A DNA stretch of 64,000 nt from Cytophagales bacterium (lineage in GTDB: Bacteria > Bacteroidota > Bacteroidia > Cytophagales > Cyclobacteriaceae): the NCBI GenBank assembly GCA_020402945.1, contig JADBYQ010000094.1:1-64000 (forward strand), given 5' to 3'. Below the pieces are notes generated by a model that did no database searches, was not told the DNA's origin, and was given only the letters and a program-made list of their open reading frames with translations. The stretch's first letter is position 1. The number at the start of each line of letters is the position of its first letter. A program made the translations under genes and the position numbers. This document shows, one piece after another, positions 1 to 64,000 of this stretch.

Positions 1-88
1 CAGCGCTCGCGATAATTCGGTGTGTGTGACCTTCCCAAACGAACTGATCTGGTAATCGGTCAGAATATCCAAGATGTGTTTGTCCATG
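1..88 (-). CDS. N-terminal fragment of a probable transposase, running off the window edge
   Basis: Reverse strand from ATG at 88 reads MDKHILDILTDYQISSFGKVTHTELSRAL; resembles the N-terminus of IS4/IS701-like DDE transposases (xxILTDYxISSFGxxTxTxLSxxL). Only 29 codons visible. Confidence 0.4.
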
Positions 89-247
89 GCTAAAGTTACT
101 ATTTTCAACAAACTCTCAGTAGCTTCGTGCGTAACATCAGTTGATAAATAGTAGTTGGAAAGATTTTACACCCAAAATATGAAAATGGCAATGGAATTTA
201 GTCTTTAACTTTTGGTAACTAACTTTTGATTAGTTCAAATTACGATT

Positions 248-1294
248 TCAGCCTTTGTTCGCCAACTGCCCACAGGCCGCATCAATGTCTTTTCCACGAC
301 TCTTGCGCACCCGGCAGGTTATTCCATTTCTTTCCAGCAAATCCATATACATCGTAAGTACTTGGTCTGAGGCTTGCTTAAATTCGCCATCGTCAATTGG
401 GTTGTACTCAATCAAGTTCACCTTTGAGGGCACCAGCTTACAGAATTTAAGCAAAGCATAAGCGTGTTCTTCAGTGTCGTTGATGCCTTTCCAAACTACA
501 TATTCATAAGTTACTTTGCTTTTTGTTTTTTGGTACCAGTATTTTAGGGATTCACCCAATTCGGTCAACGAATTGGAATCATTAATGGGCATAATCGAAG
601 AACGGGTTTTATCAATGGCAGCGTGCAACGATACGGCCAGGTTGAACTTTACTCCATCATCAGCCATTTTCATGATCATCTTTGCAATGCCCACAGTTGA
701 TACGGTTATTCTCTTAGTGGCCATGCCCAACCCTTTTTGGTTGGTGATTTTCGAAATAGCTTCTGTGACGTTCGCATAGTTGAGAAGAGGTTCACCCATT
801 CCCATAAAGACAATGTTAGTTAAGGGGCGCCCGTAAAATAGTTCTGCTTGCTCTTTGATTGCGGCTACCTGATCATAAATTTCATCAGCACTCAAGTTAC
901 GTTGCCTTTTTAAACGAGCCGTGGCGCAAAATTTACATGCGAGGCTACAACCAACTTGTGATGAGACACATGCTGTGATTCGCTTCTCAGTAGGGATTAG
1001 AACCGACTCTACGATAAGACCATCATGGAGAGTAACTGCATTCTTAATCGTACCATCTTCGCTGCGCTGCATTTTATCAACTTTAATGTGGTTGATGACA
1101 AAGTGTTTCGATAATAGTTCTCTGGTTTCTAAAGAGATATTCGTCATCTGGTCAAACGCCTTGGCTGATTTGATCCAAAGCCAGTCATAGACCTGTTGGG
1201 CGCGAAAAGCTTTGTCGCCTTGCGAGACAAAGAAGTCTTTCAGTTCTTCAATTTTAAGTTTGCGGATGTCGCGTGGAGTGACGGTGTCGGTCAT
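248..1294 (-). CDS. rlmN: 23S rRNA (adenine(2503)-C(2))-methyltransferase RlmN, radical SAM
   Basis: 348 aa with CSLACKFCATARL radical-SAM CxxxCxxC motif and GMGEPLLNY; RlmN family length. Confidence 0.95.
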   Translation of the reverse strand: MTDTVTPRDIRKLKIEELKDFFVSQGDKAFRAQQVYDWLWIKSAKAFDQMTNISLETRELLSKHFVINHIKVDKMQRSEDGTIKNAVTLHDGLIVESVLIPTEKRITACVSSQVGCSLACKFCATARLKRQRNLSADEIYDQVAAIKEQAELFYGRPLTNIVFMGMGEPLLNYANVTEAISKITNQKGLGMATKRITVSTVGIAKMIMKMADDGVKFNLAVSLHAAIDKTRSSIMPINDSNSLTELGESLKYWYQKTKSKVTYEYVVWKGINDTEEHAYALLKFCKLVPSKVNLIEYNPIDDGEFKQASDQVLTMYMDLLERNGITCRVRKSRGKDIDAACGQLANKG

Positions 1295-1299
1295 AAAAA

Positions 1300-1605
1300 T
1301 TAGCCTTTCATCTTATCGGGATCTTGACGTGTATCAAAAATATCAGTGATCAAGACATGGTCAGGTTTGATGGTATAAACAATCTTGTAATTGCTAAAGA
1401 TGATTCTGCGATGGGATAATTGAAGGTGTTCTAAAAACTCTTCCCTTTGAGGCGTGTAAGCATTGGAAATAATCGTATCTGCTTTATCTAAAATTTTATC
1501 CCGTATCTCTAAAGCTTTTTGAATGGGAATTTCTTGCTTGTAAACTAAAAACTCTAAAATTCTCTGAAGTTGCTCTAGTGCGTATTCAGAATAGACTAAT
1601 TTCAT
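1300..1605 (-). CDS. RelE/ParE-family toxin
   Basis: 101 aa, ParE-like (MKLVYSEYALEQLQRILEFL...RRIIFSNYKIVYTIKPDHVLITDIFDTRQDP); 4-bp overlap with the upstream small ORF. Confidence 0.75.
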   Translation of the reverse strand: MKLVYSEYALEQLQRILEFLVYKQEIPIQKALEIRDKILDKADTIISNAYTPQREEFLEHLQLSHRRIIFSNYKIVYTIKPDHVLITDIFDTRQDPDKMKG

Positions 1606-1835
1606 TTATTCATCCTGTTCGTTCTTTCTATAACCTGTTCACGAGTATAGATTCTGCCAGCTTTGAAGTCCTCTTCAGACCGAAGTGCTCCAAAAATCAT
1701 CTTCTGTTTTATCTTTAAATCCCTTTCGCTGTCAGACAATAAATTCTTAACGGCATCTAGAATTTCTGGATTATTTACGGATTCGATCATGCGAACCAGT
1801 TCTTGCTTTTGCTGTGCAATTGTTTCCATATCCAA
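1602..1835 (-). CDS. Putative antitoxin of the RelE/ParE module
   Basis: 77 aa ORF directly upstream of and overlapping the toxin; typical Bacteroidota ParE-partner style. Confidence 0.6.
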   Translation of the reverse strand: MDMETIAQQKQELVRMIESVNNPEILDAVKNLLSDSERDLKIKQKMIFGALRSEEDFKAGRIYTREQVIERTNRMNK

Positions 1836-1840
1836 ATATA

Positions 1841-2260
1841 CTATTTTACTCTCGAAAAAAATCTCACCTCACAGTCTTTCATGGCATTATGGATCTTTAA
1901 TGTAGATTCGGTCAATTCGTCAATGACAAACCGTTGGGTAATGATTCCCGATTTCTTATCCAGGAATCTCAATTCGTTTCCTTTGACGTTGTAGCGAAAG
2001 GAGTTCATGCCTGCGCCTTTCTTGTTGCCCTGCGAAAAGATACCCTCTTCCCCCGTCCCCTTTTTTTCGAAGCGGATTAACTTGGCGACCGCATTTTTTG
2101 AGCTGCCCATCGACTGTTCAAGTTCCTTTTCGGTCTCGCTTTTTTCAAACTGCACCTGAAGACAGGTTTGTTCCTCAACGAGTTGCCAAGTGCCGACAAC
2201 GCTTTGCGCCTGGAGTTGGATCGAAATGACTGGCATCAACACGAAAAGTAGCTTTTTCAT
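1841..2260 (-). CDS. Secreted lipocalin-like hypothetical protein
   Basis: Signal peptide MKKLLFVLMPVISIQLQAQ; VVGTWQLVEE opening typical of lipocalin-like domains. Confidence 0.5.
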   Translation of the reverse strand: MKKLLFVLMPVISIQLQAQSVVGTWQLVEEQTCLQVQFEKSETEKELEQSMGSSKNAVAKLIRFEKKGTGEEGIFSQGNKKGAGMNSFRYNVKGNELRFLDKKSGIITQRFVIDELTESTLKIHNAMKDCEVRFFSRVK

Positions 2261-2323
2261 ATAATGATTTTTAGAGTTGTAAAATTAACCTAATTTGACC
2301 CTTTCTATTTATATATTTTTTCA

Positions 2324-3571
2324 ATGAAGAAGTTGTTGTTTTTTCTTTCCATCGGTTTTCTGATAAGTTGCAATTCCCCTCTGATTGAAGATGAGTTGTT
2401 TCTTGAAAACCTGATGAAACGAAACTCAACTGAATTTGATTCTATATTGTCAAACGATAGCCTGGAGGTACAAATTATCTATACTCAGATCAACAGAGAC
2501 TCAATAAATAGGCCAAATTTTAAATCATTTTATTATCACGTAGACTCTACAAACTATTTTTACCCCGCGAGCACTGTTAAACTGCCTCAGGTTTTATTGG
2601 CGTTAGAAAAGATCAATGAACTTCGGTCAACTGGTTTTCGGCTGGATAAATACACCGCAATGTACCACGATAGCGTCTATCAGGGTCAGCAAACGGTAAA
2701 ATGGGACACCACTGCTGTTGATAGTATTCCATCCGTTGCCCACTATGCAAAGAAGATTATGGTGGTGAGTGATAATGATGCATTTAACCGGCTCTATGAA
2801 TTTCTGGGGCAAAAGGCTACGAACGAGGTATTGAAACGCAAAGGGTACAACGTTCGGTTTTTACATCGATTAGAAAGGCCACTTACTCCCGATCAAAACA
2901 GACATACCGAAGCAATTCGGTTTGTTCGCAATGATAGTGTTATCTATCGTCAGTCAATGGGGGTAAATGAAGATTCAATTCAGCCGATGAGGAAAGTCTA
3001 CAAAGGGGTGGGCTATCTTAAGAGAGATTCGTTGATCAGAAGGCCGTTTGATTTTACCTACAAGAATTTTTATCCGTTGCAAGAACAGCAGGAAATTCTA
3101 AAGGCAATTCTATTTCCAGAAGCCATCGACCCAAAAAGGAGATTCAATCTGACAGACGAGGATAGAAAGTTTGTGATGCAGTATATGTCTCAGTTGCCCG
3201 GTGAAACCAAGACACCACGCTACTATCGGGATACTGCCCTGTATGATGCCTATTGTAAATTTTTGATGTATGGGGAAGATTGGACACCAATTCCAAAAAA
3301 CGTTAGGATTTTTAATAAGGTGGGTGACGCCTACGGTTACCTGATTGACAATGCTTACATAGTTGATTTTGAAAACGGGGTAGAGTTTATGCTATCGGCT
3401 GTCATCAATACCAATACGGATAGGGTTTACAACGATGGTAAGTATGAATACAAAACTATTGGGTATCCATTTATGAAGAATCTGGGGAGAGCGGTTTATA
3501 CCTATGAATTGCAAAGAAAACGAAAATTCAAACCTGACCTTCAAGGCTTCAAAGTGCTTTATGATCGATAG
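2324..3571 (+). CDS. Serine hydrolase, class A beta-lactamase-like lipoprotein
   Basis: Lipobox-like LISCNS; STVK (SxxK) and VVSDNDAFN (SDN) motifs. Confidence 0.7.
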   Translation: MKKLLFFLSIGFLISCNSPLIEDELFLENLMKRNSTEFDSILSNDSLEVQIIYTQINRDSINRPNFKSFYYHVDSTNYFYPASTVKLPQVLLALEKINELRSTGFRLDKYTAMYHDSVYQGQQTVKWDTTAVDSIPSVAHYAKKIMVVSDNDAFNRLYEFLGQKATNEVLKRKGYNVRFLHRLERPLTPDQNRHTEAIRFVRNDSVIYRQSMGVNEDSIQPMRKVYKGVGYLKRDSLIRRPFDFTYKNFYPLQEQQEILKAILFPEAIDPKRRFNLTDEDRKFVMQYMSQLPGETKTPRYYRDTALYDAYCKFLMYGEDWTPIPKNVRIFNKVGDAYGYLIDNAYIVDFENGVEFMLSAVINTNTDRVYNDGKYEYKTIGYPFMKNLGRAVYTYELQRKRKFKPDLQGFKVLYDR

Positions 3572-3650
3572 CCTTTATTTTCCAGTTCAGGCCAAATAAT
3601 TTGGACAAAACGGGGCTTTCAACGAATTTTCCACTTCTTAATTTATCACT

Positions 3651-4727
3651 ATGCAAAAGTCAAATGCAATCATCATTACAGCCGGTCATTTAGATTCCTC
3701 TAACGGAAAAACGGCTCATGGTCTTATCCGAGGCACCGAGCGATTCAACATTGTTGGTGTAATTGACGATAAGCACCCAGGCAAAGATGCGGGAGAGGTG
3801 TTGGACGGAAAGAAACGGAACATTCCTATCTATTCCTCCATTGATGAGTTTGCAAAGAACAGTAAAGAAAAAGCAGTATACGGAATTGTGGGCGTGGCCA
3901 CCAAGGGTGGTATTATTCCCGATTCGTTGAGGATTATTTTAAAAGATGCCTTGGTGCATGGATATGGTTTGATTAACGGCTTGCACGAATACATTTCTGA
4001 TATCACCGAGCTAGCCGATTTTGCAAAGTCAAGGGGTTTGGAAATCATTGATGTACGAAAACCTAAAAGATTCAAAGACCTACACTTTTGGTCGGGTAAG
4101 ATAAAATCAGTGCATTGTCCGAAAATTGCTGTACTGGGTACCGATTGTGCGCTCGGGAAACGAACCACAGCGCGATTCCTGGTTGAAGCAATGCGCGTAG
4201 CCGGCTATCGTGCTGAAATGATTTATACCGGACAAACAGGTTGGATGCAGGGTGCGAAGTATGGATTCGTATTCGACAGCACATTAAACGACTTTATTTC
4301 CGGTGAGATGGAGCATGCGATAGTAAAATGTTGGGAAGAGGCCAAGCCGGACATCATGTTCATTGAAGGACAATCGTCATTGCGCAACCCCAGCGGCCCG
4401 GCAGGGGCAGAGTGGATTGTTTCCGCGGATGCCAACGCTGTCGTTTTGCAGCATAATCCAGCAAGGAAAAAGTATAAAGGCTTAGAGGATTATCCGGCCA
4501 ACATTGCTGATTTGCAAGACGAAATTGCGCTGATCAAAATCTACGGAGCTCCAACTGTGGCCATCACGATCAACACGCACAAAATGAGTGAAAGCGATGC
4601 ACGAATATTTGCCGCTGCGAAAGAAAAGGAATTAGGTATTCCGGTTATTCTTCCCTTGGAAGATGGTGTGCGGCAATTGGTGGCTATTTTTAAGGATATG
4701 ATTGAAAAGTCGATAGCACAGGTGTAA
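3651..4727 (+). CDS. DUF1611 family protein (DgcN-like, D-glutamate N-acetyltransferase candidate)
   Basis: 358 aa, P-loop GTDCALGKRTT, IEGQSSLRNPSGPAG; DUF1611 architecture, near a dipeptide epimerase. Confidence 0.75.
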   Translation: MQKSNAIIITAGHLDSSNGKTAHGLIRGTERFNIVGVIDDKHPGKDAGEVLDGKKRNIPIYSSIDEFAKNSKEKAVYGIVGVATKGGIIPDSLRIILKDALVHGYGLINGLHEYISDITELADFAKSRGLEIIDVRKPKRFKDLHFWSGKIKSVHCPKIAVLGTDCALGKRTTARFLVEAMRVAGYRAEMIYTGQTGWMQGAKYGFVFDSTLNDFISGEMEHAIVKCWEEAKPDIMFIEGQSSLRNPSGPAGAEWIVSADANAVVLQHNPARKKYKGLEDYPANIADLQDEIALIKIYGAPTVAITINTHKMSESDARIFAAAKEKELGIPVILPLEDGVRQLVAIFKDMIEKSIAQV

Positions 4728-4746
4728 GGAAACTCTTTGTAACTTT

Positions 4747-4965
4747 GTGATTATGGTGAAAGTACAAGAAATATTGCAGCTTAGTACGGAAGAGCGAATT
4801 TCAATTATAGAAATGATTTGGGATAGCTTAGATTCAGAAAAAGGAGCGGAACTATTGACGCTTGAGCAACAAGAAGAAATCAATCGGAGAATAGAGCGGC
4901 ACGAAAAAGGTGAAGGAAAAACCTTGACGTGGGGTGAAATTGAATCTCGTTTAAAATTTAGATGA
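4747..4965 (+). CDS. Addiction module component (antitoxin)
   Basis: 72 aa, LSTEERISIIEMIWDSLDSE...EEINRRIERHEKGEGKTLTWGEIESRL; addiction-module component family signature. Confidence 0.8.
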   Translation: MIMVKVQEILQLSTEERISIIEMIWDSLDSEKGAELLTLEQQEEINRRIERHEKGEGKTLTWGEIESRLKFR

Positions 4966-5261
4966 AGTATACGGTTGAGTATGATGATGAAGTTCAAAAC
5001 GATCTGCAAGAAACAATTGATTGGTATGCCGATCAGAAAGAGGGGCTTGACAGGGAGTTTATCGAGAATGTAAAATCAGCTATCGCTCAGATTACCGAAA
5101 ATCCGTTTGTTTACCGGCCTCGCTTTAATAAGATCAGATTCAAACATTTAGACAGATTTCCATACATCGTTGTTTTCAAAATCATAAAAGATACCTTGCT
5201 GGTTTTTGCTATAATTCATGACAAGAGAAACCCTAAACTCATTAGAAAGAGATTAAAATGA
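4962..5261 (+). CDS. RelE/ParE-family toxin
   Basis: 99 aa ParE-like (YTVEYDDEVQNDLQETIDWYADQKEGL...RFPYIVVFKIIKDTLLVFAIIHDKRNP); overlaps antitoxin by 4 bp. Confidence 0.85.
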   Translation: MKYTVEYDDEVQNDLQETIDWYADQKEGLDREFIENVKSAIAQITENPFVYRPRFNKIRFKHLDRFPYIVVFKIIKDTLLVFAIIHDKRNPKLIRKRLK

Positions 5262-6325
5262 AAATAAAATCTATCAAATCATGGTCTGCCGACCTCGGTA
5301 ACACAAAGCCATATACGATCGCCTTCAAAACCATAGACGAAGTACTCAATGCATTTGTAGAAATAGAGCTTGAAAATGGTACAACAGGAATTGGCGCAGC
5401 CAATCCGAGCGAATATGTTACGGGAGAAAGCTTCGAGCAGTGCGAATCAGCCTTGCAGGAAAAAAATATTCAGTTTTTGGTGGGCCGCGATATTAGAGAG
5501 TTGAATCAACTTACTTTTGAGGTCTGGCAAAAATTCCCAGCTAACCCTGCTGCGCGAGCGGCTCTCGACATCGCATTGTATGATGCGTTCACCAAATTCT
5601 TGGGTGTTCCACTAGTGAAGTACCTGGGTCAGAAGATACACTCGTTGCCCACTTCCAATACAATAGGGATAAAAAATGTGGAAGACACGCTAAAAGAGGC
5701 ACAAGAGTATTACGAACGCGGATTTAAAATTTTAAAAGTTAAACTTGGTAAAGATCTAAGTGAAGACATTGAGCGAATTGTAAAACTGCGCGAAAAATTC
5801 GGAAAGAAGTTCGTCATCCGTATCGATGCAAACCAGGGTTACGATCAGGCTAAAACAATTGAGTTCTACAACAAGACAAAACATCTTGATGTGGAGTTGA
5901 TTGAGCAACCTCTTCCCGCGAAAGCGGTTGACGAAATGCGCAAATTGCCGGACGAAATCAGGAAGGTAATTGCTGCAGATGAATCTTTGCTAACGCCTGC
6001 AAGTGCAATGGGACTAGTGAAACCGCCAAGCGCTGCTGGTATCTTTAATATTAAGTTGATGAAGTGTGGAGGCATTAGTCAAGGATTGAAAATTGCCGAT
6101 ATCGGACTCCATGAAAACATAGATCTTTTCTGGGGCTGTAATGATGAAAGTATAGTGAGTATCACAGCTGCTTTACACTTGGCATTTGCTTGTTCTAATA
6201 CAAAATACATTGATCTTGATGGAAGTCTTGATCTCGCTCGTGATGTGGTAAAAGGCGGGTTTATTTTGAAAGATGGAATCATGACCTGCTCGGACAAGCC
6301 AGGTCTAGGTGTGGAGAGAGTTTAA
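5258..6325 (+). CDS. Dipeptide epimerase (enolase superfamily, L-Ala-D/L-Glu epimerase-like / DgcA-like)
   Basis: 355 aa; KVKLG, RIDANQGY, E(LI)EQPL, AADESL motifs of the muconate-lactonizing/dipeptide epimerase subgroup. Confidence 0.85.
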   Translation: MKIKSIKSWSADLGNTKPYTIAFKTIDEVLNAFVEIELENGTTGIGAANPSEYVTGESFEQCESALQEKNIQFLVGRDIRELNQLTFEVWQKFPANPAARAALDIALYDAFTKFLGVPLVKYLGQKIHSLPTSNTIGIKNVEDTLKEAQEYYERGFKILKVKLGKDLSEDIERIVKLREKFGKKFVIRIDANQGYDQAKTIEFYNKTKHLDVELIEQPLPAKAVDEMRKLPDEIRKVIAADESLLTPASAMGLVKPPSAAGIFNIKLMKCGGISQGLKIADIGLHENIDLFWGCNDESIVSITAALHLAFACSNTKYIDLDGSLDLARDVVKGGFILKDGIMTCSDKPGLGVERV

Positions 6326-6339
6326 AATTTCTCTTACGG

Positions 6340-8010
6340 ATGAAAAACGCAACCTCGATTGTTTTAGCTCTGCTTACTTTTTTATTGGTGCATTGCGCCA
6401 GCCCCACAAAAATTAACAGAGGCGATGTACAATCAGCCGAGAAATTACTGGGAATAGAGTTTTCCAACCGAGAGATTGATACCATGCTAACCTATCTATC
6501 GGGTAACCGAAAGGGATATGACAGCATGCGGATGGTTAAATTAAAGTTCACTACCGCACCAGCACTTTATTTTGATCCAAGACCCGATCGTTTTGTTCCA
6601 AAGGCCCGTGCTGGCCAATCCGATTGGAAGTTAGTCAAAGAGGTTTCGCTGCCAGAGACAGATACTCAAATAGCTTTCCTATCAGTAACAGAACTTAGTG
6701 TGTTGATCAAGTCGGGGAAAATCACTTCAACTCGGCTCACACAAATCTATTTAGATCGGCTGAAAAAATATAAAGACACTCTTTTGGCGGTCGTGACTAT
6801 CACAGAAGAATTGGCGTTGAAGCAGGCGGCAAAAGCAGATTTGGAAATCAAGCAGGGCATTGATCGTGGTGTGTTGCATGGGATTCCTTACGGGATTAAG
6901 GATTTGTTTTCTATTCCTGGCTACAAAACGACTTGGGGTGCTGAGCCTTATCAAAATCAAGTAATTGATGAGACAGCTTCTGTAGTTAAAAGACTAGACG
7001 ATGCAGGAGCTATACTCGTGGCCAAACTTGCTTCGGGGGCACTCGCAAGAGGCGATGTTTGGTTTGGTGGCAAAACAAAAAATCCGTGGGATCTGAAGCA
7101 AGGTGCAAGTGGTTCATCTGCCGGATCAGCTTCTGCGACTTCAGCAGGGTTGGTTGCTTTCGCCATTGGCACCGAAACGTTAGGGTCTATCATTGCTCCT
7201 TCCGCTCGTTGTGGAGTAACCGGTTTGAGACCAACCTTCGGGGCGGTGAGCCGTGCTGGATGCATGACGCTTTCTTGGTCAATGGACAAGGCTGGACCAA
7301 TCTCCCGATCCGCACAGGATTGTGCGATCATATTCAACATTATCAAAGGAAAAAATACTAATGAGCAGGATCGTTCTGTATTGGACTACCCATTTTCGTT
7401 CAATCCGCCATCAAACCTAAAGGGATACAAGATTGGATATTTTAAAAAGCTTTTCAGTAAAAAAGACACCACTAAAGTCAAGGAGAATGATTCCATCAGT
7501 TTAGCAAAGTTCAGAGAGCTAGGTGCTGTTTTAGAAGAAGTGAAGATGCCAGATTCCATTCCTTTTGACGCGTTTGATATTATTCTGCGTGCGGAAGCGG
7601 GTGCTTCGTTTGAGGAACTGGTGCGTGAGCATAGAGATCGCATGTTATCGGAACAAACCAAGGAATCCAGAGCGAACTCTTTGCGACAGTCACGGTTTAT
7701 TTCTGCCGTTGAATATCTGCAAGCCAATCGACATCGAACAGTTCTTATCGAGAAATTTAATGCGATGATCAAAGGGTTCGATTTCATCCTTTCACCTACA
7801 AATGGCAAAGATGTTTCATTGGCCACTAACCTCACGGGTCATCCCGCCATTACTATTCCTAACGGATTTGATAAAAAGGGGCGGCCCACCTCCATAACCT
7901 TGATAGGTAATTTATATGATGAAGGGCCACTACTTGAAGCGGCTTATCTTTTTCAGCAAGCCACTGATTTTGAAGAGAAACACCCCGCCCGTTTTACAAA
8001 GTCAAAATGA
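6340..8010 (+). CDS. Amidase-signature family lipoprotein
   Basis: 556 aa; GIPYGIKDLF and GASGSSAGSASATSAGLVAFAIGTETLGSI amidase signature; lipobox LLVHCAS. Confidence 0.85.
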   Translation: MKNATSIVLALLTFLLVHCASPTKINRGDVQSAEKLLGIEFSNREIDTMLTYLSGNRKGYDSMRMVKLKFTTAPALYFDPRPDRFVPKARAGQSDWKLVKEVSLPETDTQIAFLSVTELSVLIKSGKITSTRLTQIYLDRLKKYKDTLLAVVTITEELALKQAAKADLEIKQGIDRGVLHGIPYGIKDLFSIPGYKTTWGAEPYQNQVIDETASVVKRLDDAGAILVAKLASGALARGDVWFGGKTKNPWDLKQGASGSSAGSASATSAGLVAFAIGTETLGSIIAPSARCGVTGLRPTFGAVSRAGCMTLSWSMDKAGPISRSAQDCAIIFNIIKGKNTNEQDRSVLDYPFSFNPPSNLKGYKIGYFKKLFSKKDTTKVKENDSISLAKFRELGAVLEEVKMPDSIPFDAFDIILRAEAGASFEELVREHRDRMLSEQTKESRANSLRQSRFISAVEYLQANRHRTVLIEKFNAMIKGFDFILSPTNGKDVSLATNLTGHPAITIPNGFDKKGRPTSITLIGNLYDEGPLLEAAYLFQQATDFEEKHPARFTKSK

Positions 8011-8014
8011 AATC

Positions 8015-8947
8015 TCATTGGCGAGATAATGCGGCTAGTAAAGTGGCGAGGCTTTCAAACTGCGATTCATTCACCTTCCATACTATTTTGCTTCCTCCAA
8101 AGACTTTGATTTGAATTTCTGCTTCTTCCACAACATCGTAACCAGATCGTTCCAATGCGTTTTTTGTCCAAAGAAAAGAGTAGTTTGTACCCAATAGCTG
8201 TACTTCTTTTTTACGATGGGCTTCGTGGTCAACTTTCCCGGTTTTAAGGTCAAATCCTTTGAACTGAAAAACCTCATCGAAAGCCCCTTCAAGCACCAAG
8301 TCTTCAGGAATCCCAGTTTTTATTTTTTTGTCGCCCGTTGCCAACCAGATAAGGTCAGCTGTTTGAAGTGCCAGGTCTAGTTCATGTGTGGCCACCAATA
8401 TAGATTTACCCATCTTTCTGGAAAGCGACCGGAGCAGGTTCATTACTTCAACGCGATTATTTAGATCGAGGTGAGCGGTTGGCTCGTCCAATAATATTAC
8501 GGGGGTTTGCTGTGCAAGCGCTTTGGCGATCATAACTAGCTGCAACTGGCCATCACTCAATTCACTTAGTTTTCGGTTTCGCAAAGACTCTAAATGAACT
8601 TGACGTAGGGCATCTTCTATGACTTCTATGTTAGAAGGCGACAGAGAAATTCTCCAGTCTAGGTAAGGATATTGTCCAAAGGAAACAAGGTCATAAACCG
8701 TCATGTTGGTGGCCGTGATCTTGTCAGTCAACACCAATGCAACATCTTTATTATGTGCGTTTACCTTGCCAGCAAGTGGAGGCAAAAGTCCAGCAAGTGT
8801 TTTTAGCAAAGTGGACTTACCAACTCCATTTGAACCCATGAAACAAACCAACTCACCGGGAGTTAAATGCAGATCAAGGTTGTCAAACAGTAGGTGTTCT
8901 TTTCTTCGGGCGCGGAAACCGACCGAGAGTTGCTGTGCAGAAATCAT
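8015..8947 (-). CDS. ABC transporter ATP-binding protein (FecE/BtuD-like)
   Basis: Walker A GSNGVGKST, signature LSDGQLQ, Walker B VILLDEPT. Confidence 0.9.
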   Translation of the reverse strand: MISAQQLSVGFRARRKEHLLFDNLDLHLTPGELVCFMGSNGVGKSTLLKTLAGLLPPLAGKVNAHNKDVALVLTDKITATNMTVYDLVSFGQYPYLDWRISLSPSNIEVIEDALRQVHLESLRNRKLSELSDGQLQLVMIAKALAQQTPVILLDEPTAHLDLNNRVEVMNLLRSLSRKMGKSILVATHELDLALQTADLIWLATGDKKIKTGIPEDLVLEGAFDEVFQFKGFDLKTGKVDHEAHRKKEVQLLGTNYSFLWTKNALERSGYDVVEEAEIQIKVFGGSKIVWKVNESQFESLATLLAALSRQ

Positions 8948-9963
8948 ACACTCACTTTTTTGTTGCGAATAATCATCCAGATGACAAGGGGTGCACCAAT
9001 CAGTGAGGTGATCACATTGATTGGAAGCACTTGAGTTCGATTGGGGAGGTGCGCTAACAGATCACACAGTAACAACATGCTGCTCCCGCCCATTGCTGCC
9101 AAGGGTAATAGTATTTTGTGATTGGCCGTTGGGAAGGCCAAGCGAACTAAATGAGGCACAGCAAGACCAACGAATGCAATAGGCCCGCAAAAAGCTGTAA
9201 CACTCCCCGCCAGCAAGCTTGTTGAGACAACAATCCACAGTCGGGAGGATGAAAGGTTTATTCCGAGGCTTCTGGCATAACTTTCTCCGAGTAAAAGCGC
9301 GTTAAGCGACTTTACTTGAGATACGGCAATGCCAATACCTATCAGTACCACGAGCGCGAGTATTTTTACTTCTTGCCAATTGGTGCTGCCTACGGAACCC
9401 ATCGACCAAATAATGAAGGATTGAAGGTCTTCAGCTCTGCTCACAAACTGAAGCATGGCCACCAAAGAAGATGTTCCTGCACTGATCATCAGACCAATAA
9501 TTAGCAAAGACGTATTGTCCCGTACAAAACGGGCAATCGCAATTATTAATACGAATACGAGCACTCCTCCCAAACTAGCTGCAATAACCTGACTCCAAGG
9601 GTTACTAGAAACTGCTGCTAGAAAACCTACAGAAGTTTGGCCGAGCATTAGCACAAAAGCAACCATCAAACTGGCACCGGAACTAAGACCCAGCACATCC
9701 GGCCCCGCCAGTGCATTTCTGAAAAGGGTTTGCATTAACAATCCTCCGGCCGCCAGCGCAGCGCCAGCAAGTAGGCACGTGGCTGCTTTGGGTAAACGGA
9801 AATTCCAAATTATTTCTCCTGCCGTGGAGTTTTTGTTTACCAGCTCCGCCAAGATCTCTCTAAGCGCAATATTTGTGCTGCCTAAACCAACATCTGCCCA
9901 AAAAAGTAAAATCATTAAGAGAAATAAACATACAAACTTTAATGCTATTGAAGAGTTGCCCAT
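8944..9963 (-). CDS. FecCD-family ABC transporter permease (iron/siderophore/cobalamin type)
   Basis: 339 aa, many TM segments; GPIAFVGLAVPHLVRL and LRLP-type FRLPKAATCLLAGAALAAGGLLMQ motifs. Confidence 0.9.
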   Translation of the reverse strand: MGNSSIALKFVCLFLLMILLFWADVGLGSTNIALREILAELVNKNSTAGEIIWNFRLPKAATCLLAGAALAAGGLLMQTLFRNALAGPDVLGLSSGASLMVAFVLMLGQTSVGFLAAVSSNPWSQVIAASLGGVLVFVLIIAIARFVRDNTSLLIIGLMISAGTSSLVAMLQFVSRAEDLQSFIIWSMGSVGSTNWQEVKILALVVLIGIGIAVSQVKSLNALLLGESYARSLGINLSSSRLWIVVSTSLLAGSVTAFCGPIAFVGLAVPHLVRLAFPTANHKILLPLAAMGGSSMLLLCDLLAHLPNRTQVLPINVITSLIGAPLVIWMIIRNKKVSV

Positions 9964-10189
9964 TTTTTAACAGGCCGAAAAGTACTCGGTTTTGATGATT
10001 TGCCAAGCTTGTTCAATTGGGATATTCTTCTTGTTTTTAGATCCCGACATGCCGTATTACACCGCTGTATTTCTTTGCGATTTGATAAATAAACTGCAAA
10101 TAATGTATTGTTAAGTAATTGTATATCAATAAGATAAATTACAATCTATGACAAATTCCAAAAACCTTATCTTTTTTTGAATTGCTCAC

Positions 10190-10220
10190 TTGGTAACTAA
10201 CCTTATGTTCCTATCTTTGC
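10190..10220 (+). promoter_or_regulatory. Bacteroidota-type promoter upstream of rplC
   Basis: TTG at 10190 and TATCTTTG at 10212-10219, about 19-nt spacing. Confidence 0.65.
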
Positions 10221-10281
10221 AGTCCTTTTTGCGGTAGGAAACCCTCAAATTGGTTTAAAAACAAGTAAAACAGTTTCAATC

Positions 10282-10914
10282 ATGCCTGGAATATTAGGAC
10301 GAAAAGTAGGAATGACCAGTGTATTTGGTGCTGATGGCACAAGTATATCGGTAACGGTCATTGAGGCAGGCCCTTGCGTAGTTACGCAAGTAAGGAGCCA
10401 AGAAGTAGATGGTTATAAAGCCGTTCAACTTGCGTTTGGTGAGAAAAAAGAGAAGAACACCTCAATGGCAATGCAAGGTCATTTTAAGAAAGCGAATACA
10501 ACGCCAAAGAAGAATTTGGTGGAGTTTCGTGATTTTACTGCTGAATTTGATGCTATTGCTGAGTTAGGCAAAGAAATAAAGGTAGGTGACATTTTCGCGG
10601 AAGGTGATTTCATCGATGCAGTTGGCACTTCAAAAGGTAAAGGCTTTCAAGGTGTTGTAAAGCGTTACGGCTTTGCTGGTGTGGGTGGTCAAACTCACGG
10701 ACAGCACAATCGTCTTCGTGCACCGGGTTCAATGGGTAATGCTTCGTTTGCAGCCCGCGTAATCAAGGGCAAGAGGCTTCCAGGTAGAATGGGGGGAGAG
10801 CGTGTAAAAACAATGAACCTAAAAGTGGTTAAGATCATGCCCGAGCAGAATCTTATTTTGATAAGTGGATCAGTTCCGGGTGCAAAGAATTCAACGATAA
10901 TCCTGCAAAAGTAA
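10282..10914 (+). CDS. rplC: 50S ribosomal protein L3
   Basis: [15 protein letters not shown]..., [20 protein letters not shown]. Confidence 0.97.
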
Positions 10915-11540
10915 TGGACATAGCAGTTGTAAAGTACAGTGGCGAGAGCACGGGCCGCAAAGTAAACCTCGAAACAGAGGTTTTCGGCATTGAACCAAAT
11001 GATCACGCGATCTATTTGGACGTAAAGAGCTATTTGGCCAATCAGCGTCAAGGAACTCACAAGTCTAAGCAGCGTAACGAGATCTCTGGTTCCTCTAAAA
11101 AAATCAAAAAGCAAAAGGGCACAGGTGGTGCTCGTGCGGGAAATATCAAGAATCCTCAATTTAAGGGTGGCGGTCGTATTTTCGGACCTACACCCCGCGA
11201 CTATTCTTTTAAGCTGAATAAGAAAGTGAAGGAGTTGGCGAGAAAGTCTGCCCTTACTTATAAAGCGAAAGATAATTCTATCGCTATTTTGGAAGACTTT
11301 AATTTTGAAGCGCCTAAGACTAAACAGTATTTGGCAATGTTGAAGTCGCTTTCTTTGGGCGATAAGAAGACCTTGTTTATCCTTCCTGAGGTGAATAAAA
11401 ACGTGGTTCTGTCAAGCAGAAACGTTCGTAATACAAAAGTTATCACGGCAGCTCAACTTAATACGTATGACGTGATGAATGCAGACAACTTGGTGTTTGC
11501 CGAGAGTTCAATCAATTCAATCAATAGTCTATTAAAATAA
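10914..11540 (+). CDS. rplD: 50S ribosomal protein L4
   Basis: [46 protein letters not shown]; position after L3. Confidence 0.97.
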
Positions 11541-11552
11541 ACAGTAAGCCAA

Positions 11553-11840
11553 ATGAGCATTTTAATTAGTCCCCTGGTTACTGAGAAGATATCAAGCCTC
11601 AACGAGAAAGGCAAGTATGGTTTTTTAGTAGAATCATCTGCTAACAAAGTAGAGATTGCTAAAGCCGTTGAGAAAATGTATTCAGTGAACGTAGCTAAAG
11701 TGAATACCATAAGTGTGTTGGGTAAAAGCAAGTCACGTTTTACGAAGGGTGGAACGGTGTCTGGTAAAAAGCCTGACTACAAGAAGGCAATCGTGACATT
11801 GGCTGCTGGTGAAGTAATTGATTTTTATAGTAACGTTTAA
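11553..11840 (+). CDS. rplW: 50S ribosomal protein L23
   Basis: LISPLVTEKIS...KYGFLVESSANKVEIAKAVEKMY; gene order. Confidence 0.97.
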   Translation: MSILISPLVTEKISSLNEKGKYGFLVESSANKVEIAKAVEKMYSVNVAKVNTISVLGKSKSRFTKGGTVSGKKPDYKKAIVTLAAGEVIDFYSNV

Positions 11841-11852
11841 TAAAGAGCTGAC

Positions 11853-12677
11853 ATGGCACTTAGAAAACTGAAACCCGTAACTGCAGGAACTCGCCATCGC
11901 TTGGCTCCTGTATTTGATGACATTACGGAAACTACGCCCGAAAAGTCATTGTTAGTGACTTTGAAGAAAACCGGTGGACGTAATACGAATGGTAGAATGA
12001 CCATGCGTTACATAGGTGGCGGACACAAACAAAAATTGCGTTTGATTGATTTTAAGAGGAGCAAAGCTGGTGTTCCAGCTGTTGTAAAATCGATTGAATA
12101 TGATCCATCTCGTACTGCACGGATTGCGAAACTTTATTATGCAGATGGTACAAAGACATACATCATTGCGCCTCAAGGAATAAAAGTAGGACAGACTTTA
12201 TATTCAGGAGATAATATTGCACCTGAGGTTGGTAATGCACTGCCATTATCAAAGATTCCGGTAGGTACAATCGTACATAATGTAGAAGTGAAGCCCGGTC
12301 AAGGAGCATCAATTGCACGTAGCGCGGGTTCTTTTGTTCAATTAGTTGCACGAGAAGATGTGTATGCTACATTGAAGATGCCTTCTGGCGAGATGCGCAA
12401 TGTGTTGGTAAACTGCATGGCAACCGTGGGAGCCGTTTCAAATGCAGAACACATGAATGAAAGTGTCGGTAAAGCTGGCCGCAGCCGTTGGAGAGGTATT
12501 CGTCCTCGCACACGTGCGGTAGCCATGAACCCTGTTGATCACCCGATGGGTGGTGGTGAAGGTCGTGCCTCTGGAGGTCATCCAAGATCAAGAAACGGAT
12601 TGTTGTCTAAAGGAAAGAAAACACGTCATCCTAAGAAATATTCAGATGGTTTAATCATAGCTAGGAAAAAGAAATAA
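11853..12677 (+). CDS. rplB: 50S ribosomal protein L2
   Basis: [47 protein letters not shown]. Confidence 0.98.
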
Positions 12678-12678
12678 T

Positions 12679-12969
12679 ATGGGAAGGTCAATAAAAAAAG
12701 GTCCTTATTTAGATGCCCGCCTTGCTAAGAAAGTGCAGGTAATGGAGCAATCTGGAAAGAAATCAGTTATCAAAACTTGGTCTCGCAGATCAACCATCAC
12801 ACCAGATTGTATTGGACATACGTTCGCAGTTCATAACGGGAATAAGTTTATTCCTGTGTATGTAACTGAAAACATGGTAGGTCATAAGTTAGGTGAATTT
12901 GCGCCTACTCGTACCTTCAAAGGTCATAGTGGTAATAATAAGTCAGAAGGCCCTGGCGCTAAAAAATAA
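12679..12969 (+). CDS. rpsS: 30S ribosomal protein S19
   Basis: [20 protein letters not shown]..., [18 protein letters not shown]. Confidence 0.98.
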
Positions 12970-12977
12970 TTCCTCAG

Positions 12978-13454
12978 ATGGAAACAGAAAAGAAAGTAAA
13001 AGGATCCGTAGCCAAAAGAGCTAAAATCCAAGCTGTAAAGGAGGCCGCAAAGGTGGGTCCCTCTACCGTATACTTACACAATGCCCCTACATCTCCTCGC
13101 AAGATGAGATTGATCGCAGATTTGATCCGTGGTGAGCGTGTCAATAAGGCGTTGAACATATTGAAGTATGATGCGATGCACCCTTCTGCGAAAATGGAGA
13201 AGTTACTTCTTTCTGCCATTAGCGCTTGGGAGGCTAAGCACACAGACGTGAAGTTAGAAGAGGCGGATTTGTTTGTGAAAGAGATCTACGTAGGCGGTGG
13301 ACGTATATTAAAGCGCTTGCGCCCCGCACCACAAGGTCGGGCACATCGGGTGAGAAAAAGATCTAACCACGTTACGTTAGTAGTTGATAGAATGCCAGCT
13401 GAATTGGCGGCAGGAAAGAAAAGGAAACCAGTAGCAACAGAAACGGCAAAATAA
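12978..13454 (+). CDS. rplV: 50S ribosomal protein L22
   Basis: [41 protein letters not shown]. Confidence 0.97.
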
Positions 13455-14278
13455 TGGGACAAAAGATTAATCCTGTAGGTTTTAGATTAGGCGTAGTACG
13501 CGGCTGGGATTCAGCTTGGTACGGAGGCAAAGATTTCTCTGACAAATTGGTCGAAGACCACATGATCAGAAAATATGTCGATGCCCGTATTCAAAAAGGT
13601 GGTATTGCCAAAGTTGTTATCGAGCGCAGTAGCTCGAAGAGAATTACGATTACTATCCACACAGCTCGGCCGGGAGTTGTTATTGGAAAAGGAGGAACGG
13701 AAGTTGACAAGATTAAGGAAGAGTTAAAAAACCTTACTAAGAAAGATGTACAAATTAACATCTTCGAAATTAAGCGCCCTGAAATGGATGCTCGCTTAGT
13801 TGGAGAGTCGATCGCACAGCAATTAGAGGCTCGGATTTCTTATCGCAGAGCGATGAAACAAGCAATTGCTTCTACGATGCGAGTTGGTGCAGAAGGTATC
13901 AAAGTGAAATTGTCGGGTCGTTTGGCAGGTGCTGATATGGCCAGAACAGAGCAATACAAGGAGGGTAGAATTCCTCTTCATACACTTCGTGCAGATATTG
14001 ATTATGCAATATCCGAAGCCCAAACTGTGTATGGCAAAATTGGCATCAAAGTTTGGATATTTAAAGGCGAAGTGTACGGCAAGCGTGACCTTTCTCCGAA
14101 TGTCGGAATGGTAAGCAATGCTACCGGGGAAAATAAAGGAGGAGCACCAGCTGGTGGACCAGATAGAAGAAGAGGCGGCAACGATCGCGGAGGAAGAAAC
14201 GAAAGAGGTGGTGATCGCAACGAAAGAAGTGGTGGACCTCGTGGTGGTGGCGATAGAAGAACAGGTGGAAAAAGATAA
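13454..14278 (+). CDS. rpsC: 30S ribosomal protein S3 with Gly/Arg-rich C-terminal tail
   Basis: [20 protein letters not shown]..., KH domain; tail [41 protein letters not shown]. Confidence 0.97.
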
Positions 14279-14304
14279 TTGAGAGTTTAAAAAAGTAGCG
14301 AATC

Positions 14305-14739
14305 ATGTTACAACCAAAACGTACGAAGTTCAGGAAGATGCAAAAAGGAAAGTCCAAGGGATTGGCCACACGTGGTCATCAAATCGCTTTTGGTTCTTTT
14401 GCATTGAAAGCCATGGAGCCATGTTGGCTAACCGCTCGTCAACTAGAGGCAGCTCGTGTGGCGGTTACACGCGAAATGAAGCGCGAAGGTCAAGTATGGA
14501 TTCGAGTATTTCCTGATAAGCCAATTACTCGCAAACCTGCTGAGGTGCGTATGGGTAAAGGTAAGGGAGCACCTGAGTATTGGGTAGCGGTTATTAAGCC
14601 AGGTACCATCATATTTGAAGCGGGTGGAGTGACCATGGCAACAGCAAAAAAAGCGTTGGCACTGGCGGATGGCAAGTTGCCGTTGAAAACGCGCTTTACC
14701 GTTCGCAGAGATTATGTAGAACAAGTAGAGAAGAAATAA
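14305..14739 (+). CDS. rplP: 50S ribosomal protein L16
   Basis: [24 protein letters not shown]. Confidence 0.98.
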
Positions 14740-14740
14740 A

Positions 14741-14932
14741 ATGAAAAATACCGAGATCAAAGGGCTTACGGTAGCTGAGCTAAAAGAGAAAATTGGAAGT
14801 GAAACGGAAAACTTGCGCAAAATAAAATTTGCCCATCAGATTTCATCTATTGAAAATCCAATGAAGATTAAAGAGGCTCGCAAGTTGGTGGCGAGATTGA
14901 AAACCGAATTGACAGCAAAGGAAAAAAAATAA
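14741..14932 (+). CDS. rpmC: 50S ribosomal protein L29
   Basis: 63 aa, [45 protein letters not shown]; gene order. Confidence 0.95.
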
Positions 14933-14939
14933 TAATTTC

Positions 14940-15200
14940 ATGGAAGCGGAGCGTAACCTCAGAAAAGAAAAGGTAGGCAGAGTGACGAGTAATAAAATGA
15001 CTAAGTCAATCACGGTTGCCATTGATAGAAAGGTGAAACATCCGATCTATGGAAAGTTCATGAACAAGACAACCAAGTTCATGGCGCATGACGAGAAAAA
15101 TGAGGCCGGTATTGGAGATACTGTCCGCATCATGGAGACACGCCCATTGAGCAAGAGTAAGAGATGGAGATTGGTTGAAATAGTTGAAAAAGCGAAGTAA
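14940..15200 (+). CDS. rpsQ: 30S ribosomal protein S17
   Basis: [33 protein letters not shown]. Confidence 0.97.
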
Positions 15201-15202
15201 TC

Positions 15203-15571
15203 ATGATACAGACAGAATCCAGGCTCACAGTAGCCGATAACAGTGGCGCAAAAGAAGTATTGTGTTTGCATGTGCTGGGAGGAACGCGCAGACGTTCGGC
15301 TAGCGTGGGCGACAAAATTGTGGTGACCGTTAAATCGGCCATCCCTACGAGCCAAATTAAAAAAGGCACAGTTTCAAAAGCTGTGATCGTTCGTACCAAA
15401 AAGGAAATCAGAAGAAAGGACGGATCTTATATTCGGTTTGAAGACAACGCGGCTGTTCTTTTGAATCCTCAAGATGAGCCAAGAGGCACACGTATTTTTG
15501 GCCCGGTAGCTCGTGAACTTCGTGAAAAGCAATTCATGAAAATTATCTCTTTGGCTCCAGAAGTATTATAA
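15203..15571 (+). CDS. rplN: 50S ribosomal protein L14
   Basis: [27 protein letters not shown]. Confidence 0.98.
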
Positions 15572-15575
15572 TCAT

Positions 15576-15917
15576 ATGGAAAGAAAATCAAACAAGCAGC
15601 AGAAACTGCACATCCGGAAAGGCGACACTGTGAAAGTGTTGACAGGCAATGACCGAACCAAGACTGGAAAAGTATTGGAAATCATTGCGGATAAGAGCCG
15701 CGCTATTGTGGAGGGAATTAATATCGTTACCAAACATCAGAAGCCAACTGCCGGCAAGCCGGAAGGCGGCATCAAAAAAATGGAAGGAACGATTCACATC
15801 AGTAACTTGATGCTAGTTGATCCAGGAACAGGTAAAGCTGTTCGTACGGGTCGGAAATTGAATGAAAAAGGAAAGCTTCAAAGATTTTCTAAGAAAACAG
15901 GTGAATTTATAAAGTAA
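15576..15917 (+). CDS. rplX: 50S ribosomal protein L24
   Basis: [26 protein letters not shown] (KOW). Confidence 0.97.
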
Positions 15918-16468
15918 TGGCAACACCAAGATTAAAAGCAAAGTACCTCAAGGAAATCGTTCCTGGCCTGAAACAGAAGTTTCAGTATAAGTCAGTAATG
16001 CAGGTACCCAAGATCGAAAAGATTTGTATCAACAAGGGTATTGGCGCAGCAGTAGCCGACAAGAAGTTGATCGAAGTAGGCGTTGAAGAACTTACGACCA
16101 TTTCTGGTCAAAAAGCGGTTTCAACCAAGTCTAAGAAGGATATTTCTAACTTTAAGCTGCGTGGAAATCAAGCGATTGGCGCTAAGGTAACTTTGCGTGG
16201 AGATAGAATGTATGAATTCATGGATCGTTTGATGAACATCGCTCTTCCTCGTGTGAGAGATTTTAAAGGAGTGAATGACAAAGGATTTGATGGACGTGGG
16301 AATTATACACTGGGCGTGAAGGAGCAGATCATTTTCCCAGAGATTTCTATTGATAAGGTTCAGAAAATTAATGGAATGGATATCACCTTCGTAACTACCG
16401 CACCTACGGATGAGGAGAGCTACGAATTATTGAAAGCATTTGGTATGCCTTTCGTCACTAAAAACTAA
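15917..16468 (+). CDS. rplE: 50S ribosomal protein L5
   Basis: [19 protein letters not shown]..., [15 protein letters not shown]. Confidence 0.98.
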
Positions 16469-16472
16469 TAGC

Positions 16473-16742
16473 ATGGCAAAGTTAGCAGTCATCGCAAGAG
16501 ACAAAAAGAAGTTAAGATTAGTTGAGCGCTACGCCAAAAAACGTGCAGCGCTTAAGGAAGCTCAAGACTGGGTTGGATTGGATAAGCTTCCAAGAAGCTC
16601 GTCAAAAGTAAGGCTACATAGCAGATGCAAGCTTACCGGACGCCCTAGAGGCTATATGGCTAAGTTTGGCATTTGTCGTAATCAGTTTCGCCAATTGGCG
16701 AGTGAGGGAAAAATCCCTGGCATAACTAAGTCAAGCTGGTAA
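16473..16742 (+). CDS. rpsN: 30S ribosomal protein S14
   Basis: 89 aa from ATG 16473 ([28 protein letters not shown]...[39 protein letters not shown]); the ORF track start at 16440 is upstream of the true start. Confidence 0.97.
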
Positions 16743-16833
16743 GCTTGTTTTAGCCTGCCAAAGGCATAAAATTTATTGGTTGCTGAGTACCGAGGTCAAC
16801 TCCCAGAATATCGAAGTTGAAACCTGGTAACAG

Positions 16834-16864
16834 TTTGGATAACAAAAATTGTTATTTATCTTTG
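16834..16864 (+). promoter_or_regulatory. Internal Bacteroidota-type promoter between rpsN and rpsH
   Basis: TTTG at 16834-16837, exactly 19 nt, TATCTTTG at 16857-16864. Confidence 0.7.
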
Positions 16865-16865
16865 C

Positions 16866-16896
16866 AGCCCCGTTCGAAAAATGGGGCTTGCTTTTT
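16866..16896 (+). promoter_or_regulatory. Leader hairpin followed by U-rich tract upstream of rpsH (attenuator-like)
   Basis: AGCCCC (16866-16871) pairs with GGGGCT (16883-16888), then TGCTTTTT; sits just downstream of the -7 box. Confidence 0.5.
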
Positions 16897-16909
16897 AAAG
16901 AAAAGTGAA

Positions 16910-17314
16910 ATGAAGACTACTGATCCAATTGCAGATTATTTAACCCGGTTGCGCAACGCCATCAAGGCTCGCCACCGTGTAGTGGAAGTGCCTGCTTCTA
17001 ACCTAAAGAAGGAAGTAACAAAGGTTCTTTTTGACAAGGGCTACATCCTAAACTACAAGTTCGAGGAAACGGACAATAAGCAAGGCAACATTAAGATTGC
17101 TTTGAAGTATAACCCTGAGACAAAGGAGTCAGCTATTACTAAGCTGGATCGTGTCAGTTCACCGGGTTTGCGCCAGTACAAAGGAGCAGATCGCCTTCCA
17201 AAGGTATTGAACGGGTTAGGCATTGCCATCCTATCGACTTCTAAAGGTGTGATCACCGACAAAGAAGCAAAGGCATTGAATGTAGGTGGAGAGGTTTTAT
17301 GTTATATCTATTAA
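16910..17314 (+). CDS. rpsH: 30S ribosomal protein S8
   Basis: True start ATG 16910 ([36 protein letters not shown]). Confidence 0.97.
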
Positions 17315-17326
17315 TTATACAACGTC

Positions 17327-17884
17327 ATGTCACGAATAGGTAGACTTCCGATAGAACTTCCCAAAGGTGTAACATTCACGTTTGCGGAAGCAGACCATAA
17401 AGTTACAGTGAAAGGACCCAAAGGTGAGTTAAAACAACTCATTGATGCTGATTTTAAAATAACCTTGGAAGATGGAAACATTGTGGTTCATCGCCCTACT
17501 GAGCAGAAGAGACACAAGGCTATGCATGGATTGTATCGCTCTCTCATTGCTAATATGGTAGAGGGTGTTAGCACTGGCTATAAAAGACAATTAGAAGTAA
17601 TTGGAGTAGGTTTCAAGGCTACTGCACAAGGCAACTTGTTAGACTTAAGCTTGGGCTATTCGCACAGCGTGATCTTGGCTGTTCCTTCTGAGCTAAAGGT
17701 GGTAGCCACTCAAGAGAAAGGTCAAAATCCTATTATCACGTTGGAAGGAACCGACAAGCAGTTGATCGGTCAGGTAGCTGCCAAAATCAAATCGTTGCGC
17801 AGCGTTGAACCTTACAAAGGAAAGGGTATTCGTTATGTTGGTGAGTTTGTTCGTAGAAAAGCTGGTAAAGCAGCAGCTAAATAA
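17327..17884 (+). CDS. rplF: 50S ribosomal protein L6
   Basis: MSRIGRLPIELPKGVTF..., EPYKGKGIRYVGEFVRRKAGKAA. Confidence 0.98.
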   Translation: MSRIGRLPIELPKGVTFTFAEADHKVTVKGPKGELKQLIDADFKITLEDGNIVVHRPTEQKRHKAMHGLYRSLIANMVEGVSTGYKRQLEVIGVGFKATAQGNLLDLSLGYSHSVILAVPSELKVVATQEKGQNPIITLEGTDKQLIGQVAAKIKSLRSVEPYKGKGIRYVGEFVRRKAGKAAAK

Positions 17885-17892
17885 TAGAAGGT

Positions 17893-18240
17893 ATGCCAAA
17901 TATTAAAGTTAGAAGGCTTCGGATAAAAAAAGGGATCCGCAAAAAACTGGAAGGAACTTCGGCTCGTCCGAGACTTTCTGTTTTCAAAAGCAATAAAGCA
18001 ATCTATGCCCAAGTGATTGATGATGCGAAAGGACATACTCTTCTTGCTACTTCTTCAAAAGATCTTGACAAGAAAGGCGGAGTAACGCTTTCGATCTCAA
18101 AAACAGTAGGTCAGAAATTAGCCGAAAAAGCATTGGCTAGCGGAATCAAGGACATCGTATTTGACCGCAACGGTTATTTATATCACGGTAACATTAAAGC
18201 TTTGGCCGAAGGTGCCAGAGAGGGAGGCTTAAATTTTTAA
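17893..18240 (+). CDS. rplR: 50S ribosomal protein L18
   Basis: [56 protein letters not shown]. Confidence 0.97.
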
Positions 18241-18244
18241 TAGC

Positions 18245-18763
18245 ATGACACAAAGTAACGTCAGCACAGTAAAAGCCAGTGAAATCGACCTTAAGGAAAA
18301 GGTGGTTGCAATCCAGCGTGTAGCCAAAGTGGTGAAAGGTGGTAGAAGATTTAGTTTCGCTGCCATCGTAGTGGTAGGCGATGGAAATGGAGTAGTAGGT
18401 TACGGTTTAGGTAAAGCTAACGAGGTAACAGACGCCATTACAAAAGGAATAGATGATGCTAAAAAGCACTTGGTGAAGGTGCCTATAATTAAAGGCACTG
18501 TTCCACATGAGTCGCTCGGCAAATTTGGGGGTGGTTTTGTGCTTTTGAAGCCAGCTTCTCCGGGTACAGGAGTAATTGCAGGTGGTGCGATGCGTGCGGT
18601 GCTGGAAAGTGCTGGGGTGCACAATGTGTTAGCTAAGTCAAAAGGTTCGTCCAACCCACACAACGTGGTGAAGGCAACTTTCAAGGCGTTGACAACTATG
18701 CGCGATCCTCAAACCATCGCTCGAAATCGCGGTATTTCTTTATCAAAAGTTTTTAACGGTTAA
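18245..18763 (+). CDS. rpsE: 30S ribosomal protein S5
   Basis: [46 protein letters not shown]. Confidence 0.98.
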
Positions 18764-18768
18764 TACCC

Positions 18769-18948
18769 ATGGCAAAAGTTAAAATCACCCAGACCCGTAG
18801 CATGATCAAGAGACCTGATACGCAACAGCGCACTATTCAGTCGTTGGGTTTAGGCAGGATCAATAAGTCTGTAGAAGTTGAGTACACTCCGCAGATACAG
18901 GGGATGGTAAAAAAAGTTAGTCATTTAGTGAGCGTAACAGAATTATAA
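18769..18948 (+). CDS. rpmD: 50S ribosomal protein L30
   Basis: Not in the ORF track (59 aa): MAKVKITQTRSMIKRPDTQQRTIQSLGLGRINKSVEVEYTPQIQGMVKKVSHLVSVTEL. Confidence 0.95.
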   Translation: MAKVKITQTRSMIKRPDTQQRTIQSLGLGRINKSVEVEYTPQIQGMVKKVSHLVSVTEL

Positions 18949-18949
18949 G

Positions 18950-19396
18950 ATGAAGCTTCACACACTTAAGCCGGCCGAAGGATCGGTAAGAACAAATAAG
19001 AGATTGGGTCGCGGACAAGGTTCTGGCGGTAGCACCGCAGGTCGTGGTCACAAAGGAGCACAATCTCGTTCTGGTAATAGTAAGAAAAGTGGTTTCGAAG
19101 GTGGACAGATGCCACTACAGAGACGCGTACCAAAATTTGGTTTTAAGAATAACAACAAAATCACATTCAAGGCAATCAATTTGGATGCCTTAGAAGAGTT
19201 GGCAAAAAAGACTAGTGCCTCTTCATTGAGCATTCAGTTGATGATTGACAATGGAATTGTTGGAAAAAAAGATCGAGTAAAAGTATTGGGTCGTGGCGAA
19301 TTGAAGGCGAAAGTAAATGTGGAAGCACATTCATTTTCTGAAACTGCAACGAAAGCCATTGAAACAGCAGGCGGTAGCGCCACAACCAAGAAATAG
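18950..19396 (+). CDS. rplO: 50S ribosomal protein L15
   Basis: MKLHTLKPAEGSVRTNKRLGRGQGSGGSTAGRGHKGAQSRSG. Confidence 0.98.
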   Translation: MKLHTLKPAEGSVRTNKRLGRGQGSGGSTAGRGHKGAQSRSGNSKKSGFEGGQMPLQRRVPKFGFKNNNKITFKAINLDALEELAKKTSASSLSIQLMIDNGIVGKKDRVKVLGRGELKAKVNVEAHSFSETATKAIETAGGSATTKK

Positions 19397-20707
19397 ATGA
19401 AGCGTTTCTTTACAACTATAAAGAACATTTTTGCGATCGAAGATCTACGTGTTAGGATTCTTAACACGATGGGCTTCCTTATTATTTTCCGATTAGGATC
19501 TTATATCGTTTTACCGGGTATTGATCCAAATTTATTAACGGGCAATCAAGGTGGCATTTTTGATTTCTTGAACACCTTTTTAGGTGGCTCATTCAGCCGA
19601 GCTTCGATCTTCGCATTGGGTATTATGCCTTACATTTCTGCTTCTATCGTTGTTCAATTATTGACCGTAGCAGTTCCTCATTTTGCCAAAATGCAAAAAG
19701 AAGGAGATAGTGGAAGAAAAAAATTAAATCAGTTTACTCGTGTGCTGACGATCCTCATTACGGCTGCTCAGTCATATGGTTATCTGCGTGCAACAGTCAA
19801 TCAGGAGGCAATTATCAATCCGGGCTTATTTTTCACGATTTCATCCATGATGATTATTGTGGCCGGAACTATGTTTTGTATGTGGTTGGGTGAGCGCATT
19901 ACAGACAAGGGTATCGGTAATGGTATCAGTATGCTTATCATGATCGGTATTGTTTCTCGCTTCCCTGCAGCGATCTATCAGGAAGCCGATACAAAGGGCC
20001 TTAGCGGTGGATTGTTGTTGATCATTGAAGCACTTGCTTTATTCTTTGTGGTAGTTGGAGTAATCGCGATGACGCAAGCAGTTCGCAGAATACCTGTTCA
20101 ATATGCGAAGCAAGTCGTAGGTAACAAACTGTATGGAGGTAAGCGTGATTTTATTCCTTTGAAATTGAATTCTGCCGGTGTAATGCCGATCATCTTCGCA
20201 CAAGCATTGATGTTCATTCCACCATTGGTTGCACAAATTTGGCGAGACAGCGATGTAAGTGCCTATGTGGGTACTACCTTTGCAGATTTTACATCATGGC
20301 AATACAACTTGCTGTTTGCTTCATTGATTATCATTTTTACATTCTTTTATACAGCCATCACAGTGCCGTCTAATGACATTGCTGAGAACTTGAAAAGAAA
20401 TGGTGGGTTTGTGCCGGGTATAAAGCCAGGTAAACAAACGGCTGAGTTTATCGATAGTATATTATCAAAGATTACTTTACCAGGTGCATTGTTGTTAGCA
20501 GCTGTTGCCGTTCTTCCTGCTTTTGCAGTGAAGGCGGGCATCACGCAAAACTTTGCTTACTTCTATGGTGGTACTTCACTCCTCATTTTGGTGGGTGTAG
20601 TATTGGATACGCTTCAACAAATAGAAAGTTATTTGTTAATGCGTCACTACGAGGGAATGATGAAATCAGGAAGAGTAAAAGGACGTTCTCAGTTTGCTGC
20701 GGCTTAA
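19397..20707 (+). CDS. secY: Preprotein translocase subunit SecY
   Basis: 436 aa multi-TM; GIMPYISASIVVQLLT, GNGISMLIMIGI. Confidence 0.98.
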   Translation: MKRFFTTIKNIFAIEDLRVRILNTMGFLIIFRLGSYIVLPGIDPNLLTGNQGGIFDFLNTFLGGSFSRASIFALGIMPYISASIVVQLLTVAVPHFAKMQKEGDSGRKKLNQFTRVLTILITAAQSYGYLRATVNQEAIINPGLFFTISSMMIIVAGTMFCMWLGERITDKGIGNGISMLIMIGIVSRFPAAIYQEADTKGLSGGLLLIIEALALFFVVVGVIAMTQAVRRIPVQYAKQVVGNKLYGGKRDFIPLKLNSAGVMPIIFAQALMFIPPLVAQIWRDSDVSAYVGTTFADFTSWQYNLLFASLIIIFTFFYTAITVPSNDIAENLKRNGGFVPGIKPGKQTAEFIDSILSKITLPGALLLAAVAVLPAFAVKAGITQNFAYFYGGTSLLILVGVVLDTLQQIESYLLMRHYEGMMKSGRVKGRSQFAAA

Positions 20708-20713
20708 AGTTGA

Positions 20714-21511
20714 ATGGTTCACTATAAGACGGAAAGTGATATTCAGATTATCAAAGAAAGCGCCCAAGTTTTAGGAAAGGCGCATGCGGAAGTAGCGAAG
20801 GCCATAAAGCCCGGTGTGAAAACGAAGAAACTGGATAGCATTGCCGAGGAGTTTATACGTGACAACAATGGAGTGCCTTCTTTTTTGAACTATAATGGTT
20901 CATTTCCGGCTTCACTCTGCATCTCTGTTAATGATACAGTGGTGCATGGTTTTCCGGGTGAATATGAGTTGAAAGAGAAAGACATCGTCTCGATTGACTG
21001 TGGTGTATTGTATAAGGGTTTTCACAGTGACTCTGCTTATACTTACCCTTTGGAAGGTGTTAGTCAAGATGCGTTGAGGCTGTTGGAAAGAACCTACGAG
21101 TCTTTGTATTTGGGCATAGCTCAGGCAAAGGTGGGTAATCGAATAGGTGATATTGGACATGCTGTTCAGACATATGTAGAGCAGTTTGGTTATGGAGTGG
21201 TGAGGGAGTTAGTTGGTCACGGGGTAGGTAGAAGTTTGCACGAGGATCCTGAAGTGCCAAACTATGGGAAGAGAGGAAAAGGACCCAAGATTATGGCGGG
21301 AATGGTTTTTGCCATTGAGCCGATGATCAACATGGGTACTAAGAAAGTAGTGCAGGAGAAGGACGGATGGACGATCCGAACACAAGACAGGAAACCTTCA
21401 GCTCACTTTGAGCATATGGTAGCCATCTTCCCTGATCGGACGGAAATTTTGACGACACACGAGTATATAGAAGAGAGTTATAGTTTTAAATGGCGAAACA
21501 AAAGTCGATAG
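20714..21511 (+). CDS. map: Type I methionyl aminopeptidase
   Basis: [55 protein letters not shown]. Confidence 0.97.
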
Positions 21512-21708
21512 AGCAAGACGGAACAATACAAGAGGCGTTATCTAATGCGATGTTTAAAGTACAGTTAGAAAATGGTCACGAAGTATTAGCACACATTTCC
21601 GGAAAGATGAGGATGCATTACATCCGCATTCTTCCTGGAGACAAAGTGCGGTTGGAGATGTCGCCCTATGATTTGACAAAAGGCAGGATAACGTTTAGAT
21701 ATAAATAG
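21490..21708 (+). CDS. infA: Translation initiation factor IF-1
   Basis: [72 protein letters not shown]. Confidence 0.98.
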
Positions 21709-21711
21709 GTT

Positions 21712-21828
21712 ATGAAAGTAAGAGCATCCATAAAAAAACGGAGTGCCGATTGTAAAATCATCAGGCGCAAAGGGAAATTATTTGTGATCAATAAAAAAAA
21801 TCCACGGTATAAACAAAGACAAGGATAA
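21712..21828 (+). CDS. rpmJ: 50S ribosomal protein L36
   Basis: Not in the ORF track (38 aa): [38 protein letters not shown]. Confidence 0.97.
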
Positions 21829-21830
21829 TT

Positions 21831-22211
21831 ATGGCACGTATTGCTGGTGTTGACATTCCGGATAACAAACGAGGCGAGATTAGCCTCACGTACATTTTTG
21901 GTATTGGCCGCAGGTCAGCCCAGAAAATACTTACTCAAGCTAAAGTTAGCTGGGATAAGAAAGTGAAGGAATGGAACGATGAGGAGTCGAACGCCATTCG
22001 CGCTGTCATTGCAGAACAATTCAGAATTGAGGGATCCCTTAAATCTGAGGTACAGTTAAGCATCAAGCGTTTGATGGACATTGGTTGTTACAGAGGTCTT
22101 CGTCACCGCAAAGGGTTGCCTGTGCGTGGACAAAAGACAAAAAACAACTCACGCACTCGTAAGGGTAAGCGTAAGACAGTAGCGAACAAAAAGAAGGCAG
22201 TTAAAGGTTAA
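21831..22211 (+). CDS. rpsM: 30S ribosomal protein S13
   Basis: [52 protein letters not shown]. Confidence 0.98.
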
Positions 22212-22235
22212 TAAATAAAATAATATACTTTTCGT

Positions 22236-22640
22236 ATGGCAGCACCTGCAGTTGAAAAGAAGAAGGACAAGAGCAAAAAACGCGTAGTCAATGTGGAGGC
22301 CATAGGCCAGGCACATATCCGCGCCACCTTCAATAACATCATCATTTCCATCACCAATACTACAGGGCAAGTTGTGTCTTGGGCTTCTGCTGGAAAGATG
22401 GGTTTCAAAGGCTCAAAGAAAAACACTCCTTATGCCGCACAGGTTGCTGCGCAAGAGGCAGCCACCAAGGCGTTTGAACTGGGTGTTCGGAAAGTGGAGG
22501 TTTTTGTAAAAGGACCTGGCGCTGGGCGCGAGTCTGCGATCCGTAGCATTCAAGCATCAGGTGTTGAAGTAACAATCATAAGAGATTTTACTCCAATGCC
22601 GCACAATGGCTGCCGCCCTCCAAAGAAAAGAAGAGTTTAA
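22236..22640 (+). CDS. rpsK: 30S ribosomal protein S11
   Basis: [46 protein letters not shown]. Confidence 0.98.
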
Positions 22641-22665
22641 TTTCAGTAACAAGAAAGTATAAATC

Positions 22666-23271
22666 ATGGCAAGGTACACCGGACCCAAAACAAGGATTTC
22701 CAGAAGGTATAACGAACCTATCTTTGGCGACAGCAAAACGTTGGCAAAGAAGAATTATCCCGCTGGCCAGCATGGCAAGGGGAAGAAGCGCAAGCAGTCA
22801 GAATATGCTGTGCAGTTAGCTGAAAAGCAAAAAGCGAAATTTATTTATGGCATTTTAGAGCGCCAATTCGAAAATACGTTCCACAAGGCTTCGGCTAAGA
22901 AAGGCGTAACTGGTGAGGTTCTTTTACAGATGCTAGAGTCGCGCTTGGACAACACAGTTTATAGATTGGGTGTTGCGCCTACTCGTAGAGCGGCTCGTCA
23001 ATTGGTAGTACATAAGCACATTACCGTAAACGGAGATGTGTTGAATATACCTTCAGCTTTCTTACGTCCAGGTGATGTAATAGCTGTGCGCGAGAAATCA
23101 AAGTCATTGGAGGCAATCAATAATTCGTTATCCATTCAGGGTGCAAAGAAGTATAACTGGTTGGAGTGGGATGTGAAAGAAATGGAAGGAAAATTGATCA
23201 ATCTTCCTCCCCGTCAAGATATTCCTGAGAATATCAACGAGCAGTTGATTGTCGAGTTGTACTCTAAGTAA
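22666..23271 (+). CDS. rpsD: 30S ribosomal protein S4
   Basis: [55 protein letters not shown]. Confidence 0.98.
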
Positions 23272-23296
23272 GTCAAACCTTTAATTAAAATCACGT

Positions 23297-24286
23297 ATGT
23301 CAATATTAGCATTTCAAATGCCGGAGAAAGTGGTGATGGAGAAGTCAGACGACTTTCACGGCTTCTTTACCTTCAAGCCTTTGGAAAAAGGATATGGAGT
23401 GACCATAGGCAATGCGTTAAGAAGAATATTACTATCCTCGTTAGAGGGTTATGCGATCACAGGTATCAAAATACCTGGTGTGTTGCACGAGTTCTCCACA
23501 ATTGAAGGTGTGGTGGAAGATGTTGCTGAAATTATCTTGAATTTGAAACAAGTTCGTTTCCGCAAAGTGGGCGAATCTAACGACACGAAAGTGGTTGTTA
23601 ATATCAAGAAGCAAAAGCAGTTGAAGGCAGGTGATATCGCCAAGTTTACAGCAGGCTACGAGGTTCTCAATCCAGAGCATGTAATCTGTAACTTAGATGA
23701 ATCTGCTCATTTTGAAATCGAATTATTAGTTGAGAAGGGCAGAGGTTACTTGCCAGCAGAAGAAAGCAAGCCAAATGAGCAGGTTTTCGGTTTTATTCCG
23801 ATCGATGCCATTTTCACCCCGGTAAAGAATGTGAAATACAGTGTGGAGAACACACGTGTGGAGCAAAAGACCGATTATGAGAAATTATTGATTGATATCG
23901 AAACGGATGGTTCGATTCACCCTGAGAAGGCATTGGAAGGGGCTGCTTTTATTTTGATTCAACACTTCCGTTTGTTCTCTGACAAGTCAATCGAATTGGA
24001 GACAACAAAAGATAGCGAAGTAGAACAAGTAGACGAAGAGATGTTACACATGCGCAAGCTGTTGAAAACACAACTTCATGACTTAGATCTTTCAGTACGT
24101 GCTTATAACTGCTTAAAAGCAGCTGAAGTGAAGTCATTGGGAGATTTAGTGAGATTGGACATTTCTGATATGATGAAATTCCGCAACTTCGGTAAGAAGT
24201 CGTTGGCTGAGCTTGAGCAATTGGTGGCCGATAAGAATCTTACATTCGGAATGGATCTTGCGAAATATAAATTGGAAGAAGACTAA
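23297..24286 (+). CDS. rpoA: DNA-directed RNA polymerase subunit alpha
   Basis: [24 protein letters not shown]-terminal [21 protein letters not shown]. Confidence 0.98.
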
Positions 24287-24825
24287 TGAGACACGGTAAA
24301 AAAATTAACCATCTTGGTAGAAAGTCAGCGCATCGTCATGCGTTGTTATCCAACATGGCCTCTTCGCTCATCTTGCATAAGCGAATTACAACAACAGTAG
24401 CAAAGGCAAAAGCCTTGAAGAGATATGTGGAGCCTTTGCTTACAAAGTCAAAGGATGACACCACTCATTCGCGCAGAACAGTTTTTGCTTATTTGCAAAA
24501 CAAAGAGTCGATTAAGACCTTGTTTGGCGAAGTAGCTGGACGTATTGCCAACCGTGCTGGTGGATATACGCGTATCATTAAACTTGGAGATGCTCGTCTC
24601 GGTGATGCAGCAGACATGTGTTTGATGGAATTGGTCGATTTCAATGATATCTACAAAAAGGATGGCGCTGAGAAAAAGGCTAAGACACGCAGAGGCCGTA
24701 AGGTAAAGAAAGATGAAGGTGGTGTTGAAGATGCTAAGGTAGTATCGGAAGCAACTGAGGCAAAGCCCAAGAAAGCAGCCAACCTGCCTGCCGGCAAGGC
24801 AGGAAAATCTAAAAAAGACGAATAG
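24286..24825 (+). CDS. rplQ: 50S ribosomal protein L17 with extended C-terminus
   Basis: [45 protein letters not shown]; tail contains a palindromic 21-bp insert encoding LPAGKAG. Confidence 0.97.
24783..24803. repeat. Near-perfect palindrome inside the rplQ 3' end
   Basis: CCTGCCT-GCCGGCA-AGGCAGG; 7-bp arms flanking a GCCGGC core. Confidence 0.65.
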
Positions 24826-24843
24826 TGATTTCAAAAAACATAG

Positions 24844-24877
24844 AAAAAGGGATTGGACATCGTTCGATCCCTTTTTT
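24844..24877 (+). terminator. Rho-independent terminator downstream of rplQ
   Basis: AAAAAGGGAT-tggacatcgttcg-ATCCCTTTTTT. Confidence 0.85.
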
Positions 24878-24975
24878 ATTGCCCTTTTTTGAACGAATGC
24901 GGAAAGAATTAACCTCGACCTTGATCACTGATTCAATAACAAAAGTATTTTTGTCAACCATTTAACTCAACTCTC

Positions 24976-26061
24976 TTGAACGGAAAAGCATATTTACTCT
25001 TAGCAGACGGCCTCCTTGTCGAAGGGAAGGGCATCGGTAAAAAAGGAACCAGTGGCGGTGAAATCTGTTTCAACACGGGCATGACTGGCTATCAAGAAAT
25101 TTATACTGACCCCTCTTACCACGGCCAGATTGTTGTCAATACTTCGGCACACATTGGCAACTACGGTACAGTGGTCGAAGACAATGAATCGGGTTCACCC
25201 AAAATTCAAGGCATCGTGATTAATGAATTCTCAAAAGAGTTCAGCCGAAAGACAGCCAAAGAGAGCTTACAGACTTACCTGGAAAAGCATGGCGTAGTTG
25301 GAATTGCAGACATTGATACACGGAAGTTGGTGCGGCACATAAGAAGTAAGGGAGCGATGAATGCGATCATTTCCTCTGAGCTTACGCCCGAACAATTAAA
25401 AGAAGGGTTGAAAAAAGTGCCATCAATGGATGGACTTGAATTGTCTTCTGTGGTGAGTACCAAACAATCCTACTTTGCAGGCGATCCAAATGCAACGATT
25501 AAAATTGCGGCACTGGATGTGGGCATTAAGAACAATATTGTAAAATGCTTAGCGGAAAGAGGTTGCTACGTTCAAGTGTTTCCTGCAAAAACGACTTACA
25601 AAGAAATGGAAGCGTGGAAGCCAGACGGTTATTTTATTTCCAACGGCCCAGGCGACCCTTCGGTGATGGACTACGCTATCAAAACAGTAAAAGACATTTT
25701 AGATGCTGACAAGCCTGTGTTTGGCATTTGCCTCGGGCATCAGTTGTTGGCATTGGCCGCTGGCCTCACAACCTTTAAAATGCACCATGGTCATCGCGGA
25801 CTTAACCACCCCGTAAAAAATTTAATTTCAGGTTTGGGCGAGATGACATCTCAAAATCACGGCTTTGCTGTAAGTGACAAAGATTTAGATAAGCATCCAA
25901 ATGTAGAAGTTACGCACGTTCATTTGAATGACAAGACAATCATGGGCATTCGGTTGAAAAACAAGAAAGCATTTTCGGTGCAGTATCACCCAGAGGCTTC
26001 GCCAGGGCCGCATGATTCAAGGTATTTGTTTGATGAGTTTTTGAAGATGATCGCCAACTAA
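24976..26061 (+). CDS. carA: Carbamoyl-phosphate synthase small subunit
   Basis: TTG start; FNTGMTGYQEIYTDPSYHGQIVV..., GICLGHQLLALAAG, MHHGHRGLNHPV. Confidence 0.97.
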   Translation: MNGKAYLLLADGLLVEGKGIGKKGTSGGEICFNTGMTGYQEIYTDPSYHGQIVVNTSAHIGNYGTVVEDNESGSPKIQGIVINEFSKEFSRKTAKESLQTYLEKHGVVGIADIDTRKLVRHIRSKGAMNAIISSELTPEQLKEGLKKVPSMDGLELSSVVSTKQSYFAGDPNATIKIAALDVGIKNNIVKCLAERGCYVQVFPAKTTYKEMEAWKPDGYFISNGPGDPSVMDYAIKTVKDILDADKPVFGICLGHQLLALAAGLTTFKMHHGHRGLNHPVKNLISGLGEMTSQNHGFAVSDKDLDKHPNVEVTHVHLNDKTIMGIRLKNKKAFSVQYHPEASPGPHDSRYLFDEFLKMIAN

Positions 26062-26077
26062 AATTGATGGGACAAAA

Positions 26078-26665
26078 ATGGCTACATCGCCTTACATCAA
26101 AACGCTATTTACCATCAATGAGTTGGCTTGGAATCTGTATAATTCCAATTCACGTAATGTTCCTAAAAAAAATATGAACCCTATTGAAATAGGTAAATTG
26201 CTTAAGAACCTGAAACAAGGAAATGTTGAGTTCATTTTAATAGGTGGTTTTGCTATGGCGTTTCATGGGTTTCCGCGCGCAACCGGTGATATTGATCTGT
26301 GGATTAAAAACACGCCAGAAAATATGCTACGACTTAAAGACGCATTGATTAGCACAGGTTTTCCTGAAGCGAAAGCCTTGAGATCGACTACTCAGCTAGT
26401 GCCAGGCATGAGCATCTTCAATTTATTGGAATCTGATTTCAAGATCGACCTGCTTCACAATTTAAAGCTTTTTAAAGAAAAGGATTTTGATAACTGTTAT
26501 GACAAAGCCGATGAGGGTGAATACAATGGGGTTACTATCAAAGTGCTGAACGCGGCAGATTTATTGAAAGAGAAGACAAGTGCAAATAGAGACAAGGATG
26601 GGCAGGACATCTCTTACTTGAAAAAGATGCTGTTGAAAATTAAGAACAAAAAGAAAGATCAATAG
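26078..26665 (+). CDS. MNT-like nucleotidyltransferase domain protein (DUF6036/AbiEii-like)
   Basis: EFILIGGFAMAFHGFPRATGDIDLWI; single-gene insertion after carA. Possible alternative start at 26174. Confidence 0.65.
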   Translation: MATSPYIKTLFTINELAWNLYNSNSRNVPKKNMNPIEIGKLLKNLKQGNVEFILIGGFAMAFHGFPRATGDIDLWIKNTPENMLRLKDALISTGFPEAKALRSTTQLVPGMSIFNLLESDFKIDLLHNLKLFKEKDFDNCYDKADEGEYNGVTIKVLNAADLLKEKTSANRDKDGQDISYLKKMLLKIKNKKKDQ

Positions 26666-27253
26666 ATGAAAAAATACATCCTTGGACTTATTCTAGCGGT
26701 TTGTTTTTTTGCTTCCCAAGCACAAGTTTCTTTTGGTGTTAAAGCTGGGTACAACAGTAACATTTATGTCACTAAGGTTGATTACTTTGTTGGACCCTCT
26801 ACAAACGAATCTTCTAATGGAAATGGTTATTTTCTCGGTGCTTTTGTTAAGCTGCCTTTATTGAAGAAATTTTCTATCACACCGGAACTACAATTTTCAA
26901 AAAGAGGCGGAGCGTATTTTTCTGACAACTATTTAGAGCTGCCAGTATTTGCTACATTTTCCCCTTTCAAAGTAGTTGATTTTGATTTGGGTGTAACGAC
27001 TGGGTTCTTTCTATCCTCAGACATCAGATTTAAGGTCAATAACAGTTTTGATTTTGGTTTGTCAAGTGGATTTAGAATTAATCTATCAAAGCAATTCTCC
27101 CTCATTGGTAGATACTACCTTGGAATCACTCCTGCTAGAAGCATTACTGATTTTAATTTAACTTTTAATGGCATCACTCTAGATCCGATGACAAAGTCGT
27201 GGGATGAGTATAACAGAACAATACAATTTGGCATTGGCTACAAAATAAAGTGA
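26666..27253 (+). CDS. Outer-membrane beta-barrel (porin-like) protein
   Basis: Signal peptide LILAVCFFASQAQ; VSFGVKAGYNSNIY...; C-terminal FGIGYKIK. Confidence 0.65.
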   Translation: MKKYILGLILAVCFFASQAQVSFGVKAGYNSNIYVTKVDYFVGPSTNESSNGNGYFLGAFVKLPLLKKFSITPELQFSKRGGAYFSDNYLELPVFATFSPFKVVDFDLGVTTGFFLSSDIRFKVNNSFDFGLSSGFRINLSKQFSLIGRYYLGITPARSITDFNLTFNGITLDPMTKSWDEYNRTIQFGIGYKIK

Positions 27254-27315
27254 AAACTAACTTAGTGTCTTCGAGCCTTAGTGGTAAAAAATAAATCTAA
27301 CATCTTAAATCCTAA

Positions 27316-28599
<1,284 letters not shown>

Positions 28600-28622
28600 A
28601 AAAGATTTTCTTTTAACTATTG

Positions 28623-28646
28623 AAGCCGGGGGTATCCTCGGCTTTT
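28623..28646 (+). terminator. Probable terminator after eno
   Basis: AAGCCGGGG-GTAT-CCTCGGCTT followed by TT-rich tract. Confidence 0.55.
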
Positions 28647-28744
28647 ATATTGCTTCGGAAAAAAAGGGAAGCGTGCTGGCATTTGTAGTTGGGTTTTTCG
28701 CATTTCTAAAATTTCCCTATCTTCGTACAACCATTTTTTAAGCT

Positions 28745-29038
28745 ATGTTGAAGAAATTGCCGCCCGCCTTTCGTAATTTTTATATTGTTACAGGTCTTTG
28801 CTTCCTTGTCTGGATGCTTTTTTTGGACTCCAATGATTTGATATCGCGTTTTAAATTGGGTGCCAAACTGCGAAACCTCGATCGGGAAAAAGCGTATTAT
28901 CAGGAAAAGATTGCCGATGTAGAGAAGGACCGACACGAGTTAATGACTGACCGTGAATTGTTGGAAAAATTTGCTCGTGAAAAGTATTTGATGAAGAAGG
29001 AAACGGAAGATATTTTTATCATTCAAGAAGAAGATTAA
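28745..29038 (+). CDS. Septum formation initiator family protein (FtsB/DivIC-like)
   Basis: 97 aa, one TM plus coiled coil, ...LLEKFAREKYLMKKETEDIFIIQEE. Confidence 0.75.
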   Translation: MLKKLPPAFRNFYIVTGLCFLVWMLFLDSNDLISRFKLGAKLRNLDREKAYYQEKIADVEKDRHELMTDRELLEKFAREKYLMKKETEDIFIIQEED

Positions 29039-29045
29039 ACCACGC

Positions 29046-29579
29046 ATGAAAAATTTAATTGTTGTCCTGTTGATAGGTTTGCCGCTGTTGGGCATTTCTC
29101 AGAGAGAAATAGAAGAAGGAGAGAAGCCGAAATTAAAAGATAGGCTTTATTTCGGTGGAGGTTTTGGACTTAACTCTGGAACAGACGGCTTTGGCAATTC
29201 CTATTTTTTTTATGCTCTCAATCCGATTGTTGGATACATGGTAAATCCGAAATTTTCTGTTGGTACTGGCATCAACTGGCAGCAAACCAGTTTTGACCGA
29301 CCCAAAGTAACTCTTACGCAATATGGCATTAGCCCGTTTGCCAGATATAATTTTGATCAGCTTTTTGCTTACGGAGAGTATAACTTGATTTCTACACCTA
29401 CTTTCATTAATAGCGATCAGAGAAGGATTTTCAATAGAATGCTACTAGGTCTGGGCTACTCACAACCACTTGGAAGTAGAGGAGCAATCAACGCTATGGC
29501 ACTGTATGACGTTCTCTACAACCAAAGTGATAGGGCATTTGCCTCACCTTGGGTTTTTCGTGTATTCTTTTCTTTCTAG
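29046..29579 (+). CDS. Outer-membrane beta-barrel hypothetical protein
   Basis: Signal peptide; alternating beta pattern; ends ...VFRVFFSF. Confidence 0.45.
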   Translation: MKNLIVVLLIGLPLLGISQREIEEGEKPKLKDRLYFGGGFGLNSGTDGFGNSYFFYALNPIVGYMVNPKFSVGTGINWQQTSFDRPKVTLTQYGISPFARYNFDQLFAYGEYNLISTPTFINSDQRRIFNRMLLGLGYSQPLGSRGAINAMALYDVLYNQSDRAFASPWVFRVFFSF

Positions 29580-30679
29580 TCCGGAAATTCTACTCCCAAT
29601 TTCTTAGCTAGCACCTGTAGGTCTTCTACCACTTTTGAATTGAGCGGAATTCCGTCTTTCATCCGCGTGACTTCACTTTCACGTTCTGGGTCTCCGGGGA
29701 TAATCATGTTGGGATGCCCTTCAATTGTTTTCGCCTCACGAAAGCGGGTGATCCATTTGTCCATGTGAAATTTGAAATCATCCGCTGGGCGAAAGGCATC
29801 AACACGCATCGCACCAAAAAAGTGCCCGATGCCCTCGCCAACTGGGTCGGCCGGGGGCGAAAGAAAGCTAACGAAGGGAGGAACCCATGGGCCATAATTC
29901 GCACCGCTTAGCACTGCAGAAAAGATATCTACCCAGGCACCCAAACTAAAACCCTTGTGGCTGCCATGTTCGCGATCGCTGCCCAGCGGAATCAACGCAC
30001 CACCGTCTTTTAGTTCATTTGGATTGGTGGACGGGCTGCCATCTTTTTTTTGAATCCAGCCTAGTGGGGCTTCTTTATTTTTTCGTTGAAGGATTTCCAG
30101 TTTGCCATTCGCTGCCGTTGTCGTTGCAAAATCAGCCACGAAAGCCGGTTGATTTCCGGCAGGGATCGCCACACAAATAGGATTAGTGCCCAGCAATCTT
30201 TCGACTGAAAAAGTAGGTGCGACCAGTGGACTCGCATTCGTCATCGCTATGCCAATCATGTCGTGAGGCAAGGCCATCATCGCATGGTAGGCTGCAATGC
30301 CGAAATGGTTTGAATTTTTTACGGCCACCCAGCCAGTGCCCACATTGTTTGCTTTTTCGATAGCGATCTCCATTGCCTTTGGAGCTACCACTAGTCCCAG
30401 GCCACCATCGCCATCTAATACCGCTGTGCTTGCTCTGGCATGAACGATTTTTGTTTTTGGTTGACTGTTAATTCGCTTGGCTTCCCACAAACGCACATAG
30501 CCAGATAACCGTGCCAAGCCATGCGAATCGATGCCCCGTAAATCAGCGCTTAACAAAACATCAGCAGCTAATCTTGCTTCTTCATCGGGGCAGTTTATCT
30601 TGGTAAAGACCGCATGGGCAAACTGCCAAAGCGGCTGGTATTTGAAAATAGGATCTTCTGGCATAGTTATAGGTGGCAT
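29576..30679 (-). CDS. Ldh family (malate/L-lactate dehydrogenase type 2) oxidoreductase
   Basis: ADLRGIDSHGLARL; GWVAVKNSNHFGIAAYH; FATTTAANGKLE; HGSHKGFSLGAWVDIFSAVLSGANYGPWV. Confidence 0.9.
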   Translation of the reverse strand: MPPITMPEDPIFKYQPLWQFAHAVFTKINCPDEEARLAADVLLSADLRGIDSHGLARLSGYVRLWEAKRINSQPKTKIVHARASTAVLDGDGGLGLVVAPKAMEIAIEKANNVGTGWVAVKNSNHFGIAAYHAMMALPHDMIGIAMTNASPLVAPTFSVERLLGTNPICVAIPAGNQPAFVADFATTTAANGKLEILQRKNKEAPLGWIQKKDGSPSTNPNELKDGGALIPLGSDREHGSHKGFSLGAWVDIFSAVLSGANYGPWVPPFVSFLSPPADPVGEGIGHFFGAMRVDAFRPADDFKFHMDKWITRFREAKTIEGHPNMIIPGDPERESEVTRMKDGIPLNSKVVEDLQVLAKKLGVEFPD

Positions 30680-30780
30680 GCAGGTTTATGGCAAGTTGCA
30701 AGGTTTTAGCAAAATTATCACTTGAATTATGGAAATTTGATCGGAGCCGCATCTTACTCCCAAAACAAAACACACACTCT

Positions 30781-32397
30781 ATGAAGAATCATCTTTTGGC
30801 CTTAGCTTTATCGGTAAGCGCATTAGCAGCAACGGGGCAAATAGAAAAACCGGTTGACACTAAAATCACCAACGTCACCGTTTTCCTAAACAAAGCACAA
30901 GTTACACGCGAAGTCAAGACCCGCATTGAGCCGGGAAGAGTTAATTTGATAGTGCGCGGACTTACCTCTCAACTTGATCCGGAGAGCATTCAAGTAACGG
31001 GAAAAGGGAGCTTTATTATTCTAGGTATTAGCCACCAGCAAAATTATCTAAGCGAGTTGAATATGCCCAAAAGTCTGAAGGCATTAAAGGACTCTGTGGA
31101 ACAACTGCAAAAACAATTGCAGTTGGAGCAGAGTCAGAAGGAAATTCTCAATAAAGAGGAACAGATGTTATTGAGTAATCAAAAGATCGGGGGGACTACT
31201 CAAAACCTGACGGTAGCCGAGCTAAAAGCAATGGCGGATTTTTACAGAAGTCGCTTAGGTGATATTGTTACTTCGCGAATGAAGCAAGACGACAAGATCA
31301 AGAAAATCAATGAGCGGATAGCGAAGCTGAATAATCAAATCAATAGTCAGAATGAAATGTATGGCCGCAACACCAGCGAAATTGTAGTGAGTATTTCTGC
31401 GGAAGCTGCTACCTCCGTTGACTTAGATGTCAACTATGTGGTGGCCAATGCCGGATGGTATCCCGTCTATGATGTGAGAGCAATGAACACGAAAAGCCCG
31501 TTACAGTTGAGCTACAAAGCCAACGTTTTTCAAAGTACAGGAGAAGAATGGAAAAGTGTGAAGTTGAAACTGTCGACCGCGAATCCCAACCAGAGTGGAC
31601 TGAAGCCGGAATTGAGTTCCTGGTATTTGGATTTTTATCAGCCGATTGCGTATGGGCTAGAACGTAAGAAGTACAAATCAACGGGTGCCGTAGCCAGAGC
31701 AGCAAACATGGAAGACAAGGAAGAAATGGTCTCAATGGCCGCTCCTTCTGCTGAGTCTGTAGCGGATTATGTCTCTACGATTCAAACCACGCTCAATACC
31801 GAATTTGATATTTCTCTTCCTTATTCGGTAATGTCTGCTTCCAAGCCAACAACGGTGGATATTCGTAGTTACGAAATGAAGTCTGACTACACCTATTCGG
31901 TGGCCCCCAAATTAGATAACGATGCATTCTTGTTAGCAAGAGCAACTGGTTGGGAGGAATTTAATCTATTGCCGGGCGAAGCCAATATCTTCTTTGAAGG
32001 CACTTTCGTGGGCAAATCATTTATTGATCCCAATAATATCAAAGACACGTTGTCAGTTTCTTTGGGTCGCGATAAGCGAATTGTGGTGAAACGTGAAAAA
32101 CTAAAAGATCTTACTTCGCGCAGCTTCATCGGCTCCAATAAAAAGGAAAGTTACGCCTATGAGATATCCATACGTAATACCAAGGGGGAGAGTATTAGAG
32201 TGATAGTTGAAGATCAAATACCCGTGTCACAAAATACCCAAATTGAAGTGAGTACCCAAGACCTTGGTGGGGCAAAGTTTAATAAGAACACAGGCAAATT
32301 GGTGTGGGAAATGGAGCTGAAACCAAGCGAAACCAGAAAGGTCATTTATAAATTTGAAGTGAAGTATCCAAAAGATAGGCAAATCAACGGCCTTTGA
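30781..32397 (+). CDS. DUF4139 / mucoidy-inhibitor-MuiA-like secreted protein
   Basis: True start ATG 30781 (MKNHLLALALSVSALAATGQ); DUF4140-like N-terminus, WYPVYDVRA and C-terminal beta domain. Confidence 0.75.
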   Translation: MKNHLLALALSVSALAATGQIEKPVDTKITNVTVFLNKAQVTREVKTRIEPGRVNLIVRGLTSQLDPESIQVTGKGSFIILGISHQQNYLSELNMPKSLKALKDSVEQLQKQLQLEQSQKEILNKEEQMLLSNQKIGGTTQNLTVAELKAMADFYRSRLGDIVTSRMKQDDKIKKINERIAKLNNQINSQNEMYGRNTSEIVVSISAEAATSVDLDVNYVVANAGWYPVYDVRAMNTKSPLQLSYKANVFQSTGEEWKSVKLKLSTANPNQSGLKPELSSWYLDFYQPIAYGLERKKYKSTGAVARAANMEDKEEMVSMAAPSAESVADYVSTIQTTLNTEFDISLPYSVMSASKPTTVDIRSYEMKSDYTYSVAPKLDNDAFLLARATGWEEFNLLPGEANIFFEGTFVGKSFIDPNNIKDTLSVSLGRDKRIVVKREKLKDLTSRSFIGSNKKESYAYEISIRNTKGESIRVIVEDQIPVSQNTQIEVSTQDLGGAKFNKNTGKLVWEMELKPSETRKVIYKFEVKYPKDRQINGL

Positions 32398-32405
32398 GGA
32401 AATGA

Positions 32406-32433
32406 AAGCCCTGAATTTTTCAGGGCTTTTTTT
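32406..32433 (+). terminator. Rho-independent terminator
   Basis: AAGCCCTGAA-ttt-TTCAGGGCTTTTTTT. Confidence 0.85.
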
Positions 32434-32484
32434 CTATTAATATTGCCTCGTCCTGAAATAAGTTGACACAAAAGTTAACTTATT

Positions 32485-32901
32485 ATGACAATATCAAATG
32501 AAAAGAGGAGTTCATTAAAGCGCACACAGCGGGACTACAGTTTGGCTTTCAAATTACAGGTTGTCGATGAGATAGAAAAAGGCCATCTCACCTATAAGCA
32601 GAGTCAAAAGAAGTATGGTATCCAAGGCAGAAGTACAGTTTTGATATGGCTAAGAAAGCATGGAACTTTGGATTGGACAAGCAAAGTTCCCATGAAAAAG
32701 AAAGCTCCGCCAAAGACATTCATATCTCAACTGGAGGCCAAGATCAAGCGACTAGAAGCTGAGAAAGAGATTCTGAACCGCGCGATAGATATAGCCGATA
32801 ATACATTAGGTACAGATATCAGAAAAAAGTCTTGCCCCTGTCGCAGCAAGCTTCCGAAAGGCAACAGGGGGAGAACGATATACTATCGGACAAATAGCTA
32901 A
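32485..32901 (+). CDS. IS3-family transposase OrfA (HTH)
   Basis: RDYSLAFKLQVVDEIEKGHLTYKQSQKKYGIQGRSTVLIWLRKHG + coiled coil. Confidence 0.85.
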   Translation: MTISNEKRSSLKRTQRDYSLAFKLQVVDEIEKGHLTYKQSQKKYGIQGRSTVLIWLRKHGTLDWTSKVPMKKKAPPKTFISQLEAKIKRLEAEKEILNRAIDIADNTLGTDIRKKSCPCRSKLPKGNRGRTIYYRTNS

Positions 32902-32989
32902 TACGTTAGGGTACAGCCGTCAATACGTTTATAAGCATCGAGCGGATTCTGTTAGTAAAATCGAAAAGCAACAAACCGTAAAACAACTA

Positions 32990-33712
32990 GTGGACAGGGA
33001 ACGGAAGTTACTGCCCCGGTTAGGCACTCGAAAAATGTACCACCTGATCAAACCCACTTTGGAAGAGTTGCAACTGAAGTTTGGTCGTGACAAGTTATTT
33101 GAACTGATCCGATATTATGACTTGCAGATTAAGCCCAAACGCAGATATGTACAGACGACCATGAGTAAACATTGGCTACGTAAATGGCCCAACATAATCA
33201 AAAACAGAAGTGTCATACGACCCGATGAAGTCTGGGTTAGTGATATTACGTATCTGAAAACAGAGCAGGGAAATTGCTATTTGAATATGATCACGGATGC
33301 CTATAGCAGAAAAATAGTAGGCTATGCTGTTGCCGACAATATGGAAACAGAAAGTATGATCGGAGCGTTGAAAATGGCTGTAAAACAACGGACACCCAAT
33401 TCAGTGGCAACAATTCATCATTCCGATAGAGGGTTACAGTATTGTAGTAAGGAATACGAATCACTCACTAAAACAACTAACATCCGTCTAAGCATGACTG
33501 AAAATGGAGATCCATACGAAAATGCACTGGCTGAACGGATGAATCGTACGATAAAAGAAGAATTTGGAATGGACAGAGTATTGAAAAGCAAAGAGCAGGT
33601 AAACCAATTAGTCCCAGAAAGTGTAGCTTTGTACAATCAGAAACGACCACACCTGGCATTGAATATGAAAACGCCAGAGCAGGTTTATAAAACAAAAATC
33701 CCGGTCACCTGA
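32990..33712 (+). CDS. IS3-family transposase OrfB (rve integrase core)
   Basis: RPDEVWVSDITYLKTEQGNCYLNMITDAYSRKIVGYAVADNM...HHSDRGLQYCSKEY...AERMNRTIKEEF (DDE); upstream homologous sequence continues in this frame to about 32855. Confidence 0.9.
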   Translation: MDRERKLLPRLGTRKMYHLIKPTLEELQLKFGRDKLFELIRYYDLQIKPKRRYVQTTMSKHWLRKWPNIIKNRSVIRPDEVWVSDITYLKTEQGNCYLNMITDAYSRKIVGYAVADNMETESMIGALKMAVKQRTPNSVATIHHSDRGLQYCSKEYESLTKTTNIRLSMTENGDPYENALAERMNRTIKEEFGMDRVLKSKEQVNQLVPESVALYNQKRPHLALNMKTPEQVYKTKIPVT

Positions 33713-33793
33713 GGCAATCGGGACTTATTTTTAATCTGTCAACTTATTTTAGGACTATTCATATTGTTTTGTTCTTTGTGTAGAAAAAAATTA

Positions 33794-34891
33794 ATGCGCT
33801 TCAAATTATTTTTGATTTTGTGCTCCATCTCGTTATCAAGTGCGGGTCAAATAGTAAATACCGCTACGATGGACACGCTAGAGTCGACTGTGATTGGCCA
33901 TTTGGCGGTAGGGGGCTACATTGATACTTATTATGGATACAACTTCAGCAGACCAGCGAGCGGTAGTAATCCGTACTTCGTTTCTTCAAATCGTCATGAC
34001 GAGATGAATGTGAATTTAGCCTATATCGATTTGCGCTACCGTGCGACCAATTTTCGAGCACGCTTTGTTCCTGGATTTGGAACCTATGTAAATTCAAACT
34101 ATGCTGCTGAGGCTGGCACACTAAAGAATATTATCGAAGCAAGTGTCGGCCTACGGCTTTCGGCCAAGCGAAATATATGGATGGACGTTGGCGTATTGGG
34201 ATCTCCTTATACCAATGAAAGTGCTATTTCCAAAGATCATTTAATGTATACACGTTCTTTCGCGCCCGAGAATGTTCCCTATTATTTGACTGGGGTAAAA
34301 GTAAGTGTTCCTTTAAACACGAAATGGACGGCTTATTTGTATTTGCTCAATGGTTGGCAAGTCATTCAATCGAACGACAAGAACAAAGCCATTGGAACGC
34401 AAGTAGAGTTTCGGCCCAATAAAAAAATGTTGTTCAATTGGGATACCTATGTGGGAGGCAATCAAACGGCTCAAAATCCTGACTTTCGGATGCGGTACTT
34501 CACTGATTTGTATTGGATATACAAAGCCAATGACAAATTTGATGCTACCTCATGTGTTTACATCGGGCTTCAAGAAAGGAACAATGCCTCTACTAAGAAC
34601 TGGTGGACCGCAAACTTCATAGGTCGCTATCATTTTACTGAAACGCTTTCGCTTTCGGGGCGAATCGAATATTACAGCGATTCAGGCGTTCATCAATTGC
34701 CCATCACCGGTATTGATGGTTTTAGATCGTACAGCACGGGCCTCTGCTTCAATTATCAGGCTAATCACAACGCGCTATTCCGTTTGGAAGGGCGTCAATT
34801 CTTTTCGCCCGATAATTTGTATCGAGACGAAAACGCTAACCCGACCGGGAGCAGTTCATTATTAACGGCCAGTCTGACGGCTTGGTTTTAG
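33794..34891 (+). CDS. Outer-membrane porin (beta-barrel, OmpL/Bbp2-like)
   Basis: ATG 33794 with signal peptide MRFKLFLILCSISLSSAGQ; GGYIDTYYGYNF...YIDLRYRATNFRARFVPG; ends TASLTAWF. Confidence 0.75.
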   Translation: MRFKLFLILCSISLSSAGQIVNTATMDTLESTVIGHLAVGGYIDTYYGYNFSRPASGSNPYFVSSNRHDEMNVNLAYIDLRYRATNFRARFVPGFGTYVNSNYAAEAGTLKNIIEASVGLRLSAKRNIWMDVGVLGSPYTNESAISKDHLMYTRSFAPENVPYYLTGVKVSVPLNTKWTAYLYLLNGWQVIQSNDKNKAIGTQVEFRPNKKMLFNWDTYVGGNQTAQNPDFRMRYFTDLYWIYKANDKFDATSCVYIGLQERNNASTKNWWTANFIGRYHFTETLSLSGRIEYYSDSGVHQLPITGIDGFRSYSTGLCFNYQANHNALFRLEGRQFFSPDNLYRDENANPTGSSSLLTASLTAWF

Positions 34892-34898
34892 AAAAACA

Positions 34899-35561
34899 TT
34901 ATGGTTGGCTTTTGGAAGCAACAATCTTGAGCTTCAGCGAAATCTCATCATTGATCAAATCGTCTTTGATCGTTCCGATGATCCCAGAATTGTAGACGAT
35001 GCCCCACTTGGTACGATCGATAGTGAAAGTAGGTGTTTCCGCGAGAACATACTTTTCATCAATTTTTATTTTTGCGGGAATTTCGATAGTGTTCGTCTTT
35101 TCTTTGAGTGTTAGATTGCCTACTATTTTTTCTCCGGTGCTATCTGAGCGAATGCCCGTAATTTCAAAGCTGCCGAAAGGAAACTTTTCGACTTCGAAAA
35201 AATCCTCATTTTTCAAATGACCTTCAAGATTGGTTTTGTCCTTTCCGGTTTGGTCAAGGTTTGTGATCGAGTTGATGTTGATTTTAAAATTCCCACTAGT
35301 TAATTGATTGTTGCTAACCGTAAACTGCCCTGCACTCAAGCGGATCGTTCCATTGTGTTGGTAGTTACCCGGTGTAGCCCCAATCCATTCAATAACACTG
35401 GTTAGGGTATCCACCAGATACACATCTCCCGTTCCATCCAGGGCGGCTGCCGGTGTCGACTCAGAATTGATTGCTTCAGTTCTTGTTTTGCATGCATAAA
35501 AGAAAAGGAGAAGTGCGACAAAGGTTCCACTAACTATCAGAATACGTTTCTTTACGTTCAT
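34899..35561 (-). CDS. YceI family lipoprotein
   Basis: Lipobox FYACKT; SVIEWIGATPGNYQHNGTIRL..., LEGHLKNEDFFEVEKFPFGSFEITGI. Confidence 0.9.
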   Translation of the reverse strand: MNVKKRILIVSGTFVALLLFFYACKTRTEAINSESTPAAALDGTGDVYLVDTLTSVIEWIGATPGNYQHNGTIRLSAGQFTVSNNQLTSGNFKININSITNLDQTGKDKTNLEGHLKNEDFFEVEKFPFGSFEITGIRSDSTGEKIVGNLTLKEKTNTIEIPAKIKIDEKYVLAETPTFTIDRTKWGIVYNSGIIGTIKDDLINDEISLKLKIVASKSQP

Positions 35562-35647
35562 AAGATTTATTTTTTTTTCAAATGTCGAATATATTTTCGA
35601 GGCAATCCTTAATTATTTTTAAAGAAACCGTTAATGAGTTGTTAAAA

Positions 35648-36562
35648 CTAGTCGCTACTGGCAAGCACACCTTCTTTCAGGGAATAGGCAGAAACCCGGA
35701 TTGATTTGAAGAGGTGTTTTTTCAAGAGAAATTGAATGAGACAGGAGGCAACCACAATCATATCTACTCTCATCTCGATCATGCCGGGAATAGCAAGTCG
35801 TTCTCTTCTTGGTTTGTATAGCAGTTCATCGAAGATCGTTTCAAAGCCGGTAATTGTTAGCGGAGTTTCAGGCTCTTTCGGAAAAGGCATCCCTTGTTTG
35901 TTGCAGTAGATTTCACTTAACGTATCGAATGACCCCGATGAGCCGATGAGTGTTTCTGGTTGATGTTTGGCTAGTTCATCAAACAAAGGCGCTAATTGTA
36001 TTTCCATGTAGTCACTGATTTGTGCCATCTCCTCAGGTAGCAAGGGATCATGGTGCTGAAATTTTTCAATAAGACGTTGGCCTCCGATCTCCACACTTTT
36101 TTTCCAAAACATCTCGTCAGCGTTCGCTATGATAAATTCGACACTGCCTCCTCCGATATCTACAATTAGTGATTTGGATACACCCATCGCTACAGCGTTA
36201 CGCACTCCTAGGTAGATGAGTTCAGCCTCTTCCTCACCAGAAATTATTCTTACCGTGATGCCTGTTTCGATGAGGATTTTTTCAGTTAGCTCACCGCCAT
36301 TTTTAGCGCTGCGCAGTGCGCTGGTACCAAAAGCGGTTACTTGGGTTACTTGCCAATTTTCTATCGTCAGTTTAAACTTTTTTAGTGCACTCAATACCCT
36401 TTCGATGGCTTCACTCGTGATAAATCCATCGTTGATTCCACCCACGCCCATTCTGGCAGCGATTCGTTCCTGGTGTAGGGTCACAAATCTTCCCATTCTT
36501 TTTTCTGCAATAAGCAGGTTGAATGTGTTGGTACCCAGGTCAATAATTGCAAACCGTTCCAC
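35648..36562 (-). CDS. Ppx/GppA phosphatase family protein
   Basis: IDLGTNTFNLLIAE; ISGEEEAELIYLG; VDIGGGSVEFI. Confidence 0.9.
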   Translation of the reverse strand: MERFAIIDLGTNTFNLLIAEKRMGRFVTLHQERIAARMGVGGINDGFITSEAIERVLSALKKFKLTIENWQVTQVTAFGTSALRSAKNGGELTEKILIETGITVRIISGEEEAELIYLGVRNAVAMGVSKSLIVDIGGGSVEFIIANADEMFWKKSVEIGGQRLIEKFQHHDPLLPEEMAQISDYMEIQLAPLFDELAKHQPETLIGSSGSFDTLSEIYCNKQGMPFPKEPETPLTITGFETIFDELLYKPRRERLAIPGMIEMRVDMIVVASCLIQFLLKKHLFKSIRVSAYSLKEGVLASSD

Positions 36563-36637
36563 TGATAATTATCATTGAGTTCGAAATATACATTAACTAT
36601 ATTTCGGAAGGTTTACCAAAAGCATATCTTCTTTAAA

Positions 36638-38194
36638 ATGGCAAATAAATCCTTACTAGAAAAAAACAACGAGCTCAAACGCAAAAATGCCGAAGCTTTA
36701 TTAGGAGGTGGTGAGAAAAGAATTGAGCAACAGCATGCTCGAGGGAAATTGTCCGCCCGAGAACGAGTAATGCTATTGTTGGACGAAGGCTCATTTGAAG
36801 AGTTGGGAAAGTTTGTGATGCACAGATGCAAGGATTTTGGTTTGGAAAATGAACACTATTTGGGTGACGGAGTTGTGACCGGCTATGGAACAATTGGAGG
36901 AAGGTTGGTCTATGTTTTTTCTCAGGATTTTACTGTTTTTGGCGGGTCGTTGTCGGAAACTTATGCGGAAAAAATAGTCAAGGTCATGGATCTGGCCATG
37001 AAAAATGGTGCTCCTGTTATTGGATTGAATGATTCAGGTGGCGCGCGCATACAAGAGGGAGTGGTTTCGCTGGGTGGGTATGCAGATATTTTTTATCGAA
37101 ATGTAATGGCCTCCGGTGTAGTACCTCAGATTTCGGCTATTATGGGACCCTGCGCTGGCGGAGCTGTTTACTCTCCAGCTATGACCGATTTTATCTTTAT
37201 GGTGGAGAAGACCTCTTTCATGTTTGTGACTGGCCCTAACGTGGTAAAGACAGTAACGCACGAAACAGTAACGGCCGAAGAATTAGGAGGGGCAAGCACC
37301 CATAGTACTAAGAGTGGGGTTACCCATTTTGCCTGCGCCAATGAAGTAGAATGCTTGAACCAAATCAAGCAGCTTTTCAGCTATATACCACAAAATTGTG
37401 AAGACGATGCTCCTCGATTGGCCTACACCGGCAAAGACGAAAAAAGGCCTTCTTTAAATTCTATTATTCCCGAAAATCCCAATCAGCCCTATGACATGCG
37501 CGAGGTAATTACCGGCATTGTAGATGCGGATTCTTTTATGGAGGTGCACAAAAATTTTGCTGAGAATATTGTCGTTGGCTTTGCGCGATTGGCAGGTAGA
37601 AGTATTGGCATAGTAGGCAATCAACCAGCTTGCCTGGCAGGTGTTTTGGATATTGATTCTAGTGTTAAGGCTGCACGGTTCGTTCGATTCTGCGATAGTT
37701 TCAATATCCCCTTGTTGGTATTGGAAGATGTGCCCGGATTTCTCCCCGGTACTGATCAGGAATGGAACGCGATCATCACAAATGGAGCTAAGTTGCTCTA
37801 TGCGTTTAGTGAAGCGACAGTTCCGCGCATTACTGTAATAACGCGAAAAGCCTATGGTGGCGCGTATGACGTCATGAATTCAAAACACATTGGTGCGGAT
37901 ATGAACTATGCCTGGCCTACTGCCGAAATTGCTGTGATGGGAGCACAGGGTGCTGCAGAGATCATATTTAAAAAGGAGATTTCCGAAGCGGCAGATCCGA
38001 AAGCTAAGCTTGCAGAAAAGGTAGATGAGTACACGAATAAGTTTGCCACTCCTTACCGAGCCGCTCATCGAGGTTATATTGATGAGGTAATTTTCCCAGA
38101 TCAAACCAGGGAAAAGTTAATTAGGTCATTCCAGATGTTAGAGAACAAAGTAGCTGTGCTGCCAAAGAAGAAGCACGGGAATATTCCGTTGTAA
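36638..38194 (+). CDS. Acyl-CoA carboxylase subunit beta (propionyl/methylmalonyl type)
   Basis: [60 protein letters not shown]. Confidence 0.92.
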
Positions 38195-38201
38195 GATATC
38201 A

Positions 38202-38299
38202 TGCGGAGAATACCCCTCTTAATATCCGCATAATTTGCGGAGATTAACTTGCTAATCTCCGCAGCCTCATTTATATTTACCGCATAATCTGCGGAGAAT
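38202..38299. repeat. Cluster of (T)CTCCGCA-type half-sites upstream of fic
   Basis: TGCGGAGAAT (38202-38211); CCGCATAATTTGCGGAGA (38226-38243); GCGGAGATTA-ACTTGC-TAATCTCCGC (38237-38262); CCGCATAATCTGCGGAGA (38280-38297), ending at the ATG. Confidence 0.75.
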
Positions 38300-39404
38300 G
38301 CCTAAATACATCCATCTATTAAAGACCTGGCCTGACTTTACGTGGCAGCATGATAAACTCGTGCATCCACTGGCCACAGTTAGGCACAACCAAGGTCGAC
38401 TATTGGGCAAGCTAGAGGGATTGGGCTTTCAATTGCAGGCAGAGGCATCGCTGGGCAATTTGATATTAGATGTCGTGAAGTCAAGCGAGATAGAAGGAGA
38501 GAAACTGCCGATGGATCAAGTGCGCTCATCAATAGCACGCAAACTGGGCATGAAAGTACCTGGTTTGGTCGTTGCCAGCAGAGATGTAGATGGCGTGGTA
38601 GAAATGATGCTGGATGCTACACAAAAACACGACAAGCCTCTTAGCAAAGAGCGGTTGTTTGGTTGGCACTCATCATTGTTCCCTGCGGGCAGAAGTGGTC
38701 TGCATAAAATACAAGTGGCGGCTTGGCGCGATGCCGAGGGCGACCCCATGCAAGTAGTGTCAGGTGCGATGGGCAAAGAGCGCGTACACTTCGAAGCACC
38801 CGAGGCCGCACGGTTGGAGCACGAGATGAAATCTTTTTTGAAGTGGTTCAATCAATCAGAGGAGCTGGATTCTATATTGAAAGCAGCCATCGCACACTTG
38901 TGGTTCATTACTATACATCCGTTTGACGATGGCAATGGCCGCATTGCCCGCGCCATAGCCGATATGCAACTTTCGCGCTCCGATCAATCGAAGCAGCGCT
39001 TCTACAGCATGTCGGCACAAATACAACAAGAGCGCAAAGCGTACTACGATTGTCTAGAAAAAACACAGCGCGGTTCATTAGATATAACAGATTGGCTCTT
39101 GTGGTTTCTCCATTGTTTCGGCCGCGCCCTCTCTGTCTCTACCGAAAACGTGGCGAGCGTGATGAACAAAGCAACCTTTTTGGAGAAACACCGCACCGTA
39201 GCATTAAACCCCCGACAGCGCACCATGCTCAACAAACTGATAGACGGTTTTGAAGGCAAGCTTACCTCTTCCAAATGGGCGAAGATGACCAAGAGCTCGC
39301 CCGACACCGCCCTGCGCGACATACAGAGTTTGATACAAGCGAAGATGTTGGAGAAAGAAGAAGGCGGAGGCAGGAGTACGAGTTATAGAGTGAAACTAAA
39401 TTGA
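38298..39404 (+). CDS. Fic family protein (DUF4172 N-terminal domain), class II-like, with C-terminal winged-helix-like region
   Basis: Fic motif HPFDDGNGRIARA; inhibitory motif SSEIEG near the N-terminus; N-term PKYIHLLKTWPDFTW. Confidence 0.9.
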   Translation: MPKYIHLLKTWPDFTWQHDKLVHPLATVRHNQGRLLGKLEGLGFQLQAEASLGNLILDVVKSSEIEGEKLPMDQVRSSIARKLGMKVPGLVVASRDVDGVVEMMLDATQKHDKPLSKERLFGWHSSLFPAGRSGLHKIQVAAWRDAEGDPMQVVSGAMGKERVHFEAPEAARLEHEMKSFLKWFNQSEELDSILKAAIAHLWFITIHPFDDGNGRIARAIADMQLSRSDQSKQRFYSMSAQIQQERKAYYDCLEKTQRGSLDITDWLLWFLHCFGRALSVSTENVASVMNKATFLEKHRTVALNPRQRTMLNKLIDGFEGKLTSSKWAKMTKSSPDTALRDIQSLIQAKMLEKEEGGGRSTSYRVKLN

Positions 39405-39471
39405 TAAAATGAAGGAGGTGAATTTACTTTTTATAAGAAGAATTGATTCTTATTTTGCAAACTTCATTTTA
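39405..39471. repeat. Nested inverted repeat downstream of fic
   Basis: Outer arms TAAAATGAAG (39405-39414) / CTTCATTTTA (39462-39471); inner arms ATAAGAA (39433-39439) / TTCTTAT (39447-39453). Confidence 0.6.
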
Positions 39472-39531
39472 CACTCAATAAAATTCAACTATTCGCTTTC
39501 CCAAATAGGGGAGAAAACAAATTAGACTCGT

Positions 39532-40083
39532 TCAAAAAATGAATGTTTTTGACAAGAGTTTACTGGCGATTTTTCCTTTCAGTATTTCAGCATCAAGATA
39601 CTTTCCATCAATCAAAAAGTAGCCCAGTACTTCTTTAGTTAGGGGATCGATTGCCCAATATTCCTTCACTCCAAATTTTTCGTATAGGCTTTTCTTTGTT
39701 TCTAAATCGTAGTTCCGATTGCCCGGAGAAAGTATTTCGATCAATAGGTCTGGTACACCGTGAATCGTACTTTCTTCGTCAACGATAGTTGAATTTTCAT
39801 TGGACACATAAATAATATCAGGTTGTACCGCATTGGTATGCTCATCAAGATAAACGTCAAAAGGCGCAATAAAGACTTCACCGAGACTTTTCTCCTCAAT
39901 CCATGCGTCTAATTTTACAAGCAGCTTGCGAACCATTCGCTGATGGGGGGTGATGGGAGTAGGTGACATATAAAGATTGTTTTCGATCACCTCCGCCAAC
40001 GACCCCTCAGGAAGTAGTTTAAAAACTTCCATAGCCGTGCGAGGAGGGCTGACAATTGCTTCCATGTTTCGAAGGTAGTTCAA
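39532..40083 (-). CDS. Uma2 family (DUF820) putative endonuclease
   Basis: VQPDIIYVSNEN...GVPDLLIEILSPGNRNYDLETKKSLYEKFGVKEYWAIDP. Confidence 0.9.
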   Translation of the reverse strand: MNYLRNMEAIVSPPRTAMEVFKLLPEGSLAEVIENNLYMSPTPITPHQRMVRKLLVKLDAWIEEKSLGEVFIAPFDVYLDEHTNAVQPDIIYVSNENSTIVDEESTIHGVPDLLIEILSPGNRNYDLETKKSLYEKFGVKEYWAIDPLTKEVLGYFLIDGKYLDAEILKGKIASKLLSKTFIF

Positions 40084-40172
40084 ATTTCCTGTTTTTTTGA
40101 AATCGTTGTGAAAATCAATTTTCTATATGGCATTCCAAATTTCCATAAATTTGAGTTTAAATAAGCCAATTC

Positions 40173-41243
40173 ATGGACAAAAAAAGTAAGCAATTCCTCT
40201 ACGAGTATCTCAATAATGCATCACCCACAGGCTTTGAATCTTCGGGCCAACAGATATGGCTTGACTATATCAAGCCATATATAAATGACTATATGATTGA
40301 CGTGTATGGAACGGCCGTGGGTATTGTCAATCCTAAAGCATCTTATAAAGTGGTGATCGAGGCGCATGCCGATGAGATCAGCTGGTTTGTTAATTATATC
40401 ACTGATGATGGCTATATCTATGTCCGTAGAAATGGAGGTTCGGATCATCAAATAGCGCCCAGTATGAGGGTGAACATCCATACAGAAAAAGGAATTGTAA
40501 AAGGCGTGTTCGGCTGGCCAGCCATTCACGTGCGTGATGCAGGTAAAGAAGAAGCGCCAAGTTTGAAGAATATTTTCATCGATTGTGGTGCCGCTAATAA
40601 AAAGGAAGTAGAGTCGATGGGTATTCATGTGGGCACTGTCATCACTTTTGAAGCGGACTTAATGGAGCTCAATAAGAATTATCTGGTTGGCCGCGCTCTG
40701 GACAATCGTATGGGCGGATTTATGATTGCAGAAGTAACAAGGAGGTTGAGTGAAAACAAGAAGAAACTCCCTTTTGGGCTTTATGTGGTCAATGCCGTTC
40801 AGGAAGAAATCGGGTTAAGAGGGGCTGAAATGATTTCGCGCAAAATAAAGCCTGATTTGGCCATTTGTACCGATGTTACCCATGATACCCAGTCGCCCAT
40901 GTATAACAAGAAGGAGAGCGGCAATTTAAAGTGTGGTTTGGGTCCAGTTGTGTGTATCGGCCCAGCCGTGCAGAATAATGTGCTCAAGATGATTACCCAG
41001 ACTGCCGAAAAGAAGAAAATTGCCTTCCAGCGCCAAGCAGTGTCGAGGTCTACAGGCACAGATACGGATTCATTTGCGTATTCTGCTGAAGGAGTTGCCT
41101 CAGCGCTCATTTCGCTTCCGCTCAAATACATGCACACCACAGTAGAGACCGTGCACAAAGATGATGTGGAGAACGTAATCAACCTTATCTATGAGGTACT
41201 ACTACAAATAAAGCCCAATTTTGACTACCGGTATATTCGGTAA
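40173..41243 (+). CDS. M42 family metallopeptidase
   Basis: ASPTGFE, IEAHADEISWFV, GRALDNRMGGFM, VNAVQEEIGLRGAEM, RSTGTDTDSF. Confidence 0.9.
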   Translation: MDKKSKQFLYEYLNNASPTGFESSGQQIWLDYIKPYINDYMIDVYGTAVGIVNPKASYKVVIEAHADEISWFVNYITDDGYIYVRRNGGSDHQIAPSMRVNIHTEKGIVKGVFGWPAIHVRDAGKEEAPSLKNIFIDCGAANKKEVESMGIHVGTVITFEADLMELNKNYLVGRALDNRMGGFMIAEVTRRLSENKKKLPFGLYVVNAVQEEIGLRGAEMISRKIKPDLAICTDVTHDTQSPMYNKKESGNLKCGLGPVVCIGPAVQNNVLKMITQTAEKKKIAFQRQAVSRSTGTDTDSFAYSAEGVASALISLPLKYMHTTVETVHKDDVENVINLIYEVLLQIKPNFDYRYIR

Positions 41244-41426
41244 AAAGACGTTTTTTTACTTTTTTAACCTTTGTGAAAAGGGAAGTCCAGCCTTTTATTG
41301 AGTCGGACAAAAAAGTCTTACACTCTATTGTATTGAAACAACTGAGACCCTCTGGTTTTCTGGTGGAGTCTACTTTTCAATCATTAACCAACAACAAAAA
41401 AACAACACAATGAAAACTGTTTACCC

Positions 41427-41603
41427 CAAATTTTGCAATAGCAAAATTTGCCTTCGGCTGATACAAAATGCATAGCATTTTGGTCAGGTCTAATTACTCC
41501 TACAGTCGTTTCAGACTCGTAGGAGGTTGATCCCGAGAATACTGACGGTACCGTCATTACTCTTCGGCTCTTCTGGCAGATTTTGCAGCGACTGCAAAAT
41601 CTG
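41427..41603. repeat. Array of five distinct palindromes/hairpins
   Basis: 41427-41450 CAAATTTTGC-AATA-GCAAAATTTG; 41458-41487 with core CAAAATGC-ATA-GCATTTTG; 41497-41525 CTCCTAC-AGTC...GACT-C-GTAGGAG; 41543-41556 TGACGGTACCGTCA; 41577-41603 CAGATTTTGCAG-CGA-CTGCAAAATCTG. Confidence 0.8.
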
Positions 41604-41605
41604 GG

Positions 41606-41713
41606 TTGAAAGTGTTAGATGAAAAACTTAAGTTTGAGTTGAATCAGGTTTCTGTAACTGCTTCGACACAAAAAGTGGCTAGTCAATTTAGTAGTATCGC
41701 TATTTTGTTATAA
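41606..41713 (+). pseudogene. Coding-like tail of a small disrupted gene
   Basis: Reads LKVLDEKLKFELNQVSVTASTQKVASQFSSIAILL*; the only nearby start with a good leader (ATGAAAACTG at 41410) is in a different frame, separated by the hairpin array. Confidence 0.35.
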
Positions 41714-41723
41714 GAGATTAGGT

Positions 41724-42491
41724 ATGGTTTTTATCGACCATTTACTTCGCGAAGTCGAAGTGGTTTATCCACCAAAACGCATCATATCTTTAGTTCCGTC
41801 TCAGACGGAACTTTTGTTTTATTTGGGGTTGTCTGGCAGAGTTGTAGGCATCACAAAGTTTTGTGTTCACCCACCGCAATGGCACAATAGTTTACAAAAG
41901 ATTGGAGGCACTAAGAACTTCAAATTCGAAATAATCGATCAGCTTAGGCCCGATTTGATCATTGGAAATAAGGAGGAGAATTACGTGTCTGGAATCTCTG
42001 TTTTACAGACAAAGTACCCGGTTTGGGTAAGCGATGTATCCTCTTATGAGCAGGCACTTCGAATGATTGAAGAAGTTGGCACGTTGACCGACAGGATTGA
42101 CCTGGCCAATTCCCTTCGAAAAGAGATTGAGGCAAGGTTTGAAAGGTTGCCCAAGAAAAAGCCCACACGTGTTCTATACCTTATTTGGCGCCAACCGTGG
42201 ATGGCGGCAGGTAAAGGCACATTTATCGATAGCATGCTTTCCAAGATCGGATTAGTGAACGTAGTGGAAGAAGCAAGATACCCGACCCTTTCTGATGCTC
42301 AACTTCAGCAAATGCAGCCAGAGCTAATTTATCTTTCTTCGGAGCCTTATCCGTTTAAGCAAAAGCATATCCAAGAGTTAAAGGCGGTTGTTCCAAATTC
42401 GGAAGTCACTTTAGTGGACGGAGAGTTGTTTTCCTGGTATGGAAGCAGAATGTTGCTAGCCCCTGATTATTTTGCCTCCCTCACAGAGTAG
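41724..42491 (+). CDS. ABC transporter substrate-binding protein, BtuF/FepB-like helical-backbone metal receptor
   Basis: PKRIISLVPSQTELLFYLGLSGRVVGITKFCVHP; LRPDLIIGNKEEN. Confidence 0.85.
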   Translation: MVFIDHLLREVEVVYPPKRIISLVPSQTELLFYLGLSGRVVGITKFCVHPPQWHNSLQKIGGTKNFKFEIIDQLRPDLIIGNKEENYVSGISVLQTKYPVWVSDVSSYEQALRMIEEVGTLTDRIDLANSLRKEIEARFERLPKKKPTRVLYLIWRQPWMAAGKGTFIDSMLSKIGLVNVVEEARYPTLSDAQLQQMQPELIYLSSEPYPFKQKHIQELKAVVPNSEVTLVDGELFSWYGSRMLLAPDYFASLTE

Positions 42492-43713
42492 TCGTTTCAA
42501 AACCTACCGAATTCATATCTCGCCAAAAACCAGGATATGATTTGTTTACAACTTCGGGTGACTCAATCTTCAAGTCTTGGATCGTTGCCAACGGAGCAAA
42601 ACCCATGGCCATACGATGGTCGTGATAGGTTTGAATAGCGATTGACCGAGTCGGAATACTACTTGTTTCAAGTCGCCAGTTCCCAGTTGCCGGTTCGCTG
42701 AGCACAGCTCCGATTTTACGTAGCTCGCTCTGTAGGGCTGCGATACGGTCTGTTTCCTTTATCCGGAGGCTCTCTAACCCAGTAAAATCACCTGAAATTC
42801 CTTTGGCCGCACAAACGGGCAATACGGTTTGTGCCAGATCGGGGCAATCTTTAAAATCCCAGGTCAGATTTTTGGCGGCCTCTTTTTTAGAAAGTAGCGC
42901 ATTCCCGTTTTTGAAAATAGTTTGAACGCCTAGCTGATCCATGATATCAACAATCACTATGTCGCCTTGCAAAGACTTTTCAGACACACTCGGAAGAGTC
43001 AGCTCAGCCTGTTTCGCCAATGCAACAAAAGCAAACCAATAGCTGGCCGATGACCAGTCTGCTTCTACCACTACTTCCGCTTTTTTGAATGCTGAATGTT
43101 GAATCTTGATAAGTCCTTTGTCAAAATCCAAAAAAGGCTCCACGCCAAACTGTTTCATTAGTTCTGCAGTCATTCGAATATAGGGTATGCTGCCAATTTT
43201 TCCTTGTAAAAGAATTGTCAACCCTTTTGGCAGAATAGGTGCCACCATCATTAGTGCAGAGATGTATTGGCTACTCACATTGCCTGGTATTTCTAATTGG
43301 TCGGCTAGCTGGCCACTGAAGCCCTTTGTTTCAATCGGTGGAAACCCTTCCCTTTCTTTGTAGTCGATAGAAGCACCAATTTTTCGTAAGGCATCGACCA
43401 ACAACGCGATCGGTCTTTCCTTCATTCGATCCGTTCCAGTCATTATTCTATGTTTTCCAGATAGGGCAAAATAGGCTGTAAGGAATCGCATCGTAGTTCC
43501 GGCATCCAAGACATCAATTACAACGTCCGGGCTAGAGACTAACCTTTCCATTAGTTGGGTATCCCTTGCAACCGACATGTTGCTAACGATCGATTGGTTA
43601 TTGCTTAACGCCTGTAGCAACAGCGCCCGGTTACTAATGCTTTTGGAAGAGGATAACTCGTTGACTGTTCCTCGAACTACAGAATTTGCTTTGATGGAAA
43701 TATATGAAGTCAA
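42481..43713 (-). CDS. aroA: 3-phosphoshikimate 1-carboxyvinyltransferase
   Basis: ELSSSKSISNRALLLQAL; DAGTTMRFLTAYFAL; RIKETDRIAALQSELRKIGA; YHDHRMAMGFA. Confidence 0.95.
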   Translation of the reverse strand: MTSYISIKANSVVRGTVNELSSSKSISNRALLLQALSNNQSIVSNMSVARDTQLMERLVSSPDVVIDVLDAGTTMRFLTAYFALSGKHRIMTGTDRMKERPIALLVDALRKIGASIDYKEREGFPPIETKGFSGQLADQLEIPGNVSSQYISALMMVAPILPKGLTILLQGKIGSIPYIRMTAELMKQFGVEPFLDFDKGLIKIQHSAFKKAEVVVEADWSSASYWFAFVALAKQAELTLPSVSEKSLQGDIVIVDIMDQLGVQTIFKNGNALLSKKEAAKNLTWDFKDCPDLAQTVLPVCAAKGISGDFTGLESLRIKETDRIAALQSELRKIGAVLSEPATGNWRLETSSIPTRSIAIQTYHDHRMAMGFAPLATIQDLKIESPEVVNKSYPGFWRDMNSVGFETTTL

Positions 43714-43808
43714 GTAATCTTTTCGCTTTAGAATTGTGAAACTAAAATTTAATGTACTTTTTTTAGTTTAGATGAAACAAATTAATTTTATAATCAGTTA
43801 ACACTTTT

Positions 43809-43997
43809 ATGAATACATCGAAGAAAATTGCGTTAGGATTGGGGGTAGCAGGTGGTGCCTTGCTGGCCGCTTGGCTTTTAACAGGTGACCGTAAGAAAAA
43901 GACGAAGGAGTTTGTGTCTAAGGCGGCTAACGACATTAAGAACGCTTTTAATAGCGAGGACAAAAAGAAAGACGACTCAGACGTACATTACGTTTAA
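43809..43997 (+). CDS. Small YtxH-like hypothetical protein
   Basis: 62 aa, Gly/Ala TM segment followed by charged Lys-rich tail. Confidence 0.55.
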   Translation: MNTSKKIALGLGVAGGALLAAWLLTGDRKKKTKEFVSKAANDIKNAFNSEDKKKDDSDVHYV

Positions 43998-44005
43998 GAT
44001 TTGTA

Positions 44006-45049
44006 TCAAAGGCTTTCATAGTACACAAAGGCATTCTTTACTTCCTCAGTGCTAACTTCTTGATTCCACACAGCTTTTCCAATACCTTTCGGCAAAGCCA
44101 TTAGTATCTTTTCTCCCTTGTTTTTTTTGTCTTGGCTCATCAGCCCCATTACAAGGGCATGATCGAACAGCTGAGTTGGCTTTTTGAAAACGCTGTTGAT
44201 GAATCCACAAATTGAGCTTAATTCTAATTTCGAGATTAGGCCCTTCTCACAAGCGACAAAGCCCTCCATGATCATCCCCATTGCAATAGCTTCCCCATGG
44301 AAGATACGCATGTCTATCGCTAAATAATGGGTTTCAAGGGCATGGCCTATGGTGTGACCGAAGTTCAGTACTTTCCGTAGCCCCTGTTCGCGGGGATCCT
44401 CTTCGGTAATCTTTTTCTTAATGTTTACAGAATGGGCAATCAGCAGATCCCAATCTTGCTCAAGCAGTGTTTTTCTTGAGATGCTATCCCACATTTCTTT
44501 GTCTGCAATAATGCAGTGTTTAATCACTTCGGCAAACCCAGAACGAAGCTCTCGCTCGGGCAAAGTCTTTAGAAAAGAAGAACTTATTAGTGTTGCAACT
44601 GGCACCTGAAAAACCCCGATTTGATTTTTAAAATGGAGAAAATCAATGCCCAGTTTACCGCCTACGCTTGCATCTACTTGTGCCAGTAGTGTCGTTGGCA
44701 CCAATGCGAAGTTGATCCCCCTCTTGTAAGTGGCGGCACAAAATCCGGCCATATCGCCCAACACTCCCCCTCCAATAACAAGAAGGAACGAATGTCTATC
44801 AAAATTGAGGTCGGTTAATTGCTGCCAGATTTGCGTGCATGTCTCTAAATTTTTCGATTCTTCGCCCGCATTGACTTCTACTAATGAATGGGTGGGAAGT
44901 GCATCTTTCACCAGTGAATAGCAATGGGTTTTAGTATTGTTGTCAACAACAACGCCCAATTGAGTAAAGGACTGTTCTCTTAAAAAATTGGAAATAAGCA
45001 GGCTGGCGTCTTTATTGAAAAAAATCTGGGCAGTTGACATGGTTAACAT
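44006..45049 (-). CDS. aroB: 3-dehydroquinate synthase
   Basis: VIGGGVLGDMAGFCAATYKRGINFALVPTTLLAQVDASVGGKLGID; GFAEVIKH; LNFGHTIGHALE. Confidence 0.96.
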   Translation of the reverse strand: MLTMSTAQIFFNKDASLLISNFLREQSFTQLGVVVDNNTKTHCYSLVKDALPTHSLVEVNAGEESKNLETCTQIWQQLTDLNFDRHSFLLVIGGGVLGDMAGFCAATYKRGINFALVPTTLLAQVDASVGGKLGIDFLHFKNQIGVFQVPVATLISSSFLKTLPERELRSGFAEVIKHCIIADKEMWDSISRKTLLEQDWDLLIAHSVNIKKKITEEDPREQGLRKVLNFGHTIGHALETHYLAIDMRIFHGEAIAMGMIMEGFVACEKGLISKLELSSICGFINSVFKKPTQLFDHALVMGLMSQDKKNKGEKILMALPKGIGKAVWNQEVSTEEVKNAFVYYESL

Positions 45050-45138
45050 TCGAGCTTAAAAATAGGCGAAATATCTCCTTTCGAATCATTTAATCCCTAG
45101 AAATCTCCTTCCCTCTTATATTTGTGGCCAAATTGCTT

Positions 45139-46323
45139 ATGGAAACTATCCCAACTATACAATTCGACAACACTGAGGTTGCGTTTTCTTACAAAAGTGA
45201 TCAGGAATTGAAGAAAGCCAATTTCATTTTTTCATTGGTCAATCACCCAATGATATCCGGTTTAGCTACTTCTTTAGTGAAGTTTAGTTTGGCCGTTGGT
45301 CTTCCTGTTAAAAATCTAATTCGGATTACTGTTTTTGAACACTTTTGTGGAGGCGAAACAGCCGAGGAAAGCGAAAAAACAATTGGAAAATTAGCGCAGT
45401 ACAAAGTGGGTACTATCCTAGACTACTCTGTAGAAGGCAAACACGATGAAGCGAGTTTTGACGAGACAACCCGCGAGATATTATCCACCTTTGACGAAGC
45501 AACCAAAAGCCGTTCTGTTCCCTTTTGTGTGTTTAAAATAACAGGCCTAGGTTCTTCCGAAATACTAGAAAGAGTGCAAGCAAAGTCAGTTCTCACAGCA
45601 GAAGAGATGGCTGCATTTGGCCGAGTGAAAACGAGGGTAGAACAAATCTGCCAGCGTGCTTTTGAAACTCAAGTGCCCGTTCTGATTGACGCGGAAGATA
45701 GTTGGATTCAAAATCCCATTGATGACATGGCTTATGAAATGATGAAGAAGTACAATCAGAAAAAAACGATTGTCTATAACACGTTTCAGATGTATAGGGC
45801 AGATATGCTGGGTAATCTGCGCACTGCGTTTCACAACGCGGCCATGCATAATTATTTTCTGGGTGTGAAAATGGTTCGTGGTGCCTACATGGAGAAGGAA
45901 GCAGAACGGGCGGCCAAACTAGGATATCCAAATCCGATTCATCCATCAAAACAAGCAACCGATGACGCCTTTAATCAAGGATTGGCATTCTGCGTTGACA
46001 ACAAACAGCGCGTTTCGGTTTTGTGTGGATCTCACAATGAATACAGCAATCAATATTTGACTGTGCTTATGCATAAGCATGGGATGAAGACCAACGATCA
46101 GCGCGTATGGTTTGCTCAGTTATTGGGAATGAGTGATAATATTTCATTTAATCTCGCAAAGGCCGGTTATAATGTGGCAAAGTATGTACCCTACGGGCCA
46201 GTTGAGTCTGTTATGCCTTATCTATTGAGGCGGGCGGCTGAAAATACGTCTGTTGCTGGGCAAAGCAGTAGAGAGCTTGGGCTTATTAAAAAGGAATTGA
46301 AGAGAAGAAGTCAACCGGGTTAA
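45139..46323 (+). CDS. Proline dehydrogenase family protein
   Basis: VLIDAEDSWIQ, VKMVRGAYMEKE, WFAQLLGMSDNISFNLAKAGYNVAKYVPYGPVESVMPYLLRRAAEN. Confidence 0.92.
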   Translation: METIPTIQFDNTEVAFSYKSDQELKKANFIFSLVNHPMISGLATSLVKFSLAVGLPVKNLIRITVFEHFCGGETAEESEKTIGKLAQYKVGTILDYSVEGKHDEASFDETTREILSTFDEATKSRSVPFCVFKITGLGSSEILERVQAKSVLTAEEMAAFGRVKTRVEQICQRAFETQVPVLIDAEDSWIQNPIDDMAYEMMKKYNQKKTIVYNTFQMYRADMLGNLRTAFHNAAMHNYFLGVKMVRGAYMEKEAERAAKLGYPNPIHPSKQATDDAFNQGLAFCVDNKQRVSVLCGSHNEYSNQYLTVLMHKHGMKTNDQRVWFAQLLGMSDNISFNLAKAGYNVAKYVPYGPVESVMPYLLRRAAENTSVAGQSSRELGLIKKELKRRSQPG

Positions 46324-46352
46324 CACATATAATATTTGTTACTTTTGTAATC

Positions 46353-46643
46353 ATGGAAAGGGACGACATCCTGGCATTTTTACGACTGCAAAAGCTTGCC
46401 TTTAAAACGGAAATGGGAATTAGTAAGATTGGCCTTTTTGGGTCACTTGCTCGCAACGAGAAGCCGAATGACATAGACATTATGGTAGAGTTTGAGCCAG
46501 GCACACAAGATCTTTTCGAAAAGAAGTTTAAGATCAAACAAATTATAGAAGCGAGATTTAATTTTCCAACTGACATTTGTCGAGAGAAGTTTATCAAGCC
46601 AAATGTGAAAGATATAATCATGCGCGATGTCATTTTTGTCTGA
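46353..46643 (+). CDS. MNT-domain nucleotidyltransferase antitoxin (MntA-like)
   Basis: GLFGSLARNEKPNDIDIMVEFEPG; overlaps the downstream HEPN gene by 17 nt. Confidence 0.85.
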   Translation: MERDDILAFLRLQKLAFKTEMGISKIGLFGSLARNEKPNDIDIMVEFEPGTQDLFEKKFKIKQIIEARFNFPTDICREKFIKPNVKDIIMRDVIFV

Positions 46644-46971
46644 AAAAGATGCAATCAACCTCCGGGCCATCGCAGATTCTGTCCGAAAAATTGAAAACTT
46701 TGTTACAGGAATAGCAGATAGCGAGCAATTTCGCAAGGATGAAAAGACATTTGATTCGGTTCTTATGAATTTTGTAGTCATTGGCGAATCTGTTGAGCGA
46801 TTGACTGACGATTTTAAGAAGACCAATACCGAGATCCACTGGGGCAGAATTAAGTCCTTTCGAAACTTGGTTGCCCATAATTATTTTGGAATAGACTCAG
46901 AAGAGGTTTGGCAATTGATCCACACCCATTTACCAGTTTTGAAACAGTACATTAACAAAATTTTAGTTTAA
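46627..46971 (+). CDS. HEPN-domain (DUF86, HepT-like) toxin
   Basis: [11 protein letters not shown]...[21 protein letters not shown]4HXY motif RNLVAHNY. Confidence 0.88.
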
Positions 46972-46979
46972 GAAAAGGT

Positions 46980-48704
46980 ATGCTAAGCGAACAAGAAATC
47001 ATCCGTAGGCAAAGTATGGACGAGTTGAACAAACTCGGAATCAATCCCTATCCCGCTGAGTTGTTTGAGGTGAACGTTACGTCACAGGAGATTCATGACA
47101 ACTATCCGGAAAGGGAATACAAGAGTGTTTCTATTGCAGGTCGGATAATGACACGCAGAGTAATGGGCAATGCCTCATTTGCAGAATTACAAGATGAAGC
47201 GGGTCGTATTCAGATCTATTTCAGGCGAGACGATATTTGCCCGACAGACGACAAAACACTTTACAATATCGTTTTCAAAAAGTTGCTTGACATTGGCGAT
47301 ATTATCGGTGTCAATGGATTTGTGTTTACAACTCAAACGGGAGAAGTCTCTATTCACGTTACAGATTTCAAGGTGCTGGCAAAGGCATTGCGCCCGTTAC
47401 CCATTGTGAAAGAAACGCAAGACGATCAAGGGAACACCGTTTTACACGATGCTTTTACAGATCCTGAACAGAGATATCGTATGCGCTACGTTGACTTGAC
47501 TGTCAACCCTAAAGTTCGGGATGCGTTTGTGAAGCGTACTAAATTGGTCAACTCCATGCGTACCTACCTAACCGGAAAAGGATACCTGGAAGTCGAGACA
47601 CCGATCCTTCAACCACTGTATGGAGGAGCAGCCGCGAAGCCTTTTAAAACGCATCACAATTCGCTGGATATGACATTATACCTGCGTATAGCCAATGAAT
47701 TATATTTAAAACGATTGATAGTTGGCGGCTTCAATGGTGTGTATGAATTCTCAAAAGATTTCCGAAATGAAGGCATGTCGCGCTTCCATAATCCAGAATT
47801 TACGCAAGTTGAACTATATGTTGCGTACAAAGACTATTATTGGATGATGGATTTGGTAGAAGAGATGATCGAAAAAGCCGCGATTGATCTTCACGGAACT
47901 ACCGAGGTTAAAGTAGGGGAGAACACGATCAACTTTAAAAGACCCTGGAAACGATTCACCATGTATGAGGCAATCCATCATTTTACAGGCGTTGATATTT
48001 CAGAAATGGATGAATCTGCTCTGCGCGAAACATGCAAGCAACTGCTGGTTCCTGCCGATGCCACGATGGGGAAAGGGAAACTAATCGATCAGATTTTTGG
48101 AGAGAAATGTGAGCATCAATTGATCCAACCTACTTTTATAACTGACTATCCATTGGAGATGTCACCACTGGCAAAGAAGCATCGTAGCAAACCCGGGCTA
48201 GTCGAACGTTTTGAAGCCATTTGTAATCGAAAGGAGATCTGCAATTCGTTTTCTGAATTAAATGACCCTATTGATCAGCGCGCCCGATTTGAAGAGCAAT
48301 TGGAGCTAGGTAAGCGGGGCGATGAAGAAGCGATGACACTCGATGAAGATTTTTTGCGTGCGCTGGAATATGGAATGCCACCTACTGCAGGGTTGGGCAT
48401 TGGTATCGATCGCCTTGCAATGGTGATGACTAATTCATCTTCTATTCAGGATGTGATTTTCTTCCCTCAGATGAAGCCGGAAAAAAATCTAACCGTAGAT
48501 CCTCAAACTGAATTTGAGCAAGCTGGCATTCGTGCTGAATTAATTCCGATCTTAGTTAAGTTGGGCGTTCAGTCGATGGTCCAATTGAAAGAGATGAAGC
48601 CTACAAAACTTTTTAATGACATCCCAGGGATGCGGAAAAAGTTAAAACTGGAAACGGTGCAAAACCCCACATTGCAAGAAATTGAAGGTTGGCAGAACGC
48701 CTAG
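46980..48704 (+). CDS. lysS: Lysyl-tRNA synthetase (class II)
   Basis: [59 protein letters not shown]. Confidence 0.97.
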
Positions 48705-51484
48705 CGAACATCAAAGAATGATCTCGTCCGATTAAGTTTTAGATCGCGTAGTAAGGCCGATTTAACACCGATGTTAAACATGTAGTTTTGGAAAGGGCCA
48801 AAAGGAACCCAGCTAAGAGAAAGCTGCCAGCAATGTATATCTCGATTGATCGAAAAACTCGTTTGAGTGATTTCGCTTCTTACAAAATCGTAGCCCGAAT
48901 TGAATACTACTTTCCACTTTTCCGTCATGGAAATATCGCCTGAAAAATTCAAAGCCTGCGTAATTTGCGCGGGTTGATTCGCGCTTCGTGAATAATTAAT
49001 GTTATAGTTCAATCGTAGATTCCAGGGAATCTTAAAGTCAATATAGGTGTTTGCGTTCTGTAGTAAGAAGGCTTTATCAGCTTCAGAAGCATTTGATTTG
49101 GCAATTTGATCGCGCGACTGAGTGTCGCTCTTCTGGCCCTTTGGATTAAGATTGGTGCTAAATGCTAATCCCGCAGAAGTAATTCGCCCAAGGCCTTGCC
49201 CCACATTCCATGCATATCGATCTAATCTTCGCTCTATAATAGACGTTCCTTCTGCTGGAATCGTCAGATCATTTCTGCTCTTTTCGTATTGATAAGGATC
49301 CAACGATCCGTTTATGTTAATATTAACTTTGTTGTTTAAGATATTCGTGTTGGCGCTGATGGAAATCGTAGCGAGCTTAAATGAATCGGCTGCGAAATTG
49401 TAGCCTGTACCAATAGATAAATTATTAAAAATCGGAATCTTTTTATCGACTGTATCCTTTTTTCCCCTCACTTTCATTTCGATGGTGTTTCCCAAGCCGA
49501 AGCTAAGTGAGTTGCTTATGCCTTGTCTAGATGAGCCATACACAAATCCTTCGTGCCTTGATTTTCTTACTTCATATTCTCTTCCTTTCGCATCTTTTAG
49601 CTTTACGGCCTGATAGTAACCATAGCTGGGATCTCCAAAGTCCGGTGTGTAGTTATAGGAGATATTGGGTGTGATCACATGCCGAATCCCCCTGATACTA
49701 CTCGTTGGATTCTCTGCCAAATAAGTTCCAAAAATTCGAGTGGTAACAGAGACTCCCATCGAAAAATTATTGATGCGATTGAATACATTGGCTGTGTCTT
49801 TGACCACCGCTGTTTTTCCGGTTGCATCCGCCCCCCAATTAAGTTGTCTGAAGTACCATGTTTCATCGATCGATATATTCGGGCTAACCGCAAAAAATTT
49901 CATCACCTTCACGGTGGTTGAGATCGGGATGTTGTGTTTGATACCACTCTTCGCGTTTTTGAAAAGGGTGGGTAGGTTTTGGAAATCAAAACTCGCAATG
50001 CTGTCTTTCGTGGAATTTCCTATCCGGCCTAAGTTATTTGTGATTTGATTTGTTCCGGCCAGGCTATATCGAATATTAAAATTGTCAGCGGCCTCACCCA
50101 GCTTTTTGTTTTTTAATGGATATAAGTTGTTGACATTAAATGTGATGTCAGGCATCGGCAAATCGACCTGGCCGGTTGCCAAATCCTGGCTGTGCCTTAA
50201 GTTAATTCCCGCTGAGAACGGGGTGCCGGGAAAAATTTTTGACAAAGAGATATTGGAGGTAAGTTTTCTGGAGATGTTATCCGGACGTTGTTGGTTGGGA
50301 TTCACATTAACGCCCAAAAAATTGTTAGTAGTAAACGAAGACGTGGCAGCATTAACAGAAGCAGAAAAACGAGTATTCCCCTTTGATTTTGGCGAATGAC
50401 TCCAAGTTAACTGGAAATCGCGGAGGCGGCTTTGGTCCTCGAATTTATCGGAAACCTGGTTACTGGTATAGGAAAAGTTAAAAGAGCCGTTGTATTTATA
50501 CCGATTGTTATAGACCGTGTTTATCTTCAACGCATTAGATCCTTTTGTATAGAGATCTGCAAGCAAGGTAATTTTCAAGTAGTCACTAATATCAAAAAAG
50601 TACCCTCCATTGCGTAGGAAAAAGCCCCTTCGTTGCTCTTCCCCATACTCTGGCACGATGATGCCTGAGGCGCTTTTTCGGGGTGAAGGAAACATACCAT
50701 ACGCAAAGCCCAGTGGAGTTGGTACATGATTAAATTCCATGTAGAAAGGACCGGTAATTGTTTTGTCGCCCGGCACTGCTTTTGCTTTTTTGGAAACGAT
50801 TCGAAAATGAGGATCTTTTAAATCGCAAGTAGTGTAGGTGTTTCCAATAGTGAATAATTCATTTTTTGAATTTTTATAAACTACATCCCCAGCTACAAAG
50901 CCATCGCCTTGTTTGGTGACGACTTCCGAGATTTTGGCTTTTCTGTTTTTAAAATTATAGACCATGTCCTTGGTCTCGTATGAGTCGTTGCCATCCTTGA
51001 AAATCGGAAAACCAACCAGCCTTCCCAAAGAGTCTGGTTTGCCGTTGGCTGTAATCTCGGAGGTTTCGTAATTAATGGTAATCAACTCGGCATCTAACTC
51101 AATAGTGCCGTATTTCACTTTTGCATCGCCATAGAGCTTTACGATTTTATTGTCTAGACTGAAATTGATTGAATCGGTGGCGGAATAAAAAATGGTGGTT
51201 TCGATATCTCCTTTTTTTGCATTTTTAACAGAGTCCTGCCGCGCTTTTACCTTCAATGAATCTTGGCTGACGACTGAAGTATCTTGTGGGTTGCTATTTA
51301 ATCGTCTAGTCCCAAGCGTGTCAGTCTTTATCGGAAGAAGGCCTGGTTGTTTAACGGAACGCTCAACTTGGCCAAACACTGGATATCCAATCATCAGTGC
51401 AAAAGTGAATAAAGTTATGATGGAGGAAGGTTTCCTTCCTTTGAAATTGATTTTCAGTAGTTTACGGTTTAATGAAAAATTCAC
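48701..51484 (-). CDS. LptD-like outer-membrane LPS-assembly protein
   Basis: [29 protein letters not shown] (LptA/OstA-like) and large beta-barrel; start uncertain, GTG at 51484 gives a plausible signal peptide. Confidence 0.8.
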
Positions 51485-51530
51485 AACTTTACACAAACTT
51501 ATTGCAATTAATCCAGACCACAGTAGTACC

Positions 51531-52313
51531 GTGTCCAATATCCAATTTAAGCTTTTGATCTTAGCAATAACCTTGCTAAACTCTTCGGCTACATTTCGTC
51601 CAACCGGTTTCAAATTGGAAACCATTGTTATTGACCCCGGCCATGGTGGTAAAGACCCCGGCACTCACGGCAATAAGACTAAGGAAAAGGATATTGCTCT
51701 TAAAATTTCGCTAAAGTTGGGCAGCCATATTGAGAAGAACATCCCGGGGGTAAAGGTCATCTATACTCGCAAAAGTGATGAATATGTTTCGCTCGATGAG
51801 CGTGCCGAGATTGCGAATCGAAATAAGGCACAGCTTTTTATATGCATTCATGCCAACTCTTTGCCGGGTGCACCTGCCTTTGGTACGGAAACGTTCGTAA
51901 TGGGACTACACAAAGACAAGGGAAATTTTGAAGTAGCGAAACGCGAGAACGAAGTAATTTTGATGGATGAAAACTATAAAGAACGCTACGAAGGGTTTGA
52001 TCCAAAGAGCCCAGAGTCTTACATTTTGTTTACCTTGAGTCAAAGTGCGTACCATGAGAGTAGTCTGAGATTTGCACAGAAGGTCGAGTCGCAATTTAAG
52101 ACCAAAGCGGGCAGGTATAGTAGGGGAGTAAAGCAGGCGGGCTTTTTAGTGTTGTGGCGCACCTCTATGCCAAGCGTGTTGGTAGAGTGTGGGTTTTTGT
52201 CGAACGGTAAAGAAGAAGGTTTCTTGGCTTCAGAAGAAGGGCAGGACTTGATCGCGTCTGGAATTTATAGAGCCTTTAAAGAGTATAAAACTGAAATTGA
52301 ATCTATAAACTGA
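51531..52313 (+). CDS. N-acetylmuramoyl-L-alanine amidase (Amidase_3)
   Basis: IVIDPGHGGKDPGTHGN, VIYTRKSDEYVSLDERAEIANRNKAQLFICIHANS, VECGFLSN; start uncertain (GTG 51531 gives signal peptide). Confidence 0.9.
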   Translation: MSNIQFKLLILAITLLNSSATFRPTGFKLETIVIDPGHGGKDPGTHGNKTKEKDIALKISLKLGSHIEKNIPGVKVIYTRKSDEYVSLDERAEIANRNKAQLFICIHANSLPGAPAFGTETFVMGLHKDKGNFEVAKRENEVILMDENYKERYEGFDPKSPESYILFTLSQSAYHESSLRFAQKVESQFKTKAGRYSRGVKQAGFLVLWRTSMPSVLVECGFLSNGKEEGFLASEEGQDLIASGIYRAFKEYKTEIESIN

Positions 52314-53311
52314 TGTTGTTTAAGACAAGAGAATTCAAGGTTGGCCTGTTTGTAGCTATGGCCATTGTAATGCTGTATTTTGGATTTAATTATCTGAAAG
52401 GCATAGATTTTTTTACGAGTGTAAAAAGGTACTATGTGGTCTACGACAACATCAACCAATTAGCCATCTCTAATCCCGTTTTGGTTAATGGCTATCCTGT
52501 GGGCCGCGTGAGCCGTATTGGAATTCTGCAAAATAAAAACAATCGCGTGTTGGTAGAATTGGAAATTGATGCCACGATTGTTTTGAATGATGGAACTAAG
52601 GCAATTCTTACCAGTGAGTTATTGGGGGGTAAATCTGTCTTACTCACATTTGGCCAGTCTTCTAAGGAATTAAAGAATGGAGATACGCTACGCGCTGAAG
52701 TTGCAAAGGGGATGTTTGATGTGTTTTCAGAAACGGCTTCGCCCGTAGCAACAGATTTGCAAACCACACTTCGGAAATTCAATACTATTATTGACAACCT
52801 GACAAAAAATTCTCAGCAATTGGAAGTTATCTTTTCAAAGCTTGAAAAGACCCCGGATTTGCTTAATACAACGCTCATCACTGCCAATGGCAGAATTGAA
52901 GTTGTGTCTGGAACCCTTAAATCCGTTGGTGAAAATTTTAATACCACGCTGAATGAATTAAAGCCAACTCTCCAGAATTTCAAAACCCTTTCGGATTCAC
53001 TTAAGATGCTGAAGCTGAATCACACGTTGAGCAAAACACAGCAGGCCATTTCAAACCTGAATGTGACCTTGGGCAAGTTGAACAAAGGTGACAACACAAT
53101 GAGTAAGCTATTGACCGAGGATACACTTTATGTTAACCTGAACAGACTAATCAAGAGTTTGGATAGTTTGGCGAATCATTTAAATGATAATCCGAAGCAC
53201 TTTCTTTCTCCGTTGGGGAAAAGCAAAAAGAAAATTGACCGCGATAGACGCAGAGCCGAAGAAGAGAAGAAGAAAAAGGCTGGGTCAATCACACCTGTAA
53301 CGAAGCCATAA
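52313..53311 (+). CDS. MlaD/MCE family protein
   Basis: FKVGLFVAMAIVMLYFGFNYLKGIDFF; NPVLVNGYPVGRVSRIGI; ALLTSELLGGKSVLLT-like MCE domain. Confidence 0.9.
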   Translation: MLFKTREFKVGLFVAMAIVMLYFGFNYLKGIDFFTSVKRYYVVYDNINQLAISNPVLVNGYPVGRVSRIGILQNKNNRVLVELEIDATIVLNDGTKAILTSELLGGKSVLLTFGQSSKELKNGDTLRAEVAKGMFDVFSETASPVATDLQTTLRKFNTIIDNLTKNSQQLEVIFSKLEKTPDLLNTTLITANGRIEVVSGTLKSVGENFNTTLNELKPTLQNFKTLSDSLKMLKLNHTLSKTQQAISNLNVTLGKLNKGDNTMSKLLTEDTLYVNLNRLIKSLDSLANHLNDNPKHFLSPLGKSKKKIDRDRRRAEEEKKKKAGSITPVTKP

Positions 53312-53324
53312 GCTTTACGACCGA

Positions 53325-54950
53325 ATGGATTTAGAATTTAACAAGAATGAAGATCAACTGAAACAACTTTGTTTTCAGTTGAAGTCGAAGGCGCAAAAAA
53401 CAATGTTGGGTGGTGGTGAGAAAAAGATTGAAGACCAGCACCAGAAAGGAAAGTTAACGGCCCGCGAGCGAATTGACTATCTCATCGATAAAAATTCACC
53501 CTTTTTAGAGATTGGTCTTTTTGTAGGAGACGGCATGTACAAAGAGCAAGGCGGTTGCCCTTCTGGTGGAGTGGTAACGGGCATTGGTTATGTAAAAAGC
53601 AGACAGTGTGTAATTGTCGCCAACGATGCAACCGTAAAAGCAGGCGCCTGGTTTCCGATTACCGCCAAGAAAAATCTTCGCGCACAAGAAATTGCGATGG
53701 AGAATCACTTGCCAATTATTTATCTTGTTGATAGCGCTGGCGTTTTTCTCCCTATGCAAGATGAGATTTTTCCAGACAAAGAGCATTTCGGTCGTCAGTT
53801 TAGAAACAATGCGAAGATGTCCTCCATGGGCATCATACAAATTGCTGCCATCATGGGTAGCTGTGTGGCTGGTGGCGCTTATCTGCCTATTATGTCAGAC
53901 GAGGCAATGATTGTGGATAAAACCGGGTCAATTTTTTTGGCTGGATCCTATTTGGTTAAAGCAGCTATAGGCGAAGATATTGACAATGAAACATTAGGAG
54001 GTGCCACTACTCATTGCGAAATTTCCGGTGTAACAGACAATAAATTTCCGTCTGATCAGGCTTGCTTAGATCATATTCGTGGGCTGTTCGATAAAATAGG
54101 AGCCAAAGAGAAAGCTGGATTTGACAGAGTCGAAAAAAAATCACCAAAGTTAAAACCGGAAGAAATCTTTGGGCTAATACCCAGCGACCGCACAAAGCCC
54201 TATGATATGGGTGAGATCATCAAGAGGTTGGTTGATGATTCGGAGTTTGATGAATACAAAGCACTGTATGGAAAGACCATCCTGTGCGGCTTTGCGCGAA
54301 TTGAAGGATGGGCGGTGGGTATCGTTGCCAATCAACGCAAGACGGTAAAAAATAAAAAAGGTGAAATGCAGATGGGTGGCGTCATCTACTCAGATTCTGC
54401 AGACAAGGCGGCACGGTTCATTATGAATTGCAACCAGCGAAAAATACCACTTCTATTTTTGCAAGACGTTAGTGGGTTTATGGTCGGCAGCAAGGCTGAG
54501 CATGGCGGCATTATTAAAGATGGCGCAAAGATGGTGAATGCGATGGCCAACTCTACGGTGCCCAAGTTTACCATTATCATTGGTAATTCGTATGGAGCCG
54601 GCAATTATGCGATGTGTGGTAAAGCCTACGATCCCCGCCTTATCTATGCTTGGCCGACAGCTCAAATCGCAGTTATGAGTGGCGCTTCTGCAGCAAAGAC
54701 ATTGTTGCAGATTCGGGTGAGTACGTTGAAGGCACAAGGAAAAACTATCTCAAAAGTAGAAGAAGATTTGTTGTTGAAGGAGATTACGGATAAGTACAAC
54801 GAGCAGTTGAGTCCGTATTATGCTGCTTCGCGATTGTGGGTAGACGGTGTAATTGATCCCATGGAAACACGAAAAGTCATTTCAATGGGAATTGAAGCAG
54901 CGAATCACGCACGGATTGAAAAATTTAACGTGGGAGTTATTCAAACATAG
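53325..54950 (+). CDS. Acyl-CoA carboxylase subunit beta (methylcrotonoyl-CoA carboxylase-like)
   Basis: GGEKKIEDQHQKGKLTARERIDYLID; ATVKAGAWFPITAKKNLRAQEIA; QDVSGFMVGSKAEHGGIIKDGAKMV. Confidence 0.9.
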   Translation: MDLEFNKNEDQLKQLCFQLKSKAQKTMLGGGEKKIEDQHQKGKLTARERIDYLIDKNSPFLEIGLFVGDGMYKEQGGCPSGGVVTGIGYVKSRQCVIVANDATVKAGAWFPITAKKNLRAQEIAMENHLPIIYLVDSAGVFLPMQDEIFPDKEHFGRQFRNNAKMSSMGIIQIAAIMGSCVAGGAYLPIMSDEAMIVDKTGSIFLAGSYLVKAAIGEDIDNETLGGATTHCEISGVTDNKFPSDQACLDHIRGLFDKIGAKEKAGFDRVEKKSPKLKPEEIFGLIPSDRTKPYDMGEIIKRLVDDSEFDEYKALYGKTILCGFARIEGWAVGIVANQRKTVKNKKGEMQMGGVIYSDSADKAARFIMNCNQRKIPLLFLQDVSGFMVGSKAEHGGIIKDGAKMVNAMANSTVPKFTIIIGNSYGAGNYAMCGKAYDPRLIYAWPTAQIAVMSGASAAKTLLQIRVSTLKAQGKTISKVEEDLLLKEITDKYNEQLSPYYAASRLWVDGVIDPMETRKVISMGIEAANHARIEKFNVGVIQT

Positions 54951-55018
54951 ATGATGAGCTGATTCGTTTATTCGGCAATTAGGAAATTAACGAATCATCG
55001 AATTGACAAATTATGTAA

Positions 55019-55870
55019 ATGCAAGAGAGCGAATTAAAGGCTTTGGTTTCGTTGTTGGACGATGAGGATAAACAAGTCAGTTCTCACGTAGAAGAGAAAA
55101 TTCTTTCGATTGGAAAGGAGGCTATTCCCTTTTTAGAACATGAGTGGGAAAGCAATCTGAACCCTGCCGTTCAAGCCCGCATCGAAGAACTGATACACAT
55201 CCTTCAATACGAGTTACTCAAAGAAAGACTGAAGAACTGGTATGCCGGTGAAGAGCACGATTTATTGACGGGTATGTGGATTTTGGCCACCTACCAATAT
55301 CCGGAAATCGAACTAGAAAAACTGCGACAGGATTTAGAACAAATCTATTATGAGACATGGCTTGAGTTTCGTCCGGATTTGTATCCCTACGATCAAGTAA
55401 AGGTGATCAACAGTGTCTTATTCAATAAATTAAAATTCGGAGCGAACACTAAAAATTTTCATTCTCCAGGCAACTCGATGATTAATGTGGTGCTGGAGTC
55501 TCATAAAGGAAACCCAATTACCCTTTGTGTGATCTATATGCTGGTAGCGCAAAAGTTAAAACTGCCTGTCAGTGGCGTGAACCTGCCTAATTTGTTCATC
55601 CTCACTTACAAAGATGACAATCACCAATTCTATATTAATGCATTCAATCGGGGACTGATTTTTTCAAAGCAAGACATCGAGAACTACATCAACGAGTTAC
55701 ATTTGGTTCCCCAGACGTCATTCTACGAACCTTGTAATAGCATCGATATCGTGAGAAGGGTTCTTCGCAATCTGGTAATGTCGTTTGAGAAAATGGGCGA
55801 ACATGCAAAAGCGGAAGAAGTGAAGCTGCTTCTGATCGAAATTTCTGATGGTGGTGACTTAGGCGTCTAA
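55019..55870 (+). CDS. SirB1-like transglutaminase-core family protein
   Basis: LFNKLKFGANTKNFHSPGNSMINVVLESHKGNPITLCVIYMLVAQKLKLPVSGVNLPNLFIL. Confidence 0.8.
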   Translation: MQESELKALVSLLDDEDKQVSSHVEEKILSIGKEAIPFLEHEWESNLNPAVQARIEELIHILQYELLKERLKNWYAGEEHDLLTGMWILATYQYPEIELEKLRQDLEQIYYETWLEFRPDLYPYDQVKVINSVLFNKLKFGANTKNFHSPGNSMINVVLESHKGNPITLCVIYMLVAQKLKLPVSGVNLPNLFILTYKDDNHQFYINAFNRGLIFSKQDIENYINELHLVPQTSFYEPCNSIDIVRRVLRNLVMSFEKMGEHAKAEEVKLLLIEISDGGDLGV

Positions 55871-55883
55871 TTAGAAGTCAACT

Positions 55884-56489
55884 TTATCTTCTGATTGTGC
55901 AGCCAATGACTCGATTGTTTTCAATTTCAATTTTCTGGCCGGTCAGCACCTTATCAATGGCGTTTTTTAAATAATTTTCTTTGGTGTCTTCTGCTACCTG
56001 TGGATTGTCATCAATCGCACCGCTGTAAATTACCTTGAACTGATTGCCTTCTGGCTTTAACAAATAAACTTCTGGTGATTTGCGCGCTCCAAACAAGTCC
56101 ATCGCGACCTGCTCTTTGTCTTCCAGGTAAGGCACACGCAGTTCGGTATAATGGATTGCCATTTTTTCGGGGGTTTCTTGTGGATCGTTGGCGGAATTGA
56201 TCAGGAGGAATTGGACTTTTCCGCTATACGATTCAATAAGGGTCTTTACTCGCGTTTTGTAATAGCTGTCGAAAGGACATTCGTTGGTAGTGAACAAAAC
56301 CACAATCGCTTTTAGATTTTTAAATTCGCTCAGCGCAACGGGTGTTTTTTTATTCACATCGTTAAGCGTAAAATCGGGTACGTTCAACTGCGCGCTGGCA
56401 GCAGCGGGAAGTAATAGTAAAAGGCAAAACAGGCTTTTCATGCTAATGGGGGTTGGTATAGACCACGACAAATTCAGGCTCGATTTCAT
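55884..56489 (-). CDS. Thioredoxin-fold redoxin (AhpC/TSA-like), secreted
   Basis: VPDFTLNDVNKKTPVALSEFKNLKAIVVLFTTNECPFDSYY. Confidence 0.75.
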   Translation of the reverse strand: MKSSLNLSWSIPTPISMKSLFCLLLLLPAAASAQLNVPDFTLNDVNKKTPVALSEFKNLKAIVVLFTTNECPFDSYYKTRVKTLIESYSGKVQFLLINSANDPQETPEKMAIHYTELRVPYLEDKEQVAMDLFGARKSPEVYLLKPEGNQFKVIYSGAIDDNPQVAEDTKENYLKNAIDKVLTGQKIEIENNRVIGCTIRR

Positions 56490-57069
56490 AACACAAAGCT
56501 ACATTTAGTTTTACTTCCTGCATATTAATCATTCCTTTCAAATCGCCCTTCTCCTCAAGAATAAACGGCTCGACCAGAAGTTGACTTGCAAAATGGAGGC
56601 CCCGTTTTCCATACACTTTGTATAAGGCTTCTTTGGCACACCAGTAGACGCAGTGTTTTCGAATATCAGATCCCGCATTGTCCAACTCCTCCAATGAAAG
56701 TACGCGTGGAGCAATTCGTAAAAGTTTCTCGGTGGGTTGTTCAATATCAATGCCTACAGATTTATACCTATCCAGCTGTACTGCCACATAGGGATAGGCA
56801 TGTGAAAGCGATATGTGATGGGTTAGTTCCCGAAGGAATGGTTTCCCAAATTCATCTTTATGAATGCCAGAATAGGGAAGATCGTTTTGCTCCAAAAGTG
56901 TACGAACTAATACGCGGCTAGCCAACCACTCCAGTCTTTTTGTTAAGTGGATGATTCCCTCAGGAGCTTCTTCGAAAGCAGTAAAAGCGAGTTCTTCTGC
57001 CGATTCTTCCACCTTCCAGATACCCCATGCGCTTTCTGTTCCTGTGTTTTTTAGCTTGTAAAGAGGCAT
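56443..57069 (-). CDS. 4'-phosphopantetheinyl transferase superfamily protein
   Basis: HISLSHAYPYVAVQL...VGIDIEQP...WCAKEALYKVYGKRGLHF. Confidence 0.9.
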   Translation of the reverse strand: MPLYKLKNTGTESAWGIWKVEESAEELAFTAFEEAPEGIIHLTKRLEWLASRVLVRTLLEQNDLPYSGIHKDEFGKPFLRELTHHISLSHAYPYVAVQLDRYKSVGIDIEQPTEKLLRIAPRVLSLEELDNAGSDIRKHCVYWCAKEALYKVYGKRGLHFASQLLVEPFILEEKGDLKGMINMQEVKLNVALCYEIEPEFVVVYTNPH

Positions 57070-57163
57070 TGGATGAAGTTACGTTGAGGATACAATTTTG
57101 GCAAAAATATCGCAATAGACTAATCTTGCATTTCATTTGTGCCCATGGCACTTGAATACAAGA

Positions 57164-58090
57164 ATGACAACTCCCATCGTTTCAAAAGTAAATACGCTTA
57201 CAGGACACCGAGATTGTGTTTATACGCTCCAGCCAAGTACCGAGCCACACCTTTTTTTTTCTGGTGCGGGAGACGGTATGGTTGTGTCGTGGAATGCTGA
57301 AAGCCTGGCGGAGGGTGAGCTGATTGCGAAACTTCCGAACTCAGTGTATTCACTTCTTCATCTTCAGGATAGGGATTTACTTGTGGCGGGGCAAAATTAT
57401 GAAGGGATCCATTTGTTGGATTGGCGAAAAAAAAAGGAGTTGGCCTCTTTGAAAGTCACTTCTTCTTTTATTTTTGATATGCAGGTATTTGGAAATGATT
57501 TATGGATTGCAACTGGCGAGGGATCTGTCATAATTGTCGATTTGGAAAAATGGGTTATTAAGAAGAAAATCTTGGCCGCTGAAAAAAGTGCACGGACCAT
57601 TGCGATAAACCCAGCGCGTGGTGAATGCGCCATTGGCTATAGTGACTTTTTTATTCGTGTATTTGCACTTGATGATTTTCGATTGATTAAAGAATGGCAG
57701 GCTCACTCCAATTCTATCTTCACCATGCAGTATTTGCCAAACAGTCATTTTCTGATGAGTGGCTCGCGTGATGCAAAGCTCAAAGTCTGGGACACAAATA
57801 GTGACTATAAACAGGTGGAGGAAATAGCAGCTCACTTGTACGCGATTAATCATATTGTTTTTAGCCTGGATGGCAACTATTTCGCAACTGCTAGCATGGA
57901 CAAATCAACAAAAGTGTGGGATACTGCCCAACTTAAATTGCTAAAAGTGATTGATAGAGCTCGTCATACAGGCCATGGCACTTCTGTCAATAAGCTTTTG
58001 TGGATGCCTTTCCGTAACTACCTGGTAAGTGCCAGCGATGATCGGAGCATATCAATTTGGGATATTGAATTTGGTGGAGTTAATGGATAG
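57164..58090 (+). CDS. WD40 repeat protein
   Basis: Repeated GH/WD units: LTGHRDCVYTLQPS, HLMSGSRDAKLKVWDT, FATASMDKSTKVWDT, LVSASDDRSISIWD. Confidence 0.9.
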   Translation: MTTPIVSKVNTLTGHRDCVYTLQPSTEPHLFFSGAGDGMVVSWNAESLAEGELIAKLPNSVYSLLHLQDRDLLVAGQNYEGIHLLDWRKKKELASLKVTSSFIFDMQVFGNDLWIATGEGSVIIVDLEKWVIKKKILAAEKSARTIAINPARGECAIGYSDFFIRVFALDDFRLIKEWQAHSNSIFTMQYLPNSHFLMSGSRDAKLKVWDTNSDYKQVEEIAAHLYAINHIVFSLDGNYFATASMDKSTKVWDTAQLKLLKVIDRARHTGHGTSVNKLLWMPFRNYLVSASDDRSISIWDIEFGGVNG

Positions 58091-59207
58091 AAAATCGGCA
58101 GCAATGAGACATCTATTTTTTGTGACATGTTTGTCTGTCGTGATTTTCGGAAAAGCATTTTCCCAGGACACCACTCGGCTGTCACTGTTATTTGTGGGCG
58201 ATATCATGCAGCACGATTCACAAATTCAGTCAGCCTTTAATCCGACCACTAAAAAGTATGACTATGACTCCTGTTTTCGATTTGTTAAGCCCTATTTCGA
58301 ATCGGTCGATATCGCCATTGGCAATCTGGAATTAACTCTGGCTGGAGCTCCCTATAAAGGATATCCTCAATTCAGTGCTCCAGATGAATTGGCAATGGCT
58401 CTAAAAGACGCGGGAATGGATATACTCGTGACTGCGAACAATCACAGCTTAGATCGGGGTAGAAGAGGGCTCGAACGAACCATCACACAACTCGACAGTC
58501 TGCATTTTTTACATACTGGTACTTTTCGTGATACGGTGGAAAGAATGAACGAGTACCCTCTTTTAATTTCAAAAAATGGTTTTACGATTGCGCTTCTCAA
58601 CTACACATATGGAACCAATGGACTTCGAGTGACCAAGCCAAATGTAGTGAACCTTTTAGATACAGCACTGATTCGAAAAGATTTGCTAAAAGCTAAGTCG
58701 ATGCATCCTGATTTCATTATTGTTTTTACACACTGGGGCTTGGAGTACCAGCAACAACCTTCGGCTGATCAGAGGAGGATTGGAGAGTTTTGTTTTCGCT
58801 TTGGAGCAGATGCTGTCATTGGCTCACATCCACATGTGCTGCAGCCAATGGAGTGGCGCAAAGCAGAAAATCAGTTAGTTGTTTATTCACTAGGAAATTT
58901 CGTCTCCGGGCAGCGCGATAGATATAAAAACGGAGGAGGAATGGTGCGACTTGATTTGGTAAAGATAAAGACACCTGAGACTTCAATAAGCAGAATCGAT
59001 TCTGCAGGTTACCTACTCCAGTGGGTGTATAAAAAACCAACTGGACAAAGAAAATTTTATGTACTACCTGTACCTTCTTTTGAGCACGATCCAACGGGGT
59101 TTATCACCGATCCAACCTCATTACTTCAGTTTAAGACTTTTATCGATGACTCCAGGAAATTCTTGAACAACTTCAACGTTAACTTTCTCGAACGCGGTAA
59201 GGAATAG
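58083..59207 (+). CDS. CapA family protein (poly-gamma-glutamate biosynthesis-like)
   Basis: LLFVGDIMQHDSQ; AIGNLELTLAG; VTANNHSLDRGRRGLERT; FTHWGLEYQ; GADAVIGSHPHVLQPME. Confidence 0.9.
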   Translation: MDRKSAAMRHLFFVTCLSVVIFGKAFSQDTTRLSLLFVGDIMQHDSQIQSAFNPTTKKYDYDSCFRFVKPYFESVDIAIGNLELTLAGAPYKGYPQFSAPDELAMALKDAGMDILVTANNHSLDRGRRGLERTITQLDSLHFLHTGTFRDTVERMNEYPLLISKNGFTIALLNYTYGTNGLRVTKPNVVNLLDTALIRKDLLKAKSMHPDFIIVFTHWGLEYQQQPSADQRRIGEFCFRFGADAVIGSHPHVLQPMEWRKAENQLVVYSLGNFVSGQRDRYKNGGGMVRLDLVKIKTPETSISRIDSAGYLLQWVYKKPTGQRKFYVLPVPSFEHDPTGFITDPTSLLQFKTFIDDSRKFLNNFNVNFLERGKE

Positions 59208-59330
59208 ACAAACCAAAAGTAAACTGCTGACTGTAAGCATATTCAGAACAATTTACTATATTTGTCTGTCGATTTTTTCATTTTTTAAGCTTCTTTTATT
59301 TTTTAAACTGGTTAACTAAAAAATCACACT

Positions 59331-60044
59331 ATGAGAATCACCCCATTGGAAATTCGCCAAAAAGCTTTCGAAAGAGTATTGCGTGGCTATGACAAAGACG
59401 AAGTAAATGCGTACCTGCAATCACTTTCTCAGGAATGGGAACGCATGCAGGACGATATCAAAGAAATCCGGATCAAATACGAAGCGACCGAACGCGAAGT
59501 CTCAAAATTGCGCGAAGTAGAAAGCTCTCTTTACAAAACGTTAAAGACGGCTGAGGACACCGGAGCAAATGTAATTGATCAAGCGAATAAGACGGCAGAA
59601 CTAATTTTGCGTGAAGCGCAGATGAAGGCTGACGCGATGGTTAACGAGTCCAGATCAAAAGCGAAGAATGCGATGGAAGAAGCTGAGTATCTTTCTAAGC
59701 AACTTTTGGCAGAGATGGAGGAACGGTTGAAGGCCCTTGGTCAGCATTACAAAACGCTGGAGTTGCATAAAGACAATTTATTATCGGATATGAAACGTCT
59801 TGCGGCTGAGACGATTGACAGAGTAGAACGTGCAAAAACAGCTGCTCGTGATTTCGATCCCGATCAACACTTGGCACTAGCAAAACGAGAGTCCAAAAGA
59901 ACACTTTTCCCCAATGCAGAAGTCGAGCGTGAAATAAAGAACGCCATGGCATTGCCATCCCAAGAAGCCGTGAAAGAGGTGCCTCAACCTGTTTTCTCTA
60001 CAGAATTTAAGGCGCAGAAATCATTCTTTGACGATATTCAATGA
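59331..60044 (+). CDS. DivIVA domain-containing protein
   Basis: ITPLEIRQKAFERVLRGYDKDEVNAYLQSLSQEWERM + long coiled coil. Confidence 0.88.
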   Translation: MRITPLEIRQKAFERVLRGYDKDEVNAYLQSLSQEWERMQDDIKEIRIKYEATEREVSKLREVESSLYKTLKTAEDTGANVIDQANKTAELILREAQMKADAMVNESRSKAKNAMEEAEYLSKQLLAEMEERLKALGQHYKTLELHKDNLLSDMKRLAAETIDRVERAKTAARDFDPDQHLALAKRESKRTLFPNAEVEREIKNAMALPSQEAVKEVPQPVFSTEFKAQKSFFDDIQ

Positions 60045-60400
60045 CGGGTAAAGTAGTGCTGGAGGGTCTTGAGTTCCACGCCTACCATGGGGTCTATCCG
60101 CACGAGCGATCATCTGGAAACAAGTTTGAAGTAGACGTGGTAATCGACACGGAGTTTTCAGATTCTGCTTTTCGCGATGAACTGACTGGAACCATTAACT
60201 ACGAAGACGTCTATGCGATTGTGAAAGATGTGATGGAGCGACCTGCCAAGCTATTGGAAACGGTGGGCCATTTGATAGCTGAGCACTCACTTCGTTCTTT
60301 TCCTTCGGCAAAAGCTGTGGAAGTAAAAATCTCGAAATTCAATCCGCCCATCGGAGGCGTATGTAAAAAAGCGAGTGTGGTGGTCTCGAAACCTAGGTGA
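60041..60400 (+). CDS. folB: Dihydroneopterin aldolase
   Basis: LEGLEFHAYHGVYPHERSSGNKFEVDVVIDTEF; GTINYEDVYAIV. Confidence 0.93.
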   Translation: MTGKVVLEGLEFHAYHGVYPHERSSGNKFEVDVVIDTEFSDSAFRDELTGTINYEDVYAIVKDVMERPAKLLETVGHLIAEHSLRSFPSAKAVEVKISKFNPPIGGVCKKASVVVSKPR

Positions 60401-60492
60401 AGAAAATATTAGTTCCCAGACAAAAGCTGTTGTGAGTTTTTAAAAGGCGCAAGCCTTGACAAGCAACTTTTAGGTAGTAGAGTAGCAAGATG

Positions 60493-60795
60493 TTACTTTG
60501 CCTCAGCAAATATAAACCCTCTGGCATCTGCACCTTCATAGAAATCAACCTCTTTACCAATTAAGTACATCGTGTGTTTTTTCTCAACATACACCTGGAT
60601 ACCCTCCAGTTCATACGCCAAGTCGGTTGGTTTTTGTTTGTCAAAGCCAATAATAAGCGATACACCCCCACATCCGCCACCTTTTATTCCTAGTCGTAGG
60701 CCATAACTGGCAGGGATATTTTTGGACTGCATGATTTTCTTTACTTCTTCTGCAGCCCTTGCACTAATTCCAATTGGTTTTACGTTGTCAAACAT
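60493..60795 (-). CDS. HesB/IscA-like iron-sulfur assembly accessory protein
   Basis: ISARAAEEVKKIMQSKNIPASYGLRLGIKGGGCGGVSLIIGFD; C-terminal CxC absent (GADARGFIFAEAK). Confidence 0.85.
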   Translation of the reverse strand: MFDNVKPIGISARAAEEVKKIMQSKNIPASYGLRLGIKGGGCGGVSLIIGFDKQKPTDLAYELEGIQVYVEKKHTMYLIGKEVDFYEGADARGFIFAEAK

Positions 60796-60796
60796 C

Positions 60797-61102
60797 CTAT
60801 ACTCCTTTCAGTTTTCTCGGATTTTGGGCAGTATGAAAAACACGGGAAATTGTTATTTTTTCATTCGACACCTTATAGATTATCTTGTAAGAAAAAACCA
60901 CCAAGTAGCGGTATTCTGACTTCTTATGTTTCAATAAAATCTCTTCTTGTCCGGTACGCGGGTAATTTGCCAGAACAGCTGTTTTACTTAAAATTTTTTC
61001 TAAGACTATTGAGGCATAGTGGACGCCCCGTTCTGTTTTGATATACCTAACAGCCCGTTCTAATTGATCTAATGCACGTTCCGTCCAGATTATTTTAACC
61101 AT
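60797..61102 (-). CDS. RelE/ParE-family toxin
   Basis: VKIIWTERALDQLERAVRYIKTERGVHYAS...EYRYLVVFSYKIIYKVSNEKITISRVFHTAQNPRKL. Confidence 0.85.
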   Translation of the reverse strand: MVKIIWTERALDQLERAVRYIKTERGVHYASIVLEKILSKTAVLANYPRTGQEEILLKHKKSEYRYLVVFSYKIIYKVSNEKITISRVFHTAQNPRKLKGV

Positions 61103-61281
61103 TCTTTTGCACGGGCAACAACCTCTTCGTGTGCTACTACTTTTCCGAGCTTTTCTTGTTCTTCAGATTGATCGATATCGTCCAGCAGAGCTAGTTGTTC
61201 GTAGATATCGTCCAATCGTGTTTCACTATTCACGTTGTCTGCGATTTGATGTAAATATTCTTTTAATTTCTCGCTGCTCAT
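61090..61281 (-). CDS. Cognate antitoxin candidate
   Basis: 63 aa ORF overlapping toxin by 13 nt; ends VVAHEEVVARAKEWLK like many ParD-type antitoxins. Confidence 0.65.
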   Translation of the reverse strand: MSSEKLKEYLHQIADNVNSETRLDDIYEQLALLDDIDQSEEQEKLGKVVAHEEVVARAKEWLK

Positions 61282-61347
61282 AACGAAGCATTTTGTTGCT
61301 ATAAAATTAGCTAAATTTCGAACATATTAGACCATTAAATAATTCCC

Positions 61348-61869
61348 ATGAATGCCTTACTAGAATTTGGAAAGTTATTGATACCAGCCTCGATCGTACT
61401 ATATGCGGTTTATCTTATCGTACGCTCATTTATCCAGCGTGAAATCGAGCTTAAAAAACTAGACGTGCGTGGCCGCAGCATCGAAACGATTTTACCGGCC
61501 CGACTTCAAGCGTATGAACGAATGATCTTATTTCTGGAGCGTATTTCTCCCCAAAATTTGCTCATTCGGCTGAACAACCCCGGTTTCTCTGCCAGAGATT
61601 TTCAAAAAATTCTACTTGATGAGGTGCGTAATGAGTACAACCACAATGTTTCTCAGCAAGTGTATATGAGCGAAGAGGTATGGAGCCAGATAAAAAACGC
61701 AAAGGAAGATTTAATCATTATGATTAACGAATCTGCAACGGGAATGCCACCAGAGGCAACTAGCATTGATCTTGCAAAAAAGGTTTTTCAAATGACGATG
61801 GATAAAAAGGTGGATTTGATTAACCATGCACTATCTGAGTTAAAAAAGGAAATTCAGCAGATCTTCTAG
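61348..61869 (+). CDS. Conserved hypothetical protein with N-terminal TM and coiled coil (Bacteroidota type)
   Basis: 173 aa, PASIVLYAVYLIVRSF TM; no motif identified. Confidence 0.6.
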   Translation: MNALLEFGKLLIPASIVLYAVYLIVRSFIQREIELKKLDVRGRSIETILPARLQAYERMILFLERISPQNLLIRLNNPGFSARDFQKILLDEVRNEYNHNVSQQVYMSEEVWSQIKNAKEDLIIMINESATGMPPEATSIDLAKKVFQMTMDKKVDLINHALSELKKEIQQIF

Positions 61870-61871
61870 AT

Positions 61872-62516
61872 ATGGCAAAAGTTGCGTTACTGGCCGGCAC
61901 CACTGGGTTGATAGGTGGTCAACTATTGGAATTTATGTTGGCAGATGAGCACTATTCATCCGTGATTGCCATTAGCCGAAGACCGTTGGGTAAATCACAT
62001 CCTAAACTAACAAACATTGTTTGCGAACTTAGTGAACTTACTACTGCCCTAGCTCAAGTAAAGGCGAACGATGTCTTTTGCTGTTTGGGCACAACCATGC
62101 GCCTGGCAAAGACAAAAGAGGCATTTCGGGCAGTCGATTATGATGCGCCTTTAGCGTTGGCTCGAATAGCAAAACAAAACGGAGCAACGCAGTACCTGAT
62201 TGTTTCTGCTTTAGGCTCAAATAAAAACTCTTCCATATTTTATAATAAAGTAAAAGGTGAGGTTGAAGACGCGATTGATCAAATTGGCTTCAGAAGTTTT
62301 CATATCCTCCAGCCGTCTTTGCTAACAGGTCCGCGCAAAGAACAACGCGCTGGGGAGGGAGCCGCTCAGGTATTTTACAAAATTTTTGGTTTTCTCATTC
62401 CGAAGAAATTTGCAGCCATTGAATCGATCAAAGTAGCACGCGCGTTATTAGCTTTCGGAAAAGCTGAAAGCGTTGGTAGATTTATTCATTCGTCCGCTGA
62501 AATGCAGAATTATTAA
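61872..62516 (+). CDS. NAD(P)H-binding oxidoreductase (HTATIP2-like SDR)
   Basis: LLAGTTGLIGGQLLEFML; VFCCLGTTMRLAKTKEAFRAVDYD; LLTGPRKEQRAGE. Confidence 0.85.
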   Translation: MAKVALLAGTTGLIGGQLLEFMLADEHYSSVIAISRRPLGKSHPKLTNIVCELSELTTALAQVKANDVFCCLGTTMRLAKTKEAFRAVDYDAPLALARIAKQNGATQYLIVSALGSNKNSSIFYNKVKGEVEDAIDQIGFRSFHILQPSLLTGPRKEQRAGEGAAQVFYKIFGFLIPKKFAAIESIKVARALLAFGKAESVGRFIHSSAEMQNY

Positions 62517-62517
62517 T

Positions 62518-62970
62518 ATGATAGCGGTTGTGCAAAGAGTGGCAGAAGCTGCGGTGGTTATCGAAGGTTATACCAAGTCAAAGATTGCAAAAGGACTTTT
62601 GATTTTATTGGGGATTGAAGATGCGGATGGCGAAGAAGACATTGAGTGGTTGAGTAGTAAACTAGTTGGCTTACGAATATTTAATGATCACGAAGGTGTG
62701 ATGAATGTTAATGTTAAGGATGACGGTGGCGAAATTCTGTTGGTAAGCCAGTTCACATTGCACGCGAGCACAAAAAAGGGCAATCGACCGAGTTACATCA
62801 AAGCAGCCAAACCTCCAATTGCCATCCCCTTGTACGAAAAAATGATTGACAAGTTGACGCAGGAGATGGGCAAAGCGGTACAAACAGGCGAGTTTGGAGC
62901 CGACATGAAAATCTCATTGATCAATGATGGTCCTGTTACCATCCTTATTGATACAAAGAACAGAGTTTAG
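62518..62970 (+). CDS. dtd: D-aminoacyl-tRNA deacylase
   Basis: MIAVVQRVAEAAVVIEG; LLVSQFTLHASTKKGNRPSYIKAAKP; TGEFGADMKISLINDGPVTILID. Confidence 0.95.
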   Translation: MIAVVQRVAEAAVVIEGYTKSKIAKGLLILLGIEDADGEEDIEWLSSKLVGLRIFNDHEGVMNVNVKDDGGEILLVSQFTLHASTKKGNRPSYIKAAKPPIAIPLYEKMIDKLTQEMGKAVQTGEFGADMKISLINDGPVTILIDTKNRV

Positions 62971-63001
62971 AATCTTATGTCTTACATCTAACATCTTTTT
63001 C

Positions 63002-64000
63002 ATGATCGCCTCTTCTACATCCGGTGCCAACCAACAAAGAGAGATTTACTCCAATGGATTTGCTGGACGATTGCCCATTGTTCCCATTGATTCAAACAAA
63101 TTGGAAGAATTGGCAGCAGCAAAAATGAGCACACAAGCCAAAGCTTATATTTTAGGTGGTGCAGGTTTTGAATCAACAATTCGTTCAAACCGTTCAGCAT
63201 TTGAGAAGTATAAAATTGTTCCGCGCATGCTTTGCAATGTGAGTGAACGTGACACAAGCATTGAGTTATTTGAGAAAAAGTTTCCTTCACCTTTTTTACT
63301 TTCTCCTATTGGTGTATTAGAAATGGTTCACAAGGAGGCGGATGTTGCCGTAGGAAAGGCAGCTTCGTCAATGGGTATTCCTTACATTTTTTCTAACCAG
63401 GCTTCTCGCCCGATGGAGGAAGTAGCGGCTGCCATGGGGGATAGTCCGCATTGGTTTCAATTGTATTGGAGCAAGTCACAAGAATTGGTGGCGAGTTTTG
63501 TGCAGCGTGCTGAAAAGTGTGGGTGTTCTGCCATTGTGGTTACCCTTGATACAACCATGCTCGGGTGGCGAACGCGTGATTTAGATATGGCTTATTTGCC
63601 TTTTATGGAAGGCCGCGGGATCGCTCAGTATACTTCAGATCCGGTTTTTCAAAGACTAATGGATGAGCCTATCCCAAAGACACAACAAAAATTAACTTGT
63701 CAATTATTGAGTGGTCTTATTACAATGACAAAAAATTATCCAGGCAATGGATTTTTTTCAAAGTTGAAATCCGGACGACCCATCAAAGCAGTGCAAAAGT
63801 TTGTTAGCATCTATTCCAATCCGGCTCTTACCTGGGGCGATTTGAATTTTCTTCGGCAGCATACAAAGCTCCCTATTTTGTTAAAAGGAATTTTGCATCC
63901 CGATGATGCGCGCCATGCTATTGATCATGGCATCGATGGCATCGTCATTTCTAATCATGGTGGTAGACAAGTCGATGGCTCGATTAGTACCTTCGAAGCA
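63002..64000 (+). CDS. FMN-dependent alpha-hydroxy-acid oxidising enzyme (lactate 2-monooxygenase-like), partial at window end
   Basis: Translation from ATG 63002: MIASSTSGANQQREIYSNGFAGRLPIVPID...SPIGVLEMVHKEADVAVGKAASSMGIPYIFSNQAS...GIDGIVISNHGGRQVDGS; not in the ORF track because it has no stop in the window. Confidence 0.88.
   Translation, partial: MIASSTSGANQQREIYSNGFAGRLPIVPIDSNKLEELAAAKMSTQAKAYILGGAGFESTIRSNRSAFEKYKIVPRMLCNVSERDTSIELFEKKFPSPFLLSPIGVLEMVHKEADVAVGKAASSMGIPYIFSNQASRPMEEVAAAMGDSPHWFQLYWSKSQELVASFVQRAEKCGCSAIVVTLDTTMLGWRTRDLDMAYLPFMEGRGIAQYTSDPVFQRLMDEPIPKTQQKLTCQLLSGLITMTKNYPGNGFFSKLKSGRPIKAVQKFVSIYSNPALTWGDLNFLRQHTKLPILLKGILHPDDARHAIDHGIDGIVISNHGGRQVDGSISTFEA

What the first reader, a model, noticed from the sequence alone, without database searches (positions are those of the whole stretch)
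41427..41603. Compact array of five unrelated palindromes between the two ends of a broken small ORF
Five palindromes with different sequences are packed in 177 bp: arms of 10, 8(+4), 7+4, 7 (perfect TGACGGTACCGTCA) and 12 bp. Between them are two CTTCGGCT segments (41453 and 41562). Upstream is a typical leader and start (AACAACAAAAAAACAACACA ATG AAA ACT GTT, ATG at 41410). Downstream is a coding-like tail (LKVLDEKLKFELNQVSVTASTQKVASQFSSIAILL*, 41606-41713) in a different frame that stops 10 bp before the next gene. The layout fits a structured, non-protein-coding element inserted in, or replacing, the middle of a small gene. It could also be a structured RNA with its own promoter. I know of no standard feature type matching five heterologous hairpins in tandem.
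Basis: partly seen in the sequence, partly recalled or inferred. Interest (0 to 1): 0.75.

Follow-up and report, generated by a model that had tools for sequence, protein, structure and literature searches.

The report
Hairpin-packed mobile element in broken genes
The five hairpins form one copy of a short DNA element that has spread through this and related genomes, probably moved by a transposase encoded elsewhere; its hairpins behave like exchangeable parts, and this copy sits where a deletion has destroyed two neighbouring genes.

Summary
Window 41425-41605 is a full copy of a dispersed non-autonomous mobile element (a MITE); this genome holds 14 copies, counting this one. The ends are inverted repeats (CCCAAATTTTGCA...TGCAAAATCTGGG) shared with degraded IS1380-family insertion sequences in the same genome. 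Copies are flanked by 5-bp TTNAA-like target duplications (25 of 45 exact; shuffled mean 5.5). Sister species G487 has the empty site: two tandem YfiR/HmsC-like genes. The window keeps the first four codons of the first (ATGAAAACTGTT) and the last 35 of the second; about 0.96 kb between them is gone, so this copy has no target duplication.

The unusual part is the family. Two inverted halves are built from constant linkers (TGACGA...TGTCAAGGTTAACCCTGACA...TCGTCA), while the hairpins between them are exchanged whole: backbones 91-96% identical carry unrelated palindromes, and one palindrome recurs in several element types. No Rfam match and no strand-specific pairing bias were found, so an independent structured RNA is not supported. 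Verdict: a new MITE family with modular hairpins. The mobiliser is inferred; why the hairpins exist is unknown.

The parts
41425..41605 (.). whole element, CCCAAATTTTG...TGCAAAATCTGGG (181 bp)
   Evidence: aligned with 16 other copies from three genomes; ends defined by inverted repeats and by target-site duplications of other copies
41425..41437 (+). left terminal inverted repeat CCCAAATTTTGCA
   Evidence: closely similar motif at both ends of degraded IS1380-family elements on contigs C100 and C57
41427..41450 (.). left outer hairpin (H1), loop AATA
41450..41458 (.). mini-hairpin GCCTTCGGC (first CTTCGGCT segment); counterpart of the GCCCnnGGGT linker of other family members
   Evidence: sequence comparison
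41459..41486 (.). left inner hairpin (H2) inside the TGAC..GTCA linker
41497..41525 (.). optional central hairpin CTCCTACAGTCG..CGTAGGAG; also in G000 C99:27644 and G010 C90
41533..41566 (.). right inner hairpin (H4) with TGACGGTACCGTCA core; AATACTGACGGTACCGTCAGTATT in other copies; its 3' side includes the second CTTCGGCT
41567..41577 (.). degenerate mini-hairpin GCTCTTCTGGC (consensus GCCCTCCGGGC)
41577..41603 (.). right outer hairpin (H5)
41593..41605 (-). right terminal inverted repeat (TGCAAAATCTGGG on the + strand)
41410..41421 (+). remnant of YfiR-1: start codon and codons 2-4 (MKTV)
   Evidence: aligned to the intact gene in G487 and to its start in G010
41606..41713 (+). remnant of YfiR-2: last 35 codons and stop (LKVLDEKLKFELNQVSVTASTQKVASQFSSIAILL*)
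   Evidence: 85% identical to G487 over 153 bp that span this tail and the start of the next gene; the homologous gene in G011 is DUF4154, YfiR/HmsC-like

Best explanation
The array is one copy of a non-autonomous transposable element (MITE) whose ends match IS1380-family insertion sequences. An IS1380-type DDE transposase acting in trans recognises the terminal repeat (CCCA[A/G]ATTTTGCA) and inserts the element at TTNAA-like sites with a 5-bp duplication (duplication and site shown; transposase inferred). In the window lineage the element's left end lies in the first and its right end in the second of two tandem YfiR-like genes, each at a TTNAA-like site, and the roughly 0.96 kb between them is lost (shown by comparison with G487). 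The simplest route is two insertions followed by recombination between them, which leaves one hybrid element without matching duplications (inferred). Across the family the hairpins are exchanged as whole cassettes between constant linkers, most likely by recombination or template switching between copies (swap shown, mechanism inferred). Whether the hairpins serve the element (for example as terminators that make insertions tolerable) or are only a by-product of how it is copied is not resolved.
For: Copies: 14 places in this genome at E <= 3e-20, window included, and about 10 in G025. Ends: terminal-repeat pattern 69 matches in G000 and 192 in G025 against 4 and 1 for the reversed control. 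Matching ends on IS1380-like elements in this genome, and an intact 437-aa transposase (PF13701 E 5e-49) next to CCCAGATTATGCATTAG-type ends in sister species G025. Duplications: 25 of 45 exact 5-mers, shuffled mean 5.5, maximum 14; where both sides are TTNAA, 18 of 19 share the middle base. Empty site: G487; shared right junction in G025. Hairpin exchange: 25 type-B copies, left/right backbone identity 0.956/0.914 between copies with different inner hairpins and 0.923/0.938 between copies with the same one.
Against: No intact IS1380 transposase gene was found in the window genome itself, only degraded copies and contig-end fragments. The IS copies examined do not show clean 5-bp duplications, so the mobiliser's own target behaviour is unconfirmed. 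20 of 45 copies lack an exact duplication. No transposition was observed.
Confidence: 0.85

Rival explanations
1. A structured non-coding RNA gene with its own promoter.
For: Very stable fold; hairpins preserved across copies with some two-sided changes, 7 of 53 pairs.
Against: No Rfam match; no promoter-like site in 41200-41760; the fold is at least as stable on the opposite strand; G-U 25 against A-C 15 mispairs in local hairpins, not clearly strand-biased; the two-sided changes come mostly from one hairpin replaced as a whole; copies are dispersed with target duplications.
Confidence: 0.05
2. A REP/BIME-like element mobilised by a RAYT (Y1 tyrosine transposase).
For: Intergenic palindromes in inverted pairs; published CGTC-tagged REPs occur in Bacteroidetes and lack a known dedicated transposase (PMC3733652).
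Against: Published CGTC REPs carry the tag at one end of a single 8-9 bp stem with a CCA-like tail; here TGAC..GTCA closes the hairpin on both sides, and the element has terminal inverted repeats with 5-bp duplications, which Y1 transposition does not make (established knowledge). RAYT genes were not searched for.
Confidence: 0.06
3. The window copy is an IS1380-type MITE, but it reached its present state by a transposase-driven deletion next to a single insertion rather than by recombination of two insertions.
For: Such deletions are known for many insertion sequences (established knowledge) and would also place the new end at a TTNAA-like site.
Against: The G025 orthologue is a 43-bp remnant with a type-B left half and a type-A right half, which fits recombination between two elements better.
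Confidence: 0.3
4. The inner hairpins are host-useful bidirectional terminators and the family is kept for that.
For: Some cassettes look terminator-like (AAAGCCCTTTTTGGGCTTT, AAACATTGGTTTCCAATGTTT); in a first set of 17 classifiable copies none lay between divergent genes.
Against: A second, partly overlapping set of 28 gave 12 convergent, 11 tandem and 5 divergent, with no depletion of divergent sites; one terminator-like hit in the window region against 0.7 expected.
Confidence: 0.15

Closest known systems
MITEs derived from insertion sequences (for example the IS982-derived MITE of Cardinium, PMC9769881)
   Same: Short, no coding capacity, terminal inverted repeats shared with an IS, dispersed copies, gene disruption
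   Different: The interior is two inverted halves with constant linkers and exchangeable palindromes, not an internally deleted IS
Tn3-derived TIMEs (PMC4133298)
   Same: Non-autonomous, mosaic, 5-6 bp duplications in AT-rich targets
   Different: Tn3-family ends of 38 bp and a 262-bp simplest form; the mosaicism there is DNA captured between elements, not hairpin cassettes inside one element
GTAG- and CGTC-tagged REPs and their dimers (PMC3733652)
   Same: Intergenic palindromes, inverted dimers, heterodimers with different stems, some structured spacers
   Different: REPs are 20-40 bp units with a one-sided tag; the elements here have IS1380-like ends and 5-bp duplications

Membership tests
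MITE | terminal inverted repeats | tested here: met
   CCCAAATTTTGCA / TGCAAAATCTGGG
MITE | short, without coding capacity | tested here: met
   181 bp; the only overlapping ORF of 40 aa or more (41384-41557, minus strand) runs through the optional central hairpin, which most copies lack
MITE | multiple dispersed copies | tested here: met
MITE | target-site duplication | tested here: met
   family-wide 25 of 45; absent at the window copy, explained by the deletion
MITE | mobilised in trans by a transposase that recognises its ends | not testable with these tools
   only the similarity of the ends to those of IS1380-like elements is shown
IS1380-derived element | ends matching an IS1380-family IS | tested here: met
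   degraded IS on C100 and C57 match NF033539 at E 7e-13 and 1e-19, below the curated cut-off because fragmentary; intact transposase in G025
IS1380-derived element | same target duplication as the IS | tested here: inconclusive
   flanks of the few IS copies seen complete do not match each other
CGTC-tagged REP | CGTC tag 5' of an AT-starting stem, CCA-like tail | tested here: not met
   by inspection against PMC3733652
REP mobilised by RAYT | a RAYT gene flanked by the repeats | not tested
   no search for Y1 transposases was made
Rfam RNA family | covariance-model match at the gathering score | tested here: not met
   0 matches in the window

The most novel reading that the evidence does not exclude
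The family is a system of interchangeable hairpin cassettes: fixed slots framed by TGACGA...TGTCA accept many unrelated palindromes, and cassettes circulate between element types and species by a dedicated or hairpin-templated exchange process, so that secondary structure rather than sequence is what the element passes on.
Probability: 0.3. Interest if true: 0.7.

Novelty: new variant of a known kind. Interest (0 to 1): 0.5.

Why it matters
MITEs are usually seen as shrunken copies of an insertion sequence. Here the ends behave that way, but the interior is a modular set of palindromes that change in sequence while keeping their form, with the same palindrome reused in different slots, element types and species. 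That offers a natural experiment on why bacterial repeats are so often palindromic and how palindromes get replaced. It also matters for annotation: these repeats lie at many contig ends in G025, and in the window they mark the loss of two YfiR-like genes.

Tried and rejected
Rfam: nothing. Structured RNA: rejected on strand symmetry, mispair balance and lack of a promoter-like site. Plasmid and phage collections: no match. My first look for the orthologous site in sister species G025 failed because I read the wrong flank: genome-search loci are not turned to the + strand; the site was found later through the terminal-repeat search. Gene-context bias: a first set suggested avoidance of divergent gaps, a second, partly overlapping set did not, so no claim is made. 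Literature searches for IS1380-linked MITEs or Cytophaga palindromic repeats returned nothing directly on this family; the library holds open-licence papers only, so absence is weak evidence. A solo right hairpin (C49, C32) was considered as an independent unit; an internal deletion between the direct repeats ATTTTGCAG is enough to explain it.

Full report
Observation. The five palindromes, the two CTTCGGCT segments, the leader with its ATG and the downstream coding-like tail are all present as described. The stretch folds far better than dinucleotide-preserving shuffles on both strands (z -6.7 and -8.4).

It is a dispersed element. A search with the consensus finds 14 places in the same genome at E <= 3e-20, the window copy included, plus solo right hairpins at C49:59656 and C32:2236. 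Sister species G025 has about 10 such places and G010 one; further relatives match only the inner hairpin region. Flanks differ from copy to copy. The terminal-repeat pattern with up to two mismatches occurs 69 times in G000 and 192 times in G025, against 4 and 1 for the reversed control; these counts include IS ends. Many matches lie near contig ends, as expected of high-copy repeats.

Insertion signature. In 45 parsed copies from several species the five bases before CCC and after GGG are identical in 25, against a mean of 5.5 and a maximum of 14 in 10,000 shuffles. Where both sides read TTNAA, the middle base agrees in 18 of 19. This is a 5-bp target duplication at TTNAA-like sites.

Likely mobiliser. 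Closely similar ends (AACCCAGATTTTGCAGTAG, AACCCATATTTTGCAGTAG) bound degraded elements on contigs C100 and C57 whose broken ORFs match the IS1380 transposase model and PF13701. G025 has an intact 437-aa transposase of that family (PF13701 E 5e-49) next to ends of the CCCAGATTATGCATTAG type, and a third end type (ATTACGCAWTAG) caps contig-end fragments in G000 that encode what looks like the start of such a transposase (MEFEIGYTDKEITPWGGMVF). That an IS1380 transposase moves the small elements is inferred from the ends.

What it broke. G487, a sister species, has the uninterrupted arrangement: M42 peptidase, a YfiR-like gene starting MKTVKVLF, a second YfiR-like gene ending LKFELNQASVTASTLKVASQLSSMAILL, then the Peripla_BP gene. 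The homologous gene in G011 is DUF4154, YfiR/HmsC-like. The window matches G487 up to ATGAAAACTGTT and again from TTGAAAGTG, so about 0.96 kb and most of both genes are gone, and the two element ends sit at two separate TTNAA-like sites (TTAAA and TTTAA in G487). This explains the missing target duplication. In G025 the same locus keeps only a 43-bp remnant with the same right junction, a type-B left half and a type-A right half. I read this as recombination between two insertions; a transposase-driven adjacent deletion remains possible.

The family architecture. Elements from many relatives share constant linkers while their hairpins differ: CCCA-[outer hairpin]-GCCCnnGGGT-TGACGA-[inner hairpin]-TGTCAAGGTTAACCCTGACA-[inner hairpin]-TCGTCA-[mini-hairpin]-[outer hairpin]-TGGG, that is, two inverted halves. 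The window copy is a type-A member with an extra central hairpin, shared with G000 C99:27644 and G010. An exact linker pattern occurs in 19 of 63 genomes of the genus, but in only 4 of 399 genomes sampled across the phylum, two of them of this genus; reversed-pattern controls were near zero. Named records with recognisable architecture include Cytophagales, Cyclobacteriaceae, Chitinophagaceae, Bacteroidales and Chlorobiota MAGs.

Hairpin exchange. I collected 95 distinct inserts from the inner slot. They include some spurious pattern matches; 45 of the 95 fold so well that at most 1 of 100 of their own shuffles does as well, and short stems such as AAAACTGCGTTTTT are too short for folding energy to register. 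In 25 type-B copies the inner-left slot holds one of three unrelated palindromes, apart from point variants, while the left and right backbones stay 95.6% and 91.4% identical between copies with different palindromes, about as much as between copies with the same one (92.3% and 93.8%). The palindrome ATACTGACGGTACCGTCAGTAT recurs in type A (right slot), type B (left slot) and in several species, and in G000 all four copies lie inside elements. In the type-A alignment 7 of 53 pairs show two-sided changes, mostly from one hairpin replaced as a whole: AAAGCCCTTTTTGGGCTTT for AATACTGACGGTACCGTCAGTATT. So these changes are cassette swaps, not gradual compensation. Local-hairpin mispairs are 25 G-U and 15 A-C, no clear strand preference, which gives no support to selection on one RNA strand.

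Limits. Copy numbers come from searches of draft assemblies. Element parsing was by regular expression and a few rows are imperfect. The mobiliser, the exchange mechanism and any role of the hairpins are inferred. The literature library holds open-licence papers only; the statement that this family is undescribed is therefore provisional.

Noticed in passing
L344 (G010 C267), about 1845-1973: In G010 the same YfiR-1 gene is interrupted soon after its start by an unrelated sequence that also appears, on the other strand, beside a family member in L223; it looks like another repeat.
   Followed up: no
L279 316-483 and 593-778 (G000 C45:4715-4882 and 4992-5177): Two different short elements about 110 bp apart; the first has the same end type (CCCAGATTATGCATTAG) on both sides but no hairpin cassettes, which suggests a second MITE family on the same ends.
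   Followed up: partly
L259-L274 (G000 contig ends): Contig-end fragments of a multi-copy IS1380-like element with ends CCCA(A/G)ATTACGCAWTAG; its body was not found assembled in this genome.
   Followed up: partly
L022 1501-1692 and the following 220 bases (G010 C90): Two different members of the family, one of type A and one of type B, inserted some 30 bp apart.
   Followed up: no
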